Assembly: GCA_017548605.1 (NCBI GenBank)
Contig: JAFYZT010000036.1
Span: forward strand, 1-64,000
Direction: 5' to 3'
DNA from: Prevotella sp.
Lineage (GTDB): Bacteria > Bacteroidota > Bacteroidia > Bacteroidales > Bacteroidaceae
DNA length: 64,000 nucleotides
A program made the position numbers and the translations under genes. This document shows, piece after piece, positions 1 to 64,000 of the stretch (position 1 is its first letter; each line of letters begins with the position of its first letter). A model generated the notes under the pieces. The model saw only the letters and a program-made list of their open reading frames with translations, ran no database searches and was not told where the DNA came from.

Positions 1-117
1 CAAGAATACAATCCAAGATTGATAAGATGTGATGAAAAAGATCTGTTACTCAGAAAGATAGAAAGGGCAAAAAAAGCACTCTTTAAACTTGACCAAAGGC
101 TTGCGGAGGCCTCCTAA
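1..117 (+). CDS. C-terminal 38 residues of an unrecognised protein, cut by the window edge
   Basis: Frame 1 is open from the first base and closes with TAA at 115-117. The visible tail is a basic, leucine/lysine-rich helix ending in QRLAEAS, which fits a helical or coiled-coil C terminus. Too little remains to assign a family. The start lies outside the window. It could be a mobile-element protein next to the accessory island that follows, but nothing in the sequence proves that. Confidence 0.45.
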   Translation, partial: QEYNPRLIRCDEKDLLLRKIERAKKALFKLDQRLAEAS

Positions 118-167
118 ACAATTTTGTTATATGGAAGGTGCCGCGTAATTTATCCAAAGGTAGTGCA

Positions 168-233
168 AACCGCCAAATTTATACTAAATTTTGTGGTTAT
201 AACCGCCAAATTTATACCAAATTCAGCGGTTAC
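168..233. repeat. Tandem pair of 33-bp palindromic repeats
   Basis: Two adjacent imperfect copies (168-200 and 201-233) both begin AACCGCCAAATTTATAC. Each unit is itself a near-palindrome: the left arm AACCGCcAAATTT pairs with AAATTnnGCGGTT at its right end, slightly degenerate in the first copy. They lie between the truncated gene at the left edge and the 3' end of the leftward ATPase gene. The arrangement could be a protein-binding site, an end of a mobile unit, or a paired hairpin in RNA. Confidence 0.7.
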
Positions 234-238
234 CCCTT

Positions 239-289
239 TTCCCCTCCCTTGGGGAGGGTCAGGGTGGGTGTTAGGGTCAGGGTGGGTAT
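239..289 (+). repeat. CCCTCCC/GGGAGGG hairpin repeat, with right half duplicated
   Basis: The core CCCCTCCCTTGGGGAGGG forms a tight hairpin and is followed by TCAGGGTGGGT. The segment TTAGGGTCAGGGTGGGTA repeats the right half. The same element recurs at 9956, 16378, 20284, 23519, 30437 and, degenerate, 38181. The rest of the 118-358 gap holds only this repeat, the palindromic pair before it and AT-rich DNA. Confidence 0.8.
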
Positions 290-358
290 TTCCTTTAACT
301 TCTTACCTATTCTTCACTCCCCATGAAATATGAAATTTTATAAGTGAAAAAGCTGGGC

Positions 359-1678
359 TTATAAATTCAGGGACACCTCTTCTAGAAGAAATGGTATGAC
401 TCCGACATACATGATGCCGTCTTCATCTGTCCATGCTTTCACGTTTCCATCAAGAATGACAATCTTACGGAAAAAATCGCCGGAGTTCTTCAGGGAGAAT
501 GTTTCCTGGCTCCGCTTGTCCTCTGTATCCACATTCAAAGCCGACTGGATGTAGATTCTCTCACGTCCCATGTTGACCACAAAGTCAATCTCATATTGCG
601 ACTGCTGCCTCTTCCCGTCCTTGACACGGGTGAGTTCCACCATGCCCACATCCACATTGTATCCCCTGCGCACAAGTTCGATGAAAATCATGTTCTCCAT
701 CAAGTGAGACTTCTCCTGCTGCCGGAAATTGAGCTTGGCATTTCTCAGTCCCAAATCCATGGAATAGTATTTCTGCGTGTTCTCGAAATATCGTTTGCCC
801 TTGATGTCATAGCGCTTGGCGCTGACAAACAGGAAGGCATCTTCCAGATAGTCCAGGTAGTTCTTGATGGTATGGTCTGACGTGTTCCGTCTCATCAACG
901 TGCCTGCGGTATTGGCAAGCTTGTGTGGATTGGTTAACGAGCCTACAGCAGATGACAACGAGTCTATCAAGGCTTCCAACACCTCGTCATCTTTGAGTTT
1001 GTAACGTTCCACGATATCCTTGATATACACATTCTTGTGAAGCCCCTTCAGATACCTGCGCTTTTCAGCCTCGTCCTTTTCCAAAACCGCCAACGGCATG
1101 CCGCCAAACATTAGATATTCCTCCAGCGCATCTGCTTTCTCCAATCCTGACACGGAATGGAATTCCTTGAACGACAGCGGATAGACCTTGATTTCCGTGC
1201 CACGGTCGCGGAAGTTGGTGACAATGTCCCTTGACAGCATCTTGGAGTTGGAGCCGGTGACATAGATATCCAGGTTGCTCCGTGCTATCAAATCATTCAG
1301 AATGTCATAGAACGTGGTGTAGAGCATATCCCTGTCTTCCTCGGGAACCACACTTTCGTCTACATCCCCGTTCTTCACCTTGAATGACAGCTGAATCTCG
1401 TCGATAAAAACATAATAGTTTTTTTCAGCATCTTGTGTCCGGCTGAGGACGTACTTGTACAGCTCGTTTGGGTTTCTGTACTTCAAATCGGCTTTCTTGT
1501 CCAAAGCTATTTCCACGAAACAGTCATCAGTGACTCCCTCTGTTTTGAGGTGTCTCTTGTAAAGGGTGGACAGGAGGAAGGATTTGCCGCAGCGACGGAT
1601 GCCCGTGATGATCTTCACCTTCCCGTTCCATCGCTTGCTCAACAATGCCTCTACATAATGGTCTCTCTTGATAATCAT
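359..1678 (-). CDS. AAA+ ATPase of the AAA_14/DUF4143 type
   Basis: A 439-residue ATPase. The Walker A motif GIRRCGKS is at residues 26-33 and Walker B VFIDEIQ near 90-96. A typical DUF4143 C-terminal half follows, ending in a PD-(D/E)XK-like segment with YEIDFVVN and IYIQSAL. I chose the ATG at 1678; the frame opens from a TTG at 1687, which adds only three residues. Such genes occur in many copies in Bacteroidetes genomes and their function is unsettled. It is transcribed divergently from the vWA/tubulin operon. An intact palindrome sits at its promoter. The family call is firm; a role in defence or mobile-element biology would be speculation. Confidence 0.9.
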   Translation of the reverse strand: MIIKRDHYVEALLSKRWNGKVKIITGIRRCGKSFLLSTLYKRHLKTEGVTDDCFVEIALDKKADLKYRNPNELYKYVLSRTQDAEKNYYVFIDEIQLSFKVKNGDVDESVVPEEDRDMLYTTFYDILNDLIARSNLDIYVTGSNSKMLSRDIVTNFRDRGTEIKVYPLSFKEFHSVSGLEKADALEEYLMFGGMPLAVLEKDEAEKRRYLKGLHKNVYIKDIVERYKLKDDEVLEALIDSLSSAVGSLTNPHKLANTAGTLMRRNTSDHTIKNYLDYLEDAFLFVSAKRYDIKGKRYFENTQKYYSMDLGLRNAKLNFRQQEKSHLMENMIFIELVRRGYNVDVGMVELTRVKDGKRQQSQYEIDFVVNMGRERIYIQSALNVDTEDKRSQETFSLKNSGDFFRKIVILDGNVKAWTDEDGIMYVGVIPFLLEEVSLNL

Positions 1679-1698
1679 TGCTTCCAACAGTATTGATG

Positions 1699-1721
1699 CA
1701 AATATGGTCGAATAATTCGAC
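1699..1721 (-). promoter_or_regulatory. Promoter -7 region with perfect 15-bp palindrome for the DUF4143 ATPase
   Basis: On the minus strand CATATTTG (1699-1706) is a one-mismatch version of the Bacteroidetes -7 box, about 20 bases upstream of the start codon. Immediately upstream lies the perfect palindrome GTCGAATAATTCGAC (1707-1721). A palindrome abutting the -7 box is the expected place for a repressor or autoregulatory operator. Confidence 0.5.
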
Positions 1722-1889
1722 TATTTTTGCAGTGCAAAAGTATGCTGTTTTTTTGAAATAAGCAAGAAAAGAGACACTTATTTGCTTTTTAGCCTTATTT
1801 TTTTAGACGGATTTGAACGGATTCTCCCTATTTTTAATAAGTAAGCAACGTCACCACCTTGTTGTCCTGTTGTATCTTTTGCATATGGC

Positions 1890-1923
1890 TTAACTCCTTT
1901 AACTCCTTAACTTCTTAACTTCA
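1890..1923 (+). repeat. 8-bp periodic repeat (TTAACTCC family)
   Basis: Four consecutive near-copies of TTAACTCC/TTAACTTC with 8-base spacing. The same type is found before the efflux pump gene at 44885-44918. The 1722-1940 stretch around it is AT-rich and holds no gene that I can support. Confidence 0.6.
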
Positions 1924-1940
1924 GATAGTTACTTCTAAAC

Positions 1941-1999
1941 TTCTCAACATAATAGTTGAGAATTATTTTTGCATTTTTCAATTTTTCTTTTTATATTTG
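1941..1999 (+). promoter_or_regulatory. Strong promoter with upstream inverted repeat, for the vWA/tubulin operon
   Basis: The -33 box TTTG (1968-1971) and -7 box TATATTTG (1992-1999) are 20 bases apart, which matches the Bacteroidetes sigma-ABfr consensus. Transcription should start near 2006. Directly upstream, TTCTCAAC (1941-1948) and GTTGAGAA (1955-1962) form a perfect 8-bp inverted repeat with a 6-base spacer, a plausible operator. The first credible start codon is about 360 bases further on, so the transcript has a long leader. Confidence 0.75.
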
Positions 2000-2021
2000 C
2001 ATCCGAGAGTATTACGACTTG

Positions 2022-2244
2022 TGGGGAAAGAGTCCCCATGTTGGTCTTTACCTTTGGTTTGAAGTGGAATAATCCACTGATAACCAATATTTTATCGTTA
2101 TAAGGAGCGTTATGCTTTTCTCGTTGAACTGAAACCTGAGAAATTTCAAGCGACAAACAAGAGGAGGCATGATGGCTCTCACGCGTATGCGTGGGGCTGC
2201 TGTCATTGCGTCTAGTTTGTCGGGTTTTCTCAGGACCTCAGTTC
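2022..2244 (+). ncRNA. Long structured leader RNA or small RNA candidate
   Basis: The region between the promoter and the vWA gene can form three strong hairpins. First, TGGGGA/TCCCCA at 2022-2038. Second, a two-part stem at 2054-2087: TTGGTT with AACCAA, enclosing AGTGGA with TCCACT. Third, a long interrupted stem at 2126-2244: GAACTGA with TCAGTTC, CCTGAGAAA with TTTCTCAGG, CGACAAAC with GTTTGTCG, and an apical CACGC/GCGTG hairpin. The long stem with internal loops resembles a 6S-like or riboregulator fold, but I cannot match it to a named family. It may be a cis-acting leader or an independent RNA. Confidence 0.55.
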
Positions 2245-2368
2245 AAAGATGCAGGCATACAGTGCCACGCTTCTTCGTATATATATATTTAACCTAAACA
2301 AGGCTTTTTATTGGTACATTGTGGAGGGCTGTTTCAAAGTTTTAAATCTATGTATTCACTATCTAATT

Positions 2369-3292
2369 ATGAAAAAGGTATTGTTGTTATTGTTTTTATG
2401 CACTTACTCTCTTGTCGCTTATAATCAAGTGCTTAAAGAGCGTAGAGTATATTATCTAGATTGTTCATATTCAATGGAAGCCAATGGAATATGGAATGAC
2501 GTTCGAGACAATCTAAAAAAGGCAATTGATAATGTCGTTGATGAAACAACAGAACTTATTGTCATACCTTTTGCTGATAACACCTCGCCCAATCCAACAT
2601 TAAAGCCGATGAAAGAATTCGCCACATCAGCAGGTAAAAAAAAGCTAAAATCTCAAATTGATGCCCTTTCGATGAATAAAAATACGATGACTTATCATTA
2701 TATACCTATTGAAGATTTCTATAACAATCGTGTTGATAACAACCGAGTGACATACATGTTTCTAATGACTGATGGCCAAGACGAGGACAAACAACAAAAA
2801 GCTTTAAAGCAGTTGCTTCCTCAATGGGGGGCAAAATTCGGTGACAAAAATGTCTATGGCTTTTATGTTATGCTTCATAAAATGGCTACTAATCCTAAAA
2901 TAGACGACGTTGCAAACAAACAAGATCACTTGTGGAAAGTAGAGACAGCGGATGTCAATATTAACCTTATTAGATTGCAATCATCTGCCATCTTCAATGC
3001 TAAAAATGACAAATATTTCGATTTGCCTATATTTGGTGATGCTTCTGGTAAATCCTTTGAGGCGGCATTTCCAAGTAATTGTCCATATAAGGTAAAGAAA
3101 AGTGACAGAATATCAAATTCACTTAGGATTTGGGTTGAATCCATTCCTGGTCAAAAACTACCTGTGAGTACAAATTATACTCTCCATATAGAGATGAAAG
3201 GCGGAGGAAAATTTGATTTCTTAGTAACAGAGAATGTATCTGTCAAATGTGAATATAAACCAGAACGTTCACTAAAAATCTCCGTGCGATGA
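2369..3292 (+). CDS. Secreted von Willebrand factor A domain protein
   Basis: A 307-residue protein with a signal peptide (MKKVLLLLFLCTYSLVAYNQ) and then a vWA fold. The metal-ion-dependent adhesion site is visible: DCSYS (DxSxS) at 31-35, a likely Thr at 106 and the TDG motif with D135. A beta-rich extension follows. The start at 2369 is preferred because it opens directly with the signal peptide; the frame extends 40 residues upstream without domain content. It overlaps the next gene by the ATGA at 3289-3292, so translation is probably coupled. vWA proteins are metal-dependent protein-binding modules. Here it is the periplasmic or surface partner of a tubulin-like GTPase. Confidence 0.88.
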   Translation: MKKVLLLLFLCTYSLVAYNQVLKERRVYYLDCSYSMEANGIWNDVRDNLKKAIDNVVDETTELIVIPFADNTSPNPTLKPMKEFATSAGKKKLKSQIDALSMNKNTMTYHYIPIEDFYNNRVDNNRVTYMFLMTDGQDEDKQQKALKQLLPQWGAKFGDKNVYGFYVMLHKMATNPKIDDVANKQDHLWKVETADVNINLIRLQSSAIFNAKNDKYFDLPIFGDASGKSFEAAFPSNCPYKVKKSDRISNSLRIWVESIPGQKLPVSTNYTLHIEMKGGGKFDFLVTENVSVKCEYKPERSLKISVR

Positions 3293-4176
3293 AAAGGTAT
3301 TTATTTATTCCATTATCAATAATTCTCATTTGCTTGTCATCGTGCAAGAAAGATGAGAGTGTGTCGTTTGGTTCTGTTGAATACTACCCAAGTTTTTTAT
3401 GGGTTGATTCAAATATGACCCCTGTAACAAAAACCTTTGATTTCGACTTTAGCCAAGATGCTAAAGATAATAATTCATATGCGGAGTTCCAGTTTGTTGA
3501 TAACGAAGGCAAACCGATAAGCACAAATGTCATGCAGGTTACAATTGATGGGAAAGAAATTGCCAATAATACGTTTCGCGTCAATAGTGATGTGTCTTCA
3601 ATAAATCTTATATTTACATTTAGCCCGAACGCTGAAGAAGGTAAATATCAAGGTTATTTGAAACTTATCAGCCACACACTCGACAGATTAGACTCACAAC
3701 CATTGACTTCTAGTCAACAAGTTGACGCATTTCAATGGACTTTGAACTTTGACGAAGGCATGAACCCATTGGCAAAAATATTGATGTGGATTGTTATCAT
3801 AATACTATTTTTACTTGCTATTTGGTTTGCTTTCCTCAAACCTGTTCTCTACCCCAAATTCGGTTCAATTCAGAAAACATTCATCGTCCCAGGAATGGCA
3901 CCTCTTGTTATCAGGTTCAAAGGGGCAAGGATGGTAGTATTGGCTGCCTCGCATCCAACGAAACAGTCTGGATGGAACAGGTTCTGGACAGGGAAAATAT
4001 TATACAAGACACATCCATCTTTCGTTTCTCCTATTACTATGCGTCCTGTGAGAAGGAATAAAGTATTATTAAAGGCTGACAGTAGCATATATCGGGTATC
4101 ACCAAATCCTATGCCAGGCATAGGAACTGCTTCCTTTGACAACATTCGTTCAAATATGCATATTACTATTAATTAA
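3289..4176 (+). CDS. Lipobox-bearing single-TM protein of the vWA/tubulin operon
   Basis: A 295-residue protein. The N terminus has a lipoprotein signal with lipobox LSSC (Cys19). Residues about 20-160 are beta-rich and should be extracytoplasmic. One hydrophobic span of about 20 residues starts near 164 (LMWIVIIILFLLAIWFAFL), leaving about 110 basic residues on the cytoplasmic side. That topology could connect the periplasmic vWA protein to the cytoplasmic tubulin-like protein encoded next. No named domain was recognised. Twelve bases separate it from the GTPase gene. Confidence 0.8.
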   Translation: MKRYLFIPLSIILICLSSCKKDESVSFGSVEYYPSFLWVDSNMTPVTKTFDFDFSQDAKDNNSYAEFQFVDNEGKPISTNVMQVTIDGKEIANNTFRVNSDVSSINLIFTFSPNAEEGKYQGYLKLISHTLDRLDSQPLTSSQQVDAFQWTLNFDEGMNPLAKILMWIVIIILFLLAIWFAFLKPVLYPKFGSIQKTFIVPGMAPLVIRFKGARMVVLAASHPTKQSGWNRFWTGKILYKTHPSFVSPITMRPVRRNKVLLKADSSIYRVSPNPMPGIGTASFDNIRSNMHITIN

Positions 4177-4188
4177 ATAATCAGAACT

Positions 4189-6951
4189 ATGCCAAACGTT
4201 AAGATTAGTAGAACCCTTTTTGTGGGTTTGGGAGGAACTGGGGTCAAGGCTATCCTCCGTGCCAAACAGTGTTTTGTTGATGCTTATGGGGAAGTCCCCC
4301 CTATGGTTGCATTTCTTGCCGTCGATACAGACAAAAAAATACGTGATGCATCCCTCCCTTCTCGAAAAGGGAGAGACGTTAAGTTCGCAGAAAACGAAAT
4401 ATGTTTCTGTGGAATCACTGGCAGCGCTCTTGATATATATCGCAATCATCTTACCCAATTCCAATGGCTTCCTCGGAGAAATGCCGCTTTTTTGGCAAAT
4501 CTTAAGAATACTGGGGCTGGCGCAGTGAGAAGTAGCGGTCGTTTCCTTGCAAGGCACAATGCAATAGAGATAGGCAATCGTGTAGCTAGTAAGGTTACGG
4601 AGATTGGCAGGCCATTACCCATTGGGAGCAAATTCGTTTATGACACCAATAAGGATGGTGTAGAGTACCCTGTTAAGGTTAATGTGGTTGGTTCCGTTGC
4701 CGGTGGTACAGGTAGTGGAACTATACTTGATATGCTTATCCTTATTGCGAAGACACTCCGTAACAGTGGCCTTTCTTATTCTATCACACCTTGGTTGGTG
4801 TTACCTGAGGTGTTCCGTCACATGGCTCCAGGTCCTGCTTCAGCCAACGTTTACCAGAATGCGTATGGAGCAATAAGAGAACTTGACTATCTTTATCACC
4901 TTCCTAAAGCCAATCAGAATGCTCTTGATTTTAATTTCGACAAAGTATATTACCTTGATGAAGGTATCGGTGATACATATTTAATCAATAATACCAACAA
5001 GGCTGGAGTCGTTTTCCAAAATATAGATGACATAACTGATTCCATCGGTCGGTGCATGTTTCTTCCTTCTAATGAGGTTGACAGCGTAAAGGACAACACC
5101 GACAATGTCAGTTTCGTATACAACATCAGAAATAAGGAAGCTCACTATGTTTCAGCAGGAAGTGCGGAAATCGTTTATGATAACCAAGCAGTGGGCAATG
5201 TTATCGCGAAAGGAATTATTGCCCAAATTTGCAATGAACTTTGCAAAACAAGTTCTGTTGATGCCCTCAAAGAAGTAAATGCATGGACAAACAGTGAGGC
5301 TGTGGCAATTCAGGAACATGATGCAGATCTCCTTACAGACAGCATCCTTCCGAAATATGCTCCATTCAGTATTATTATAGGAAAGGATGCAGACGGAAGC
5401 ACCATCGATGCTAACATTTTTGCTGGAGCTGATGCACCTAACGTTCATGAAGAAGTTAAAAATAACGAGTTAAAGAAATTTGAGAATGTTAAAATTGAAC
5501 TGAAAAAGAAAATCGAGGAAATCTTGAATACACAAAATGGTATTGGGGCTGCTCAGGCATTTCTTGAGTCTCTTTCAGACAACATTGCCATCTGTAAGGA
5601 TGAAATGAATTCTGAGGCCTCCGATTTAAGTAGATCTCTTGCATATACTTTTGATTGGAATGCAGAAATCTCAGTCCTTAGAAGCGGTCTGTTCAAGACC
5701 TTCGACAAGGATGCTGCAGATGTTCTTCAAAGCAAAATTTCAGAATATATTGCACAGAAACGCGACCTCCTTCGTCATAAATGGGCAATTCAGTTCTTCA
5801 CCGACCTTGACACATATATTAATGAACTCTCCGAGAACGTCAGCGTTCTTAAATCTATTGTTGAAGCTACAGAAAGAAGACAGAGAAGAGATATTAACGC
5901 AATACAGCAGCGAGCTAAATCTGACTCAAAATTCCAAATATATCTCCACTCTGCTGACGTTGATCATTTTGTACTTCCTAATGTGAATGAGACTTCAGCT
6001 CTTTTTAGAAACCTGCATCCTATCTATACGCTTTTCAATAAAACCGAAGATGAACTCTGCGACATACTTTTTAACTTCACCAAGAATCAACAATCTGTTA
6101 TCAGTGCTGTTAATGTCACGATTGAAGATAAGATGCGTTCTATGACTGAAGAACAGCTCAAGATCATTTTTGCAAAGGTCAAGGAAATGTCAAGTCCTCT
6201 TTGGTCAACCAATACTCAAGGCTATCTTGATCGTGCACAGGAGCTTACCACTGTCTTCACGATAGGTGTATATGACCAATCCTCAGGAATTCTTAAGGAT
6301 AAATATATAGATGATTTTACTCTTGGTACAATCAAGCCAACTTTTGCTACCACTCACGAAAATGATAGAATCACTTTCTTCCAAAGCCAATGCTACAGTC
6401 CTGCATATGCTGTCAACAATATGATTGGCTATTTGAAGGAAGCAGAAGAAAAGTTCAAATCAGAGTCATATCCTGTATGTTATTTGGACGAGATGTGGTA
6501 TCAAAGGATGATTGTAGAAGGATTTGATATCATGCCGAAGCAAGAAAAAGACAGGGTGCTTCCTAACTGGGCAAATGCTATTGTCTATGGTTTCATTAAG
6601 TATAACGAAGACCGTAAAACTTATTATATCGAGTCAGAACAGGGAGATATCCTTTCTGGTGGTTTCCTAGAACTTGGCCAAAGAAGAGACCTCGCTTTTG
6701 ACCAGTTTCAGATTCGTGGACTAGACAAGGAGGTGGAAAGCCGTTTGCAGCAGATGATTCTTGAACAGGGTCGTCCTGCAGTTACCGCAGTTATCAAATC
6801 TGCTAAATCTAATATCAGAAACTACGTTTCTCAGCTCGCACAACTAAGTACGATTGAGTATGACCGTATCATTGCAAATGATCCTGCATATAAAATGGTG
6901 CGTGACATGCTTGAGAAAGAAGTTATTTACTTGAAGGAACTAGATGTCTAA
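4189..6951 (+). CDS. FtsZ/tubulin-like GTPase (Tubulin_2 / FtsZl-1 type)
   Basis: A 920-residue protein whose first 220 residues carry the tubulin/FtsZ nucleotide-binding signatures: the glycine-rich opening GLGGTGV at 13-19 and the tubulin signature GGTGSGT at 172-178 followed by a hydrophobic helix. The remaining 600 residues are largely helical, far longer than FtsZ (about 350-450). It is therefore not the division protein. This is the family described by comparative genomics as FtsZ-like family 1, noted for linkage to vWA genes and proposed to remodel membranes. Here it sits between a membrane-spanning protein and a transglutaminase-domain protein. GTP binding and polymerisation are inferred from family. 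Confidence 0.87.
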   Translation: MPNVKISRTLFVGLGGTGVKAILRAKQCFVDAYGEVPPMVAFLAVDTDKKIRDASLPSRKGRDVKFAENEICFCGITGSALDIYRNHLTQFQWLPRRNAAFLANLKNTGAGAVRSSGRFLARHNAIEIGNRVASKVTEIGRPLPIGSKFVYDTNKDGVEYPVKVNVVGSVAGGTGSGTILDMLILIAKTLRNSGLSYSITPWLVLPEVFRHMAPGPASANVYQNAYGAIRELDYLYHLPKANQNALDFNFDKVYYLDEGIGDTYLINNTNKAGVVFQNIDDITDSIGRCMFLPSNEVDSVKDNTDNVSFVYNIRNKEAHYVSAGSAEIVYDNQAVGNVIAKGIIAQICNELCKTSSVDALKEVNAWTNSEAVAIQEHDADLLTDSILPKYAPFSIIIGKDADGSTIDANIFAGADAPNVHEEVKNNELKKFENVKIELKKKIEEILNTQNGIGAAQAFLESLSDNIAICKDEMNSEASDLSRSLAYTFDWNAEISVLRSGLFKTFDKDAADVLQSKISEYIAQKRDLLRHKWAIQFFTDLDTYINELSENVSVLKSIVEATERRQRRDINAIQQRAKSDSKFQIYLHSADVDHFVLPNVNETSALFRNLHPIYTLFNKTEDELCDILFNFTKNQQSVISAVNVTIEDKMRSMTEEQLKIIFAKVKEMSSPLWSTNTQGYLDRAQELTTVFTIGVYDQSSGILKDKYIDDFTLGTIKPTFATTHENDRITFFQSQCYSPAYAVNNMIGYLKEAEEKFKSESYPVCYLDEMWYQRMIVEGFDIMPKQEKDRVLPNWANAIVYGFIKYNEDRKTYYIESEQGDILSGGFLELGQRRDLAFDQFQIRGLDKEVESRLQQMILEQGRPAVTAVIKSAKSNIRNYVSQLAQLSTIEYDRIIANDPAYKMVRDMLEKEVIYLKELDV

Positions 6952-6957
6952 TACTAT

Positions 6958-9888
6958 ATGGCATTTTTCATTGTAATAGGTACTAACAATGATGTTAAAG
7001 GTGTTGTAGATGAGGTTAAAAAATCTCATCTACAACAAGATGTCATAACATCAGGATGCATCATTAGTGAAGAAGATGGTTTGTATTATCAATGGGATGT
7101 TTTCAATGAGAAGGGAAATAAAACCCAGGAGAGTAAGGGGTCTGTCGTCCTTCAAGATGCGTTGACAAATCAGATATCCCAGTTTAAAACCTTGCTTCCT
7201 GATAATGCTATTCCCAACGTTTTCATCGTTTCGAAGTGTTTCGATGAAGAAGAGTGTAATACACTGCAAATGGTATACGAAGAGTTGTGTCAAATTGGAG
7301 GTGCCAAACTTAGTGGCCTACTAATTGATATCGTTCTCATAGGATATGACATAAATAAGCCTGAGGATGTTACTATACGCCCTCACTGGAGGTTGTTGGA
7401 ATCAATTCGAGGGTTAGGTGAAGGTTGCCTTTTCCATACTAATATTCTCTATGTTAACAACATGGACTATATGGGTGCGGCCACCAATGTTGATTCTCGA
7501 GTGTTCAGCAAATTCCTCTGTCACTGGTCAAAAATGGTATGTTCTGGTGGTTATGACCCTAGGGCTACAGTCAAGTCAAATGTCTACTCTATCGGAATGT
7601 CAGAGCATCAATATGATTTCCGAGACCTTGATGAGTTTTTTAAACTATCTGCTGAAGAGCGGCTTCTTGACAGGACATTGAACGACAGCCCTTCATTAGA
7701 CACACAAGAACTCCTTGATACCAACTATTTCAAGAAGATTGACCTTGACCTCCCTTGGCTTGATGGCCTTTGCATCATTCAGTCTATTTGGAATACATAT
7801 TGTACTATGCAATGGAATCCGTCAAAACTCCTCAGAAATAATGGATATTCAGTTTCACAGCAGGAATTAATAATTGCATCATATCTTAATTTGTTTTTGA
7901 AATTGTACATTTCGGAAGAAGAACGTGAGATTGACATCCTCAATGCTGAGATATCTCAGAAAGAAGTAGATAAAACCGAGTGCTCTGAAAACCTAAAAAA
8001 AATAACCGAGCGAACAGAAGAAGATGAGGCAAAGTCCGCACAGATTGATGATTTAAATAAAAGAATTGCCCAATTGGATTCGGAAATAGAGGCTTGTAAG
8101 ATTCAAATCCTGCGACATAAAAGGAACATTTTGAACAACACTTTCCTAGATGCGGATGAATTCCATGAAAGATTCGGTACTATGGACCTTCTCACAGAGG
8201 ATGATGAGCACGCTTATGAAACAAATAAGGCTGACGTTGAACGGCTGACAGATTACGTTAAATCTGAGGCTGGTATTAAAGTTATGCGAGAAGCAGTTGA
8301 AAGGGCTACTACTCAGGATATCCTACCTGGTCCTCCCCCAAAATCAGAAGTTTTGAATATGGGGCGAGTCAAGGCTATCGTAATAGAGGAAACTTCTTCT
8401 AATTTACAACCTTTGGCCAATACACCGAGTCCTGAGAACCAAAGCGAAAGATCTGGTTGCCTTTTTTGGTTTAAATCCTTGTTCAATAGGAATAAATTGG
8501 TTGAAGGAGAAATGGAAACCGCACCTCTAGAAGCTACACAATTCGTTAATCCAGAACGAATTACGAAAGAAGAACGTAAGTCATTAAATGACACACTTGG
8601 CAAGTCTGTTGTTGCTATAAAAAAAGCTGATGATGTTCGTAGTTGGTGGAAGCGTCTCTGTGAAATCATAGAAAGGAATCAGAAGCGGTTGGCAGAATGT
8701 AAACTTCTTATGGATGGAGAAAGGGATGTCAATGGTGAATATGTTCCTGGTAAAGAAGGCTATCTTCCAGAACAACATAGAAAATCCACCTCACTTATTG
8801 ATATGGATAGAGTTCGCAACTTCCGTGACTCTGATGTCCACTATAAGCAGAATATCGCCGAGTTCCTTGACCGATGGTTCGACAAAACCATTGAACTTGA
8901 TAAGAGAATAACAATGCTTGAACTCATCAAGCATCAGGTTCTTGACCCGCTTGAGGGAAAATTCCATACGCTCCATTGGGACGGAAGTAATCCATTCGTA
9001 AAGGAAGAGATTGCTGACGAGGAAATACACGAATACATTGAGCATGATTTAAAGCAATCAAAGCCCTTTGTTGAATATGTCCGTATTGAAGAAACTAATC
9101 TAGTTACCAATTTGAGCGTCGGATTCTTCTCGAATAACCAGAATATTCCTACTGACTATACGGAATTCAAGAATAGGTATAAAATCAGTTCAGAATCTCT
9201 TATCCCTGTATACCTTAGGGATTTTGTGAACTCACTCTGCGTCATTCAAATAATGGATATTCCTGACCATGTCGATGCTCTGAAGGATTTCAAACCTAGA
9301 AGAGAGGCCTCGTTAAGCAGGTTGAATACAGACATCAGGGCCGAAGCCACCACAATCATTGGAGAAGCAAATACTGTCGAAGAAAAGGCAAGAACAATCT
9401 ATAACTGGATTTGCGATAATATCGCATATGATACAACCAAACAGATTCACGATGCAGAAACCTGTTACAAAACAAGAAGGGGCGTCTGCCAAGCATATTG
9501 CGAACTCTTTTGTTACATGGTAGAGGCAGTGGGCTTGACAGCAGACATCATTACAGGCATTACAAAAAATAATGATGGCAATATCTCATCAGACAAGCAT
9601 TCATGGGTATTCGTGTACATCCGCGGGTATGAAGGAATCCTAATTGATCCTACCTGGGGTGCAGGTGCTGTCGATGGTGTGAAATTCGTCAAAAGTGAAG
9701 ATTATTCTGCCTGGTTTAATGTCTCTCCGTATTGGATGATATTTAGCCACTTCCCAGACCAGCAGTATTGGTCAAAGCTTGATATTAACATTACTGAAGA
9801 GCAGTTTGAAAAGCTACCGATTGTTGAGATGAACAATGAAACGGATGGCAAGGACTATCTTTTTGAGTGTTTGTGTGGCCAGCACTGA
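6958..9888 (+). CDS. Large coiled-coil protein with C-terminal transglutaminase-like domain
   Basis: A 976-residue protein starting 6 bases after the GTPase stop. The N-terminal 130 residues look like an alpha/beta domain. Residues about 318-392 are a charged coiled coil. A short aromatic stretch (LFWFKSLF) lies near 500. Residues about 800-930 are a transglutaminase-like cysteine peptidase fold with a complete triad: Cys844 in RGVCQAYC, His881 in KHSW and Asp897 in LIDPTWG. No signal peptide is seen, so it is probably cytoplasmic with the GTPase. It may cleave, crosslink or only bind peptides; the intact triad favours activity. Its last 98 bases overlap a convergent gene. Confidence 0.85.
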   Translation: MAFFIVIGTNNDVKGVVDEVKKSHLQQDVITSGCIISEEDGLYYQWDVFNEKGNKTQESKGSVVLQDALTNQISQFKTLLPDNAIPNVFIVSKCFDEEECNTLQMVYEELCQIGGAKLSGLLIDIVLIGYDINKPEDVTIRPHWRLLESIRGLGEGCLFHTNILYVNNMDYMGAATNVDSRVFSKFLCHWSKMVCSGGYDPRATVKSNVYSIGMSEHQYDFRDLDEFFKLSAEERLLDRTLNDSPSLDTQELLDTNYFKKIDLDLPWLDGLCIIQSIWNTYCTMQWNPSKLLRNNGYSVSQQELIIASYLNLFLKLYISEEEREIDILNAEISQKEVDKTECSENLKKITERTEEDEAKSAQIDDLNKRIAQLDSEIEACKIQILRHKRNILNNTFLDADEFHERFGTMDLLTEDDEHAYETNKADVERLTDYVKSEAGIKVMREAVERATTQDILPGPPPKSEVLNMGRVKAIVIEETSSNLQPLANTPSPENQSERSGCLFWFKSLFNRNKLVEGEMETAPLEATQFVNPERITKEERKSLNDTLGKSVVAIKKADDVRSWWKRLCEIIERNQKRLAECKLLMDGERDVNGEYVPGKEGYLPEQHRKSTSLIDMDRVRNFRDSDVHYKQNIAEFLDRWFDKTIELDKRITMLELIKHQVLDPLEGKFHTLHWDGSNPFVKEEIADEEIHEYIEHDLKQSKPFVEYVRIEETNLVTNLSVGFFSNNQNIPTDYTEFKNRYKISSESLIPVYLRDFVNSLCVIQIMDIPDHVDALKDFKPRREASLSRLNTDIRAEATTIIGEANTVEEKARTIYNWICDNIAYDTTKQIHDAETCYKTRRGVCQAYCELFCYMVEAVGLTADIITGITKNNDGNISSDKHSWVFVYIRGYEGILIDPTWGAGAVDGVKFVKSEDYSAWFNVSPYWMIFSHFPDQQYWSKLDINITEEQFEKLPIVEMNNETDGKDYLFECLCGQH

Positions 9889-11140
9889 AATTGAAGGCTT
9901 TTCTTAGACCTCTATTGGCGGTGCTGCGCCATGCTTTTTTTACTAGGATTGGTATTCTTCCCCTCCCTTTGGGAGGGTTGGGGTGGGTATTACCTAACCA
10001 CTTATCAAAGAATTCCATCATCTTCTCTTGGTCGGCCAACGGACAACCATGTGGATGGTCAAGAATCAATGTCTCTAACCGGTCGTCAACACCTTGGCTG
10101 CGCCATACCTCATGCATCGTGGCAAATGCTGCTTCTACACCGGGCAGGGGGAAGAGTTTGTCGGTACGTCCTGCGATGAAGAGCATGGGCTGTGGACAGG
10201 CCAGCGAGGCGATATGGGGATAGTCCAGCCACTGTCGTAGTGCGGGTATGCAGTTGGCGAAACCGCCGTTCTCCTTCCTGCCGTAGCGATGGGTGAGCTG
10301 TGCCTCAGTCGTCACCATCCAACAGATGGTACATGACGCTTTGATGCGGTCGCTCAGCGCGGCAAGCATCCAACTGCGATAGCCGCCCATCGAACAGCCG
10401 GCACAGCCGATACGCTCAGGGTCGACTTCGGGCAAGGAGGCCAGAAACTCCGTACCTGCCATATCGTCATAGGTCATCATAGCCGACAGGTCGCGACCGA
10501 GCATCATCATGTTACCTGCGATGATGTCGTATTTGTTACGGTCCACACCCTCCCGACGGCCGCGCTCACCCCACAACGGTGCGTCGGTGGTGAACACCAC
10601 ATAGCCGCGACGGGCCAACTCGTCACCCAGATATCGGCCGTCGTACAGGTTGGTAACCCATGCGTCGGCATCCTTCACTACGGCACTGTCAACAGCAAAG
10701 GGCTTCACCATCTTCTCCTTGCCGATGCTCAGGTGGGCACCATGGTCGTGTAATAGGTTGATAGCGGGAAAGGGTCCCTTGCCGTCGGGCACAAGCAGGT
10801 AGGCCTTCACACGGTAGTAACGCGAAAGCGAAAACTCTATCTTCTTGGCGGTATAGCCGTCGCGTCGCTCCTCACCAAGCACCGTCATGGCATAGTCCTC
10901 AGCAACGGGAGGCGCTGTCATCATGCACTCCAGAACCTTGGCCCTGGCTTTCTTCTTCCATTTAGAAAAGCGTTTCTCCTTGTCATGTCCCCATGCCAGG
11001 GGATAGGTAAGGTCAGCCTGTAACTGCTCCACCCATGTGGGAATCTCATTTTGGTATTCGTACCCCCACGTGTCGGTCTGCCCATGCACAGAGAGAAGCG
11101 ACATACAGGCTGCTATGAATAAAAAGACGGCTTTTTTCAT
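9791..11140 (-). CDS. Secreted alpha/beta hydrolase (dienelactone hydrolase/acetyl esterase type) with aberrant C terminus
   Basis: A 449-residue protein with a signal peptide (MKKAVFLFIAACMSLLSVHG). The alpha/beta hydrolase fold shows a nucleophile elbow GCSMGG, the acid region AGRTDK and the histidine in DHPHGCP, so the triad is complete. Likely substrates are ester groups on plant polysaccharides, by family resemblance. The fold should end near EFFDKWLG, around position 10005. The frame then continues through a CCCTCCC repeat, translated as HPNPPKGRG, and about 170 more bases, ending inside the opposite-strand transglutaminase gene. The last 65 or so residues are probably not native. Confidence 0.85.
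   Translation of the reverse strand: MKKAVFLFIAACMSLLSVHGQTDTWGYEYQNEIPTWVEQLQADLTYPLAWGHDKEKRFSKWKKKARAKVLECMMTAPPVAEDYAMTVLGEERRDGYTAKKIEFSLSRYYRVKAYLLVPDGKGPFPAINLLHDHGAHLSIGKEKMVKPFAVDSAVVKDADAWVTNLYDGRYLGDELARRGYVVFTTDAPLWGERGRREGVDRNKYDIIAGNMMMLGRDLSAMMTYDDMAGTEFLASLPEVDPERIGCAGCSMGGYRSWMLAALSDRIKASCTICWMVTTEAQLTHRYGRKENGGFANCIPALRQWLDYPHIASLACPQPMLFIAGRTDKLFPLPGVEAAFATMHEVWRSQGVDDRLETLILDHPHGCPLADQEKMMEFFDKWLGNTHPNPPKGRGRIPILVKKAWRSTANRGLRKAFNFSAGHTNTQKDSPCHPFHCSSQQSVAFQTALQ
9956..9992 (+). repeat. CCCTCCC/GGGAGGG hairpin repeat inside the esterase 3' end
   Basis: CCCCTCCCTTTGGGAGGG followed by TTGGGGTGGGT, the same element as at 239. It lies within the extended reading frame of the leftward esterase, coding for the HPNPPKGRG stretch, and marks the boundary of the AT-rich island. 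Confidence 0.8.
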
Positions 11141-11162
11141 GGAAAATCGTTGTTTGTGGTTA

Positions 11163-11170
11163 CAAAAATA
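11163..11170 (-). promoter_or_regulatory. -7 box for the alpha/beta hydrolase
   Basis: Minus-strand TATTTTTG lies 22 bases upstream of the start codon at 11140. It is an exact TAnnTTTG match. No convincing TTTG -33 box was found at the right distance. Confidence 0.5.
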
Positions 11171-11248
11171 GTGTTTTTTGCGCTTTTCGTGTTAATTTTT
11201 TTTGAAAAACCGAAAATAATCATTTATTTTGCAAACAAATCAAACGAA

Positions 11249-11285
11249 AGGTAAAAGGGTAAAAAAGTAAAAGAGTAAAAAGGGA
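11249..11285 (+). repeat. 8-bp periodic repeat (GTAAAARR family)
   Basis: Four consecutive GTAAAA units at 8-base spacing. The same family occurs at 48130-48161 and, reverse-complemented, at 30339-30395. The remainder of the 11171-11433 intergenic region holds a weak -7-like TTATTTTG at 11224-11231 and direct repeats of TTAACTCCCA at 11340-11400. No gene is supported there. Confidence 0.65.
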
Positions 11286-11433
11286 AGTGATAGAAGGAAG
11301 TTATTAAAGGAAGTGAAAGGTGGAGTAATGTCCATTTTAACTTCCACTTTAACTCCCATGAGCGAAGCGAATTAACTCCCACTTTAACTCCCAATTCCCA
11401 AGGATTTATCAATAACCAATAAAACAATATGCG

Positions 11434-12048
11434 ATGAAAAAAATCTTTATGGCTTTGGCTATGGCCGTTCTTTCCGTGCCATCGTTCGCACAGACAAGTA
11501 GCGGCGGTTTCTCGCTCGACGAGGAACATCTGTATTATGGTGTGCGTGTTGGTTTCAATGTCTCTGGCATTAGCGGCGAGAAGAATATTAACGAGTATTC
11601 CGACTCCAAGGCGGGTATGGTGCTCGGTGGTGTCATCGGACTCAGAGTGTCGAACTCCGCACCTGTTTTCCTTGAGAGTGGCCTCTACTATTCCGAGAAA
11701 GGTGGCAAGAGAGGTAATGAAAAGGTGAGTCTCAACTACCTCGAGATACCCATCCTTATCAAATATGGCTTCAAAGTTACGGATGATATCTCCGTCATTC
11801 CATTGCTCGGTCCTTATTTCTCCATGGCCATCAGTGGTAAGGCGAAGACCGAAGAGGGCAAGCACAGTTCATTCAACGATGGTTGGTTCCGTCATCCTGA
11901 CATGGGCTTCAAGATTGGCTGCGGTGCTGAATACAGCAACCTGTATCTGGAAATGGGATACCAGTTCGGCATTGCCGATATCAGCGATGCTGACAACTAT
12001 TCAGCTCACGGACACAACTTCTTCATGAACTTCGGCGTGAACTTCTAA
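11434..12048 (+). CDS. PorT-like outer membrane beta-barrel protein
   Basis: A 204-residue protein with a cleavable signal (MKKIFMALAMAVLSVPSFAQ) and alternating amphipathic beta-strands typical of small outer membrane barrels: YYGVRVGFNVSGI near the start, FLESGLYYSEKGGK, LYLEMGYQFGIADIS, and a final strand ending FMNFGVNF with terminal Phe. This is the PorT/outer-membrane-barrel_2 family, common in Bacteroidetes. The ligand is unknown. It stands alone, followed by a strong bidirectional terminator. Confidence 0.82.
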   Translation: MKKIFMALAMAVLSVPSFAQTSSGGFSLDEEHLYYGVRVGFNVSGISGEKNINEYSDSKAGMVLGGVIGLRVSNSAPVFLESGLYYSEKGGKRGNEKVSLNYLEIPILIKYGFKVTDDISVIPLLGPYFSMAISGKAKTEEGKHSSFNDGWFRHPDMGFKIGCGAEYSNLYLEMGYQFGIADISDADNYSAHGHNFFMNFGVNF

Positions 12049-12087
12049 ATAGTCAAACGAAACGACGTTTTTTTGAAGTAGATATAT

Positions 12088-12128
12088 AGCAAAAAGCGAC
12101 GGAATTTCCGCCGCTTTTTGCTTTTCTT
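12088..12128. terminator. Bidirectional hairpin terminator
   Basis: AGCAAAAAGCG (12088-12098) pairs with CGCTTTTTGCT (12112-12122), enclosing a second short stem GGAA/TTCC. The arms supply a T-run on either strand. It separates the rightward barrel gene from the leftward lipoprotein gene. Confidence 0.85.
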
Positions 12129-12143
12129 GTTTTTGGTATGAAA

Positions 12144-12569
12144 TTAATTCAAAACAGTTTCGTCAATTGTCGTCTTGCCTCGTTTTACTGATACTTTGGC
12201 CCCGTTGGGAAGGGCTGATCTGATGGCTGACGAAAATGCGAGAACCACTTCGTTGAACGCGATTTTTACTGCAGCATCGTTAGTGAGGTCCGTTCCGCCG
12301 GTAACAATAAACTGTCTGGTGGATTTGTCTGAAGTCCATCCCTTGCCGTTGAACTTGAGATAGAAAGCCTCGTCAATGGCTTGTTCTGCTTGTGCTGCCG
12401 CAATTTTGGCCTCGGAGGTGGCACTCGATGGAGGAGTGGTGTCTTTCAGTTCCCAATTGTAAGTGGTTTTCTTCGGTCCGCTGTCATCATCGTCACTACC
12501 ACAAGACATCAATGCGAAAGGCAGGCAGATTACTACCATTGCCATCAAAATTTTGAAATAGTTTTTCAT
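12144..12569 (-). CDS. Small lipoprotein of unknown function
   Basis: A 141-residue protein. Its signal peptide ends in lipobox LMSC (Cys22-23 region), followed by an acidic GSDDDD run, the usual surface-export-like feature of Bacteroidetes lipoproteins. The mature part is short and mixed alpha/beta, ending TTIDETVLN. No family was recognised. It has its own promoter and terminator, so it is a single-gene unit. Confidence 0.75.
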   Translation of the reverse strand: MKNYFKILMAMVVICLPFALMSCGSDDDDSGPKKTTYNWELKDTTPPSSATSEAKIAAAQAEQAIDEAFYLKFNGKGWTSDKSTRQFIVTGGTDLTNDAAVKIAFNEVVLAFSSAIRSALPNGAKVSVKRGKTTIDETVLN

Positions 12570-12614
12570 CTTTTTCGTTTAGTTATTAGTTAATGATTCA
12601 TTAGTTATTTTCGG

Positions 12615-12622
12615 CAAAAGTA
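12615..12622 (-). promoter_or_regulatory. -7 box for the 12144-12569 lipoprotein
   Basis: Minus-strand TACTTTTG is an exact match to TAnnTTTG, 45 bases upstream of the start codon at 12569. Confidence 0.6.
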
Positions 12623-12735
12623 GGTATTATTTTCCGTTTCGCCAAAAAAAACACTATTTTTCTTCCATTTCGTCGTTCTTCGCATGTCACTCATCGTTTT
12701 TTATGCCCATTCTCCTTTATCTCCGTTTTTTATTG

Positions 12736-12743
12736 TAATTTTG
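12736..12743 (+). promoter_or_regulatory. -7 box for the FAD oxidoreductase gene
   Basis: TAATTTTG followed by CA is a clean -7 box. Transcription would start near 12750, giving a leader of about 98 bases whose second half is almost purely pyrimidine-rich repeat. Confidence 0.6.
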
Positions 12744-12783
12744 CAAGCAAATATACTTTCAACAAGTCTATAATCAGCAAAGT

Positions 12784-12846
12784 AATCTCTCACCTCTCAC
12801 CCCTCACCCCTCTCTTACCCCTCACCTCTCACCCCTTACCCCTTTC
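12784..12846 (+). repeat. 7-bp periodic repeat (CTCACCC) abutting a start codon
   Basis: About nine consecutive heptamers of the type CTCACCY, with some CCCCTTA variants, run to within two bases of the ATG at 12848. The leader therefore lacks any purine-rich ribosome-binding site. The same repeat type occurs at 37513-37545. Confidence 0.8.
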
Positions 12847-12847
12847 T

Positions 12848-14458
12848 ATGCTCAAGGAAAAACAAATACGACTATTGCCACAACAGGCAGTCTCCGAAGC
12901 GACCATTCGTGAGGCCATAGCACGCGACATGGCCATCGATGCCCGCACCATCACCCACGTCAGGGTACTCAAGCGAAATATCGATGCACGTCATCGTACC
13001 ATCTTCGTCAACCTCACCGTGCGTGTTTATATCAATGAAGAACCCACCGATGAGGCCTTCCCTCTGACAGTCTATCCTGACGTGTCGGCCAGACCTCAGG
13101 TGGTGGTGGTCGGTGCTGGACCGGCAGGTCTCTTTGCCGCCCTTCGACTCATTGAACTGGGATACAGGCCTGTGGTGCTGGAACGTGGTAAGAACGTACG
13201 TGAAAGAAAGACAGACCTGGCTCGTATCACCAAAACGCAGAAAGTAGATCCCGAGAGCAACTATTGTTTCGGCGAGGGTGGGGCAGGAGCCTACTCCGAC
13301 GGCAAACTGTACACACGCTCGAAGAAGCGGGGTAACACGGAGAAAATCCTACATGTTTTTTGCCAGCACGGTGCTTCCACAAACATTCTTTCCGTTGCCC
13401 ATCCGCATATAGGCACCGACAAACTGCCGGCGGTCATCGAGAACATACGCAACACCATCATAAAAGCTGGTGGTGAGGTACATTTCCAAACCAAGATGAC
13501 GGCGTTGATGATGAAGGACGACAGGGTGGTGGGTGTGGTGGCTCAACGTCTTGATACTGGTGAGGAAAAAACATTCTCCGGTCCGGTTATTCTGGCCACG
13601 GGTCATTCGGCACGCGATATCTACCGTTATCTCGACCAATCAGATATCGCTATTGAACCGAAAGGCATCGCCGTAGGGGTACGGCTGGAACACCCTGCAC
13701 AGCTCATCGACAGCATACAATACCACAACCCCAATGGACGAGGAAAATACCTGCCGGCAGCAGAATACAGTTTTGTTACGCAGGTTGACGGCCGAGGAGT
13801 ATATTCTTTCTGCATGTGTCCGGGAGGCTTCGTCATACCGGCAGCCACGGGGCCACAGCAGGTGGTTGTCAATGGCATGAGTCCGAGCAACCGCGGCACG
13901 AAATGGTCGAACAGTGGCATGGTGGTGGAAACATCACCGGAAGATGCGTTGGCGTTCCTGAAGGAGATGGGGCACCCCGCAGACCGTCCAAACCTTGCGG
14001 TGATGGAATACCAGGAACAGCTTGAACAGATGTGCTGGCAACAGGCCAATAGGTCACAACGGGCACCAGCGCAACGCATGGCCGACTTCGTAAAGGGACG
14101 CCTCAGCTACGACCTGCCTGTCTCCTCCTACGCACCGGGACTGATTGCTTCGCCCTTGCATTTCTGGATGCCCAAGCCCGTCGTCTCCCGTCTGCAGAAA
14201 GCGTTCACCGAATTTGGTAAGAAAAGTCACGGATTTCTTACAAACGAGGCCACACTCATCGCCATCGAGACACGCACATCGTCACCCATACGCATCCTCC
14301 GCGACAGCACCACGCTATCTCACATACAGCTGAAGGGCCTCTTCCCCTGTGGAGAAGGAGCCGGCTATGCCGGTGGTATCGTCTCTGCTGCCGTCGATGG
14401 TGAGCGATGCGCCGAACAATGCGCGACTTTAATGACGAGTGACTATAGTGGCGAGTGA
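12848..14458 (+). CDS. NAD(P)/FAD-dependent oxidoreductase (COG2509 type)
   Basis: A 536-residue flavoprotein. The N-terminal 85 residues form a small alpha/beta domain seen in this family. The FAD-binding Rossmann motif VVVGAGPAGLFAA begins near residue 91, followed by VVLERG. A conserved FGEGGAGAYSDGKL segment comes next, and the C terminus closes the FAD site with GLFPCGEGAGYAGGIVSAAVDG. Length and architecture match the uncharacterised FAD-dependent dehydrogenase family; the substrate is unknown. It is monocistronic, between its own promoter and a strong hairpin. Confidence 0.87.
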   Translation: MLKEKQIRLLPQQAVSEATIREAIARDMAIDARTITHVRVLKRNIDARHRTIFVNLTVRVYINEEPTDEAFPLTVYPDVSARPQVVVVGAGPAGLFAALRLIELGYRPVVLERGKNVRERKTDLARITKTQKVDPESNYCFGEGGAGAYSDGKLYTRSKKRGNTEKILHVFCQHGASTNILSVAHPHIGTDKLPAVIENIRNTIIKAGGEVHFQTKMTALMMKDDRVVGVVAQRLDTGEEKTFSGPVILATGHSARDIYRYLDQSDIAIEPKGIAVGVRLEHPAQLIDSIQYHNPNGRGKYLPAAEYSFVTQVDGRGVYSFCMCPGGFVIPAATGPQQVVVNGMSPSNRGTKWSNSGMVVETSPEDALAFLKEMGHPADRPNLAVMEYQEQLEQMCWQQANRSQRAPAQRMADFVKGRLSYDLPVSSYAPGLIASPLHFWMPKPVVSRLQKAFTEFGKKSHGFLTNEATLIAIETRTSSPIRILRDSTTLSHIQLKGLFPCGEGAGYAGGIVSAAVDGERCAEQCATLMTSDYSGE

Positions 14459-14469
14459 TAAATAAAAAA

Positions 14470-14511
14470 CGTTATCCCGTTATCACACAATAACGTAATA
14501 ACGGGATAACG
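14470..14511. terminator. Perfect 14-bp hairpin between convergent genes
   Basis: CGTTATCCCGTTAT (14470-14483) pairs exactly with ATAACGGGATAACG (14498-14511). The right side also reads as 8-base repeats (TAATAACG). It lies between the convergent oxidoreductase and peptidase genes and probably terminates both, although the T-run is weak. Confidence 0.7.
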
Positions 14512-14535
14512 AAATCTTCAATTTAAATCAAAGTC

Positions 14536-15405
14536 TTACAGGCTCTCGTAGCTGCCGTTGAACGTGGTGGTGTTCATGTCGCCAGTCTGGTAGCCGCGTT
14601 TCAGCCAACGCATACGCTGCTGGGCAGTACCGTGGGTGAAACTCTCCGGTTGAGAATAACCCTGCGCCTGCTTCTGCAAGTAGTCGTCGCCGATATGCTG
14701 GGCACAGTTGATGGCTTCCTGCAAGTCGCTGTCGTCCAACGAGCCGAACTGTTTGTCCTCGTAATGGGCCCAAACACCGGCATAATAGTCTGCCAACAAT
14801 TCCAAACGAACGCTGATCTGGTTGGCCTTCGTCTTGTTCGATGACTGCATCTGCGAATGTGCCTGACCCAGTGAACCCAACAGGTTTTCCACATGGTGGC
14901 CTACCTCATGGGCTATCACGTAGGCACGGGCAAAGTCACCGCCCGACTTCAGCTGCGTTTCCATCTGTTTGAAGAAACTAAGGTCAATATACAGTTTCTG
15001 GTCGCCAGAGCAATAGAAGGGACCGACGGCTGCAGTGGCTCCACCACAGGTGGTCTGCACCGAACCGCTGAATACGACCAACGTCGGCGGGGTGTACTTA
15101 CGACCCATACGCTGGAACACCTGGGTCCACACATCCTCGGTACTGGCCAGAATCTGCTTGCAGAACTTCACCTGCTCCGCTTCCTCAGCCGTCTCTTGGT
15201 ATGGCTCCGTCGATACTTCCGTCTCTTGTGAGCCAAAGCCCATGCTGCCTGCGTTCTGGAGCACTTCCAAGGGGTTACCGCCCATCAAAAGGGTAATCAG
15301 ACCTACAAGAATCAGACCGCCAATACCCATGCCGGCTTTCGATGAGCCACTCATGCCGCGTCTGTCCTCGAAATTGTCACTCTCTCTGCGTCCGTCAAGT
15401 TTCAT
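14536..15405 (-). CDS. ypfJ: YpfJ-type neutral zinc metallopeptidase
   Basis: A 289-residue protein. One hydrophobic segment lies near residues 26-42 (GIGGLILVGLITLLMGG), so it is anchored in the inner membrane with the catalytic part outside. The zinc motif HEVGH is at 166-170, followed by an ELLADYYAGVWAH segment that supplies the third ligand region. Length and motifs fit the neutral zinc metallopeptidase family. The physiological substrate is unknown. It has its own -7 box. Confidence 0.9.
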   Translation of the reverse strand: MKLDGRRESDNFEDRRGMSGSSKAGMGIGGLILVGLITLLMGGNPLEVLQNAGSMGFGSQETEVSTEPYQETAEEAEQVKFCKQILASTEDVWTQVFQRMGRKYTPPTLVVFSGSVQTTCGGATAAVGPFYCSGDQKLYIDLSFFKQMETQLKSGGDFARAYVIAHEVGHHVENLLGSLGQAHSQMQSSNKTKANQISVRLELLADYYAGVWAHYEDKQFGSLDDSDLQEAINCAQHIGDDYLQKQAQGYSQPESFTHGTAQQRMRWLKRGYQTGDMNTTTFNGSYESL

Positions 15406-15442
15406 ATCGTTAAATTTATTGGTTTTTAGATGGTTTAGGCTG

Positions 15443-15450
15443 CAAATATA
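15443..15450 (-). promoter_or_regulatory. -7 box for the zinc metallopeptidase
   Basis: Minus-strand TATATTTG is an exact -7 box, 37 bases upstream of the start codon at 15405. Confidence 0.65.
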
Positions 15451-15573
15451 ATAAATATTTTAATGTTTTCACATCTTTCCTCTTTTTTTTTGTTTTTTTT
15501 CTGAACAATGAGGAAAAATCAAAGATAGTGTGTGCGATAACAGAATGGCAAGCACAAAAAACATCATGATTTA

Positions 15574-15605
15574 TTTGCATGTTTCGTTAAAAAGCGTTAT
15601 TTTTG
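15574..15605 (+). promoter_or_regulatory. Promoter of the cytidylate-kinase-like gene
   Basis: The -33 box TTTG (15574-15577) and -7 box TATTTTTG (15598-15605) are separated by exactly 20 bases. Transcription should begin near 15612, about 31 bases before the ATG at 15643. Confidence 0.75.
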
Positions 15606-15642
15606 CGGAAAAGAATGTCTAACAAAAAATACCTTACCGACC

Positions 15643-16269
15643 ATGAACACAAACGATAAATTTGTCATTACCATCAATAGGCAGTTTGGTACCGGTGGAC
15701 ATGAGGTGGGTGCGGAACTTGCCCGCCGGCTGAATGTGAAAATCCTCGACAGGCAAATATTGAAAGCTGTGGCCGACAGGTTTGATGCCGATGAGGCAGC
15801 AACAGAAAAACTTAACGCGAGAAATATCTCTTGGCGTGACGATTTCTCACGTTTCTACCAACAATATGTCGCCGAACATGAATACAAGGGCAGCGATAGC
15901 AATAGCACGTCGCGTGAGCTCTTCCGCGAACAGGCCGAGGTGATACGAAAGATAGCTGCCGATGAGTCGTGCATCATCATCGGAAGATGCGCTTTCGACA
16001 TCTTCAAGGACCATCCCAACGCACTCAAGATATTCATCCATAGTCCCATGGAGGCTCGCATCAGACGCATTGTGGAGAAATACGGGGTTACAGAAGATGA
16101 TGCCAAACTGATGATTGTAGATAACGATTGCACGCGTGAGTTATATACCAAGACGTTCACGGGTACCGAGTGGTACGATGCCCGCAACTATGACATCTGC
16201 CTCGATGTGAGTAAGTTCGGTGTCAACGGTGCTGTCGATTACATCATGCGCCTCATTGGGGAAGAGTGA
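15643..16269 (+). CDS. Cytidylate kinase-like P-loop protein
   Basis: A 208-residue protein of the cytidylate-kinase-like family (Cytidylate_kin2). The N-terminal P-loop is the variant NRQFGTGGHEVG. DRQIL follows, the LID-like region is CIIIGRCAFDI, and a conserved arginine pair RRIVEKYG comes after. It is distinct from the housekeeping Cmk. The phosphoryl acceptor in this family is not established. It is transcribed from its own promoter and followed by repeats. Confidence 0.85.
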   Translation: MNTNDKFVITINRQFGTGGHEVGAELARRLNVKILDRQILKAVADRFDADEAATEKLNARNISWRDDFSRFYQQYVAEHEYKGSDSNSTSRELFREQAEVIRKIAADESCIIIGRCAFDIFKDHPNALKIFIHSPMEARIRRIVEKYGVTEDDAKLMIVDNDCTRELYTKTFTGTEWYDARNYDICLDVSKFGVNGAVDYIMRLIGEE

Positions 16270-16273
16270 ACAT

Positions 16274-16306
16274 GGAACGTTGAACGTTGAACTTTGAACG
16301 TTGAAC
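16274..16306 (+). repeat. 7-bp periodic repeat (GAACGTT)
   Basis: Five consecutive heptamers of the type GAACGTT, with one GAACTTT and one GAACATT, start just after the stop of the cytidylate-kinase-like gene. Confidence 0.75.
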
Positions 16307-16377
16307 ATTTCGATATTCCGTAACGCTAATTCATCTTTCGCCCTACTCGTAACTCATCATTCATAAAGCCATTCTCA

Positions 16378-16441
16378 TTCCCTCCCTTCGGGAGGGTAAG
16401 GGTGGGTTACTCATTCCCTCCCTTCGGGAGGGCCAGGGTGG
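16378..16441 (+). repeat. Two tandem CCCTCCC/GGGAGGG hairpin repeats
   Basis: Two copies of TTCCCTCCCTTCGGGAGGG, each followed by nnAGGGTGGGT, lie about 36 bases apart in the gap before pheT. They are on the same strand and nearly identical, so recently duplicated. Confidence 0.85.
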
Positions 16442-16471
16442 GTGATTGTGGGTTACTTTTTTCCCCATTCT

Positions 16472-16503
16472 TTTGGGGTTTTGTCTGAAAATTCGTAATT
16501 TTG
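16472..16503 (+). promoter_or_regulatory. Promoter of pheT
   Basis: The -33 box TTTG (16472-16475) and -7 box TAATTTTG (16496-16503) have 20-base spacing. Transcription should start near 16510, 28 bases before the start codon. A small CCCC/GGGG hairpin (16463-16478) overlaps the -33 region. Confidence 0.75.
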
Positions 16504-16537
16504 CACGATTTTTCACGCAAAACTATTTTTTTCGATA

Positions 16538-19000
16538 ATGAATATCTCTTATAAATGGCTGAAGGAGTACGTCGATTTCGACCTGTCGGCTGAACAGGTG
16601 GCGGCGGCTCTCACTTCAGTGGGCCTCGAAGTGGGTGCCCTCGAAGAAGTGCAAAGTATCAAGGGCGGACTGAAAGGACTCTATGTGGGACACGTTCTCA
16701 CATGTGAACCTCATCCCGATTCTGACCACCTGCATGTTACCACTGTTGACCTCGGACGCGAGACCCCTTCGCAGATTGTTTGCGGTGCTCCCAATGTGGC
16801 AGCGGGACAGAAGGTGATTGTTGCCGACCTGGGCTGTGTGCTCTACGATGGCGACAAGGAATTTGTCATCAAAAAATCAAAACTGCGCGGCGTGGAATCG
16901 TGCGGTATGATATGTGCCGAAGATGAGATTGGTGTAGGCTCGAGCCACGCCGGAATCATCGTGCTGCCCGAAGAGGCAGTCGTGGGAACACCAGCGGCAG
17001 AATATTACCACTTGGAGAGCGACTGGCTCATTGAGGTGGACATCACGGCCAACCATGCAGATGCCCTCTCACACTGGGGCGTGGCACGCGACCTCTACGC
17101 TTGGCTGTTGCAGAATGGCTACCAGACCAGCCTGCACCGCCCGTCCTGCGATGAGTTCGTCGTTGACAACCATGACCTGCCCGTCCGAGTGTCCATCGAC
17201 AACAGTGAGGCCTGCCGACGCTATGCCTGTGTAAGCCTCACCAACTGCGAGGTGAAAGAGTCACCGGAATGGTTGAAAAACCGACTCACCACAGTCGGAC
17301 TGCGACCCATCAACAACATCGTCGATATCACCAACTATGTGATGCTGGCCTACGGTCAGCCGTTGCACTGCTTCGATGCCGACATGGTGAAGGGTCATCA
17401 TATCATTGTCAAAGACCAGAACGAAGGCAAGCCCTTCGTCACCCTCGATGGCGTTGAGCATACGCTGGGGGCACACGACCTGGCTATCTGTAATGAAGAG
17501 GAGCCGATGTGCATCGCAGGCGTCTTCGGCGGAAAAGGTAGTGGCACCTACGAAACGACTCACAGCGTGGTGCTCGAGAGTGCTTATTTCCATCCCACAT
17601 GGATACGCAAGAGCGCACGACGTCATGGACTGAGCACCGATGCTTCCTTCCGTTTTGAGAGGGGTATCGACCCCAACGGGGTGATATACGCGCTTCAACA
17701 AGCCGCTATCCTTTGCAAACAACTGGCAGGGGCGAAGATTGCCATGGATATTTGCGATGAATATCCTAATCCCATCGACAATGCCAAGGTTGAAGTCACT
17801 TACGATTATGTCAACCAACTCATTGGGAAGACCATAGAGCCGGAGACGGTGAAGAGCATCGTCACAAGTCTGGGTATGACCATCCTTGAGGAACATGACG
17901 ACCGACTCTTGCTTGAGGTGCCTGCCTACCGTGTTGATGTGCAGCAACCATGCGACGTGGTGGAGGAAATCCTGCGTATTTACGGCTACAACAATGTGGA
18001 GATACCCACTCAGCTGAAAGGGTCGTTGGTCATCAAGGGTGAAGAGGACATGAAACATCGCCTGCAGAACCTCGTGGCAGAGCAACTGGTGGGATGCGGC
18101 TTCAACGAAATCATGAACAACTCCATCACCAAGGCTGCTTATTTCGATGGTATAGCAGCACTGCCCTCAGAACGATTGGTCCGTATAATGAACCCGCTGA
18201 GCAACGACCTCAATGTCATGCGACCGACAATGCTCTTCGGAGGTTTGGAGAGCATACGCCATAATGCCAACCGCAAAAACTCCGACCTCCGTTTCTTCGA
18301 GTTCGGCAACTGCTACGACTACGACCAGTCGAAGGACAATGCTGACGACCCGCAGAGAGCTTATCGCGAGGAGAAACACCTGGCACTATGGGTGACGGGC
18401 AAGAAGGTGTCGGGTAGCTGGATTCATCCCGACGAAGAGTCTTCGTTCTATGAACTCAAAGCCTATATGCAGAACATCCTCCGCAGGGTGGGAGTGAAAG
18501 AAGGAATGCTCGTCGGCCAGCCTTATGAGGGCGACCTCTTCAGTCAGGCAATGACCATCAATAACCGGGGAGGCAAACGAATCATCGAGATGGGTGTTGT
18601 CAGTCCTAAGATTCAGAAGAAAATGGAGATAGAGCGTCCCGTTTACTACGCTGACATCAACTGGACGGCACTTATGAAGATGGCAGTTAAAAATACGGTT
18701 CATTTCTCGGAAATACCGAAATTCCCGTCTGTCAGCCGCGACTTGGCTCTGCTCGTTGACAGCAGCGTCGAATTCCAGGCCATAGAGCGCATCGCACGAC
18801 AGACCGAGAAGAAATTGCTCAAGAGCGTGGTGCTCTTCGATGTTTACGAGGGAAAGAACCTGCCCGAGGGAAAGAAGAGCTATGCCGTGAATTTCATCTT
18901 GCAGGATGAGCAGCGCACACTCAACGACAAACAGATTGATGCCATCATGCAGAAACTCATCGCCAACCTTAAGAAGCAACTTGGTGCAGAACTGAGATAA
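16538..19000 (+). CDS. pheT: Phenylalanyl-tRNA synthetase beta subunit
   Basis: An 820-residue protein with the full bacterial PheT layout. An EMAP/OB tRNA-binding domain covers residues about 40-155 (VGHVLTCEPHPDSDHLHVTTVD). The B3/B4 editing domain (about 215-400) contains DITNYVM and ESAYFHP. The B5 domain lies around 410-480. A catalytic-like core follows, and the C-terminal anticodon-binding ferredoxin-like domain begins FPSVSRDLALLVD. It forms the alpha2beta2 enzyme with PheS, whose gene is not in the window. yebC follows after a 10-bp periodic repeat and without a clear promoter of its own. Confidence 0.97.
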   Translation: MNISYKWLKEYVDFDLSAEQVAAALTSVGLEVGALEEVQSIKGGLKGLYVGHVLTCEPHPDSDHLHVTTVDLGRETPSQIVCGAPNVAAGQKVIVADLGCVLYDGDKEFVIKKSKLRGVESCGMICAEDEIGVGSSHAGIIVLPEEAVVGTPAAEYYHLESDWLIEVDITANHADALSHWGVARDLYAWLLQNGYQTSLHRPSCDEFVVDNHDLPVRVSIDNSEACRRYACVSLTNCEVKESPEWLKNRLTTVGLRPINNIVDITNYVMLAYGQPLHCFDADMVKGHHIIVKDQNEGKPFVTLDGVEHTLGAHDLAICNEEEPMCIAGVFGGKGSGTYETTHSVVLESAYFHPTWIRKSARRHGLSTDASFRFERGIDPNGVIYALQQAAILCKQLAGAKIAMDICDEYPNPIDNAKVEVTYDYVNQLIGKTIEPETVKSIVTSLGMTILEEHDDRLLLEVPAYRVDVQQPCDVVEEILRIYGYNNVEIPTQLKGSLVIKGEEDMKHRLQNLVAEQLVGCGFNEIMNNSITKAAYFDGIAALPSERLVRIMNPLSNDLNVMRPTMLFGGLESIRHNANRKNSDLRFFEFGNCYDYDQSKDNADDPQRAYREEKHLALWVTGKKVSGSWIHPDEESSFYELKAYMQNILRRVGVKEGMLVGQPYEGDLFSQAMTINNRGGKRIIEMGVVSPKIQKKMEIERPVYYADINWTALMKMAVKNTVHFSEIPKFPSVSRDLALLVDSSVEFQAIERIARQTEKKLLKSVVLFDVYEGKNLPEGKKSYAVNFILQDEQRTLNDKQIDAIMQKLIANLKKQLGAELR

Positions 19001-19010
19001 CCCCCAAACC

Positions 19011-19160
19011 CTGGAACCAAGGATTCCCCAGGAACACCTAGAATTTCCTAGCATCCCCTAGGATAGCCTAAAGTTCCCTAGAACTACCTAGCATCACCTA
19101 GAACCGCCTAGGATTCCCTAAAGTTCCTTAGGATTTCCTTGAACCCCCTAGAACCGCCTA
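19011..19160 (+). repeat. 10-bp periodic CCTAGG array, the longest copy
   Basis: About fourteen consecutive 10-base units in strict register, each close to CCTAGGATTN or CCTAGAACNN. They fill almost the whole gap between pheT and yebC. No unit is out of phase. The period rules out a coding tract and equals roughly one turn of DNA. Related arrays lie at 35311, 35925, 37444, 39706, 43504 and 49571. Confidence 0.92.
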
Positions 19161-19202
19161 TTCTTTCATCTTTAAAATAATAAAACTTATAATTCAACAA
19201 TA

Positions 19203-19931
19203 ATGGGAAGAGCATTTGAATATCGTAAAGCAAGCAAGCTGAAGAGGTGGGGCCACATGGCTCGTACCTTTACAAAGATTGGAAAGCAGATTGCCATCGC
19301 CGTCAAGGCTGGTGGACCGGAACCGGAAAACAACCCCGCATTGCGTGCCATCATCGCCAATGCTAAGCGTGAGAACATGCCCAAAGATAATATCGAAAGG
19401 GCTATTAAAAACGCTATGGGTAAAGACCAGAGTGAATACAAAGAGGTGTCGTATGAGGGATATGGTCCTCACGGCGTGGCTATCTTCGTGGAAACACTCA
19501 CCGACAATACCACACGTACCGTGGCCGACGTGCGCTCGGTGTTCAATAAGTTCAGTGGAAACCTTGGCACACAGGGCTCTCTGGCGTTCCTCTTTGACCA
19601 CAAGTGCGTGTTCACCTTTAAGAAAAAGGATGGCATGGACATGGATGAGATGATTCTCGACCTCATCGACTATGGCGTGGAAGATGAATTCGACGAAGAC
19701 GAGGAGACGGGCGAAATCACTATCTATGGCGACCCGAAGAGTTTCGGCGACATTCAGAAACATCTTGAGAGCGAGGGCTACGAGGTGACAGGTGCAGAGT
19801 TCACACGCATCCCCAACGACCTCAAGGATGTGAACGAAGAGGCACGTGAGACCATTGACAAGATGGTGGAAAAACTCGAGGAGTTCGACGATGTGCAGAC
19901 GGTGTACACCAACATGAAACCCGCTGAATGA
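19203..19931 (+). CDS. yebC: YebC/PmpR family protein
   Basis: A 242-residue protein with the diagnostic N terminus MGRAFEYRKASKLKRW (the family usually starts MAGHSKW), then KQIAIAVKAGG and a PKDNIERAIKNA helix. The middle part has YEGYGPHGVAIFVE and DNxxRTxADVR. The family is known both as transcriptional regulators and as ribosome-associated factors that relieve stalling at proline stretches; the sequence does not decide between them. It lies 42 bases after the decamer array and overlaps the next gene by ATGA. Confidence 0.93.
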   Translation: MGRAFEYRKASKLKRWGHMARTFTKIGKQIAIAVKAGGPEPENNPALRAIIANAKRENMPKDNIERAIKNAMGKDQSEYKEVSYEGYGPHGVAIFVETLTDNTTRTVADVRSVFNKFSGNLGTQGSLAFLFDHKCVFTFKKKDGMDMDEMILDLIDYGVEDEFDEDEETGEITIYGDPKSFGDIQKHLESEGYEVTGAEFTRIPNDLKDVNEEARETIDKMVEKLEEFDDVQTVYTNMKPAE

Positions 19932-20203
19932 CACATGCCATGGACACTCGGCATATAACCTATAAGACACAAGGCACTTGCTCACAGTTCATCGATGTGG
20001 ACGTGGACGAGAACGATGTCATACAACAGGTGTTTTTCACTGGTGGTTGTAATGGCAACTTGCAGGGCATTTCCTCCCTGGTCAGAGGGATGAAGGTCGA
20101 CGATGTGATTGAAAAACTCAATGGCATCCGTTGCGGCTACAAACCCACCAGTTGCCCTGACCAACTCTGCCGGGCACTCGAACAACTGAAACAGCAGTCA
20201 TAA
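19928..20203 (+). CDS. TSCPD-domain protein (TIGR03905-like)
   Basis: A 91-residue protein with the TSCPD motif near its end (KPTSCPDQLCRAL) and cysteines in GTCSQF and GGCNGNL that could bind metal. The domain is also found at the C terminus of some ribonucleotide reductases; the stand-alone protein has no firm function. It starts within the stop of yebC (ATGA overlap). A second in-frame ATG at 19940 is a possible start. A strong hairpin follows immediately after the stop. Confidence 0.88.
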   Translation: MTHAMDTRHITYKTQGTCSQFIDVDVDENDVIQQVFFTGGCNGNLQGISSLVRGMKVDDVIEKLNGIRCGYKPTSCPDQLCRALEQLKQQS

Positions 20204-20237
20204 TTAAACGGCTCTCCCCCGGGAGAGCCGTTTAATT
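20202..20237. terminator. 17-bp hairpin terminator after the TSCPD gene
   Basis: AATTAAACGGCTCTCCC pairs exactly with GGGAGAGCCGTTTAATT. The left arm begins inside the TAA stop codon of the TSCPD gene. Confidence 0.85.
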
Positions 20238-20244
20238 ATGATGG

Positions 20245-20267
20245 TTTAGTGTTTAGTGCTTAGTGTT
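20245..20267 (+). repeat. 7-bp periodic repeat (TTTAGTG)
   Basis: Three heptamers TTTAGTG, TTTAGTG, CTTAGTG follow the terminator and precede three hairpin repeats. Confidence 0.6.
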
Positions 20268-20283
20268 CCCTCTATCCCCTTCT

Positions 20284-20396
20284 CCATTCCCTCCCTTCGG
20301 GAGGGCTAGGGTGGGTGCTCATCCATTCCCTCCCTTTGGGAGGGCTAGGGTGGGTGTTCATCCATTCCCTCCCTTTGGGAGGGCTAGGGTGGGTTA
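20284..20396 (+). repeat. Three tandem 39-bp CCCTCCC/GGGAGGG repeats
   Basis: Copies begin at 20284, 20323 and 20362. Each has CCATTCCCTCCC, a TTCG or TTTG loop, GGGAGGGCTAGGGTGGGT and a short spacer. The last copy ends GGGTTACT, and its TTA is the reverse complement of the stop codon of the leftward lipoprotein gene. The gene end and the repeat therefore share bases. Confidence 0.9.
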
Positions 20397-20795
20397 CTTA
20401 TAATCTTTCGGCTTCACCGTGTCGAGGAAGAGCACCAGATGTTTGTTGCGTAGCGAACGGTATTCGTAGGCGAAATTGAAGCCGGCATCCTTGTACATCT
20501 TGTTCGACGTCTGGTTCTTGATGGCATCGGCCAATGCTTCGTGCATCTCCGGATGAGAACCCACGAAATGGGCCGTGTCGTCGGCTGCACCCGTCAGTGT
20601 GTAGTAATGGTTCATCGTATGCGTAGAGCGGTCGAAAGTGATACTGTCCAAGATGGAGTTGTCACGTTCAGGTGTAGGACAGTTTTTCTCAGTATATTCC
20701 TTGGCTTCGCGTTCGGCACGGTCCTCAATACTCTCATGGCAGGCCGATAATCCAAAACACACGAAAAGGGATAAATAGATAATGCTCTTTTTCAT
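20394..20795 (-). CDS. Small lipoprotein of unknown function
   Basis: A 133-residue protein with a lipoprotein signal ending LSAC (Cys19). A charged helix (EDRAEREAKEYTEKNCPTP) and a mixed fold follow, containing FVGSHPEMHEALADAIKNQ. No named family was recognised. The stop codon is supplied by the adjacent hairpin repeat, so the native C terminus may have been replaced by a few residues. It is monocistronic with its own promoter and divergent from lepA. Confidence 0.75.
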   Translation of the reverse strand: MKKSIIYLSLFVCFGLSACHESIEDRAEREAKEYTEKNCPTPERDNSILDSITFDRSTHTMNHYYTLTGAADDTAHFVGSHPEMHEALADAIKNQTSNKMYKDAGFNFAYEYRSLRNKHLVLFLDTVKPKDYK

Positions 20796-20815
20796 AAGTC
20801 ACCGTTTTTTACGTG

Positions 20816-20823
20816 CAAACATA
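20816..20823 (-). promoter_or_regulatory. -7 box for the 20394-20795 lipoprotein
   Basis: Minus-strand TATGTTTG is an exact -7 match 20 bases upstream of the start codon. Confidence 0.65.
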
Positions 20824-20877
20824 CGATTTTTTTTCTTATTTCCAATAAAGAGAAGGGGCTTTTTGGAAAATTATTCG

Positions 20878-20885
20878 TATTTTTG
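20878..20885 (+). promoter_or_regulatory. -7 box for lepA
   Basis: TATTTTTG followed by CA is a clean -7 box. The predicted transcription start near 20892 leaves a 45-base leader to the ATG at 20937. Confidence 0.65.
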
Positions 20886-20936
20886 CATCGAAAGTGCTAA
20901 ACGGCTTTGTTCCGAAGCACTAACAAAGGATAAACA

Positions 20937-22718
20937 ATGGATCATATCAGGAATTTTTGTATCATAGCACATATCGACCATGGTAAATCTACCTTGGCCG
21001 ACAGGTTGCTTGAATACACCAACACCATACAAATCACCCAGGGACAGATGCTCGACGACATGGACCTGGAGAAGGAACGTGGCATCACCATCAAAAGCCA
21101 CGCCATACAGATGGAATATGAACATGAGGGGAAGAAATATATCCTTAACCTCATCGACACGCCGGGACATGTTGACTTCTCTTATGAGGTGTCACGAAGC
21201 ATAGCGGCATGCGAGGGCGCACTGCTCGTCGTCGATGCCACACAGGGCGTGCAGGCACAGACCATCTCCAACCTCTACATGGCCATCGACCATAACCTCG
21301 AAATCATCCCCGTAATCAACAAGATTGATATGCCCTCTGCCATGCCCGAAGAGGTGGAAGATGAGATTGTCGAACTGCTCGGATGTGAGCCTGATGACAT
21401 CATACGAGCTTCGGGAAAGACGGGCGAAGGAGTACCCGATATCCTCCGTGCCGTGGTGGAGCGCATACCACACCCAGAAGGCGATCCAAAGGCTCCGCTA
21501 CAGGCTCTTATCTTCGACTCGGTATTTAATTCCTTCCGCGGCATCATCGCTTACTTCAAGATTGAAAACGGCTCCATCCGTAAGGGCGATAAGGTGAAGT
21601 TCTTCAATACAGGTATGGAATATGATGCCGACGAAGTGGGCGTGCTCAAGATGGACATGATTCCACGTCAGGAGATGACCACGGGCGAGGTTGGCTATAT
21701 CATCAGTGGTATTAAGGATGCCAAGGAGGTGAAGGTGGGCGACACCATTACTCATATCAGCCGTCCTTGCGATAAGGCCATTGAGGGATTCCAGGAGGTG
21801 AAGCCGATGGTGTTCGCCGGTGTCTATCCCATCGACCCCACTGATTACGAGAACCTGAGAGCTTCGCTGGAAAAACTGCAACTCAACGATGCGTCGCTGT
21901 CATTTTCACCGGAGTCGTCTGTGGCGCTGGGTTTCGGCTTCCGATGCGGATTCCTCGGACTGCTGCACATGGAAATCATTCAGGAACGACTCGATCGTGA
22001 GTTTGACATGGATGTCATCACTACCGTTCCCAACGTGTCGTACATGGTTTACGACAAACAGGGTGGGGCGAAAGAGGTGCACAACCCGTCGGGACTGCCA
22101 GAACAGACGATGATTGACCATATCGAGGAGCCTTATATCAAGGCATCCATCATCACCAATGCCAATTTCATCGGACCTATCATGAAACTGTGCCTCGATA
22201 AAAGGGGTGAGCTCATCAAACAGGAATATGTCAGCGGTAACCGCGTAGAGTTGCATTTCTATCTGCCTCTGGGAGAGATCGTCATCGATTTCTACGACAA
22301 ACTGAAGAGCATATCCAAAGGTTACGCGTCGTTCGACTACCATGTGTGTGGCTTCCGGCCTTCACGGTTGGCTAAACTCGACATCCTGCTCAACGGCGAG
22401 CCGGTAGATGCCTTATCCACGCTAACCCACCAAGACAATGCTGTGGCTTTCGGACGGAGGATGTGCGAAAAACTCAAGGAGTTGATTCCCCGCCAACAGT
22501 TCGATATCGCCATACAGGCAGCCATTGGTGCGAAAATAGTGGCACGCGAAACGGTGAAATGTGTACGCAAGGATGTCACGGCGAAATGTTATGGCGGTGA
22601 CGTGAGCCGTAAGCGCAAACTGTTGGAAAAACAGAAGCGGGGAAAGAAACGAATGAAGCAAATAGGCAACGTTGAGGTTCCCCAGAAAGCGTTCCTTGCT
22701 GTGCTGAAACTCGATTAA
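20937..22718 (+). CDS. lepA: Elongation factor 4 (LepA)
   Basis: A 593-residue translational GTPase. G1 is AHIDHGKS at 11-18, G2 lies in the [10 protein letters not shown] region, G3 is DTPGHVDF and G4 is NKIDMP. Domains II and III and the LepA-specific C-terminal domain follow, including the signature [24 protein letters not shown]4 acts on ribosomes to back-translocate or remodel stalled complexes. Length is as expected. A repeat-based hairpin follows, then a Crp-family gene. Confidence 0.97.
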
Positions 22719-22736
22719 AAAGCAATGAGAGAATTC

Positions 22737-22775
22737 GTTATAACGAAATAACGTTATAACAAAATAACGGAAAAT
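22737..22775 (+). repeat. Octameric ATAACG repeat forming a perfect hairpin
   Basis: GTTATAACG (22737-22745) pairs exactly with CGTTATAAC (22752-22760) across a 6-base loop. The tract also reads as 8-base units AACGAAAT, AACGTTAT, AACAAAAT, AACGGAAA. It resembles the hairpin at 14470. It may act as a weak terminator between lepA and the regulator gene. Confidence 0.6.
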
Positions 22776-22820
22776 CGAAAGAAATAAACAGAAAAAAAAC
22801 GGTATAACACCCCAGATGCA

Positions 22821-23417
22821 ATGAAAGGATTGACCAATACTACCAGGGACATTGCCAGGGAACTGGCTCGTAAGTACAGTACCATGACACACGATGAACT
22901 CGATGTCTTGGAGAGTGTTCTCGTGCCCATGAAATTCGCCAAGGGGGAGATGATTCTCAAGGAGGGCGAGGTGTGTCGCAACATCTACCACATCGACAAG
23001 GGGCTGGTACGCCAGTTTTATTACAAGGCCGACAAGGAGATGACGGAACATATTGGTGTCGATAACTCCATCGTCATGTGCATAGAGAGCCTTTTCCTTG
23101 AGCAGCCGACGAAACTATTGATGGAGGCTCTTGAGCCGACCATCATCTATGCGCTGCCCAAACAGAAACTCGAAGAGGTGGCCTTGCACAATGTCAATAT
23201 ACAAATCCTTTACCGTAAGATATTGGAGGAGTCGCTCATTCTGTCACAAGTACATGCCGACCTTGTCAGGTTCGAGACGGCACAGGACCGCTATCGTAAG
23301 ATGTGCAAACTCATGCCGCAGGTGGTCCTCCGAGCCCCGCTCGTCTATATCGCCAACTACCTGCAGATGACACCCGAGACACTCAGCCGCGTACGCGCCG
23401 CAACCCTCCTCGATTGA
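22821..23417 (+). CDS. Crp/Fnr family transcriptional regulator
   Basis: A 198-residue protein with an N-terminal cyclic-nucleotide-binding-like beta barrel (KGEMILKEGEVCRNIYHIDKG) and a C-terminal winged-helix recognition region IANYLQMTPETLSRVRA. No cysteine cluster for an iron-sulfur centre is seen. The effector is unknown. It is convergent with the acyl-CoA synthetase pair, separated by a 21-bp terminator hairpin, and could be considered as a regulator of that pair, but this is only proximity. Confidence 0.88.
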   Translation: MKGLTNTTRDIARELARKYSTMTHDELDVLESVLVPMKFAKGEMILKEGEVCRNIYHIDKGLVRQFYYKADKEMTEHIGVDNSIVMCIESLFLEQPTKLLMEALEPTIIYALPKQKLEEVALHNVNIQILYRKILEESLILSQVHADLVRFETAQDRYRKMCKLMPQVVLRAPLVYIANYLQMTPETLSRVRAATLLD

Positions 23418-23418
23418 A

Positions 23419-23460
23419 AACACAGTCCGGCCCTCCCAATTGGGAGGGCCGGACTGTGTT
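23419..23460. terminator. Perfect 21-bp hairpin terminator
   Basis: The arms AACACAGTCCGGCCCTCCC and GGGAGGGCCGGACTGTGTT are fully complementary, with AATT at the centre completing 21 bp. The inner part is CCCTCCC/GGGAGGG, the same core as the dispersed hairpin repeat. This suggests a shared origin or a selected motif. Confidence 0.85.
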
Positions 23461-23495
23461 GAATGTTGAGTGTTGAGTGTTGAATGTTGAGTGAC
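23461..23495 (+). repeat. 7-bp periodic repeat (TTGAGTG)
   Basis: Five consecutive heptamers of TTGAATG or TTGAGTG type come directly after the terminator. Confidence 0.7.
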
Positions 23496-23518
23496 GTGTG
23501 TTTGCTCTATCACCTTTT

Positions 23519-23580
23519 CTATCCCCTCCCTTCGGGAGGGTAAGGGTGGGTATACTTTTTGGGGAGGGCCGGGGTGGGTA
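23519..23580 (+). repeat. CCCTCCC/GGGAGGG repeat plus a half copy
   Basis: A full copy (TCCCCTCCCTTCGGGAGGG then TAAGGGTGGGT) is followed by a copy lacking the left arm (GGGGAGGGCCGGGGTGGGTA). It ends a few bases before the stop of the leftward acyl-CoA synthetase gene. Confidence 0.85.
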
Positions 23581-23586
23581 TTTATC

Positions 23587-25257
23587 TTACAGCGCCTCCT
23601 GATACAGATAACGTTTGATACTCTTCTTCGGTGTCTTTTCAAACTCCTCTTTCTGCAAACGTATTGACGAAAGCTTGCTGTACGCCGGTAATATCTCGTT
23701 CAACTCCTTGCGGTTCTGCTCCATGATATTGTTCAGGTCTTCGGTAGTGAAACCCAGGTTCTTCGCCTCATCGTAGTCGGGATGTACCAACCCAACTAGT
23801 TTTTCGCCTTCCTGAATCACCACACTCTCACTCACCATTGCCATTGAGTTGAGCTTGTCTTCTATCTCTTCAGGATAGATGTTCTGACCGTTGGCACCCA
23901 AAAGCATGTTCTTGCTGCGGCCCTTGATGAACACATTGCCCTCTGCATCCATCAAACCTAAGTCGCCTGTATGGTACCAACCGTCGTCGTCGATAGTCTC
24001 TGCTGTGGCCACCTCGTTCTTGTAATAGCCCAACATCACGTTCAGACCGCGAGCCAGAATCTCACCGGGTACATGCTCCGGGTCCACACTGTTGATTTTC
24101 ACCTCCATGTGGGGAACGGCACGTCCGCACGACCCTTGCCGGAATGTCGAGTAGTCGCTGTAGGTGATAATCGGTGCACATTCCGTAGCACCGTAGCCTA
24201 CGGTGTAGGGGAACTCAATGCGGCGCATGAACGCCTCCACCTCTTGGTTGAAGGCTGCTCCGCCGATGATTACCTCATAGAAATTGCCGCCGAAAGCTTC
24301 GGTCACTTGCTGACAAATCAACTGACGTACTTTCTTGCTAACCACAGGCATGCTCAACAACAGACGCATGCGGTTGTTCTGTATCTTCGGGAACACTTTC
24401 TTGCGGATAATCTTCTCGATAATCAGTGGCACGGCGATGATTATGGATGGACGGATGTCGGAAAAAGCCTGTGCGATGATGGCGGGTGAGGGCACGCGCG
24501 TGAGGAAGAAGATATGGCAACCCTTGAGTATCTCAAACAGAAATTCGAAGGCCATGCCGTACATATGGGCCATGGGCAGGATGCTCAATACATGGTCGCC
24601 GGCCTTCAGCTTGTCACCTAACACCTGACAGGCAAAATCGAAGTTGCTCCACATGGCACGGTAGGGTATCATCACACCCTTTGAGAAACCTGTCGTGCCA
24701 CTGGTATAGTTGATGATGCACAACTCATCGGGCGACTGCTCCTTGTAGTAGTGCACATGTTCCTTGCGGAAATATTTTGGATATTTCTTGCCGAACATCT
24801 CGTTCAGGTGCTCACGGGCGAAGGTGAGCTTCTCACTGCGGGAGAAAAGCACCGAATAGTCGGGATTGTAGATGATGCCTTCCAGTCCGGGCATCTTTGT
24901 CGGGTCGATACCCTTGGCCACCACATCACCCACAAAAAGAATCTTTGCATCACTATGGTTCACGATATTGTGCACCTGGTCGGGCGTAAACTCATGCAAC
25001 ACGGGCACACACACCGCACCGTAGGTCAGCGTGGCCCAGAATGCCACGGCCCAGTGGGCACAGTTACGGCCGCAGATGGCTATCTTGTCACCGCGCTCCA
25101 CACCGCTGTTCTCGAACAGGATGTGCAACTTCTCTATTTTACGGGCCACATCATGATATTGCAATGTAATGCCCTTGTAGTCGGTCAGAGCGTCAAGGTC
25201 CCAATGGTCGATGATGCTCTTCTCCATGAGCTCGTTGAAACTGGGAATGTTTTCCAT
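23587..25257 (-). CDS. Long-chain acyl-CoA synthetase / AMP-binding protein, copy 2
   Basis: A 556-residue adenylate-forming enzyme. The AMP-binding motif YTSGTTGFSKG is near the middle, then YGATECAPIITYSD, the core GWYHTGDLG, and the hinge and C-terminal domain with GRSKNMLLGANGQNIYPEEIE and a catalytic-lysine region KTPKKSIKRYLY. It should activate fatty acids with ATP and CoA. The start at 25257 (MENIPSF) aligns with its neighbour; a longer frame would run into the upstream gene. It lies 13 bases after copy 1 and is surely cotranscribed. The two proteins are close paralogues. Confidence 0.9.
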   Translation of the reverse strand: MENIPSFNELMEKSIIDHWDLDALTDYKGITLQYHDVARKIEKLHILFENSGVERGDKIAICGRNCAHWAVAFWATLTYGAVCVPVLHEFTPDQVHNIVNHSDAKILFVGDVVAKGIDPTKMPGLEGIIYNPDYSVLFSRSEKLTFAREHLNEMFGKKYPKYFRKEHVHYYKEQSPDELCIINYTSGTTGFSKGVMIPYRAMWSNFDFACQVLGDKLKAGDHVLSILPMAHMYGMAFEFLFEILKGCHIFFLTRVPSPAIIAQAFSDIRPSIIIAVPLIIEKIIRKKVFPKIQNNRMRLLLSMPVVSKKVRQLICQQVTEAFGGNFYEVIIGGAAFNQEVEAFMRRIEFPYTVGYGATECAPIITYSDYSTFRQGSCGRAVPHMEVKINSVDPEHVPGEILARGLNVMLGYYKNEVATAETIDDDGWYHTGDLGLMDAEGNVFIKGRSKNMLLGANGQNIYPEEIEDKLNSMAMVSESVVIQEGEKLVGLVHPDYDEAKNLGFTTEDLNNIMEQNRKELNEILPAYSKLSSIRLQKEEFEKTPKKSIKRYLYQEAL

Positions 25258-25270
25258 TGTCGGAGTGCGG

Positions 25271-26935
25271 TTATATAGATTGGTATAGATAGCGTTTGAT
25301 ACTTCGTTTTGGCGTTTTGGCAAATTCCTTGTCATGGATAATGATAGATGAAACATGGCAATATGTGGGGATAAGGTTGTTGAGGTCTTTTCTGTTTTGT
25401 TCCATAATTTTCTCCAGGTCGTCGCGGGTGAATCCCATCGCCGAGGCTTCGTCGAAATCGGGATATACCAAACCCACTAACTTGTTGTCGTGGCTCACTA
25501 CGACGCTCTCGCTCACCATGGGCAGTGAATTGAGCTTATCTTCAATTTCTTCGGGATAGATATTCTGGCCGCTGGCTCCCAGAATCATGCTCTTGATGCG
25601 CCCGCGGATGAACACATGGCCGTCGGCATTCATCGTGCCCAGGTCGCCCGTATGGTACCACCCGTCGGCGTCGAGAGCTTCACGTGTGGCCTCCTCGTTC
25701 TTGTAGTAACCCAACATCACGTTCGTACCACGTGTGACAATCTCACCTGGAATGTGTTCGGGGTCACTGCTCAGAATCTTCACCTCCATGCGTGCCGCTG
25801 CTGTGCCGCAACTGCCGGGAACAAACTGGTCGTAGTTGCTGAACGAAATGAGTGGGGCACATTCTGTGGCTCCGTAGCCCACGGTCACGGGGAAATCGAT
25901 GCTCTTTAAGAACTGTTCTATCTCTTGATTCAGGGCTGCGCCGCCCACAATCACTTGGTAGGCTTTGCCGCCGAGGGCTGCCAGTACCTGCTCGCAAATC
26001 TTCTGCTTCACTTTCCTGCTCACGATGGGCATGTTCAGCAGGATACGCATGCGGTTGGTCTGTATCACGGGGAACACCCGTTTGCGGATAATCTTCTCCA
26101 ATATCAAGGGTACGCAAATCACTATGGCGGGCTTTACCTGTGCCATAGCCTCGGCAATAAGCGAGGGCGAAGGTATGCGGTTGAGGAAATAGTTATGGCA
26201 ACCCTGACAGAAGTCAAACAGGAATTCAATCGCCAGACCGTACATGTGGGCCATCGGAAGGACTGACAGCGTGTTGCTGCCATGCTTGATATGCGGCCCC
26301 AACACCTCCATGCAATAGTCCACATTGCTCCAGATGGCACGGTAGGGTATCATCACTCCTTTCGAGAAACCCGTTGTGCCGCTGGTGTAGTTGATGAGGG
26401 CCAATTCATCCGGCTCGTCATGATGATAATGCACATTATCGGCACGGAAAGCCTCGGGATATTTCTTGCCAAATAACTCGTTAAGATGTGCACGGGCATA
26501 GTTGAGCTGTTCGCTCCTACTGACCAAAATGGAGAAGTCGGGCAGTGCAACCATTCCTTCTAACTTGGGCATCTCGTCTGCATCGACAATCTTCATCACA
26601 TGGTCGCCCACAAAGAGGAAACGCGCATCGCTGTGGTTCACGATGTTGTGTATCTGTTCGGCATTGAACTCATGCAGTATGGGCACAATCACCGCCCCAT
26701 AGGTGATGGTGCTGAGAAATATCACCGCCCAATGGGCACTGTTTCTACCGCAGATGGCTATCTTGTCACCCTTGCGGATTCCAACTTGCTCGAACATGAT
26801 ATGTAGCTTTGCAATTTTGCGTGCTACATCTTTGTATTGGAGAGTTATGCCTTTATAGTCTGTCAGGGCATCCAAATGCCAATTGTCTATGATGCTCCGT
26901 TCTATGTAGGCATTAAAACTGGGTATGTTTCCCAT
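25271..26935 (-). CDS. Long-chain acyl-CoA synthetase / AMP-binding protein, copy 1
   Basis: A 554-residue paralogue of the next gene with the same motifs: YTSGTTGFSKG, YGATECAPLISFSN, GWYHTGDLGTM, GRIKSMILGASGQNIYPEEIE and KTPKRSIKRYLY. The start MGNIPSF at 26935 is chosen because the promoter and operator lie just upstream; an in-frame start 15 bases further out would fall inside the operator. It is the first gene of a two-gene operon. Keeping two copies suggests different chain-length preferences, or one acting as acyl-ACP synthetase. Confidence 0.9.
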   Translation of the reverse strand: MGNIPSFNAYIERSIIDNWHLDALTDYKGITLQYKDVARKIAKLHIMFEQVGIRKGDKIAICGRNSAHWAVIFLSTITYGAVIVPILHEFNAEQIHNIVNHSDARFLFVGDHVMKIVDADEMPKLEGMVALPDFSILVSRSEQLNYARAHLNELFGKKYPEAFRADNVHYHHDEPDELALINYTSGTTGFSKGVMIPYRAIWSNVDYCMEVLGPHIKHGSNTLSVLPMAHMYGLAIEFLFDFCQGCHNYFLNRIPSPSLIAEAMAQVKPAIVICVPLILEKIIRKRVFPVIQTNRMRILLNMPIVSRKVKQKICEQVLAALGGKAYQVIVGGAALNQEIEQFLKSIDFPVTVGYGATECAPLISFSNYDQFVPGSCGTAAARMEVKILSSDPEHIPGEIVTRGTNVMLGYYKNEEATREALDADGWYHTGDLGTMNADGHVFIRGRIKSMILGASGQNIYPEEIEDKLNSLPMVSESVVVSHDNKLVGLVYPDFDEASAMGFTRDDLEKIMEQNRKDLNNLIPTYCHVSSIIIHDKEFAKTPKRSIKRYLYQSI

Positions 26936-26936
26936 T

Positions 26937-27000
26937 GCACAATTTTTCAAATTTTGTGCAAAGGTAATATGTTATTTGCACAATTCAAAACTTTTTGTGC
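26937..27000 (-). promoter_or_regulatory. Promoter with two identical-size operators for the acyl-CoA synthetase operon
   Basis: Two 23-bp inverted repeats, 26937-26959 and 26978-27000, both have GCACAA, an 11-base AT-rich spacer and TTGTGC, and are 41 bases apart. The minus-strand -7 box TACCTTTG (26959-26966) and -33 box TTTG (26986-26989) fit between and within them. One repeat covers the predicted start of transcription, the other the -33 box. This is a classic repressor arrangement. Confidence 0.75.
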
Positions 27001-27050
27001 AATATTTTATCATTTATCTACATTTTTTTAAATAAATCAAAAAATACCCT

Positions 27051-27058
27051 TATATTTG
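27051..27058 (+). promoter_or_regulatory. -7 box for the 27093 gene
   Basis: TATATTTG followed by CA is an exact -7 box, with transcription expected near 27065, 28 bases before the ATG. Confidence 0.65.
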
Positions 27059-27092
27059 CACCATATTACTCACATTTTTAATACGTACAGAT

Positions 27093-27557
27093 ATGAAGAA
27101 ATTAATGATGGGACTATTGTTCCTCTTGGGGACAAGTCTCTTTTCGTTGCAGTCGATGGCTCAAACGGAGGTGACAACAGCACAGCAGGAGCCTGCAGCG
27201 GGTGACCTGACAGAACTGATTGCAAAAGCCAAGAGTGAGGGCGCGTCATGGACTGCCGACCAATGGAAAGACGCTTTCCGTCAGGCAATGACTACCATGG
27301 CTCCGATGATTAAGGAGGTGGGTGCCCTGTCGAAGAAAGCGGAGGCGATGAGCGAGTCGAGCGATATGGCTGCCTTGATGAAACTGCAACAGGAGGCATC
27401 GGCGATTCAGGAGAAGTATTCCGGACTGGCCCAACAGATGGAGGAGTTTGAAAAACTTGTCGAAGCCAATGAGGTGGGTGCCAAAATCTCTCAGGATGAA
27501 GATTTTCTCCAGAGCATACTTCAGGCCTTGGGCTTGGAAGGATTGATGGGAAATTGA
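27093..27557 (+). CDS. Small secreted helical protein of unknown function
   Basis: A 154-residue protein with a signal peptide ending SMAQ (MKKLMMGLLFLLGTSLFSLQSMAQ). The mature part is almost entirely amphipathic helix, rich in Ala, Glu, Lys and Met, ending LGLEGLMGN. It could be a periplasmic coiled-coil or chaperone-like protein. No named family was recognised. It is monocistronic, between its own promoter and terminator, and divergent from the acyl-CoA synthetases. Confidence 0.78.
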   Translation: MKKLMMGLLFLLGTSLFSLQSMAQTEVTTAQQEPAAGDLTELIAKAKSEGASWTADQWKDAFRQAMTTMAPMIKEVGALSKKAEAMSESSDMAALMKLQQEASAIQEKYSGLAQQMEEFEKLVEANEVGAKISQDEDFLQSILQALGLEGLMGN

Positions 27558-27584
27558 ACACCGTTTCGTCCATACTAAATCATA

Positions 27585-27617
27585 AAAAATGCTGAGGCCA
27601 TTGGTCTCAGCATTTTT
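27585..27617 (+). terminator. Rho-independent terminator
   Basis: GCTGAG (27591-27596) pairs with CTCAGC (27606-27611), extended by AAAAAT and ATTTTT, with a T-run on the right. It ends the 27093 gene. The remaining bases up to 27702 hold nothing recognisable. Confidence 0.8.
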
Positions 27618-27702
27618 CGCTTCATTCAGCTTCTCTTTCAGATTTTTCAGTTCTATGTCGTAGTTGTTGATATCATGTATTCGTACGTCGTCGCGCATTC
27701 TT

Positions 27703-29742
27703 TTATATACTCAATTTGTCAATGGTTTCTTTAAGATGGTTTGCGTCGTTAGCGCGGAGCCAGTCGATGTCGTGGATATTTCCCTGCTTGTCAATCAGTT
27801 TATAGGTTGGGTAAGCATTCACTTGAAGGTAGTTCTCAATGGCGTTCTGCTGGTCTTCTGATAGATTATAGTGTACGCAGTTTTCTCCCGTCAGGTTATA
27901 CTCCTTGATGACATTCTTCCACGATTCTTCAGGACTACGGTTGGCCAGATAAAGATAGACGATGTCATAATCTTTTAGGGCCTCTTTCAGTTTGTGCGAC
28001 TCCTTCAGTGCAACCTTGCAGGGGCCGCACCATGTGCCCCAGATGTCCAGATAAACAATACGTCCCTTGTACGGCTCTATAATTTTGCGTAGGATGGCCT
28101 CACCGTCACTCATGTTCTCTATATCTGTCGAAGGACGCAGACTGGCAGCACCAGCAAGATCCTGATTTTGTAAGGCTGTATATTTGTCGTTGAGCGACTT
28201 CACCGTTTTTAGGGCTACTGGCAGTTGGATTTCCTTTTCAGCAGATTCCATCATAAGTGGGGGAAGCGGACTGCGAGCGGCGTCGATAAATCTCCAAAGG
28301 TAGCAGGCCAGATAAATATCGCGCAGATTCTGGTCGCAGCCTACGGAATCAATCATTGCCAGGTTGGAACGGATGCTCAGAGCCGCCTGCTCTCTTTTTA
28401 GGGGCTCGCCCAGACGATCAAACAACTGGTAGGCCCTGACTACAGTGTCATTGCGTTCAAAAGCCTCTATCAACTGATAACTCTCCTCATGGCTCTTGGC
28501 ATAGTTCAGTAAACGGTCCATCTCTTTCGACAAAGGGCTGTAATCGTCAAGCAGTTTTGAATCCTCTGGTGTCAGTTTGATAATGCCCTGCTGTTCCAGA
28601 CGTCTCACAGCCCTGACAGTCTGATCCGCTAAGTCTAATTCCCGTTTTTCATCCAACTGGTCTATGTAGTCGCGCATAAATGTTGAGAACTCACGATAAA
28701 GGGTATATGGCTTCACTTTCTGCTGCCAAAGTTGACCTACATAGTCCATGTATTCTTGTGGTAGTTCCCGACCAGGCATGTGAAACCGTGCCTGCATCAT
28801 CGACTCGCCTTGTCCCGTCAGATAATAGCCTGTCAAATAGTCTATATAGCGCTGTGAGAGATTGGGGTGTTGGCGGGTGCGCTCCTGTAGTTCAGCCATA
28901 CGTGACAAACGGAGACTATCAGTATATTCCTTGAACTGCATGGCATCCATCATCCCTGACTCCATGGCTTCAAAGCGGTCGTTGGCAAATTGATGGGGAT
29001 AGGCTAAGAGCTCGTTCTGTACCCTGACATCATCGCCCATGAACAACCTCTGCCTCGTCTTGAAGTCACAGAGCAGGAAGTAGGTCTTTCCGGGCTCCAT
29101 CACACTGCTAAGCCTGCTGCGCCTCCAGTCGATAAATACCTGTGAAGAGTTAATCAGTGGTATCTTGAGGGAGAAGCGTCCCAGCGAATCCATCTTTGTA
29201 TAGACATTTTCTTGTTGTCTGGCGAAGAGATACTCAAGCTCAACACCGAATTCCCTGCCTAATTTCCATCCTTGTTCGGGCATATCTTTCATCCAACCAA
29301 TCAAGGTGGCGCTATCGCCCATCTGGTAGTTGTTATCAACGAATCCCTTGCGCTGATCCTTTGTGGGATAGTCGGGCAAAGTTTCAGTAGTGATGGGACT
29401 GCAAGTAACAGGTTGCTCACTGCCGATGCCTATCGAACGCAAGCCATTCTTGAGTTTGCCAACCTTGATGACTGTACCATTGTCAAGTGTCAAAGTGTAG
29501 GTATCCTTAACCTTTGTCTGAGATACAATGTCCCACACCTTATTATTATAAATGACGTGGTTTGGTGCAAAGCCGATGAACCAGTCGCCTGTCGCTTCAT
29601 TGCGCCAGTAGGTATCAGCGATGGTCTCTATGTTTGTCTTTATTTCTTGTGCCTGTACCGTGACGGCGAGGATGACGAATACAGAGATGGCAAATTCCCT
29701 TAAACCGATAGAAATGGATCGTTTGGTCATGTTATTATTCAT
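27703..29742 (-). CDS. TlpA-like thioredoxin-fold protein, large
   Basis: A 679-residue exported protein. The signal region is in the first 40 residues (ISVFVILAVTVQAQ). The long middle is helical and repeat-like, with no family I can name. The C-terminal 150 residues are a thioredoxin fold with the active site WCGPC at 571-575 and a cis-proline region VNAYPTYKLID. It probably reduces or isomerises disulfides in the periplasm. The start at 29742 overlaps the stop of the upstream gene by ATGA, which argues for translational coupling; a start at 29730 is also possible. Confidence 0.85.
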   Translation of the reverse strand: MNNNMTKRSISIGLREFAISVFVILAVTVQAQEIKTNIETIADTYWRNEATGDWFIGFAPNHVIYNNKVWDIVSQTKVKDTYTLTLDNGTVIKVGKLKNGLRSIGIGSEQPVTCSPITTETLPDYPTKDQRKGFVDNNYQMGDSATLIGWMKDMPEQGWKLGREFGVELEYLFARQQENVYTKMDSLGRFSLKIPLINSSQVFIDWRRSRLSSVMEPGKTYFLLCDFKTRQRLFMGDDVRVQNELLAYPHQFANDRFEAMESGMMDAMQFKEYTDSLRLSRMAELQERTRQHPNLSQRYIDYLTGYYLTGQGESMMQARFHMPGRELPQEYMDYVGQLWQQKVKPYTLYREFSTFMRDYIDQLDEKRELDLADQTVRAVRRLEQQGIIKLTPEDSKLLDDYSPLSKEMDRLLNYAKSHEESYQLIEAFERNDTVVRAYQLFDRLGEPLKREQAALSIRSNLAMIDSVGCDQNLRDIYLACYLWRFIDAARSPLPPLMMESAEKEIQLPVALKTVKSLNDKYTALQNQDLAGAASLRPSTDIENMSDGEAILRKIIEPYKGRIVYLDIWGTWCGPCKVALKESHKLKEALKDYDIVYLYLANRSPEESWKNVIKEYNLTGENCVHYNLSEDQQNAIENYLQVNAYPTYKLIDKQGNIHDIDWLRANDANHLKETIDKLSI

Positions 29743-30260
29743 TGTTGAATGCTTTCTGGATGGGAAGAGGAGCAATTGAGCCGTTTGTTGAGCACTTCGA
29801 GCAATTCCTCTCGGCTCATCGATAGGTTCTCGGTGAGTATGTCGTAGGGAGCGCCAGGATGCTCCTGATAGAGCATCCGTTCTTTCCTATCTTCTTCCAT
29901 CTCTTCATCGGACTTCCAGCATGGGGTATTTTTCTTGTAGCGAATGCCTATCAGCTGATAACCCCTGTGGCTGATGGGGATGAACTGCTCTACATCGGCA
30001 AAACGTACTTTCCACGGCTCCTTGCTGTTTACTTTGATGCCCTCGTTAGTGATAAACATATAGGGACGGTATTTGTAGAGCAGATAAACTGCCCTGCATA
30101 CCGGGATGAGGCAGGGCATGGCTATGAAGAGCCATGACAGGGGCGCTATGCGCGAAGGGGTACAAAGCGCCAAAATAAAAAACAAAGCCGTCAACACGAT
30201 GACTACAATCAATGCCACGACTATCCGTTTCTTAGCAGGATAAACAGTGATATCTCCCAT
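29739..30260 (-). CDS. STM3941-like membrane protein with PH-like domain
   Basis: A 173-residue protein with two adjacent hydrophobic segments near residues 13-32 and 40-57, then a PH-like cytoplasmic domain (YMFITNEGIKVNSKEPWKVRFADVEQF) typical of the STM3941 family. The function is unknown. It is translationally coupled to the TlpA-like gene downstream, so the two probably work together. Confidence 0.7.
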   Translation of the reverse strand: MGDITVYPAKKRIVVALIVVIVLTALFFILALCTPSRIAPLSWLFIAMPCLIPVCRAVYLLYKYRPYMFITNEGIKVNSKEPWKVRFADVEQFIPISHRGYQLIGIRYKKNTPCWKSDEEMEEDRKERMLYQEHPGAPYDILTENLSMSREELLEVLNKRLNCSSSHPESIQQ

Positions 30261-30338
30261 TACTATCTATTTTACTTTTTACCCTTCCCCCTTTCCCCCT
30301 TATTATTCCCCTTTATTTCCCCCCCCCTTATCTCCCCC

Positions 30339-30395
30339 TTTTACCTTTTTACTCTTTTACCTTTTTACTCTTTTACCTTTTTACCCTTTTACTAT
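30339..30395 (+). repeat. 8-bp periodic repeat (TTTTACCT/TTTTACTC)
   Basis: About seven octamers alternate TTTTACCT and TTTTACTC. On the other strand they are the GTAAAARR family seen at 11249 and 48130. They sit in the 30261-30562 gap, which otherwise holds pyrimidine-rich DNA and the hairpin repeat at 30437. Confidence 0.75.
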
Positions 30396-30436
30396 TCAAA
30401 GCTATTATTACTCCCTTTTACCTTTCCCTACTATTC

Positions 30437-30474
30437 TTCTCCCCTCCCTTGGGGAGGGGTCGGGGGTGGGTATT
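30437..30474 (+). repeat. CCCTCCC/GGGAGGG hairpin repeat
   Basis: CCCCTCCCTTGGGGAGGGG followed by TCGGGGGTGGGT, the dispersed element, here with a G-expanded right half. Confidence 0.8.
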
Positions 30475-30562
30475 CTACTCTTTTGCCCTTCAATATCATA
30501 TACACGCCTTCTTCAAAAACATTGCAAATGGGAGCGTTAATAGTTCTTAAAATCAAAAAACA

Positions 30563-30598
30563 ACAATCGCCGAGGAATAGATAACCCTCGGCGGTTGT
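30563..30598 (-). terminator. Terminator of the GH3 gene
   Basis: ACAATCGCCGAGG pairs with CCTCGGCGGTTGT (13 bp with one GU). On the minus strand it is followed by a T-rich tract, as expected for the leftward GH3 gene ending at 30619. Confidence 0.8.
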
Positions 30599-30618
30599 CA
30601 TTTATTATCTTTGTTTTC

Positions 30619-33096
30619 TCAAATGTTCGGTGTCTCCCATTTCTTTGTATCGGTGCATTCCACCTTGGTGGTCTGTCCGCCTACGGAGAGTACGAACTCA
30701 CCTTCCTCAATCACCCATTTGCCATCGGCACCTACGAAAGCCATACTGCTGGCGGGCAATTGGAATGTCACGGTCTGTCGTTCGCCCGGCTGGAGTGTCA
30801 CCTTTTTAAAGTCGCGCAGACGGCGACTGTCAGGCGTGAGCGAGGCGATGAGGTCGCTTGTGTATAGGAGCACGGCTTCCTTACCCGCTTTACTGCCTGT
30901 GTTCGTCACGTCAACACTTACCGTGAGCATATCGTCGGCAGAGAAACGGCTCTTGTCCACGCGCAGGTTGTTGTAGGCGAATGTGGTGTAGCTAAGACCG
31001 TAACCGAAGGGCCACTGCTGTGTCACCTTTGCATCGTAGTCGTAGGCACCCGCCATGGTTGACACCTGCTCGCTCACCTTATAATCGTAGGTGATGAGCG
31101 TGTTAATCTCTTTCGGATAGGTATAAGGCATCTTGGCAGAGAAATTGGCATCGCCGGCCAACAGGTTAGCCAGGGCATCGCCGCCGTAGTTGCCTGGCAG
31201 CAGGATGTCAACCACGGCTTTTGCCAGCGGTTCGATGTCGGCAATAAGGCGCGGACGGCCTTCGTTGAGCACCATGATGATAGGCTTGCCGGTTCTGGCT
31301 AGTGCCTTCACCAGGTTGCGCTGATTCTCCGACAGCCACAGGTCGGTCAGGTTACCGGGTGTTTCGGTGTAGGAGTTCTCACCGATGCAGGCGATGATGA
31401 CATCGGCCTGTGCGGCGGCGTTCACGGCACGCTCTATCTGTGGCTCGTTCTCCTGCCAGTAGGCACCTGTCTCGTTATATGTCACGCCTTGTTCGAGGAT
31501 GATGTTCTCCTTGCCGTATTTGTTGCATAGTGCTTCATAGATGGTGTTGTAACGCTCGGCCAGGTCTTCTGCCCTCGAACCCTGCCAGGTGTAGCTCCAG
31601 CCACCGTTCAGACAGCGCATCTGGTTGGCGTTGGGACCAGTGAGCAGAATCTTCTTTCCTTTGGCCAGAGGCAGCAGGTTACCCTCATTCTTGAGCAGCA
31701 CCTCGGTCTCCTCGGCGGCACGGAGCGCCTTGTCGGCAAACTCCTGCGAACCGAATTTCTCATAGCCCTTGCCACCGGTATTCGGCTGGTCGAACAGCCC
31801 CAGACGGTACTTCACGCGCAAGATACGGCGCACGGCATCGTCGATGCGCTCCATCGAAACCTTGCCCTCGTTCACCAGTTCCTTCAACAAAATGCAGAAA
31901 TCGACGCTGTACGGATCCATGCTCATGTCGATGCCAGCATTGATGGCGATGCGGATGGCATCTTTCTTATCCTTGGCCACATGCTCACGGGTGTAGAGGT
32001 TGTTGATGTCGGCCCAGTCGGTCACCAGCATACCGTCCCATTGTAGGTCTTCCTTGAGCCATTGCGTCAGGTATTCATAGCTGGCATGCAGGGGCATACC
32101 GTTTACGCTGGCTGAATTGACCATCATCGTCAGAGCTCCGGCCATGGCAGCGGCGCGGAACGGCTCGAAATATTTCTCGCGCAGCAGTTGGGGCGACAGG
32201 TAGGCGGGCGTGCGGTCCTTGCCGGAGAAAGGCGCTCCGTAGGCGAAATAATGCTTCACGCTTGTTCCCACATGGAAGGGGTCGATGTGGTTGGGGTCGT
32301 CGCCTTGGTAACCGCGTATCTCTGCCTCCACCATACGGGCATTGACGATGGCATCCTCACCGAAACTCTCGTAGATACGGGGCCAGCGCGGGTCACGACA
32401 CATATCGACCACGGGATTATACACCCACGGACAGTTGGCAGCGCGGCTTTCGTAGGCGGTTATCTCCGCTCCTGAGCGTGCCAGCTCGGTGTTGAACGAG
32501 GCGGCAAGGTTGATGGGCTGGGGGAACAATGTGCCACCCTGCACGTAGGTCACGCCGTGGTTGTGGTCCAGTCCGTAGATGTCGGGAATGCCGATATATT
32601 TCATCGACAGTTTCTGAATCAGTGGAATCCATTGCTGCCATTGTGCCACTGTGGGGGCACGGGTACCCGGAGCATTGAGCACGGAGCCGACCTTCCATTT
32701 CGAGATGATGGTGTCGAGCATCTGCTCGTTCAGCTTCCATTCCAGCTTCGTATCGCCCGTATAGATGTCGAAGCCGAGAGGTGACAGACGGTCGATGATT
32801 TCCTGGTCGGAGAGTTGGAGCACCTTCGTTATCTCGTCATCGGTCCTTCCGTACTGTTGCAGTGCCTGACGAATCTTAGAACGGTCCACTTTGGGGTTGA
32901 GGGCGGTCATGCGACCCATCACGTCGAGGTTCAGTTCAAGCATCTGCCCCACTTTCTCGTCGAGAGTCATCTTCGAGAGCGTCTTTTCGACTTTCGCTTC
33001 CAAAGCCGCATCACGGGGAATGGCGGGACGACGTGTCTGTGCGGAGACCATCCCTACACAGAGTGTTAGTAATAGGATAAATGATTTACGTTTCAT
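30619..33096 (-). CDS. bglX: Glycoside hydrolase family 3 beta-glucosidase
   Basis: An 825-residue exported enzyme with a signal peptide ending SAQ. The GH3 N-terminal barrel contains [13 protein letters not shown] and HYFAYG. The nucleophile Asp360 lies in MLVTDWADI. The GH3 C-terminal domain has [12 protein letters not shown] and PEGRP-like segments, and a fibronectin-III-like domain at the end carries [12 protein letters not shown]. The family releases terminal beta-linked glucose or xylose from oligosaccharides in the periplasm. It has its own -7 box and terminator. No polysaccharide-utilisation partners adjoin it. Confidence 0.93.
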
Positions 33097-33119
33097 TATG
33101 GAGGTTTTTGGATTTTTTG

Positions 33120-33127
33120 CAAAGATA
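33120..33127 (-). promoter_or_regulatory. -7 box for the GH3 gene
   Basis: Minus-strand TATCTTTG is an exact -7 box, 23 bases upstream of the start codon at 33096. Confidence 0.65.
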
Positions 33128-33201
33128 CTATTTTTTGCTTAATATTAAAAAATAATTATATAAGAGTGTGCAAATGATGGCAAAAAAGATGTCCAAATAA
33201 A

Positions 33202-33233
33202 TTTGTTTTTTCGCTCATTTATCCGTAATTTTG
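33202..33233 (+). promoter_or_regulatory. Promoter placing transcription start at the 33239 ATG
   Basis: The -33 box TTTG (33202-33205) and -7 box TAATTTTG (33226-33233) are 20 bases apart. The ATG at 33239 begins 5 bases after the -7 box, so the mRNA is predicted to be leaderless or nearly so. Confidence 0.7.
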
Positions 33234-33238
33234 TAGAA

Positions 33239-35302
33239 ATGAAAATTCGGTTAGGCTATCATATTATCATTTTCTTCGTGCTGTTGACGATGGCACCCTC
33301 GAAAGGGTGGGCCCAGGATAGACATGAGAACAGACAAAAGGAAAGAGAAATGATAATACGCATGTTCCATTATTGCGACTCCTTCCATCTTCAGCCGGAC
33401 AGCATTACATCAAATGTTTACGAGCGGCACCATTACTCTGTTCTCAAACGTAATCCTCTTTTGATGTGTGTGCCCACGCTGTACCATCTCTCATACGGCA
33501 AGGACAGAGAGTTCGTGACCGAAAATTACAGCACCGTCACGTTTTACAAAGGTAAAGTGGTAAGCGATACCCGACAACTGGAACAGAGCTCCATGAAACG
33601 CTACCGCAAGACCATGCCCAACCTCTTGACTTACCTCATGCCGAACATCTACAATGAGACGATGTTTAGAGGTAATGTGTTGTCGCCTTTCTATTACCCA
33701 AACCGTTTCTTCTACAAATATAGCGCAGTGTTTTACCCAGACGGTACAGCCTCAATCAGGTTCAGACCGCGTACCTTCAACACACAGACCGTAAGGGGCA
33801 CAGCCATTGTTGACTATGCTACGGGACGTGTTATATCCACCCATTTTGAAGGTGAATACGATATGATAAATTTCATTGTCGACGTACGTATGGGTGACGA
33901 AGGATGCGCTTCACTCCTTCCTGCTAAGAGCTCTCTCAATGCCCGTTTCTCCCTTTTGGGCAATAGAATCATCGCCAATCACCAGGCTCATTTCAACCGA
34001 CCTTCCATCTTGCCCGACACGCTCTTTGACAACCACGACCCCGTGCTGATGAGTTTGGCCCGCCCCGATAGCCTTAGTGCGCAAGAAAAGGAACTGTATG
34101 CCAAGCGTGAGGAGAGCAGGCAACAACAGAACAGGGAACAAGAACAGGAAACATCATCAAAACATAATTTTGTGAAAGAGGTGCTATGGGATAAGATTGG
34201 TGACCATATCCTCAACCGCACAAAAGGGAATTTCGGCATCGACGATCGCGGGTGGTATAGGATTTCTCCGTTGCTCAATCCTCTATACCTGGAATATTCA
34301 AATAGGCGTGGCTTGACCTACCGCTTTGATATAAGGGGGGCATACGATTTTACTGATAATCAGGAACTTTACACCCGTATTAAACTCGGCTATGCTTTCA
34401 AGCTGAAACAGTTCTATGTCAATATGCCCGTGGAGTACACTTTCGATAAGAAACATGGCGGGTTGGTGAAACTGGAATTTGGCTTTGGACAACGAATCTC
34501 AAACAGCCTCGTGGCACAGCATGTGCTGGACGTGATGAACCTGGAAGAGTGGCAAGGTAAGGAGGATATCGATGATTTCAGGAATTCCAATATCGATATC
34601 ACCGGCCATTACGATATTTCAGACTATTGGAGTGTTGAAGCAGGTGCTTCTTTCCATAGAAGAACAGCCGTCAACCGTGATATATACAAAGAGGTGGGCG
34701 TGAGGGCTTCGTACCGCTCTTTCGCGCCCAACATAGAGTTGCAGTACCGACCATTGGGGTGGGCCGGTCCCGTCATAACAGCCGATTATGAGCGGGGCAT
34801 CAAGGGTGTGATGCACTCGGAAAACAATTATGAGCGTTGGGAGTTCGATGTTTCATATATCTTGGACATGCCAAGTCTGCGCTTCCTCTCCCTCAGGGCG
34901 GGTGGCGGTTTTTACAGCACCTCGGTCGACAAGTATAATTTTGTGGATTATATCAATTTTCGCGAGAACAATCTCCCTGGTGGTTGGAACGATGAATGGT
35001 CGGGTGAATTCGAATTGCTGAACAGAAAATGGTACAACTCCTCAAGTTATTATCTGCGTGCCAACGCTACCTATGAGTCGCCCCTGTTGGCCGTTTCGTG
35101 GCTGCCTTTCATTGGTCATTTCATTGAGAAAGAGAGGGTGTACCTGGGTGTCTTGAAAACGGAGAATCTCAAGCATTATGAGGAGATAGGCTATGGCTTC
35201 ACCAACCGTATTTTCTCTTTTGGCTTTTTCACAGCCTTCAGCGAAGGAAAATATGATTCTATCGGCATGCGTTTCGGCTTCGAACTCTTCAGCCACTGGT
35301 AA
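33239..35302 (+). CDS. DUF5686-like outer membrane protein
   Basis: A 687-residue protein with a signal peptide (MKIRLGYHIIIFFVLLTMAPSKGWAQ). The first 300 residues are soluble and beta-rich, with FRPRTFNTQTVRGTAIVDYATGRVISTHFEGEYD resembling the DUF5686 core. The C-terminal 350 residues are regular amphipathic beta-strands ending FGFELFSHW, a transmembrane barrel with terminal aromatic residue. The start at 33239 is fixed by the promoter; a frame extension upstream would lie in the promoter. The function of the family is unknown. Confidence 0.7.
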   Translation: MKIRLGYHIIIFFVLLTMAPSKGWAQDRHENRQKEREMIIRMFHYCDSFHLQPDSITSNVYERHHYSVLKRNPLLMCVPTLYHLSYGKDREFVTENYSTVTFYKGKVVSDTRQLEQSSMKRYRKTMPNLLTYLMPNIYNETMFRGNVLSPFYYPNRFFYKYSAVFYPDGTASIRFRPRTFNTQTVRGTAIVDYATGRVISTHFEGEYDMINFIVDVRMGDEGCASLLPAKSSLNARFSLLGNRIIANHQAHFNRPSILPDTLFDNHDPVLMSLARPDSLSAQEKELYAKREESRQQQNREQEQETSSKHNFVKEVLWDKIGDHILNRTKGNFGIDDRGWYRISPLLNPLYLEYSNRRGLTYRFDIRGAYDFTDNQELYTRIKLGYAFKLKQFYVNMPVEYTFDKKHGGLVKLEFGFGQRISNSLVAQHVLDVMNLEEWQGKEDIDDFRNSNIDITGHYDISDYWSVEAGASFHRRTAVNRDIYKEVGVRASYRSFAPNIELQYRPLGWAGPVITADYERGIKGVMHSENNYERWEFDVSYILDMPSLRFLSLRAGGGFYSTSVDKYNFVDYINFRENNLPGGWNDEWSGEFELLNRKWYNSSSYYLRANATYESPLLAVSWLPFIGHFIEKERVYLGVLKTENLKHYEEIGYGFTNRIFSFGFFTAFSEGKYDSIGMRFGFELFSHW

Positions 35303-35310
35303 TGACTAAG

Positions 35311-35406
35311 TTCTCCTAGGTTATCTTAAGTCATCCTAGGTTCCCTTAACTATTCTCTTGCTCCTTGCTCCCTGCCCCTTGCTCCTTGCCCCCTGCTCCT
35401 TGCCCC
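35311..35406 (-). repeat. Composite repeat: 7-bp GGAGCAA units joined to 10-bp CCTAGG units
   Basis: Positions 35311-35350 carry 10-base units with CCTAGG/CTTAAG alternation. The linker TAACTATTCTCTTGCTCC follows, then about seven GCTCCTT or GCCCCTT heptamers to 35406. The last heptamer supplies the stop codon of the leftward DUF4251 gene. The same order and linker recur at 35925 and 39706. Confidence 0.88.
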
Positions 35407-35901
35407 TTAAATTCCCCTCATCTCTCCGGAGAAACCGATGGTCTGACGGTTGCGGCACGATACATTGATGTAAGCCGAACCATTTAGGAAAACCTCCACA
35501 TCATATTGGTATATATCTTCATCGTTTTCCACAATGATGGCTATGCGCACTTGCTGATCACTGACCCACGTAGAATAGTATTCACGGATATGCCCCGTGA
35601 AGTTCAGCGCTTTGCCGCCGCCGTAAGGCACGTTCCATGCCCGGCCAAAATAAGGAAGATAAGAATTGATGGAATCGCCAATGATGGTCAGTGAATAGGG
35701 CGTCGTAAGCATGATAGGTGTGCCGCCTAAAGGAAATGCCTGCCGCACAATTATCTCATATTGCCGTTCATCAACCTGCTGGCGTATGGTCTGAGCCAGC
35801 AATGCTTTTTTCTCTGCCCGGCTCTGCCTTGTCTGCTCGGAGACAGTACATGAAAAGGCTGTCAGAGCCGCCAACACTATCAAAAAAACATATTTTTTCA
35901 T
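35407..35901 (-). CDS. DUF4251 family lipoprotein-like protein
   Basis: A 164-residue protein with a signal and lipobox-like FSC (Cys18), then an alpha-helical linker and the beta-rich DUF4251 domain (VRQAFPLGG, LTTPYSLTIIGDSINSYLPYFGRAW, LNFTGHIREY). The function is unknown; the family is confined to Bacteroidetes. It is the last gene of a long leftward gene train. Its TAA stop codon overlaps a heptamer repeat. Confidence 0.85.
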   Translation of the reverse strand: MKKYVFLIVLAALTAFSCTVSEQTRQSRAEKKALLAQTIRQQVDERQYEIIVRQAFPLGGTPIMLTTPYSLTIIGDSINSYLPYFGRAWNVPYGGGKALNFTGHIREYYSTWVSDQQVRIAIIVENDEDIYQYDVEVFLNGSAYINVSCRNRQTIGFSGEMRGI

Positions 35902-35924
35902 GGCTGTAATGATTTAGTTATAGG

Positions 35925-35999
35925 CTTTCTTAGGAGCTCCTAGGTTTCCCTAACTATTCTCTTGCTCCTTGCCCCTTACTCCTTGCTCCTTGCCCCCTC
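35925..35999 (-). repeat. Composite 10-bp/7-bp repeat
   Basis: Units CTTAGGAGCT and CCTAGGTTTC are followed by the linker TAACTATTCTCTTGCTCC and heptamers GCTCCTT/GCCCCTT/ACTCCTT. It lies between the exonuclease III stop and the DUF4251 start. Confidence 0.85.
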
Positions 36000-36004
36000 A
36001 TACT

Positions 36005-36757
36005 TCACCCCTCAATCACCAGCTCCACTGGGCAGTGGTCGCTACCCATGATTTCGGTGTGGATGGTTGCTCCTTGGATGTTGTCGCGCAGTCGGTCCGA
36101 TACTATGAAATAGTCTATGCGCCATCCAGCGTTCTTCTCGCGAGCCTTGAAACGGTATGACCACCACGAATAAACGATGTCTTCGGGGTGAAGCCAGCGG
36201 AACGTGTCGGTGAAGCCACTTTCCAGCCAGATACTGAACCGTTCGCGCTCCTCGTCAGTGAAACCGGCATTGCGACGGTTCGTTTTCGGGTTCTTCAGGT
36301 CTATCTCCTGGTGTGCCACGTTCAGGTCACCGCAGATGATGACAGGTTTCTTCTTATCGAGTTTTTGCAGGTAAGCCAGGAAGTCGCGCTCCCACTGCAT
36401 GCGGTAGTCCAGGCGGCGCAATTCATCCTGGGAATTAGGCACATAGACCGTCACGAGGTAGAACGCGTCCATCTCTAATGTGATGACGCGTCCCTCGTGG
36501 TCGTGTTCCTCTACGCCCATGCCATAGCTCACCGACAAGGGATGGTGCTTGGTGAAGATGGCCGTGCCGGAATAGCCTTTTTTCTCGGCGTAGTTCCAGA
36601 ACGATTCATAGCCTTCAAAATGCAGGTCGAGCTGTCCCGCCTGCATCTTCGTCTCCTGCAAGCAGAAAAAGTCTGCATCCAACTGGCGGAAGGAGTCTTC
36701 AAACCCCTTGCCCATGCAGGCTCTCAAACCATTGACGTTCCAGGATATCAGTTTCAT
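36005..36757 (-). CDS. xth: Exodeoxyribonuclease III
   Basis: A 250-residue endonuclease/exonuclease/phosphatase-fold enzyme. It starts [13 protein letters not shown], which carries the first catalytic Asn, followed by FFCLQETKM (metal-binding Glu), GDLNVAH (Asp/Asn pair), [10 protein letters not shown] and the C-terminal GSDHCPV with catalytic Asp-His. It is an AP endonuclease and 3'-exonuclease in base-excision repair. The start at 36757 matches the family; an upstream in-frame start would overlap the preceding gene. Confidence 0.96.
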
Positions 36758-36776
36758 GAGTGTAGAGTTTTTCTTA

Positions 36777-37421
36777 CTATCTCTTGACACTAAGGCTCAT
36801 GCATGCGTTGATGGGGAAAAGCGAATCGTCAAGCTGGATGGATTCAAGCAACACATTGCAGGCGAAAGCATTGTTGTCCCATTGGGCATAACAAACGTAT
36901 TCCTCACCGTATGAGCCATAGAGGATGTCTTTGAATTTGTATATGACGGTATGTGGCGTTTCATCCACATTGAAAGACATCGTTACGGTATTATTCACGT
37001 AAGTGTAGATGAACGTGTAGAAATAAGCTTCCAGATATTGGTTCCAATAGGGATGGAGCACACCCTTTAACTCTGGTGAGGGTGCCTGGTCGAATATGGC
37101 AAGTGTTGTTTCAGGAAGGGAGAATTGATGAATAAACGCATTCAGGGGCTCCTTCGGTATTTTTGTGGTGAGCAACGAGTCGCTGGCGGTGATGCTTACA
37201 TCCGTTGCCACGGAGTCAAGCTTGTTTTCGACATTGTAGAAATAGAACTTGCCGCTGTAGTAACCCGCTGCTTTGGAGAGGGCAATCTCTTTCTCCAAAG
37301 CGGTCATTTCGCGGTATTGGTTGTTGTTATTGTTGTCGTCGTCACTGAGACATGATGTGAAACCGACTAATGATACCAGACCGATGGCCAAGGCACATAG
37401 GTAAAGCTTTGTTGTTCTCAT
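36777..37421 (-). CDS. DUF4840-type lipoprotein
   Basis: A 214-residue protein. The lipoprotein signal ends FTSC (Cys24), followed by the acidic/asparagine run [11 protein letters not shown] typical of surface-exposed Bacteroidetes lipoproteins. The mature domain has [10 protein letters not shown] and [16 protein letters not shown], matching DUF4840. The function is unknown. It lies 19 bases before xth in the same direction. Confidence 0.82.
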
Positions 37422-37443
37422 TGTTATTTTAGTTTTTTTTATT

Positions 37444-37545
37444 TTAAGCTATCCTAGGTTATCTTATGTAATCCTAGGTTTTCCTAAAAATCCCTAGATT
37501 TTCCTAACTATTCTCTCACCCTTCACCTCTCACTTCTCACCCCTT
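37444..37545 (-). repeat. Composite repeat: 10-bp CCTAGG units and CTCACCC heptamers
   Basis: Six 10-base units (ATCCTAGGTT, ATCTTATGTA, ATCCTAGGTT and so on) run to the linker TTCCTAACTATTCTC. Here the linker is followed by CTCACCC-type heptamers rather than GCTCCTT ones. The module therefore keeps its order while the heptamer sequence changes. Confidence 0.85.
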
Positions 37546-37553
37546 TAATCCCC

Positions 37554-38147
37554 TTAAATCCTCTTTGATTCGCCGCGCAGGAGGTTCATGAATTCCTGCC
37601 TTGTCTTGGCTTGGTTGAAGGCACCGCTGAAGTCGGAAGTGGTAGTAATGGCATTCTGTTTCTCAACACCGCGCATCTGCATGCACATGTGTTTTGCTTC
37701 GATAACCACCATCACGCCCAAGGGATGCAATGTCTCCTGGATACAATCCTTGATCTGTTGGGTGAGCCGCTCCTGCACCTGTAACCGATGGCTGTAGATA
37801 TCCACGACACGGGCTATCTTACTCAGACCAGTGATAAAGCCATTAGGGATATAAGCCACATGACACTTACCGTAGAATGGCAGCATATGGTGCTCACAGA
37901 GCGAGAAGATGTCGATATCCTTCACTATCACCATCTGGTTGTATTTCTCCGCAAAGAGTGCATCGGTAAGCACCTTGTGGGGGTCCTGACTGTATCCGCG
38001 CGTCAGCACCTGCATGGCTTTGGCCACGCGGATAGGCGTCTTCTGCAATCCCTCGCGCTCAGGGTCTTCTCCCAGCAACGGGATAATCTGTTTGTAACAA
38101 GCAGTCAACTCTTCCAGTCCTTCACGGAATTCTATTTCTGGATTCAT
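37554..38147 (-). CDS. folE: GTP cyclohydrolase I
   Basis: A 197-residue enzyme with the zinc and active-site region [18 protein letters not shown], the [23 protein letters not shown] segment, and the C-terminal MCMQMRGV motif supplying the last zinc Cys. It makes dihydroneopterin triphosphate from GTP for folate. The start MNPEIEF fits the family. It lies downstream of the SPOR gene in the tpiA cluster. Confidence 0.96.
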
Positions 38148-38180
38148 GAATTGTTTTCGATTAATTTACGTCCTATCTAT

Positions 38181-38213
38181 GTTCCCTCCCTGGGTGGGTA
38201 GGGGTAGGTATTC
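38181..38213 (+). repeat. Degenerate CCCTCCC repeat
   Basis: TTCCCTCCC is followed directly by TGGGTGGGTAGGGGTAGGTA, with the GGGAGGG arm lost. It sits between folE and the SPOR gene, at the end of the latter. Confidence 0.6.
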
Positions 38214-38874
38214 ACCTTCTCACCACTACGGTGGTCTTGACGATGCAGGCCTGTTTGTAGCCCAGTTTCTTCACCGTCTTGAGCAGTGTGTTGGCATGGT
38301 CGGCCTTGCGGAAATTACCCACGCGGCATGTCCAACGGGGGGAGATAAAATGCACGTAGATGGGTTGGCTCGGCATCTTCTCCTTCAGTTCCTTGCCTAT
38401 CTGTTCGGCTTTCTGACGGTCGGCACGGGTACTGCCACCGCCAAACACTTGCACACGGTAACCCACCACCTTACGGCCGCCCTTGATCACTTTCTTGCTC
38501 GTATCGACAGGGCCGCCCGAACGGTCCAGATAGTCGCGTTCTGAAGGAATCTTCGTCTTGTCTTCCTTCTTCTCGCGTTGCTCGCGTGGTTTCTCGCGAG
38601 GCTTGTCACTATCCGTGCCGCTTGATGCACTTTCGTGATGTTCACCCGAGCCCTCGGCTCCTTCGTGAGAAGGGGCGTCGGTCTGTGTGCCACCGTTTTC
38701 CTTCTGACCCGTAGCTTCTTGCTGGGTCTCTTGTTTCTTCGGGCCGTTGACCAGATTGCTGATGTCGTCGCTTTGGGTCACACTCACATTGCCTTGCTTC
38801 TGCTCGTTATTATTTTGGGCAGAAGCATAGAGGCATGCAAGTGAAAGCGCCATGATGAAGACTATTCTTCTCAT
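38212..38874 (-). CDS. SPOR-domain protein
   Basis: A 220-residue exported protein with a signal peptide (MRRIVFIMALSLACLYASAQ) and a long low-complexity linker rich in Glu, Lys, Gly and Ser (residues about 21-125). The C-terminal SPOR domain is GYRVQVFGGGSTRADRQKAEQIGKEL with the second half CRVGNFRKADHANTLLKTVKKLG. SPOR domains bind denuded septal peptidoglycan. It lies 23 bases after tpiA in the conserved tpiA-SPOR-folE order. Confidence 0.92.
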   Translation of the reverse strand: MRRIVFIMALSLACLYASAQNNNEQKQGNVSVTQSDDISNLVNGPKKQETQQEATGQKENGGTQTDAPSHEGAEGSGEHHESASSGTDSDKPREKPREQREKKEDKTKIPSERDYLDRSGGPVDTSKKVIKGGRKVVGYRVQVFGGGSTRADRQKAEQIGKELKEKMPSQPIYVHFISPRWTCRVGNFRKADHANTLLKTVKKLGYKQACIVKTTVVVRR

Positions 38875-38897
38875 GTCTTGGTGTTTTTGTTTTTCTT

Positions 38898-39656
38898 CTA
38901 TTTCCAGGCGTCGATAATGCCTTTGAAGTCGGCTGCCTTAAGGGAAGCACCTCCGATGAGACCACCGTCGATGTCGGCCTTGGCAAACAGTTCGGGGGCA
39001 TTGCTGGCTTTGCAGCTGCCACCGTAGAGGATGGTGGTGTCGTCGGCCACGGCCTTGCCGTAACGCTCAGCGATGATGCTGCGGATGTAAGCATGAATCT
39101 CTTCGGCTTGGTCGCTCGTGGCGGTCTTGCCGGTACCGATGGCCCAGATAGGCTCGTAGGCGATGACAATCTTGCGGAAGTCAGCTTCCTCGAGGTTGAA
39201 CACGCTGCCTTCCAATTCGGCCTTCACCACTTCGTTCTGCTTGCCTTCCTCACGCTCTTCCAGACTCTCGCCGATGCAGAAGATTACCTTCAGGTCGTTC
39301 TTCAGAGCCAGAAGCACCTTCTCTTTCAGTATTTCGGGGGTCTCGCCATAGTAGCCGCGACGCTCAGAGTGACCCAGGATGACATATTGGGCACCCGTGC
39401 TCTTCACCATCTCAGCCGATACTTCGCCGGTGTAAGCGCCTTTTTCCTTGTCGGCGCAGTTCTCGGCACCCAGACCGATGAGGGCGGGGTCGAGCACCTG
39501 AGCCACGCTGGCCAGGTGGATGAACGGGGTGCAAATCACCACGTCGCAGTTGGGCTTGTCAGCGGTCAGTTGTTCATTGAGTTCTTTGGCAAGTGCGATG
39601 CCGTCTTGCAGGTTCATGTTCATTTTCCAGTTGCCTGCTACGATTTTCTTTCTCAT
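38898..39656 (-). CDS. tpiA: Triosephosphate isomerase
   Basis: A 252-residue TIM barrel. The N-terminal catalytic Asn/Lys lie in VAGNWKMN, the catalytic His in LGHSERR, the catalytic Glu in [11 protein letters not shown], and the phosphate-binding loop in [13 protein letters not shown] with GGASLKA. It interconverts DHAP and glyceraldehyde 3-phosphate. A 10-bp CCTAGG array forms the 5' flank, separating it from the DoxX-type gene. Confidence 0.97.
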
Positions 39657-39702
39657 AAGTTTTTTATTTTATTGATTATTGGTTGATATTTTCTTTTAAA
39701 AG

Positions 39703-39857
39703 TTCTCTTAGGCATTCCTAGGTTTTCCTAGGCCTTCCTAAATTCTCCTAACTATTCTCTTGCTCCTTGCTCCCTGCCCCTTGCTCCTTAATATCTGCCT
39801 CTTGCTCCATATCTTCAGCTTCTTGCCCCTTGCTCCTTGCTCCTTGCCCCTTCTTAG
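39703..39857 (-). repeat. Longest composite 10-bp/7-bp repeat, invading the DoxX-type gene
   Basis: Units TTCCTAGG with strict 10-base spacing at 39706-39752 are followed by the linker TAACTATTCTCTTGCTCC and then about fourteen heptamers of GCTCCTT type, some degenerate, to 39857. From 39748 onwards the repeat is inside the reading frame of the leftward DoxX-type gene and encodes its C-terminal tail. Confidence 0.88.
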
Positions 39858-41130
39858 CTCCTTTCTTCCTTTTGAGCCATCGTGTCCAGGCCCAGAGACG
39901 GTCAGCCAATGTGAGCAAGAACAGAGGTAGCGCAAACCACAACAGAATGGTGGCAATCTTGCGTGGCACGGAGTCTTCGGGCAATTTTCCCAGTTCATGT
40001 CGCTCCAAGGGCAGGCTCTTCTCGTCGAGCTCAGGCAGTTGGTTGTGGCTCCATTTTCGGATAACCACGCCGCCCTTAAGCAACAACAGACCGGGATTGC
40101 TGCGGATGACGGTCTTCAGCATGGTGCGGTCGGCATGGCAGAAGGGATATTCCGCCCCTGTAAGGTCGCGCCATCGGTTGATAGCCTCGTCTCCACTGGA
40201 TGTCACGCCATAGAAGCCGTAGCCATGGTCCTTGGCATATTCATAGAGTTGGTCGATAGTCCCGAAATAACTGTCGTTGGCATTTTCCAACAGAGGTGAC
40301 ACCAGCAGGAACGTATAGCCCGGCGCCGAGAGCAACGAATCGGTAATGTCAACGCCTTCATCGACCGTTTCCAATATGAAGTCGTGTATCGGTGGCACAT
40401 AGCCCTCTTCTGTCATCACCGTCTTACTGTCAATGAACGTCCAGGTGGAGTCGGGATACTCGTCGAGGGTAAACTCCTTTTGTTCACCGTCTTTCTCGAG
40501 GATGAACGTGGTTTCGTACTGCGGCGGCTTCTCACCTTCGGGTATCTCCATACCCGCCCGTATGTCGGCTCCCACATGATAGGGACGGAAATCAAACAGC
40601 GGCAGCGTGTACAGACACCATGCGCTGATGGCGAGGATGAACAGTGCCGTGTAGTTGATGACAATCCATTGGTTGGTCTTGGAGATGAAACGCAACATCT
40701 TCAACGGCCAGAGCATGATAACCACGGCCATAGCCAGCAGCACCACGTTCTTGCCGAAGGTCTGCCAGTTGGTCAGGTGAATGGCATCGCCGAAGCAGCC
40801 GCAGTCGCTAACGGGATTGGCCAAGGCCAGCCAGAGCGTGATGGCCGTCATGATGGCCAGGAACACGACAATGACTTTCGACACGGTGCGACGGTGTATG
40901 GCGAAGAGCAGCAGCACGCCGAGGATAAACTCCAAAGCGGCCAGCAGCACCGACGTGCCCAAGGTAACCCAGTCGGGTAGGGCATCGCCCATACCCAAGG
41001 CCTCCAGGTAGTCTTGTATCTTGTACTGTGTACCTAATGGATCGACAGCTTTCACGAAACCCGAAAAGATGAACGTGGGGGCTACGATGAAGCGGCACAC
41101 ATTGACCAATATGCTTTTAATCCCTTTCAC
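39748..41130 (-). CDS. DoxX-family membrane protein of the BT_3928 type with repeat-encoded tail
   Basis: A 460-residue protein. Residues 1-165 hold four transmembrane segments of the DoxX fold (FIVAPTFIFSGFVKAVDPLGTQYK at the start). Residues about 200-370 are a periplasmic thioredoxin-like domain without a CxxC. A last hydrophobic segment (IATILLWFALPLFLLTLADRLW) follows. The final 40 residues, KGQGARSKGQEAEDMEQ and on, are the translation of the GCTCCTT heptamer repeat. It overlaps DUF1599 by 14 bases. The BT_3928-type protein next to tpiA is a conserved Bacteroidetes arrangement; its role is unknown. Confidence 0.9.
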   Translation of the reverse strand: MKGIKSILVNVCRFIVAPTFIFSGFVKAVDPLGTQYKIQDYLEALGMGDALPDWVTLGTSVLLAALEFILGVLLLFAIHRRTVSKVIVVFLAIMTAITLWLALANPVSDCGCFGDAIHLTNWQTFGKNVVLLAMAVVIMLWPLKMLRFISKTNQWIVINYTALFILAISAWCLYTLPLFDFRPYHVGADIRAGMEIPEGEKPPQYETTFILEKDGEQKEFTLDEYPDSTWTFIDSKTVMTEEGYVPPIHDFILETVDEGVDITDSLLSAPGYTFLLVSPLLENANDSYFGTIDQLYEYAKDHGYGFYGVTSSGDEAINRWRDLTGAEYPFCHADRTMLKTVIRSNPGLLLLKGGVVIRKWSHNQLPELDEKSLPLERHELGKLPEDSVPRKIATILLWFALPLFLLTLADRLWAWTRWLKRKKGAKKGQGARSKGQEAEDMEQEADIKEQGAGSKEQENS

Positions 41131-41671
41131 TCAGTTTGATGATGCCGAAAACGGCATAATTGATAATATCCATATAGTTGGAATCGATGCCCTCACTCAC
41201 AAGCGTGGCTCCGTCGTGGTCCTCTATCTCTTTGATACGCTGTAACTTGGTGAGGATAAAGTCGGTGTAACTGGTCACGCGCATGCCTCGCCACGCTTCG
41301 GCATAGTCGTGGTTCTTCTTGAGCATCAGCGACAGAGCCTCACCGGCATGGTGATCGTAGAGTGCCATAGCCTCGTCTGCATCGATGTCGACGCTGTCAA
41401 CACAGCCTTTCTCCAATTGGATGAGACCCACGATGCCGTAGTTCACCAAGGCAATGAACTCGGGCAGTATGCCTTCGCCCACCATGGATTCCACACCCAT
41501 CTCCAGCGAACGGATGCGTTTCGCCTTAATGAACAGCTGGTCGGTGAGGGAACTGCTACGGAGGATGCGCCACGAGGCACCGTAGTCACGCAACTTCTTT
41601 TCGAACACCTCGCGGCAGCGCGACAATGCCACCTTGAACTGTTCTTCTGTCTTGGTTGGGTTATTACACAT
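41117..41671 (-). CDS. DUF1599 family protein
   Basis: A 184-residue helical protein with two copies of a DUF1599-like motif: RDYGASWRILRSSSLTDQLFIKAKRIRSLE and NHDYAEAWRGMRVTSYTDFILTKLQRIKEIE. Such proteins resemble all-alpha nucleotide pyrophosphatases in fold; activity is not shown. The start at 41671 is chosen because the -7 box lies at 41694-41701, so the longer frame from 41704 would begin upstream of transcription. It is the first gene of the tpiA cluster. Confidence 0.88.
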   Translation of the reverse strand: MCNNPTKTEEQFKVALSRCREVFEKKLRDYGASWRILRSSSLTDQLFIKAKRIRSLEMGVESMVGEGILPEFIALVNYGIVGLIQLEKGCVDSVDIDADEAMALYDHHAGEALSLMLKKNHDYAEAWRGMRVTSYTDFILTKLQRIKEIEDHDGATLVSEGIDSNYMDIINYAVFGIIKLSERD

Positions 41672-41693
41672 GTTAAATTTGCAAATTCGACTG

Positions 41694-41701
41694 CAAAAGT
41701 A
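41694..41701 (-). promoter_or_regulatory. -7 box of the DUF1599-DoxX-tpiA-SPOR-folE cluster
   Basis: Minus-strand TACTTTTG is an exact match 22 bases upstream of the DUF1599 start codon. Clear internal promoters were not found in the cluster. Confidence 0.65.
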
Positions 41702-41858
41702 CATAAAAAGCTTGAATAATAAGTCAGATGGGAGAAAGAATTAAGTTTTCTTTATGAAAAAACGGCGCAAAAAGGAAGAAACACCTGATAACCCTTGTTT
41801 TTATCGCATCATTCCCCTTTTTTTAATCTTTTCATTCTTTAATCTTTCATTTTTTCAT

Positions 41859-41866
41859 TACTTTTG
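41859..41866 (+). promoter_or_regulatory. -7 box for the CCA-adding enzyme gene
   Basis: TACTTTTG followed by CA. Transcription near 41873 leaves about 20 bases before the ATG at 41893. The 41702-41858 stretch is AT-rich and otherwise empty. Confidence 0.65.
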
Positions 41867-41892
41867 CACGCAATTTATGATGTGTGTGCGCC

Positions 41893-43404
41893 ATGAGGCT
41901 CCTATCTGACGACGATTTAAAACAGTTATTAAATAAACCCATATTCCACTGCATTTCGGAAGTGGCCGACGATCTCGGCCTCGAATGTTATGTGGTGGGA
42001 GGTTATGTGCGCGACCTCTTCCTCGAACGGCCATCACAGGATATCGACGTGGTGGTGGTGGGAAGTGGCATACAGATAGCCTCCGAACTACACCGCCGTC
42101 TGGGCAAAAAATCATATCTTTCCGTATTTCGCAGCTTCGGTACCGCACAAGTGAAGTACCATAGTCAGGAGGTGGAGTTCGTGGGTGCCCGTCGCGAGAG
42201 CTATCAGCGCGATTCCCGTAAGCCTATTGTCGAAGACGGCACGCTTGAAGACGACCAGAACCGTCGCGATTTCACCATCAATGCCATGGCGATATGCCTG
42301 AACAAGGAACGTTTCGGCGAGCTGGTGGATCCCTTCGACGGACTAGCCGATTTAGAAGATGGAATCATTCGCACACCGCTTGATCCCGATATCACTTTCA
42401 GCGACGACCCGCTACGCATGATGCGTTGTGTGCGCTTCGCAACGCAGCTGAATTTTCTCATCGACGAAGATACTTTCGATGCTTTGGAGCGCAACGCCGA
42501 ACGCATCAAAATCATCAGTGCCGAACGTATCAGCGATGAACTTAATAAAATCATGCTCACCCCCACACCCAGCAAGGGCTTCGTAGATTTACAGCGATGT
42601 GGCTTGTTGCAGCTGGTGCTGCCTGAACTGCAGAACCTCGATGTGGTGGAACAACGTAATGGCAGGGCGCATAAGAATAATTTCTACCATACACTCGAGG
42701 TGCTCGATAATGTGTGCGCCAAATCCGACAACCTGTGGCTCCGATGGGCAGCATTGTTGCACGATATCGGAAAACCAAAAAGCAAGAGATGGGACAACCT
42801 CGCAGGATGGACCTTCCATAGCCATAACAATATCGGAGCGCGCATGGTGCCCGACATCTTCCGACGACTAAAACTGCCGCTCGACATGAAGATGACTTAC
42901 GTGAAAAAACTGGTCGACCTGCACATGCGACCTATTGTCATTGCTGACGAGGAGGTGACCGATAGTGCTGTCAGACGACTACTTAACGATGCCGGCGACG
43001 ACATCGACGACCTCATGTTGCTCTGCGAAGCCGATATAACCAGCAAGAATGCGGCGAAGAAACAACGTTTTCTCGACAATTTCAGAATTGTCAGGGAAAA
43101 ACTCGCCGAACTGAAAGAAAAAGACTATAAACGACTCTTCCAGCCATGTATCGACGGCAACAAGATTATGCAGCTCTTCCACCTGAATCCTTCGAAAGAG
43201 GTAGGAGAACTGAAGAGTTTTCTGAAAGATAAAGTGCTTGACAACCAAGTGGTAAACGAACGTGAACCACTCATGCAACTGCTCATACAGAAGGCCAAAG
43301 AAATGGGCATAAACGTCCAAGATGCTACTGCAGAAGTTCAAGATGCCTCTTCACAGCCACAAGATGCTGCTGATAAGCCCCAAGAAGCCGCTGCAAAGGG
43401 TTGA
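41893..43404 (+). CDS. cca: CCA tRNA nucleotidyltransferase with HD domain
   Basis: A 503-residue protein. The nucleotidyltransferase head has YVVGGYVRDLFLERPSQDIDVVVVG (GG and DxD metal ligands), the RRDFTINAMA motif and the neck and body helices. The C-terminal half holds an HD phosphohydrolase domain with ALLHDIGKPKSKR. It adds or repairs the tRNA 3' CCA. I chose ATG at 41893; a GTG three codons upstream is also in frame. The last 35 residues are a low-complexity tail with repeated QDA. Confidence 0.93.
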   Translation: MRLLSDDDLKQLLNKPIFHCISEVADDLGLECYVVGGYVRDLFLERPSQDIDVVVVGSGIQIASELHRRLGKKSYLSVFRSFGTAQVKYHSQEVEFVGARRESYQRDSRKPIVEDGTLEDDQNRRDFTINAMAICLNKERFGELVDPFDGLADLEDGIIRTPLDPDITFSDDPLRMMRCVRFATQLNFLIDEDTFDALERNAERIKIISAERISDELNKIMLTPTPSKGFVDLQRCGLLQLVLPELQNLDVVEQRNGRAHKNNFYHTLEVLDNVCAKSDNLWLRWAALLHDIGKPKSKRWDNLAGWTFHSHNNIGARMVPDIFRRLKLPLDMKMTYVKKLVDLHMRPIVIADEEVTDSAVRRLLNDAGDDIDDLMLLCEADITSKNAAKKQRFLDNFRIVREKLAELKEKDYKRLFQPCIDGNKIMQLFHLNPSKEVGELKSFLKDKVLDNQVVNEREPLMQLLIQKAKEMGINVQDATAEVQDASSQPQDAADKPQEAAAKG

Positions 43405-43456
43405 TAATATTTGTTAAATATTACCCTCTCATAGCTGTTCGCTGAAATATTGGTGG

Positions 43457-43501
43457 TAACTTTGCACTTTGAAAACTTTTTTGGTGGAAAGAGTTTTCAA
43501 A
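43457..43501 (+). promoter_or_regulatory. Promoter of the efflux operon with a hairpin at the transcript 5' end
   Basis: The -7 box TAACTTTG is at 43457-43464. The expected start near 43470 falls in the left arm of a hairpin: TTTGAAAAC (43468-43476) pairs with GTTTTCAAA (43493-43501). Upstream, an AATATTT/AAATATT palindrome (43410-43425) directly follows the CCA gene. The nascent RNA would begin with a stem-loop and continue into the decamer array. Confidence 0.6.
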
Positions 43502-43503
43502 AA

Positions 43504-43580
43504 TCCGGGAGAACCCGGGAATACCCCCAATGACCTAGGATTGCTTGGAAAACCCTAAGATAACCTATCCTTGTCTAGAG
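43504..43580 (+). repeat. 10-bp periodic CCTAGG array upstream of the efflux operon
   Basis: Eight units in 10-base register: CCGGGAGAAC, CCGGGAATAC, CCCCAATGAC, CTAGGATTGC, TTGGAAAACC, CTAAGATAAC, CTATCCTTGT, CTAGAGAAAA. It lies within the predicted 5' leader and ends 24 bases before the adaptor start codon. Confidence 0.85.
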
Positions 43581-43603
43581 AAAACAAAACTAATATATAA
43601 GGT

Positions 43604-44830
43604 ATGAAAATTAACAAATTATGGATGATTGCCGTTGCTGCCAGCATGCTCGTGGCATGTGGCGGAGGAGGCAGCATGAATTTTGGTGACAATGAGTATC
43701 CCGTCCGTACGGTTGAAGCGCAGAGTGCTTCCAGTCAGACCACATACCCTGCCACCATCAAAGGTATTCAGGATGTGGAGATTCGTCCCAAAGCATCGGG
43801 TTTCATCACGCGCGTATGCGTTCAGGAAGGCCAGTCAGTAGGTGCTGGGCAACTGTTGTTCGTCATCGACAATGAGACGTATCAAGCTGCTGTGCGCCAG
43901 GCTCAGGCTGCCGTGACACAGGCCCAGGCGGCTGTAAACACGGCCAATGCCAACCTCAACACGTTAAAACTGACGTATGAGAACAGTCAGGAGTTGCACA
44001 AGAACCATGTTATTGGCGACTTCGAACTGCAATCGGCGAAGAACAACTACGAGAGCGCGCAGGCTCAGGTCAATCAGGCCAAGGCAGGCCTGCAACAGGC
44101 TCAGGCGGCTTTGGCGTCGGCACGTGAAAACCTCAGCTTCTGCTATGTGAAGAGTCCGGCCAGTGGCGTCGTAGGAAACCTCCCCTATAAGGTGGGTGCA
44201 CTCGTGAGTGCCTCCTCACAGCCCGCACTGACCACCGTATCGAACATCAGCACCATGGAGGTGTATTTCTCGATGAACGAGAAAGACATGTTGCAGCTGA
44301 CGAAGACGGCAGGTTCAGCCGTGGCCAGCTTCCCGGCAGTGAAGCTCCAGTTGGCCGACGGCTCCATATACGCTCATGATGGACGGGTGACCAAGGCCAG
44401 CGGCGTGATTGATCCTGCCACAGGTGCTGTGTCGATGATTGCGCAGTTCCCCAACCCTGAACGACTGCTGAAGAGTGGTGGCTCAGGTTCCATTGTCGTG
44501 CCCCGCGAGAATGCCAGTGCCATCGTCATCCCGCAGGAGTGCGTGATAGAGGTGCAAGACAAACATTTCGTATATGTGGTGGGCAAGGACAACAAGGTGA
44601 ACTATACGGAGATTACCGTTGACCCGCAAAACGACGGCAAGAACTATGTGGTGCGGACCGGCTTGAAGGTGGGTGACAAATACGTGACCAACGGTATCAC
44701 CAAACTCACCGATAAGATGGACATCGTGCCCATCACGCCTGAGCAATATGAGAAGAAAATGAAAGAGGCTGAGAAATTGGGCGAGGCCCAAGGCGATGCC
44801 AAGAAACTCAAAGAGGTGTTCAGTAAATAA
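43604..44830 (+). CDS. RND efflux periplasmic adaptor (membrane fusion protein)
   Basis: A 408-residue lipoprotein (lipobox LVAC, Cys19, then GGGGS). The barrel-sandwich halves are seen in IRPKASGFITRVCVQEGQSVGAGQLLF and VKSPASGVVGNLPYKVGALV, flanking a long alpha-hairpin rich in Gln and Ala (residues about 95-175). Beta-barrel and membrane-proximal domains follow. It connects the inner-membrane pump encoded next to the outer-membrane factor. First gene of the operon. Confidence 0.95.
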   Translation: MKINKLWMIAVAASMLVACGGGGSMNFGDNEYPVRTVEAQSASSQTTYPATIKGIQDVEIRPKASGFITRVCVQEGQSVGAGQLLFVIDNETYQAAVRQAQAAVTQAQAAVNTANANLNTLKLTYENSQELHKNHVIGDFELQSAKNNYESAQAQVNQAKAGLQQAQAALASARENLSFCYVKSPASGVVGNLPYKVGALVSASSQPALTTVSNISTMEVYFSMNEKDMLQLTKTAGSAVASFPAVKLQLADGSIYAHDGRVTKASGVIDPATGAVSMIAQFPNPERLLKSGGSGSIVVPRENASAIVIPQECVIEVQDKHFVYVVGKDNKVNYTEITVDPQNDGKNYVVRTGLKVGDKYVTNGITKLTDKMDIVPITPEQYEKKMKEAEKLGEAQGDAKKLKEVFSK

Positions 44831-44884
44831 GTATTAAGGGGCAAGGAAAAAGGGGACAAGAGATTACCCCACTGACCAATGTCC

Positions 44885-44918
44885 AAACTCCTTAACTCCT
44901 AAACTCCCAAACTTCTTA
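44885..44918 (+). repeat. 8-bp periodic repeat (AAACTCCT)
   Basis: Four octamers AAACTCCT, TAACTCCT, AAACTCCC, AAACTTCT lie just before the pump start codon. They are related to the units at 1890. Between 44835 and 44870 there is also a G/A-rich tract resembling GGGGCAAGGA heptamers. Confidence 0.65.
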
Positions 44919-44924
44919 GAAAAA

Positions 44925-47900
44925 ATGAATATAACCAATTTCATTAAAAGGCCTGTTCTCTCGACGGTCATCTCGGTGGTTATCGTCATCCTGGGATTCA
45001 TCGGACTGGCCACGCTGCCTATCGAGCAGTACCCTGACATCGCTCCGCCTACTGTATCGGTCTTCACTTCATACCAAGGTGCTGATGCTGAGACGGTGAA
45101 AAACTCGGTGCTCGCACCCCTCGAGGAGAGTATCAACGGTGTGGAGAACATGACTTATATGACGTCGTCGGCCACCAACCAAGGCTCGGCCAACATCTCC
45201 ATACAGTTCAAGCAGGGTACCAATGCCGATATGTGTGCCGTGAACGTGCAAAACCGTGTAGCTCAGGCACAGGGCTTGCTGCCCGCCGAGGTGACACGCG
45301 TGGGTGTGACGGTGCTCAAGAGACAGACCTCGCAGGTGATGATGTATACCATCACTTCGCCCGATGGTCGTTACGACGATGAGTTCATCACCAACTATGC
45401 AAATATTAATATCGTACCGGCACTGAAACGTATCCCCGGTGTGGGTGATATTCAGAGTCCTGGTATGAAGACCTACTCCATGCGTATCTGGCTCAAGCCG
45501 GAGGTCATGAAGCAGTACAACCTTATCCCCTCTGACATTTCTACGGCACTGGCAGAACAGAATATCGAGGCTGCCCCGGGTTCGTTCGGCGAACGCAGCG
45601 ACGTGGCCTACGAATATGTGATGCGCTACAAAGGTCGTTTGAAGACGGCTGAGGAATATGGCGACATCATCATCCGTAGCGATGTCAACGGACAGACTCT
45701 CCGCCTGAAAGACGTTGCGAAGGTTGAGTTGGGAGGATTGCAGTACTCCGTGTCGATGCGTAACAACAACCAGCCCTCTTGTATGGGTATGGTGCAGCAG
45801 ATTGCCGGCTCCAACGCCAACGAGATTGCCAAACAGGTGAAAGAGGTGTTGGAAGAGCAGTCGAAGAATTTCCCTCCGGGATTGGAATATCGTATTAACT
45901 ATGACGTGACGGAGTTCCTCTATGCCTCTATAGAGGAGGTGGTGAAGACATTGCTCATCACCCTCCTTCTGGTGTTCCTCGTGGTGTATATCTTCTTGCA
46001 GGACTTCCGCTCGACGCTCATCCCGATGATTGCCGTGCCTGTGTCGCTTATTGGTACGTTCTTCTTCCTCAAGGTGTTTGGCTTCTCCATCAACTTGCTC
46101 ACCCTGTCGGCTTTGCTCTTGGCCATTGCCATCGTGGTCGACGATGCCATCGTGGTGGTCGAGGCGGTACATGCCAAACTCGACCAAGGTTATAAGAGTG
46201 CGCTCACGGCTTCCATCGATGCCATGAGCGAGATTTCGGGTGCCATCATCTCCATCACCCTCGTGATGGCGTCGGTGTTCATTCCCGTGTCGTTCATCGG
46301 TGGCACCTCGGGAACATTCTACCGTGAGTTCGGTGTCACCATGGCGGTGTCAATCTTCATCTCTGCATTGAACGCCTTGACGCTGTCGCCGGCATTGTGC
46401 GCCATCTTCCTCAAACCAAAAGACAAGGAAGGTAAAGAGCGTAAGATGAGTTTCATTGACCGTTTCCATACATCTTTCAACACCTCGTACACCAAGATTC
46501 AAGGAAAATATAAGAATAGGGTGGAGAAACTGGTGCGCAAACCTTTACTCGTGGGTATTCTCGTCGTAGCAGGTATTGTAGGATTGCTATGGACAATGAA
46601 CACCACGAAGACGGGTCTTGTGCCTGACGAGGATACAGGTACCCTGTTCTGTACCATCTCCATGCCGCCCGCAACGAGTGTGGCACGTACCCGTCAGATT
46701 ATTGACGAGGTGGATGCCATGCTGGCATCGAACACGGCCATACAGAGCCGTGAGCAGATACAAGGCTATAACTTCATTGCAGGACAAGGTTCCGACCAGG
46801 CCACGTTCATTATCAAACTGAAACCGTTCTCCGAACGTGGTATCACCGAGGGCTCCATGGCTGTGTTGGGTATGATTTACAAGCAAACGGCTTCCATCAA
46901 GGATGCACAGGTACTGGCCTTCTCGCCGCCAATGATTCCGGGCTTCTCGGCTAACAGCGGTATCTCGCTTGTTATGCAGGACCGCACAGGCGGTGACCTG
47001 AACCGATTCTTCCAGGTAACGAAGGATTATCTGGCTGAACTGAACAAACGGCCGGAGATACAGACGGCTCAGACATCTTACAACCCCTCTTATCCGCAGT
47101 ATATGGTTGATATCGACGTGGCGAAATGTAAACAGGCGGGCATCGCACCTAACACCGTGCTCACCACGTTGCAAGGTTACTACGGAGGTCTCTATGCGTC
47201 GAACTTCAACTCCTACGGTAAGCTCTACCGCGTGATGATACAAGGTGAGGTGGAAAGCCGTGAGCGACCTGAAAGTATCAGCAACATCTATGTGCGCACA
47301 CCGTCGGGCATGACACCTGTGACCGAGTTTTGTACGCTCAAACGTGTGTATGGTCCTTCAAACATCAACCGCTTCAACCTATACACGAGTATCAACGTGA
47401 CAGCTACCGTGGCAGAGGGCTACTCCACCGGTGAGGCCATCAAGGCCGTAAGGGAAGTGGCTGCCGCAAACCTGCCACAGGGCTATGCATATGAATTTTC
47501 GGGACTGACACGTTCCGAGGCGGAGTCGAGCAACTCCACGGCACTCATCTTCGTTCTCTGTATCGTGTTCGTCTACCTCATTCTCTCGGCTCAGTATGAG
47601 AGCTACCTATTGCCGTTGGCGGTGATTCTGTCCATTCCATTCGGTCTGGCGGGAGCCTTCTTCTTCACGAAGATAACAGGGCATAATAATGATATTTACA
47701 TGCAGATTTCGCTCATCATGCTCATCGGTCTGTTGGCGAAGAACGCCATTCTTATCGTGCAGTTCGCACTCGAACGCCGTGAGACAGGTATGGCTATCTC
47801 CTGGGCTGGTGTGCTGGGTGCTGGTGCCCGTCTGCGTCCTATCCTGATGACCTCACTGGCCTTGATTATCGGTCTGTTGCCGATGCTTTGGCCCTTCGGC

Positions 47901-48125
47901 GTGGGTGCCCACGGTAATAACACGCTGGGCTATGCGGCCATTGGAGGTATGCTCGTCGGTACGCTGTGCCAGATATTCGTAGTGCCGGCACTCTTCGTTA
48001 TCTTCCAGTCACTGCAGGAGAAGTTCAAGCCCATGCAGTTTGAGGAGGAGGTGAACGAGGAGGTGGCTGCCGAATTGGCCCAGTATGCTCACCAGCCCGT
48101 CGAGGACTACAAGGTAGAGGAATGA
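44925..48125 (+). CDS. RND efflux inner-membrane pump (AcrB/MexB type)
   Basis: A 1066-residue hydrophobic/amphiphilic exporter of the HAE1 group. The N terminus is MNITNFIKRPVLSTVISVVIVILGF. The TM4 proton-relay aspartates are in AIVVDDAIVVVEAV, and the second-half region around LAKNAILIVQFA is also conserved. Two large periplasmic loops and twelve TM segments are present. It uses the proton gradient to export drugs, bile acids or similar amphiphiles. It lies 94 bases downstream of the adaptor gene. Confidence 0.96.
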   Translation: MNITNFIKRPVLSTVISVVIVILGFIGLATLPIEQYPDIAPPTVSVFTSYQGADAETVKNSVLAPLEESINGVENMTYMTSSATNQGSANISIQFKQGTNADMCAVNVQNRVAQAQGLLPAEVTRVGVTVLKRQTSQVMMYTITSPDGRYDDEFITNYANINIVPALKRIPGVGDIQSPGMKTYSMRIWLKPEVMKQYNLIPSDISTALAEQNIEAAPGSFGERSDVAYEYVMRYKGRLKTAEEYGDIIIRSDVNGQTLRLKDVAKVELGGLQYSVSMRNNNQPSCMGMVQQIAGSNANEIAKQVKEVLEEQSKNFPPGLEYRINYDVTEFLYASIEEVVKTLLITLLLVFLVVYIFLQDFRSTLIPMIAVPVSLIGTFFFLKVFGFSINLLTLSALLLAIAIVVDDAIVVVEAVHAKLDQGYKSALTASIDAMSEISGAIISITLVMASVFIPVSFIGGTSGTFYREFGVTMAVSIFISALNALTLSPALCAIFLKPKDKEGKERKMSFIDRFHTSFNTSYTKIQGKYKNRVEKLVRKPLLVGILVVAGIVGLLWTMNTTKTGLVPDEDTGTLFCTISMPPATSVARTRQIIDEVDAMLASNTAIQSREQIQGYNFIAGQGSDQATFIIKLKPFSERGITEGSMAVLGMIYKQTASIKDAQVLAFSPPMIPGFSANSGISLVMQDRTGGDLNRFFQVTKDYLAELNKRPEIQTAQTSYNPSYPQYMVDIDVAKCKQAGIAPNTVLTTLQGYYGGLYASNFNSYGKLYRVMIQGEVESRERPESISNIYVRTPSGMTPVTEFCTLKRVYGPSNINRFNLYTSINVTATVAEGYSTGEAIKAVREVAAANLPQGYAYEFSGLTRSEAESSNSTALIFVLCIVFVYLILSAQYESYLLPLAVILSIPFGLAGAFFFTKITGHNNDIYMQISLIMLIGLLAKNAILIVQFALERRETGMAISWAGVLGAGARLRPILMTSLALIIGLLPMLWPFGVGAHGNNTLGYAAIGGMLVGTLCQIFVVPALFVIFQSLQEKFKPMQFEEEVNEEVAAELAQYAHQPVEDYKVEE

Positions 48126-48129
48126 GTAA

Positions 48130-48161
48130 TGGTAAAAGAGTAAAAAGGTAAAAAAGTAAAT
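48130..48161 (+). repeat. 8-bp periodic repeat (GTAAAARR)
   Basis: Four GTAAAA units at 8-base spacing fill the 46-base gap between pump and outer-membrane-factor genes. Same family as at 11249. Confidence 0.7.
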
Positions 48162-48171
48162 AACAAATACG

Positions 48172-49560
48172 ATGATGAAGAAATGTTCATTCGTATGTAT
48201 GGTCGCCGCGGTTGCGCTCTTTGCCAGCTGTGGACTGTACCAGAAATATGAGCGGCCGGATGTAAATACTTCGGGTATCTTCCGCGACAACGTGTCGCTC
48301 ACCGATACGCTCGTGGCAACCGATACGGCTTCTTTCGGCAATCTGCCATGGAGAAGCCTGTTCACTGACCCTTACCTGCAACGGCTCATTGACGCAGGAC
48401 TGGCACACAACACCGACCTGCTCAATGCGGCACTTAATGTGCAGATGGCCGAGGCGCAGCTGAAAGCGTCGAAACTGGCATTCCTGCCGCAGTTCACCTT
48501 CTCGCCGCAGGGAACCATTGGCTGGTGGGACGGAAATGGTGCGGCAAAGACGTATCAACTGCCTATTGCAGCGTCGTGGAGCGTAGACCTCTTCGGTAAC
48601 CTGCTCTCGCAGAAACGAAGTGCACAGGTGTCCCTGCTTGCCACGAAGGATTATCAGGTAGTGGTGCAGTCGAATGTCATCGCTGGCATCGCCAATATGT
48701 ATTACACGCTGCTCATGCTCGACAAGCAGATGCAGATACTCACCGACATGACCGCGCTCACCAAGGACACATGGGAAATGATGAAACTGCAGATGGACCT
48801 GGGACGGGCACGCTCGACGAGCGTGCAGAGTGCTGAAGCCAACTACTATTCGGTTCAGGCACAGTCTACCGACATGCAGCGGCAGATACGTGAGGTGGAA
48901 AACTCGCTATCGCTGCTCATCGGACAACCGGCACAGACCATCGAACGCGGAAAGCTTGAAGACCAGTCGCTGCCTTCGGAGTTCAGCACGGGCATAGGCT
49001 TCCAGCTGTTGGCTAACCGAGCCGACGTGCATGCGGCAGAGATGCAGTTGGCATCATGCTTCTATAACGTGGAGACGGCACGCAGCCGCTTCTATCCCTC
49101 CATCACCATCTCTCCCTCGGGAACCTTCACCAACAGTGGGGGAGGTGCCATCGTCAATCCCGGAAAGTGGCTGTTATCCATCGTGGGTTCGTTGGTACAA
49201 CCGATATTCATGCGTGGACAGCTGACAGCCGGACTGCGCGTGGCTGAGGCTCAGGAGCAACAGGCGTTCAACACGTGGCAGCACGCAGTGCTCCAGGCAG
49301 GAAGCGAAGTGAGCAATGCGCTGGTGCAGTACCACTCGTCGGCAGAGAAAGCTGAACTGGAGGCGCACCAGATAGAGGTGCTGGAGAAAAATGTGGAGCA
49401 TACACGGATGTTGTTCGCCAGTTCGTCGAGCACCTACCTTGAGGTCATCGGTGCCCAGCAGTCGTTGCTCAACGCACAAATTTCCAAGGTAACCGACGAC
49501 TTCTACAAGATGCAGGCTGTGGTCAGTCTCTGGACAGCCCTCGGTGGCGGTGGGAAATAA
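48172..49560 (+). CDS. TolC/NodT-family outer membrane factor
   Basis: A 462-residue lipoprotein (lipobox FASC, Cys20-21 region). Two repeats of the outer membrane efflux fold follow: WWDGNGAAKTYQLPIAASWSVDLFG in the first and long coiled-coil helices in both, with SLLIGQPAQTIERG. It forms the trimeric outer-membrane channel of the tripartite pump. The start is ATGATG, so one residue of uncertainty remains. Confidence 0.93.
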   Translation: MMKKCSFVCMVAAVALFASCGLYQKYERPDVNTSGIFRDNVSLTDTLVATDTASFGNLPWRSLFTDPYLQRLIDAGLAHNTDLLNAALNVQMAEAQLKASKLAFLPQFTFSPQGTIGWWDGNGAAKTYQLPIAASWSVDLFGNLLSQKRSAQVSLLATKDYQVVVQSNVIAGIANMYYTLLMLDKQMQILTDMTALTKDTWEMMKLQMDLGRARSTSVQSAEANYYSVQAQSTDMQRQIREVENSLSLLIGQPAQTIERGKLEDQSLPSEFSTGIGFQLLANRADVHAAEMQLASCFYNVETARSRFYPSITISPSGTFTNSGGGAIVNPGKWLLSIVGSLVQPIFMRGQLTAGLRVAEAQEQQAFNTWQHAVLQAGSEVSNALVQYHSSAEKAELEAHQIEVLEKNVEHTRMLFASSSSTYLEVIGAQQSLLNAQISKVTDDFYKMQAVVSLWTALGGGGK

Positions 49561-49570
49561 TGAATAGTCA

Positions 49571-49615
49571 CCATGGAAACCCCAGACTGTGCTAGAAATT
49601 CCAAGATTATCCTAT
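49571..49615 (+). repeat. 10-bp periodic array between the efflux operon and the lpxA-like gene
   Basis: Units CCATGGAAAC, CCCAGACTGT, GCTAGAAATT, CCAAGATTAT, CCTATTTAAA keep 10-base register. A weaker version of the CCTAGG array, it ends 17 bases before the start codon. Confidence 0.7.
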
Positions 49616-49631
49616 TTAAAAAAGAATAACC

Positions 49632-50411
49632 ATGAACGAGATAAGTCCAAGAGCCGAAATCGACCCCAGGGCGAAAATAGGCGATAATTGCAAGATTTTC
49701 CCTTTCGTATATATCGAAGGCGATGTGGAGATAGGTGATGGATGCATCATCTTTCCCTTCGTGAGCATCCTTAACGGCTCACGTATTGGAAAGCGAAACA
49801 AGATTCACCAAGGGTCGGTCATCGGTGCCCTGCCACAGGACTTCGATTTCAAGGGCGAGAAGAGTGAACTCATCATTGGCGACAACAACATCATCCGCGA
49901 GAATGTGGTCATCAACAGAGCAACCCATACAGGCGGAAAAACGGTCATTGGTAACGACAACTTCCTCATGGAAGGTGCTCATATCTCGCACGATACGAAA
50001 GTGGGTAATGCTTGTGTCTTCGGCTACGGTACGAAGATAGCGGGAGACTGCGAGATTGGCAATGGCGTGATTTTCTCGTCGGGCGTCATCGAAAACGCCA
50101 AGACGCGTGTGGGCGAAGGCTCCATGGTCACGGCAGGAACGGCATTCTCTAAGGACGTGCCGCCCTATGTGATTGCAGGTGGCGTGCCTGTACGTTACCA
50201 AGGTGTCAACAATACCATGCTCACCCACTACGGTATCGACGAGAAGATACAAAAACATATCGCCAATGCCTACCGCCTGGTGTTCCTCGGACAGCAGAGC
50301 GTTTACGATAGTATGCTGCAGATACGCGATCAGGTGCCCGACGGTCCGGAGATACAGAACATTATCTCTTTCCTTGAATCCACCAAGGCTGGCATTATCG
50401 GAAAAATGTGA
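49632..50411 (+). CDS. lpxA: LpxA-like acyl-ACP--UDP-N-acetylglucosamine O-acyltransferase
   Basis: A 259-residue left-handed beta-helix acyltransferase with many hexapeptide repeats (IGDNCK, IGDGCI, IGDNNI). The catalytic His region FLMEGAHISHDTKVGN is intact, and the helical C-terminal domain is present (HIANAYRLVFLGQQS). It catalyses the first step of lipid A synthesis, if orthologous. Bacteroidetes usually encode lpxA next to lpxC-fabZ and lpxD. Here it follows an efflux operon, so it may be a paralogue acting on another acyl acceptor. Confidence 0.82.
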   Translation: MNEISPRAEIDPRAKIGDNCKIFPFVYIEGDVEIGDGCIIFPFVSILNGSRIGKRNKIHQGSVIGALPQDFDFKGEKSELIIGDNNIIRENVVINRATHTGGKTVIGNDNFLMEGAHISHDTKVGNACVFGYGTKIAGDCEIGNGVIFSSGVIENAKTRVGEGSMVTAGTAFSKDVPPYVIAGGVPVRYQGVNNTMLTHYGIDEKIQKHIANAYRLVFLGQQSVYDSMLQIRDQVPDGPEIQNIISFLESTKAGIIGKM

Positions 50412-50451
50412 TATTTCATAAGAAAGAGACAGGGCTTTTACAAAGTATTCG

Positions 50452-50493
50452 GTTCGATGGAGAAAGACTACACTCCATCGAACTTTGTTTTTT
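50452..50493 (+). terminator. Rho-independent terminator after the lpxA-like gene
   Basis: GTTCGATGGAG (50452-50462) pairs exactly with CTCCATCGAAC (50473-50483), followed by TTTGTTTTTT. Confidence 0.9.
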
Positions 50494-50599
50494 ATGTATG
50501 AAAGAGAATATTTTCCGAGATATATCTATATCAAGAAGTAATTTAAGTTAAAATTATTTAATTTTTCATTTCTTTTTCTTTTTTATCCTTTACACGACA

Positions 50600-50784
50600 T
50601 ATATTTGCAAATAATTTGATGAATAAACTAAATGATGACGATTTGGCATAAATGTGTAGTGATTACACTAAATAATGCAAGGCAAAGCGTTTAATTTATG
50701 TAATTTGTGATATGTTTCGGTCATTGACCGTCTGTAACTTATTTAGTACACAATATTAATATAATATTATAACGAGTGAGTTTT
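50600..50784 (+). promoter_or_regulatory. Promoter and 170-base leader of the SusC/SusD locus
   Basis: The -7 box TATATTTG (50600-50607) gives a start near 50614 and a leader of about 170 bases. The leader contains a GTGTA/TACAC hairpin (50652-50668) and a palindromic CGGTCATTGACCG (50719-50731). No regulator gene of the ECF sigma/anti-sigma or hybrid two-component type adjoins the locus, so control must come from elsewhere or from the leader. Confidence 0.55.
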
Positions 50785-53700
50785 ATGAAAAAAAGTTTAA
50801 CAATTCTTCTATCCATGCTCTTCCTATGTGTGGGAATGGCATGGGCGCAGACGTCAATCACGGGAACCGTGGTGACGCAGGAGGAGGGCGATCCCATCGT
50901 GGGAGCCACAATTCGCGTGGTGGGCACCCAACAAGGGACGGTGACCGATGCAAATGGTCGCTTCACCCTGTCGGTGCCCAGCAGCAATGCTGAATTGCAA
51001 GTGTCCTACCTCGGGTATGCAACACAGACAGTAAGGGCGCGCAATGGCATGACCATCGCGCTGGTGTCGGACGACAACCTCCTCGACGAGGTGGTGGTGA
51101 CCGCCCTCGGCATCAAACGCTCGGCAAAGGCCATCGGCTATTCTGCCACCCAGGTTTTGGGCGAAGAGATAGCCCAGGCACGAACCAACGATGTCATGTC
51201 GAGTCTTGCCGGTAAGGTGGCGGGTGTGTCCATTTCGAGCACATCTTCCGACCCGGGTGCCTCTAACGCGGTGATTATCCGTGGTATCAGTTCGCTTAGT
51301 GGTAGCAACCAGCCGCTCTATGTCATCGACGGTGTGCCGATGGTCAACACGGCAGTTTACAGCAGTAACGGCTTGGACAACGGTTATGACTTCGGTAACG
51401 GTGCGGGGGCAGTCAACCCCGACGACGTGGAAAGTATGACAGTGCTCAAAGGTGCAGCCGCTACCGCTCTCTATGGTAGCCGCGCCGCTAACGGTGTCAT
51501 CCTCATCACCACGAAGTCTGGACAGAAACAGTCACAGGGTATAGGTATCGAGTATAATGGTGGCCTGCAGTGGGAGAGCGTGCTACGCCTGCCACAGCAA
51601 CAGAATGACTTCGGTATGGGCTGGTACGGCAACCATACTGAGATTGAGAACGGTTCATGGGGTCCGAAATTCGACGGTTCCATCCTGCGCTACGGTCAGG
51701 TTTATGACTATCAGCAAAACATGAAGTCGTTCGTGGCCATACCCTCCAACATGCAGGATTTCTTCGATACGGGTTTCCGCTACAACAATAGCGTATCGCT
51801 CACCGGTGCTACCGATGCGTCCACTTTCTTCCTCTCGCTTTCGCAAACCAAGGAAGATGGTATCATTCCTACCGATGCCGACAGTTATCGTAAGTACACC
51901 TTCGCTGGCCGCGCAAGCCACAAGATCAAGGACGTGACTCTCAGCATGTCGGTCAACTACGCATGGAACTCCAACGACTTCGTGACAACGGGTCAGAAGA
52001 CAGGTTCTATGTACAACGCCATCATGCAGACCCCGCGCGACATCAGTATTGCCGAGATGCAAGACCTCAGCAACCCCTTCAATACTCCGGGTTACTACTA
52101 CACTCCTTATGGCGTGACCAATCCATACTATATTCTTGAGAACTATCTCAACAACTATGAGGCTTCACGTTTCTACGGTAAGTTGCAATTTGACTACGAT
52201 TTCCTGAAGTATTTCCGCCTGACATACCGCTTCGGTCTTGACACGCAAACAGGACATCGCAACACCGGACAGCCCAACCTGGAGAAGCTCTACGCTGGTA
52301 CCGCCAACGGAACGGATTTGACAGGTGAGACGGGTGGCGTTAGTCAGCAGACCACTCGTCAGCGCGAAATCAACCACGACCTCATGGTCACCTTCGACAA
52401 AGACCTCATCGAGGACTTGCACCTCAATGCAGTGGCAGGTTTCAACGGCAACGAGCGTAAATACTCCTATCTCTACGCTTCGGTCGACAACCTCACCATT
52501 CCTACTTGGTACGACCTGAGCAACTCGTCGGAAATTCCTACTGTTGAAACTTACCTGAGCAAACGCCGCCTCGTAGGTATCTATGGACAGGCTGAATTGG
52601 CATGGCGCAATATGCTCTATCTGACGCTGACTGCCCGTAACGACTGGTCATCAACACTGCCGAAAGGCAACCGCTCGTTCTTCTACCCTGGCATCACCGC
52701 CAGCTGGATTTTCACCGAACTGCTCAATGACGACATCAAGAAATACGTCACTTTCGGTAAATTGCGCGCTGCATGGGGTAAGACCGGCAACGACGCCGGC
52801 GTCTATATGACCCAATCGGTCTATGCACAGGCTGCTAGTAATTCGTCGGGTTGGGGATCCAGTAGCTTCCCCTTCACCAAGACGGGTACCAACGCGTTCA
52901 CCATGGGCAATGTGTTGGGTAGCAACACCCTTAGCCCTGAGATGTCAACCGAGTTTGAGGTCGGTCTGAACATGGCGTTCTTCCAGAACCGCTTCTCGTT
53001 CGACTTCTCTTACTACAACCGTAACACCGATAAGCAGATATTCTCGCTGAACATGGATCCCGCTTCAGGTTACACAGCCATGAACACCAACCTCGGTAAG
53101 GTGCGTAACCAGGGTATCGAGTTGCTAATCAACGTGACACCCGTTAAGATTCGCGACTTCCAATGGGATCTCTCTTGGAACTTCACCAAGAATAAGAACA
53201 AGGTGCTTGACCTGCCTGATGAACTGGGCGGTGAGGCCCAGATTTACGGATTTACAGGTGGAACAGGTCTCTATGCCATCGAAGGTGAGGAACTCGGTAT
53301 CTTCAAGGCATATACTTCGCAGAAAGACCCCGAGGGACATATCGTTGTCAATAAGAATGGTATCCCCGTCGCAACTAATGACTTGGTGGTCATCGGCTCT
53401 ATGAACCACAAATACATGATGGGCTTCGGCACTACTTTGAGATACAAAGGCATTTCGTTGGCCGTCAACTTCGACTATCGTAAGGGTGGCCTGATGTTCT
53501 CGCGTACCAAGGACATCCAGTATTTCGTGGGTAATGCCATGCAGACAGCATATAACGACCGTAACCCATGGGTAGTGCCCAACTCTGTTACCGCTGTCAC
53601 TGACGATGATGGAAACGTGCTTTCTTATACGACCAATACCACTCCGCTCACTCCGACCCAAATCTTCAACTTCTGGAACAATGGTGGTGAGGAGATGGAT

Positions 53701-53970
53701 GCTGCTTTCCTCGTAGATAAGACCTACCTGAAACTGCGTAACGTGGTACTCACTTGGGATTTGCCTAAACAGTGGCTCTCAAAGACATTCCTCACGGGTG
53801 TGTCAGTGTCGTTGTTCGGCAATAACCTCTTCTTGTGGACTCCGAAGAGCAATACCTTCATCGATCCGGAAACAACATCGTTCGGTAATGACCTTGAAGG
53901 AAACTTCGGTGAGTATTCCACCAACCCCAGCTCACGTAAATTTGGTTTCAACTTGAATGTAAAATTTTAA
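50785..53970 (+). CDS. SusC/RagA-type TonB-dependent outer membrane transporter
   Basis: A 1061-residue protein. Signal peptide ends WAQ. A carboxypeptidase-regulatory-like domain (SITGTVVTQEEGDPIVGATIRVVGT) follows, then the TonB-box-like DEVVVTALG, a plug domain with VIIRGISSLSGSNQPLYVIDGVP and GAAATALYGSRAANGVILITTK, and a 22-strand barrel ending RKFGFNLNVKF. The ATG at 50785 opens the signal peptide; a GTG nine bases upstream is less likely. It imports ligand captured by the SusD partner. The four-gene set resembles BT2261-2264, whose crystal structures contained peptides. Confidence 0.95.
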   Translation: MKKSLTILLSMLFLCVGMAWAQTSITGTVVTQEEGDPIVGATIRVVGTQQGTVTDANGRFTLSVPSSNAELQVSYLGYATQTVRARNGMTIALVSDDNLLDEVVVTALGIKRSAKAIGYSATQVLGEEIAQARTNDVMSSLAGKVAGVSISSTSSDPGASNAVIIRGISSLSGSNQPLYVIDGVPMVNTAVYSSNGLDNGYDFGNGAGAVNPDDVESMTVLKGAAATALYGSRAANGVILITTKSGQKQSQGIGIEYNGGLQWESVLRLPQQQNDFGMGWYGNHTEIENGSWGPKFDGSILRYGQVYDYQQNMKSFVAIPSNMQDFFDTGFRYNNSVSLTGATDASTFFLSLSQTKEDGIIPTDADSYRKYTFAGRASHKIKDVTLSMSVNYAWNSNDFVTTGQKTGSMYNAIMQTPRDISIAEMQDLSNPFNTPGYYYTPYGVTNPYYILENYLNNYEASRFYGKLQFDYDFLKYFRLTYRFGLDTQTGHRNTGQPNLEKLYAGTANGTDLTGETGGVSQQTTRQREINHDLMVTFDKDLIEDLHLNAVAGFNGNERKYSYLYASVDNLTIPTWYDLSNSSEIPTVETYLSKRRLVGIYGQAELAWRNMLYLTLTARNDWSSTLPKGNRSFFYPGITASWIFTELLNDDIKKYVTFGKLRAAWGKTGNDAGVYMTQSVYAQAASNSSGWGSSSFPFTKTGTNAFTMGNVLGSNTLSPEMSTEFEVGLNMAFFQNRFSFDFSYYNRNTDKQIFSLNMDPASGYTAMNTNLGKVRNQGIELLINVTPVKIRDFQWDLSWNFTKNKNKVLDLPDELGGEAQIYGFTGGTGLYAIEGEELGIFKAYTSQKDPEGHIVVNKNGIPVATNDLVVIGSMNHKYMMGFGTTLRYKGISLAVNFDYRKGGLMFSRTKDIQYFVGNAMQTAYNDRNPWVVPNSVTAVTDDDGNVLSYTTNTTPLTPTQIFNFWNNGGEEMDAAFLVDKTYLKLRNVVLTWDLPKQWLSKTFLTGVSVSLFGNNLFLWTPKSNTFIDPETTSFGNDLEGNFGEYSTNPSSRKFGFNLNVKF

Positions 53971-53975
53971 TCTCT

Positions 53976-55478
53976 ATGACGATGAAAAAGATATTTCTAT
54001 ATATGACGGCGGGCGTTCTCGCTATGGCAAGTTGCGACCTTGATATCAACGACAACCCCAACTATCCTGCCGACTCGGATGTGACTGCCGACCTTCTCTT
54101 CCCGGCCGTCGAAAATTCCATAGCCGACTGCGTGGGCGACCAGATGTTCAATTATGCCGGTTTCTTCGCACAGTATTTTGAGCAAGCTCCGACGGCCAAC
54201 CAGTATAATGATCTGGCAGAACTCAATCTCGATGAGGGCTCCGACCTCTTCGTGCGTTGCTACAGAAATCTCTACTCTGGTGCACTCACAGACATCAATG
54301 AAATACTGGCAAAAACTGACAACACTTCCGACGCTTTCGCTTGTGCTGTCATGCGTACACAGGCATTCCAATTGTTGGTTGACAACCTGAGCGACGCTCC
54401 CTATACCGAAGCGTTGCAAGGCATCGACAACGCCATGCCTAAATGGGATGACGGACAGACCATCTACGAGGGAGTGCTTAGAGAACTCGATGAGGCTGAG
54501 GCGAAACTTAATAACGCCGACATGACGCTCACTGACCCCATGCTCAACAAAGACTTGAGCCAATGGCGTGGATATGCAAACGCTCTACGTTTGCGTATGT
54601 ATCTCCGTCTGATTGACGGTGGTGTTAACGCTGCCGATTATACCAATAAGGTCAAAGCATTGGTCTCTGCCAATAAGTTCTTCACGGGAGATGTGGCATG
54701 GGATGTCTATTCCAATGCTTCGGGACAGTACAACCCCTGGTACGACAGTTATTACAGCCTCGGTACTATCAACCATTGTGCTGCATACCCAATTGTCAGT
54801 TACATGAGAATCACCAACGACCCACGTATCGAATACGCATTGCTTACCAGTGAAGAGACGGGCGGATACGTCGGACAGATTCCCGGTGCCAAGACGACTA
54901 CGGGCGACTGGCTCGGCATCAGTTCTGGTTACAACAATGATTTTGTGAGTCTGGTGAATTATAAGGTGATGCGCGCCACTCCTATCTATCTCTTTACACA
55001 GAGCGAATTGCAGTTCCTCATTGCTGAGGTGCAGTTGAGATTTAACAACAACGCATCTGCTGCCAAAGAGGCATACGAAGCAGGCGTAATGGCTGACTTC
55101 GCCTTGAAAGGAATTGAAGGCGCTGAGGATTTCCTCTCATCGACACGTACTTCTTGGGATGCGCAAAGTGGTACGACCAACCAACTTAATCTCATCTATA
55201 AGCAGAAATGGGTGGCGCTCTTCATGTGCGACCACATGGAGGCATGGTCGGAAATCCGACGTACTGACGTGCCGGCACTCTCAAGTGCTTCCGCTGAGGA
55301 AATCTTCTCCGATGGTACAGTCTATACTCCGGGTGATATGATTGAACCGGCTGTTAACCACATCGTTGCAGGTGGATTGGCAAAACGTGTGCCTTATCCA
55401 AGCATCGCTCGTTCGCTCAACCCCAATACTCCTCCTGCAAAGACCTTGAATGAAAGGGTGTTCTGGGACGTGAAATAA
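53976..55478 (+). CDS. SusD/RagB-type surface lipoprotein
   Basis: A 500-residue lipoprotein with lipobox LAMASC, then DLDINDNPNYPADSDVTADLLFPAVENSIAD. The mostly helical TPR-containing SusD_RagB fold includes AAKEAYEAGV and the conserved QKWVALFMCDHMEAWSEIRRT near the end. It forms the lid of the SusC transporter. Five bases separate it from the susC stop. A second ATG two codons later is an equally good start. Confidence 0.94.
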   Translation: MTMKKIFLYMTAGVLAMASCDLDINDNPNYPADSDVTADLLFPAVENSIADCVGDQMFNYAGFFAQYFEQAPTANQYNDLAELNLDEGSDLFVRCYRNLYSGALTDINEILAKTDNTSDAFACAVMRTQAFQLLVDNLSDAPYTEALQGIDNAMPKWDDGQTIYEGVLRELDEAEAKLNNADMTLTDPMLNKDLSQWRGYANALRLRMYLRLIDGGVNAADYTNKVKALVSANKFFTGDVAWDVYSNASGQYNPWYDSYYSLGTINHCAAYPIVSYMRITNDPRIEYALLTSEETGGYVGQIPGAKTTTGDWLGISSGYNNDFVSLVNYKVMRATPIYLFTQSELQFLIAEVQLRFNNNASAAKEAYEAGVMADFALKGIEGAEDFLSSTRTSWDAQSGTTNQLNLIYKQKWVALFMCDHMEAWSEIRRTDVPALSSASAEEIFSDGTVYTPGDMIEPAVNHIVAGGLAKRVPYPSIARSLNPNTPPAKTLNERVFWDVK

Positions 55479-55501
55479 TTTAACCATAAATGATTATAAC
55501 G

Positions 55502-56233
55502 ATGAAAAAAGCATTATTATATACAATGACACTCTGCGCAGTCCTGCTTGGATTCACAGCGTGCAATGACGATAATGACGCACTCACCGATTCTGTGCTC
55601 ACGACATATCCCAAATTCACCATGCTGGGTGATGAGTTTACAGAGGTGAACCTGGGCGACGAATATGTCGATGCTGGGTGTACGGCCACTATGGGAGGCG
55701 TTGATGTCACTTCGCAAATCGTCACAACAGGACTGGATGAGATTGACACCAGTATCGCTGGATTCTATTATGTCACTTATACCATTGTCAATGCCGACGG
55801 ATTTGAGAAGTCTGTCACACGCACAGTGGCAGTCTTCGATCCCAATGTGACGACAGACCTTTCGGGTGACTATGTCACTACGACAGGTACGATTTGCACC
55901 ATCTTCTCATCCGGCGGAAAGATACCTCTCGTGGGTATGTCCATTAAAGTAGAACAGGTGTTGCCGGGGTTGTTCAATGTCAGCGATCTTATTGGTGGAC
56001 TTTACGACCAGTATGTGGGCTATGGTAGTGATTATGCTATGGAGGGCGTTATCCAACTGACGGCCAACAACGAGATTATCCCGTTGAACGGTTTGGTACC
56101 TGGTTGGCAAGACTCTTTCGACGTGGCATACCCAGGCACTTACGACCCGGAGACAGGCGCTATCTCATGGGCGGTGGAATATGCTGGATTATATCTTATC
56201 GAAGTAGTTATAGTACCTGAAACAGAAGAATGA
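55502..56233 (+). CDS. Surface lipoprotein of BT_2262 type (DUF5012-like with Ig-like domain)
   Basis: A 243-residue lipoprotein (lipobox FTAC). Residues about 35-115 form a DUF5011-type immunoglobulin-like domain (GDEYVDAGCTATMGGVDVTSQI, SIAGFYYVTYTIVNADGFEKSVTRTVAVFD). The C-terminal 120 residues resemble the DUF5012 domain found beside SusD genes. The ATG at 55502 opens the signal peptide; an upstream ATG at 55490 is in frame. It overlaps the next gene by ATGA. It probably sits on the SusCD complex as an accessory binding protein. Confidence 0.8.
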   Translation: MKKALLYTMTLCAVLLGFTACNDDNDALTDSVLTTYPKFTMLGDEFTEVNLGDEYVDAGCTATMGGVDVTSQIVTTGLDEIDTSIAGFYYVTYTIVNADGFEKSVTRTVAVFDPNVTTDLSGDYVTTTGTICTIFSSGGKIPLVGMSIKVEQVLPGLFNVSDLIGGLYDQYVGYGSDYAMEGVIQLTANNEIIPLNGLVPGWQDSFDVAYPGTYDPETGAISWAVEYAGLYLIEVVIVPETEE

Positions 56234-56787
56234 TTATGAGAAAATATTTTATTTCAGCAGCCATGAGTGTGCTGCTCGCTATGGGATTCACGGCTTGTGA
56301 CACTGAAACCGACGAAAAACCCGGTGGCACCGCCATCGAAAAGATGTGTGGCTATTGGGATGTACAGTCCGATGCGGTGGATGAGAATGGTGAGGTGGTC
56401 TTTGAAGATCCCTTCGAAGATGGGGTCGTTTCCGTCTACACCTACAATACCGCTGATAACAGCAGTACGAAAATGTGGATTGATGACCGTGGTGGCAAAA
56501 ACATAGGAAATCACAACTTCAAGTTCCTTGCCGACATCAATTATGCTGCAGGCACTTTCTCCGCAGTAGAAGTGGTCTATCATGACGGACAGTACAAACT
56601 AGAGGTGCCGGGCACCGCTACCATCAGCAACGGCAAAATCGTGGAGAACGGAGGACTAAACCTCCATGGCAAACCATGGGATACCATCGAGTTTGATATC
56701 TCCTTCTCCGATGATCCCTATCCCGCTGCTTACGGCTACCACCATTATCATGTGTATGGCCAGCGCCATACGGGATTCACGGAATAA
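56230..56787 (+). CDS. Lipid-binding-fold surface lipoprotein (PF12888, BT_2261 type)
   Basis: A 185-residue lipoprotein (lipobox FTAC, then DTETDEKPGG). The mature part is a small beta-barrel domain with CGYWDVQSDAVDENGEV, DNSSTKMWIDDRG and NGGLNLHGKPWDTIEFDISFSDD, matching the Lipid_bd family found in SusCD loci. Its start overlaps the stop of the previous gene. It is the last gene of the four-gene uptake operon. Confidence 0.85.
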   Translation: MIMRKYFISAAMSVLLAMGFTACDTETDEKPGGTAIEKMCGYWDVQSDAVDENGEVVFEDPFEDGVVSVYTYNTADNSSTKMWIDDRGGKNIGNHNFKFLADINYAAGTFSAVEVVYHDGQYKLEVPGTATISNGKIVENGGLNLHGKPWDTIEFDISFSDDPYPAAYGYHHYHVYGQRHTGFTE

Positions 56788-56805
56788 CCAATCTCTCGTT
56801 ATCAT

Positions 56806-56867
56806 CGGGAAATCTATTTCCCGTATATGCCAAATCGGGATGTCCATCACGGATGTCCCGATTTTTT
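56806..56867 (+). terminator. Double hairpin terminator of the SusCD operon
   Basis: A first perfect hairpin CGGGAAAT/ATTTCCCG (56806-56823) is followed by a second, AAATCGGGATGTCC with GGATGTCCCGATTTTTT (56832-56867, two mismatches), with a T-run. Confidence 0.8.
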
Positions 56868-56942
56868 GTGGTTTAGTCTCGCCTCTTACCTTCCTTTTTT
56901 CATTTTTTATTTTTATATGATTATAATTTCCAAAAAAAATCG

Positions 56943-56950
56943 TACATTTG
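56943..56950 (+). promoter_or_regulatory. -7 box for the HerA-like gene
   Basis: TACATTTG followed by CA. Transcription would start near 56957, 45 bases before the ATG at 57002. A TTG in the -7 box is in frame but lies upstream of transcription. Confidence 0.65.
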
Positions 56951-57001
56951 CATTCGTTACTATTCTTATCTAATAACGACAATAACCAAAACAATCCAAA
57001 T

Positions 57002-58582
57002 ATGTACGACAGAGAACACGGACTATACATCGCCCATTGCGAGGCTGGGGCGTTGAGTATCATCGGTAAAATGGCCAATCGCCACGGACTGATAGCTGGT
57101 GCCACGGGTACGGGAAAGACGGTAACCCTGCAGGTGATGGCTGAATCGTTCTGCCAGGCGGGAGTACCTTGTTTCATGGCCGACATGAAAGGTGACCTTT
57201 CGGGTATCTCTCAGGTGGGACAGATGAGTAAGTTCATAGAGAAGCGTCTGCCGGAATTCGGTATTGAGAATCCCCAGTTCCAGAGCTGTCCCGTGCGTTT
57301 CTTCGATGTCTATGGCGAACAGGGACATCCCATGCGCACCACCATCTCACAGATGGGACCTCAACTCATTTCACGTCTGCTCCAGCTCAATGAGACGCAG
57401 GACGGTGTGCTGAACATCGTCTTCCGCATCGCCGATGAGCGCGGGCTGCTTATCCTCGACCTCAAGGATTTGCGCTCGATGCTCGACTATGTATCGCAAC
57501 ATGCTGCGGAATATACCACGAAATATGGCAACATCTCCTCGGCTTCCGTAGGTGCCATTCAACGCGCGCTATTGCAACTCGAGAGTCAGGGTGCCGACCA
57601 GTTCTTCGGGGAACCGGCGTTCGATATCTACGACTTGATGCAGACCGAGGGGGGCAAAGGCGTGATGAACGTGTTGGCTGCCGACAAACTGATGATGCAG
57701 CCGAAGCTTTATTCCACCTTCCTGCTATGGCTCATGAGCGAACTGTATTCCACGCTACCCGAGGTCGGCGACCAGGAACTGCCCAAACTGGTGTTCTTCT
57801 TCGACGAGGCACACATGCTTTTTGAGGGCACCTCAAAGGCGTTGCTCGACAAGATTGAGCAGGTGATACGTCTCATCCGTTCCAAGGGCGTGGGTATTTA
57901 CTTCATCACGCAGAGTCCCACCGACATCCCCGAGAATATCCTCGGACAGCTGGGTAACCGCGTACAGCACGCACTGCGCGCCTATACGCCGAAAGACCAA
58001 AAGGCGGTGAAGACGGCAGCCGACACCTTCCGTGCCAACCCGTCGTTCAAAACCGACGAGGCCATCATGCAGTTGGAGACGGGCGAAGCACTCGTCAGCT
58101 TCCTCGACGAGAAAGGTGCTCCCTCCGTGGTGGAACGGGCGAAAATCCTCTTCCCCCTGTCGCAGATTGGTGCCATTACCGTCGACCAGCGTGCGGCCAT
58201 CATCCGTGGCAGTCGCATCATGGGCAAGTACGACATGATGGTCGACCGTGAGAGTGCCTATGAGGTACTCATGAAAGAAGCAGAACAGGCGGCAAAGGAA
58301 GCAGAGAAAGCTGCTGAAGAGGAAGAGAAGGAGAAAGAGAAGACCAAGGGTGGCAAGAAGAAAAAGAGTATCTTCAGCAAGGTGTTCAAGGCCATCATGA
58401 CAGCCGTCACCTCCACAGTGGCTGCTATCGTGGGTGCTTTCGTCACCAGCAAGGTGACGGGTAAAGAGTCGAAGAGTAAGAAGTCAGCGAAGGAGAAAGT
58501 GGTGAAGAACGCCACTACTGCCGCCACGCGTACTATTACCCGTGAACTTACTCGTGACATCCTTGGCAACCTGATTAAATGA
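57002..58582 (+). CDS. HerA-like ATPase (DUF853/YjgR type)
   Basis: A 526-residue RecA-fold ATPase with Walker A GATGTGKT (33-40), Walker [13 protein letters not shown] and the sensor-like region [31 protein letters not shown], all diagnostic for DUF853. The C terminus is unusual: a Glu/Lys-rich stretch ([17 protein letters not shown]), then an Ala/Val/Thr-rich hydrophobic helix ([18 protein letters not shown]) and a basic tail. The substrate is unknown; HerA relatives are hexameric DNA translocases. It is followed 34 bases later by a lipoprotein gene. Confidence 0.9.
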
Positions 58583-58616
58583 TATCCATACTTATTTAAC
58601 CATTAAAACATTTTCA

Positions 58617-59363
58617 ATGATGAAGAAAAAACTGATTTTTTGCACTTTGGTGGTTGCTGCCCTGATTTCCGGCTGCAAAGACAACAAGGGACAGCAAACA
58701 CCTGAAAAGTCGCAAGGACTGGCCAATAAGGGGCAGGCGGCCGTCAAAACAGACGAACCGGCAACGACTGACGACAATGCGACTGCTAAAGAAGAGAGTA
58801 AGGCAAGCACGGAACAGACAATATCCTCGTCATCACAACCTGCGATGGTCTATTCTGTCTCTGCCGACGGTTTCCTCAATATCCGCGAGCAACCCAACTC
58901 TTCGTCGAGAATCCTCGGCCGACTTATCACTGATGGCAAGGGTGCTGAATACCACGGCTCCACAGGGCTTTGGCACCGTGTGAGTTATGAAGGTGTGGAA
59001 GGCTTTGTACATGCAAACTACGCCCGTGTGGAAGGATTGGCAAAGCCTCAGCAAGCTGGAAGGAAGGTCTATTATGTGGTTCTCGGCAGTTATAACGACC
59101 TCAATGAAGCGAAGAAAGCCACGCAAACACTTCCCGATGCACTCGATGGGTCATGTATCTTTCGTTTCACGCAAGATGGAAAGACCGTCTATCGCCTTTG
59201 CGAAGGCAGTTACTACAGCCGTGCCACAGCTCAGGGACAGGCGGATGGCATCAAACAATATCTCGAGCGCGACGTATGGGTGTTTGAGAACGATGGTGTA
59301 GCCCCCTGTTACTATCAAGGGGTCACTCCCAAAGGTGATGAGGCAAGCATATTGCCGAAATAA
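58617..59363 (+). CDS. SH3-domain lipoprotein
   Basis: A 248-residue lipoprotein (lipobox ISGC, Cys20 region). A low-complexity Glu/Thr/Ser linker follows, then a bacterial SH3 domain (DGFLNIREQPNSSSRILGRL, GLWHRVSYEGVEGFVHANYARV) at about 85-140, and a SPOR-like repeat (YYVVLGSYNDLNEAKKATQTL, YRLCEGSYYSRATAQGQADGI). Such proteins bind peptidoglycan. It is cotranscribed with the HerA-like gene. Confidence 0.82.
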   Translation: MMKKKLIFCTLVVAALISGCKDNKGQQTPEKSQGLANKGQAAVKTDEPATTDDNATAKEESKASTEQTISSSSQPAMVYSVSADGFLNIREQPNSSSRILGRLITDGKGAEYHGSTGLWHRVSYEGVEGFVHANYARVEGLAKPQQAGRKVYYVVLGSYNDLNEAKKATQTLPDALDGSCIFRFTQDGKTVYRLCEGSYYSRATAQGQADGIKQYLERDVWVFENDGVAPCYYQGVTPKGDEASILPK

Positions 59364-59384
59364 TCCCTACAGCCATTTCTATTT

Positions 59385-59428
59385 ACAATTATCCGCCGTA
59401 ACTTGAGCAAGTTACGGCGGATAATTGT
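59385..59428. terminator. Perfect 20-bp bidirectional terminator
   Basis: ACAATTATCCGCCGTAACTT and AAGTTACGGCGGATAATTGT are fully complementary around the loop GAGC, between convergent genes. The A/T ends provide T-rich tails on both strands. Confidence 0.92.
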
Positions 59429-59444
59429 TTTGTTCATTTCTTTT

Positions 59445-62400
59445 TTATGAAGTGGTTGCCGAGCTCAGCACACCGTCTTTCTCGGTCACCTTGCCGCAGA
59501 CGATAAGTTGGCGTACAGCCATGTCCACAGCTTCATCGAGTTTCTTGCTGCGACGGGCAAAACCGAACATCTTGGCCACTTGAAGGCGCAAGGCGGCATC
59601 GTTAGGTGTCGATACTTGCTGCTCGATGGCATAGGCAAGCAGGTTGCGTACCTCAATCACGGGGATTTCGTCGGCTTCGCGCCCGGCGGCCTGACGATAA
59701 TCGGCAAAATTGATGGCGGTAACGGCGTTACTCCAATAATAGGGGTTGTCAGCAGGTGACGAGGGGTCGCGGTAAGTGTATAGGCAAACCTCTCCTTCAA
59801 TATATTGGCGTATCTGTGGTGTGATGCGTGGTATGCCGTAGATGGAGGCGATACGTTTGCAAATCAGACTGAGTGTGATGGGTTGTTCGGCCTGTACGAT
59901 GGCTTGGATGACTCCTTGCAGTTTCTTTCGTTTCAGGTCGATGAAGGTAGAGTAGGTGCTCATCATACGGTAGTTACCCACTTGGTAAGGCTTCTCATGC
60001 TCATTGGCCGTGTTATCGATAATCTCATCCTCGCCTACAGCGAAAGGCATGAGTGAGGCAATCTTTGGTGCGGGAGCGGCATTGGCGGTTTCCACGGCAG
60101 GTGCCTCCACCTCGCCTTTCAGCTCGTCAAGACGTTGACGTATACGCTCCAGGTCTTTGTCGCGGTTGATGAACCAGTCCACCGACCATATCTTGAGCAG
60201 GTTCCATCCCAGGCCGCGTAGCACGTTGGGCTGTGTAATCTCGCGGTCACGCTCGGTCTTCGTCTCGTAGTAGTTGCGGCCGTCACAGAGAATGCCGAGC
60301 AGGTAGCTGTCGGGATTATCGGGATTGATGACGGCCACATCCACCTTGAAATTGCTGCGGCCTACGTGAGTATCCACCTCGTAGCCCATCTTGCGTATCT
60401 CCTTGGCGATGTCATCAGCCAGGTCGAGGCCCCTTTCTTGGGCTACCTGGTTGGTGCTCACGGCGATGCGGCCGTTCTTGGCAAATTCGAGGAATCGTTT
60501 CAAACCCTCCACGCCCTTGGCACGACTGCGGTTCAGGTCAATCTGCTCGGGCTGCAGGGTGCTGAATACCATCATCTCGTAACGCGCGCGGCTCACAGCC
60601 ACGTTCAGGCGGCGTTCACCACCTTGGTTATTCAGCGGCCCGAAGTTCATCGACACATGGCCACGCTTGTCGGGTCCGTAACCGATGGAGAAGAGGATGA
60701 CGTCGCGCTCGTCGCCCTGCACATTTTCCAGGTTCTTGATGAAGATGGGCTCTGCGCTGTCGTATGCCTTGGCTTCCAGTGCTGGCTGCTTGGCCAGTTC
60801 ATCGGTGAGGATATCTTCGATGAGGTCTTGCTGCACCTTGCTGAACGACACGATGCCGATACTCAGCTTCGATAATTCGGGGTCGGCCAACCGTCGCAAG
60901 GTTTCCTTGACGATAGCCTCTGCCTCACTGCGGTTGCAACGGGTCTTGCCCATGTCGTAGGTACCGTCGATGGGGATGAAGCGTACTTTCGACAGACGGT
61001 CATCAACGGATGGGAAGGTGTAGAGCCGCCCGTCGTAGTATTGTGAATTGCTGAAAGCGATGAGGCTCTCATGACGGCTGCGGTAGTGCCATGTGAGGTA
61101 ATGTGCAGGCAGCGACAGGGTGATGCAGTCATCGAGGATGCTCTCCATGTCGTCGTTCTCGGCATCGCTCTCGTCGGTCTGCTGCACGGCGAAGAAGCTC
61201 GTCGGAGGCATCTGCTTCGGGTCACCCACCACAATGAGGGCCTTGCCGCGGGCAATAGCGCCGATGGCTTCGCTGGTGGGCATCTGTGATGCCTCGTCGA
61301 ACACCACAATGTCAAATTTCTCTTGCTCCAAGTCGATGAATTGGGCCACGGACAGGGGACTCATCAACATGCATGGGCAGAGCTTGGGAAGCAAGGTAGG
61401 CACCTGATCAATGATATGTCGGATGGTGGTGCCGCGACCGCCAGAGGCGATGTAACGCTTCAGTATGCCCATCTCCGAACTGTTCGAGGCCTGGAGGGTC
61501 TGTGAGGGGATACGGGCGGCCAGACGGCAGTAAAGAGCCTTCTTTGTCAGTTCCTGGAAACGACTGGCCATTTCGCGGTAGCGGTTGATGGTGCCTTCGA
61601 ATATCAGACCGTTGAACAACTGCAGGCGGCTGTCGCTGTCGATGATGTCAGTGGCCATACGACGGTAGGCTCCCTTGAGCATGGCATCGGCGGCCTCGTC
61701 GCTGGTGTGGCGCCCGTTTTCGATATAGTCGACAACCTGCGACAGTTGGCGGTCGTCCAACTGGTTCTTGCGCAGACACCACTGTGTCCAGTCGCGCACC
61801 TTGTCGATATTGGCGAGCCATGACGGCAACCGTTCGGTCATCTCGTCGAGGGTGAGAGTGGGGGAGAGGGTGCACACGTCGCCCATAGAGGCCAGTGCCT
61901 GTTGCAAACGCTCAATGGGAGTGATATCGGTATTGCGCAGCACCTCCACATTAAATGAGTAACCGACGGCTCCTTCCTGCCGACGGAACAAACGGAGCAG
62001 ACGTAGTATCTCGGGGGCACTGTCGAGGGTCTGGCTTATGGGCATCCACTGCTCGGCACCACGGCGGGCCAATGGCCCGAACAATGCATTCAACTCGCCT
62101 GTACGTTGGTCAACGGCTATGGCCGTCTGACGATATTCATACAGCTGGTCGAGCAGGGGTTGCACATGCGCCTCGGTGATGTCTGGACGGTATATCTTCA
62201 TCTGTTTCAAGAACTTGCGCTTGGCAAAGAAACGGGGGATGAACCATTTGTCACAGGCTGCCTGCCACTCGCCGCGTAGCTGTATGGGGTCGCGTTGAAC
62301 AATCTCTACCAGGTAATGCTGGGTGATGTCGGCAAAGAGCGCATCGCGACGCTGACCTGTGGCCACCACCTGGCGCCACTCATCGGTGAGCGCTGCATCG

Positions 62401-64000
62401 CCGGCAATGTTGAGCAGGTCGGCATTGAGGGTGGGTATTTGGCGCATGGCATTGATAAGTTGCCAGGTCCATACGGTGCCGGCAAGAGTCTGTGGCACCT
62501 CCAACTGGCATTGCATGGAGGTGTTCTCAACACACTGCTTCACACTTGCGAGTTCTGGATGTATCTGTTGCAACGAGGAGGCGATGCGCTGTTGGGCCGC
62601 AGTGCTCACGTCGGTGGTGTTCAGTCCGTTCAAGGGATGGCTGGAGGGATGACCGGTAATGGCAAATACGGTGTCCAACTGACGTATCAGCTGTTCATCG
62701 TCGGACAGGCGTTGCACGGTGAGGCCGGGCATATATTCTTCGGCGGGGGCCAGAGCGTCGTCGCTGTCAATGCTTAAATAACGGGTGATGGCATCGTAGA
62801 GCGACAACCCTGATGCCCGGGTAGTATGGAGCAGGTCCATGAACTCCACCAATTCTCGCCGTTGGTTGAATAATGCTTCTGACTCGGCTTCATATTCCTC
62901 AGGCGACTTGATGCGTGTGAGGTCTAAGGCTTGTTGCAGCTGTTGCAACAGATGGGCTCGGGTCACTTTGTTGGAGTGTAGCTCCAGGGAGAAAGGACCG
63001 AGACCGATTTTCTCCAACCTTTTCTGTACCACTTGCAGGGCGGCCATCTTCTCAGCCACGAACAGCACACGTTTGTTGTGGTAGAGGGCATTGGCTATCA
63101 TATTGGTAATGGTCTGGCTCTTGCCAGTGCCCGGAGGTCCGTAGAGGATAAAGCTGCGGCCCTCGCCCGACTCGATGACGGCTTCCAACTGTGAGGAGTC
63201 GACATCTACAGGGATGGCGTAGTTGCCGGGAGTGACGGTAAGGTCGATATTGCGGGTGTCGGTGGGGGTGATGTTGCCCAGTTCGACGAGCCGTTTCTGC
63301 AATAGACTTTCGATGACGGCATTCGTGCGCATCTTTTCGGCATTGTTGTGAATGTCGTTCCACATCACGAATTTGCTGAAGGAGAACAGGCCGAGCATGG
63401 CTTCTTCTACCACGTCCCAACGGGGATGGTCCTTGAGCAGGGCACGGATGGTGGCGAACACGGTTCTCACGTCGATACCACTTTCGTCGGTAGGTAGAGG
63501 CATGAGTCCCGACAGGTTAATGTCGTGCTGTTGGCGGAGCATCTCCACGAGCGTGGTATTGAACGTCACGTCTTCGTCGCGGGTGCGGATAACGTAGTTG
63601 TTGCCACTCTTGCGGATGATGTCCACGGGCAGGAGGATAAGCGGTGCGAAACGGGGACGAATGCTTTTCGGCGTTTCAAACCATTTCAGCACGCCGAGCA
63701 CGAGGAACAGACTGTTGGCTCCGTTTTCTTCCAAAGCAGTACGTGAGGCTCGGTATAGTCCCTTGAGTGCTTCCAACAAGTCGTTGTCGGTAAGGTACGA
63801 CACCAACTCATTGTGCTTGAGGTTTTCCAATATCAACTGTTCCAATTCATCGCGGTGGGCTTTCGAATTGTAGATGCCATATTCATCGGCTGTCATCTGT
63901 TTCTTGGTGGGCGCGGGTGTGATGCGATAGTCTTCGCCGGCTTGCAGATGGTCTTCCAACTGGTCGATGTCAAAGGAGATAAATGGGATGAGTTTCTTAC
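59445..64000 (-). CDS. Large SF1 helicase with C-terminal nuclease-like domain (DUF4011/DUF3320 type), N terminus missing
   Basis: The frame is open to the right window edge, so the true start is outside; at least 1518 residues are present. A DUF4011-like N-terminal region is followed by Walker A GPPGTGKSQTITN (about 63120-63145), long helical insertions, Walker B DEASQMP (about 61290) with GDPKQMPP, and helicase C-terminal motifs VQGDERDVILFSIGYG and NVAVSRARYEM. A Vsr/MTES_1575-like nuclease domain (YEVDTHVGRSNFKVDVAV, GILCDGRNYYETKTERDRE) and a DUF3320-like tail follow. Relatives often occur in defence islands; the role here is unproved. Confidence 0.88.
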   Translation of the reverse strand, partial: KKLIPFISFDIDQLEDHLQAGEDYRITPAPTKKQMTADEYGIYNSKAHRDELEQLILENLKHNELVSYLTDNDLLEALKGLYRASRTALEENGANSLFLVLGVLKWFETPKSIRPRFAPLILLPVDIIRKSGNNYVIRTRDEDVTFNTTLVEMLRQQHDINLSGLMPLPTDESGIDVRTVFATIRALLKDHPRWDVVEEAMLGLFSFSKFVMWNDIHNNAEKMRTNAVIESLLQKRLVELGNITPTDTRNIDLTVTPGNYAIPVDVDSSQLEAVIESGEGRSFILYGPPGTGKSQTITNMIANALYHNKRVLFVAEKMAALQVVQKRLEKIGLGPFSLELHSNKVTRAHLLQQLQQALDLTRIKSPEEYEAESEALFNQRRELVEFMDLLHTTRASGLSLYDAITRYLSIDSDDALAPAEEYMPGLTVQRLSDDEQLIRQLDTVFAITGHPSSHPLNGLNTTDVSTAAQQRIASSLQQIHPELASVKQCVENTSMQCQLEVPQTLAGTVWTWQLINAMRQIPTLNADLLNIAGDAALTDEWRQVVATGQRRDALFADITQHYLVEIVQRDPIQLRGEWQAACDKWFIPRFFAKRKFLKQMKIYRPDITEAHVQPLLDQLYEYRQTAIAVDQRTGELNALFGPLARRGAEQWMPISQTLDSAPEILRLLRLFRRQEGAVGYSFNVEVLRNTDITPIERLQQALASMGDVCTLSPTLTLDEMTERLPSWLANIDKVRDWTQWCLRKNQLDDRQLSQVVDYIENGRHTSDEAADAMLKGAYRRMATDIIDSDSRLQLFNGLIFEGTINRYREMASRFQELTKKALYCRLAARIPSQTLQASNSSEMGILKRYIASGGRGTTIRHIIDQVPTLLPKLCPCMLMSPLSVAQFIDLEQEKFDIVVFDEASQMPTSEAIGAIARGKALIVVGDPKQMPPTSFFAVQQTDESDAENDDMESILDDCITLSLPAHYLTWHYRSRHESLIAFSNSQYYDGRLYTFPSVDDRLSKVRFIPIDGTYDMGKTRCNRSEAEAIVKETLRRLADPELSKLSIGIVSFSKVQQDLIEDILTDELAKQPALEAKAYDSAEPIFIKNLENVQGDERDVILFSIGYGPDKRGHVSMNFGPLNNQGGERRLNVAVSRARYEMMVFSTLQPEQIDLNRSRAKGVEGLKRFLEFAKNGRIAVSTNQVAQERGLDLADDIAKEIRKMGYEVDTHVGRSNFKVDVAVINPDNPDSYLLGILCDGRNYYETKTERDREITQPNVLRGLGWNLLKIWSVDWFINRDKDLERIRQRLDELKGEVEAPAVETANAAPAPKIASLMPFAVGEDEIIDNTANEHEKPYQVGNYRMMSTYSTFIDLKRKKLQGVIQAIVQAEQPITLSLICKRIASIYGIPRITPQIRQYIEGEVCLYTYRDPSSPADNPYYWSNAVTAINFADYRQAAGREADEIPVIEVRNLLAYAIEQQVSTPNDAALRLQVAKMFGFARRSKKLDEAVDMAVRQLIVCGKVTEKDGVLSSATTS

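What the first reader, a model, noticed from the sequence alone, without database searches (positions are those of the whole stretch)
2369..9888. Four-gene vWA - membrane anchor - tubulin-like GTPase - transglutaminase system
The sequence shows four tightly packed genes (4-base overlap, 12-base and 6-base gaps) behind one strong promoter. A secreted vWA protein with intact MIDAS is followed by a lipobox plus single-TM protein with a cytoplasmic tail, a 920-residue tubulin/FtsZ-like GTPase with GGTGSGT, and a cytoplasmic coiled-coil protein with a peptidase triad. Comparative genomics (the FtsZl-1 family of Makarova and Koonin) links such GTPases to vWA genes and predicts membrane remodelling. 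The arrangement suggests an envelope-spanning device: vWA outside, tether through the membrane, polymer inside, effector peptidase attached. Its AT-rich island context makes defence, toxin delivery or stress-triggered envelope remodelling all possible. That last step is inference.
Basis: partly seen in the sequence, partly recalled or inferred. Interest (0 to 1): 0.88.

Follow-up and report, generated by a model that had tools for sequence, protein, structure and literature searches.

The report
Membrane-linked tubulin switch carrying a protease
A gut-type bacterium carries a four-gene set that links an outside-facing sensor, through the membrane, to a tubulin-like protein and a partner that holds a cutting enzyme; relatives keep the set but swap the enzyme, as if a cell skeleton protein had been turned into a trigger for protein cutting.

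The parts
1968..1999 (+). Bacteroidota-type promoter-like site TTTG-N-TAnnTTTG
   Evidence: 9 matches in the window, 1.37 expected by shuffles; consensus type recalled, not from a call
2106..2260 (+). Structured leader hairpin, member of a widespread Prevotella element
   Evidence: z -6.1 for 2100-2265; 20 of 39 pairs with two-sided changes in 6 copies
2369..3292 (+). Secreted vWA protein with MIDAS-type DCSYS
3289..4176 (+). Anchor: lipobox-like LSSC, periplasmic part, one TM (residues 164-182), cytoplasmic tail; fused to the vWA in 40 of 84 tubulin loci
4189..6951 (+). Tubulin_2/FtsZl1 protein, complete tubulin fold with a mostly helical insert at about residues 400-675
4702..4719 (+). T4-type glycine loop GGTGSG (residues 172-177)
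6958..9888 (+). Third protein: diverged N-terminal alpha/beta domain related to the partner of other loci, coiled coil, C-terminal transglutaminase-like peptidase
9346..9633 (+). Transglut_core domain (residues 797-892); triad C844, H881, D897 (D897 codon at 9646-9648)
9916..9931 (+). Terminator-like hairpin with T run after the operon

Best explanation
The operon encodes an envelope-to-cytoplasm protease switch. The vWA protein sits outside the inner membrane and, with the anchor (one split protein, fused in 40 of 84 loci), passes a signal through one TM helix to its cytoplasmic tail. The tail contacts a GTP-binding tubulin-fold protein. That protein pairs, in a way like alpha/beta tubulin, with the third protein, a tubulin relative that has lost the nucleotide loops and carries a cysteine peptidase. 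Assembly or its GTP cycle gathers or unlocks the peptidase, which cuts cytoplasmic proteins. The likeliest use is a conflict or stress response (phage, envelope damage) that disables the cell or its invader. In this window the peptidase slot is filled by a transglutaminase-like peptidase. Shown by computation: gene set, fold of the tubulin, co-inheritance, peptidase swap, catalytic residues. Supported by profiles: kinship of the third protein to tubulin. Inferred: pairing, activation, target, defence role.
Confidence: 0.42

Rival explanations
1. Membrane remodelling or vesicle machine, as Makarova and Koonin proposed: the tubulin polymer bends or organises the membrane and the peptidase only matures its parts.
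For: FtsZl1 with vWA and membrane proteins was given this reading. 42 of 66 third proteins over 1000 aa (two duplicate loci included) have two or more TM helices by hydropathy.
Against: Swapping of the peptidase type and of its place in the protein, patchy presence (3 of 393 order genomes at E<=1e-20, own included) and the brxL/Hma context fit a regulated effector better than a structural machine.
Confidence: 0.2
2. Envelope stress or protein quality-control signalling without a role in phage or rival conflict: the vWA senses misfolded envelope proteins and the peptidase processes a regulator.
For: Periplasmic vWA with MIDAS-type motif joined to a cytoplasmic peptidase through one TM; flank families listed are mostly housekeeping.
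Against: Very patchy distribution, two different copies in one genome, nuclease and ion-channel genes beside some copies.
Confidence: 0.28
3. The third protein is unrelated to tubulin; it is a vWA- or Ras-like Rossmann domain on a coiled-coil carrier of peptidases.
For: Fold matches of residues 1-199 in the window protein; weak or absent direct profile matches for several third types.
Against: Pfam Tubulin_2 hits in two relatives and the profile matches to both ends of the tubulin for L089/L097 and the calpain type; beyond about residue 200 most of this model has low confidence.
Confidence: 0.25

Closest known systems
FtsZl1 family and vWA/FtsZl1 operons (Makarova and Koonin 2010, PMC2875224)
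   Same: Tubulin_2 N-domain with GGTG loop, coiled coil, helical end, vWA gene with MIDAS in the operon
   Different: That paper's main text has no papain, protease, peptidase or transglutaminase (supplements not readable). It could not place T6-H7 or find similarity in the C-terminal domain; the model here shows a complete fold with an insert. The third partner and its peptidase swap are not described in the parts read.
GTPase-centric conflict systems with tubulin and vWA, GAP1-N2 type (Kaur et al. 2020, PMC7159879)
   Same: Tubulin with coiled coil, extracellular vWA with TM, two tubulin genes in Firmicutes versions; peptidase and NucA effectors in related systems
   Different: No DO-GTPase or GAP1 seen in this operon by Pfam; the peptidase is built into the partner protein; Bacteroidota sets like this one are not in the passages read.
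BREX brxL, Hma, DISARM and Druantia genes
   Same: Neighbours of the vWA-tubulin pair on Thermales plasmids: brxL on three, the others on two
   Different: None of these genes is among the window's four; PADLOC 2.0.0 has no model that matches the four window proteins.
Prevotella transglutaminase-like proteins of about 490 aa
   Same: TG domain 37-47% identical to the window's in the longer matches, same GVCQ / H / DPTW motif in the ORFs printed
   Different: Those mostly begin with a signal-like N-terminus and stand alone; here the domain ends a protein without a signal peptide.

Membership tests
FtsZl1 / Tubulin_2 (PF13809) | Tubulin_2 domain over the curated cut-off | tested here: met
   158.4 bits, cut-off 27, E 3.8e-46
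FtsZl1 / Tubulin_2 (PF13809) | GTP-binding glycine loop | tested here: met
   GGTGSG at residues 172-177; G172, G173, T174, G175, G177 in 70 of 70 rows
FtsZl1 / Tubulin_2 (PF13809) | Coiled coil and helical part after the N-domain | tested here: met
   helices between 403 and 576 and more
FtsZl1 / Tubulin_2 (PF13809) | vWA gene in the operon, MIDAS intact | tested here: met
   VWA score slightly under Pfam's cut-off
FtsZl1 / Tubulin_2 (PF13809) | GTP hydrolysis and filament formation | not testable with these tools
   needs purified protein
Tubulin superfamily fold | GTPase domain plus C-terminal domain of the tubulin fold | tested here: met
Third protein as tubulin relative | Sequence-profile kinship to tubulin N- and C-terminal parts | tested here: inconclusive
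   clear for L089/L097 and the calpain type, C-terminal only for the papain type, by chain and weakly for the window; the window fold model does not show it
Transglutaminase-like peptidases | Transglut_core over cut-off and Cys-His-Asp | tested here: met
   65.5 bits, cut-off 23; C844/H881/D897
Known anti-phage systems (PADLOC 2.0.0) | Match to a component model | tested here: not met
   best E 0.34 for the four proteins; none for the L012 tubulin and third; LmuB at 0.0025 for the calpain-type third L093
GAP1-N2 tubulin conflict systems | DO-GTPase and GAP1 genes in the operon | tested here: inconclusive
   Pfam shows no P-loop GTPase in the four genes; GAP1 was not searched with its own model; the contig begins about 2.4 kb upstream of the vWA gene
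Defence-island residence | Defence genes enriched beside the module in Bacteroidota | tested here: not met
   86 adjacent and 84 distal genes; of the 25 families listed in each (77 and 118 in all) most are housekeeping; Endonuclease_NS recurs (7 of 86), DUF1016_N in 2

The most novel reading that the evidence does not exclude
A class of tubulin-gated proteases: a GTP-binding tubulin and a nucleotide-free sister tubulin form an obligate pair, and the sister carries a papain, calpain or transglutaminase peptidase taken up at three different places in the chain, switched on from outside the cell by a vWA receptor. It would be a bacterial immune or death device built on a cytoskeletal pair, arisen apart from alpha/beta tubulin.
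Probability: 0.33. Interest if true: 0.9.

Novelty: new variant of a known kind. Interest (0 to 1): 0.7.

Why it matters
I found no assigned function for FtsZl1 proteins, described in 2010, in the searches made here. A conserved partner with an exchangeable cysteine peptidase whose catalytic residues are kept, and a link to brxL-containing islands in Thermales, give a concrete effector to test. If true, it shows tubulin used as a signal switch for proteolysis in bacteria, and a second origin of a paired tubulin in which one member has lost its nucleotide site.

Tried and rejected
A transglutaminase as a general part of the system was rejected: full-length relatives of the window's third protein are in 2 of 398 same-genus genomes (own included); the listed matches in the other 35 genomes cover the TG domain or part of it only.

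A defence island as a general setting in Bacteroidota was not supported (PADLOC). An AT-rich island as a general property was not supported (24 loci lower by over 0.03, 19 higher, of 69). A sigma-70 'strong promoter' has no excess over shuffles. The tubulin on phages or plasmids: 1 phage record at 28.8% (not followed) and 3 Thermales plasmids. No tRNA in the window and no Rfam match at gathering score in 1-13000. A single-sequence genome-contig scan found no relative. Sequence search of solved structures with the tubulin profile listed no FtsZ or tubulin among 21 matches up to E 10; kinship to tubulin rests on the model's fold. An early five-sequence profile comparison gave only a weak C-terminal match (E 0.0068). 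The third-protein structure prediction gave a poor model. Kinship of the Thermales third protein to the others was not detected. The T7 catalytic loop could not be placed: no coordinates were available for superposition.

Rows dropped before counts: loci L064, L090 and L019 as duplicates of L013, L014 and L026. An earlier count of vWA+anchor (72 of 79) kept two short but positive loci (L037, L097); the strict count is 70 of 77, and 65 of 72 without the near copies L034, L088, L076, L100 and L099. Without these copies papain types are 56 of 74. A3 and A4 hold 74 of the 79 distinct downstream genes (missing: L037, L065, L066, L080, L081). A10/A11 left out a further 8 loci (L034, L088, L076, L100, L013, L014, L012, the window), tubulins under 800 aa and proteins outside 100-650 aa. 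Of the three calpain types, Pfam rows were seen one by one for L085 and L093 only; L079 is inferred from the count of 3.

Literature: searches; several were capped (20 of 2,845 listed; 25 of 662; 10 of 41). PMC2875224: parts 1 and 2 of 5 of the text and found passages. PMC7159879: section 32 and found passages. Other papers: search listings only, among them PMC9871819 and PMC9723716, which name the Pfam family or FtsZl1 and were not read. Supplements were not readable, so the neighbourhood tables of both papers were not seen; the absence of the papain, calpain or transglutaminase partner from print is claimed only for these searches. Motif and system names (MIDAS, lipobox, T1/T4/T7, His-Xaa-Ser set, Bacteroidota promoter) are partly recalled.
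Full report
Observation. The window starts a contig of an assembly whose same-genus relatives are Prevotella (the contig of G006 and the record of L026, a Prevotella MAG, have the same length, 19,663 bases). Four genes lie at 2369-9888 with a 4-base overlap and 12- and 6-base gaps. Pfam gives VWA (23.2 bits, cut-off 23.8), no family over its cut-off for the anchor, Tubulin_2 at 3.8e-46 and Transglut_core at 6e-18. The anchor has a lipobox-like LSSC and one TM at residues 164-182 by hydropathy. A Bacteroidota-type promoter-like site is at 1968-1999, and a hairpin with a T run follows the last stop.

Co-inheritance. A scan of genome contigs with five tubulins (alignment A1) found 89 relatives and kept 80 loci, mostly Bacteroidales MAGs, with Chitinophagales, Fibrobacter, Flavobacteriaceae and a few others. 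With the window and three loci of the same genus, and three duplicate loci dropped, there are 84 tubulin genes. Of 77 with at least 1.8 kb upstream, 70 carry both the vWA and the anchor part just upstream on the same strand (65 of 72 without five near copies). Of the 84, 40 have them fused, 37 split (5 of these with only the anchor found) and 7 lack both. The window is a split form.

The third gene. Of 82 downstream same-strand genes (79 distinct), 63 (61 distinct) carry a papain-type domain; its Gln is kept in 63 of 63, Cys in 62, His in 62 and Asn in 62 (distinct counts). Pfam on 74 of the 79 found Peptidase_C1 in 20 of 35 and 39 of 39, Peptidase_C2 in 3 of 35 and Transglut_core in 2 of 35. 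The nearest solved chain for the papain type is 3ois (E 5.8e-49). On the tubulin tree of 81 rows, rooted at the midpoint for drawing only, the transglutaminase pair (window and L026) groups with four loci without a recognised peptidase (100); the calpain clade lies with the two peptidase-less loci L089/L097; the 61 papain loci form another part together with three peptidase-less Fibrobacteraceae loci and three undecided rows. The peptidase sits in the middle of the papain type (527-718 in L013), inside the tubulin-like part of the calpain type (residues 230-426 in L085; flanking tubulin matches in that group's profile), and at the C-terminus in the window (797-892). This is most easily read as separate gains, with losses. 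In L025, whose third protein has no recognised peptidase, a DA1-like peptidase gene follows after 4 bases.

Is the third protein a tubulin relative? Pfam finds Tubulin_2 in the thirds of L097 (1.5e-9) and L089 (2e-7). Profile comparisons give tubulin-L089/L097 9.4e-8 and 4.6e-6, tubulin-calpain type 3.8e-6 to 1.5e-5, tubulin-papain type 2.7e-5 (C-terminal only; the N-terminal half 0.01 at best), tubulin-window group 1.5e-4, window group-papain type 2.2e-6 and 2.4e-6, calpain-papain type 9e-8, L089/L097-papain type 1.1e-9. Not found: tubulin-Fibrobacter thirds (0.02), although these match the papain type over their length at 3e-105; window group-calpain type (0.09); window group-L089/L097 (0.03). 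Reversed controls gave 0.02 or worse, with one exception of 8e-4. The vWA-anchor profile gave no better than 0.035. By pattern, the GGTG-type T4 loop is in 81 of 81 tubulins and 0 of 75 thirds over 600 aa, the T1-type loop in 79 of 81 and none. Against this, the predicted model of the window's third protein is poor (56.7), and its first 199 residues resemble an Rpn10 entry and small GTPases. I therefore call the pseudotubulin likely for the family and unproven for the window.

Wider context. A tblastn of plasmids finds three Thermales plasmids with the tubulin at about 30% identity over its first 350 residues. All three have vWA, tubulin, a protein of about 680 aa and brxL in order; in Allomeiothermus an IS element lies before brxL. 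The T. oshimai BrxL matches its PADLOC model at 6.8e-102; the other two are named so in their records. In Meiothermus, one gene away from the vWA, the neighbours match HmaC, HmaB and HmaA at E 0; in Allomeiothermus DrmD, DrmMI and DruE models match genes beyond brxL. The T. oshimai neighbours, annotated as RecQ helicase and exonuclease, were not scanned. The Thermales vWA protein aligns with the fused Bacteroidota vWA-anchor at 1.3e-21 over 481 columns (reversed 0.013); the third protein shows no similarity. In Bacteroidota, of 86 genes next to the module Endonuclease_NS recurs (7), and it can match at most 1 of 84 distal genes, since it is not among the listed families with two or more; most families listed are housekeeping, and both lists are cut at 25. 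An Ion_trans gene follows in L040 (Pfam), with relatives in L063 and L027, and a GH25 gene in L026. Distribution is patchy: Tubulin_2 in 10 of 60 relatives, 8 over the family cut-off, own included; this tubulin in 3 of 393 genomes of the order at E<=1e-20, own included. The own genome has a second, papain-type copy (L012).

Mechanism. The anatomy puts a vWA outside, one TM, and the tubulin and the peptidase-bearing partner inside. Exchange of the peptidase type in the same partner, kept catalytic residues and a patchy spread fit an effector under a switch. I rate a conflict or stress response through regulated proteolysis at 0.42, general envelope signalling at 0.28 and membrane remodelling at 0.2. 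A rival reading of the third protein's fold (0.25) overlaps with all three. No step from vWA to peptidase has been shown.

Prior knowledge. FtsZl1 with vWA was described in 2010 as a likely membrane-remodelling system (PMC2875224). Tubulin and vWA in GTPase-centred conflict systems were described in 2020, as were NucA with peptidases and rare transglutaminase-like domains in VMAP proteins (PMC7159879). I saw no paper on a peptidase-bearing tubulin partner in the listings of searches; supplements were not readable. Hence a new variant of a known kind.

Noticed in passing
window 2106-2260: A long hairpin leader (z -6.1; 20 of 39 consensus pairs with two-sided changes in 6 copies; no Rfam match) found in 111 of 150 Prevotella genomes, up to 8 copies; in 24 of 40 fetched copies an ORF of 100 aa or more starts within 150 bases downstream (no opposite-side control run). 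Of 51 held loci searched it also lies in tubulin loci L023, L027 (70 bases before the vWA) and, weakly, L067. RNA leader or mobile hairpin: unknown.
   Followed up: partly
L013 133-4262, L028 8033-11356, L035, L044: Genes resembling the His-Xaa-Ser radical-SAM set (His-Ser repeat protein, radical SAM, small partner) near papain-type modules; the leader hairpin also precedes such genes in L174 (by eye). The name is recalled.
   Followed up: partly
L173, L177, L178, L183: The leader hairpin precedes a two-gene set whose second product looks like an ion channel of the kind also seen beside tubulin modules (judged by eye).
   Followed up: no
window 242, 9961, 16380, 20289 and others: REP-like palindrome CCCTCCCTTNGGGAGGG, 9 copies in the window with up to 2 mismatches, none expected by chance.
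   Followed up: no
L015, L016, L018, L020, L021: Other, more distant Tubulin_2 loci in the same genus with different neighbouring genes, so several system types seem to coexist.
   Followed up: no
L048 15358-18336: A 992-aa protein with no Pfam match directly after a Fibrobacteraceae third gene without recognised peptidase.
   Followed up: no
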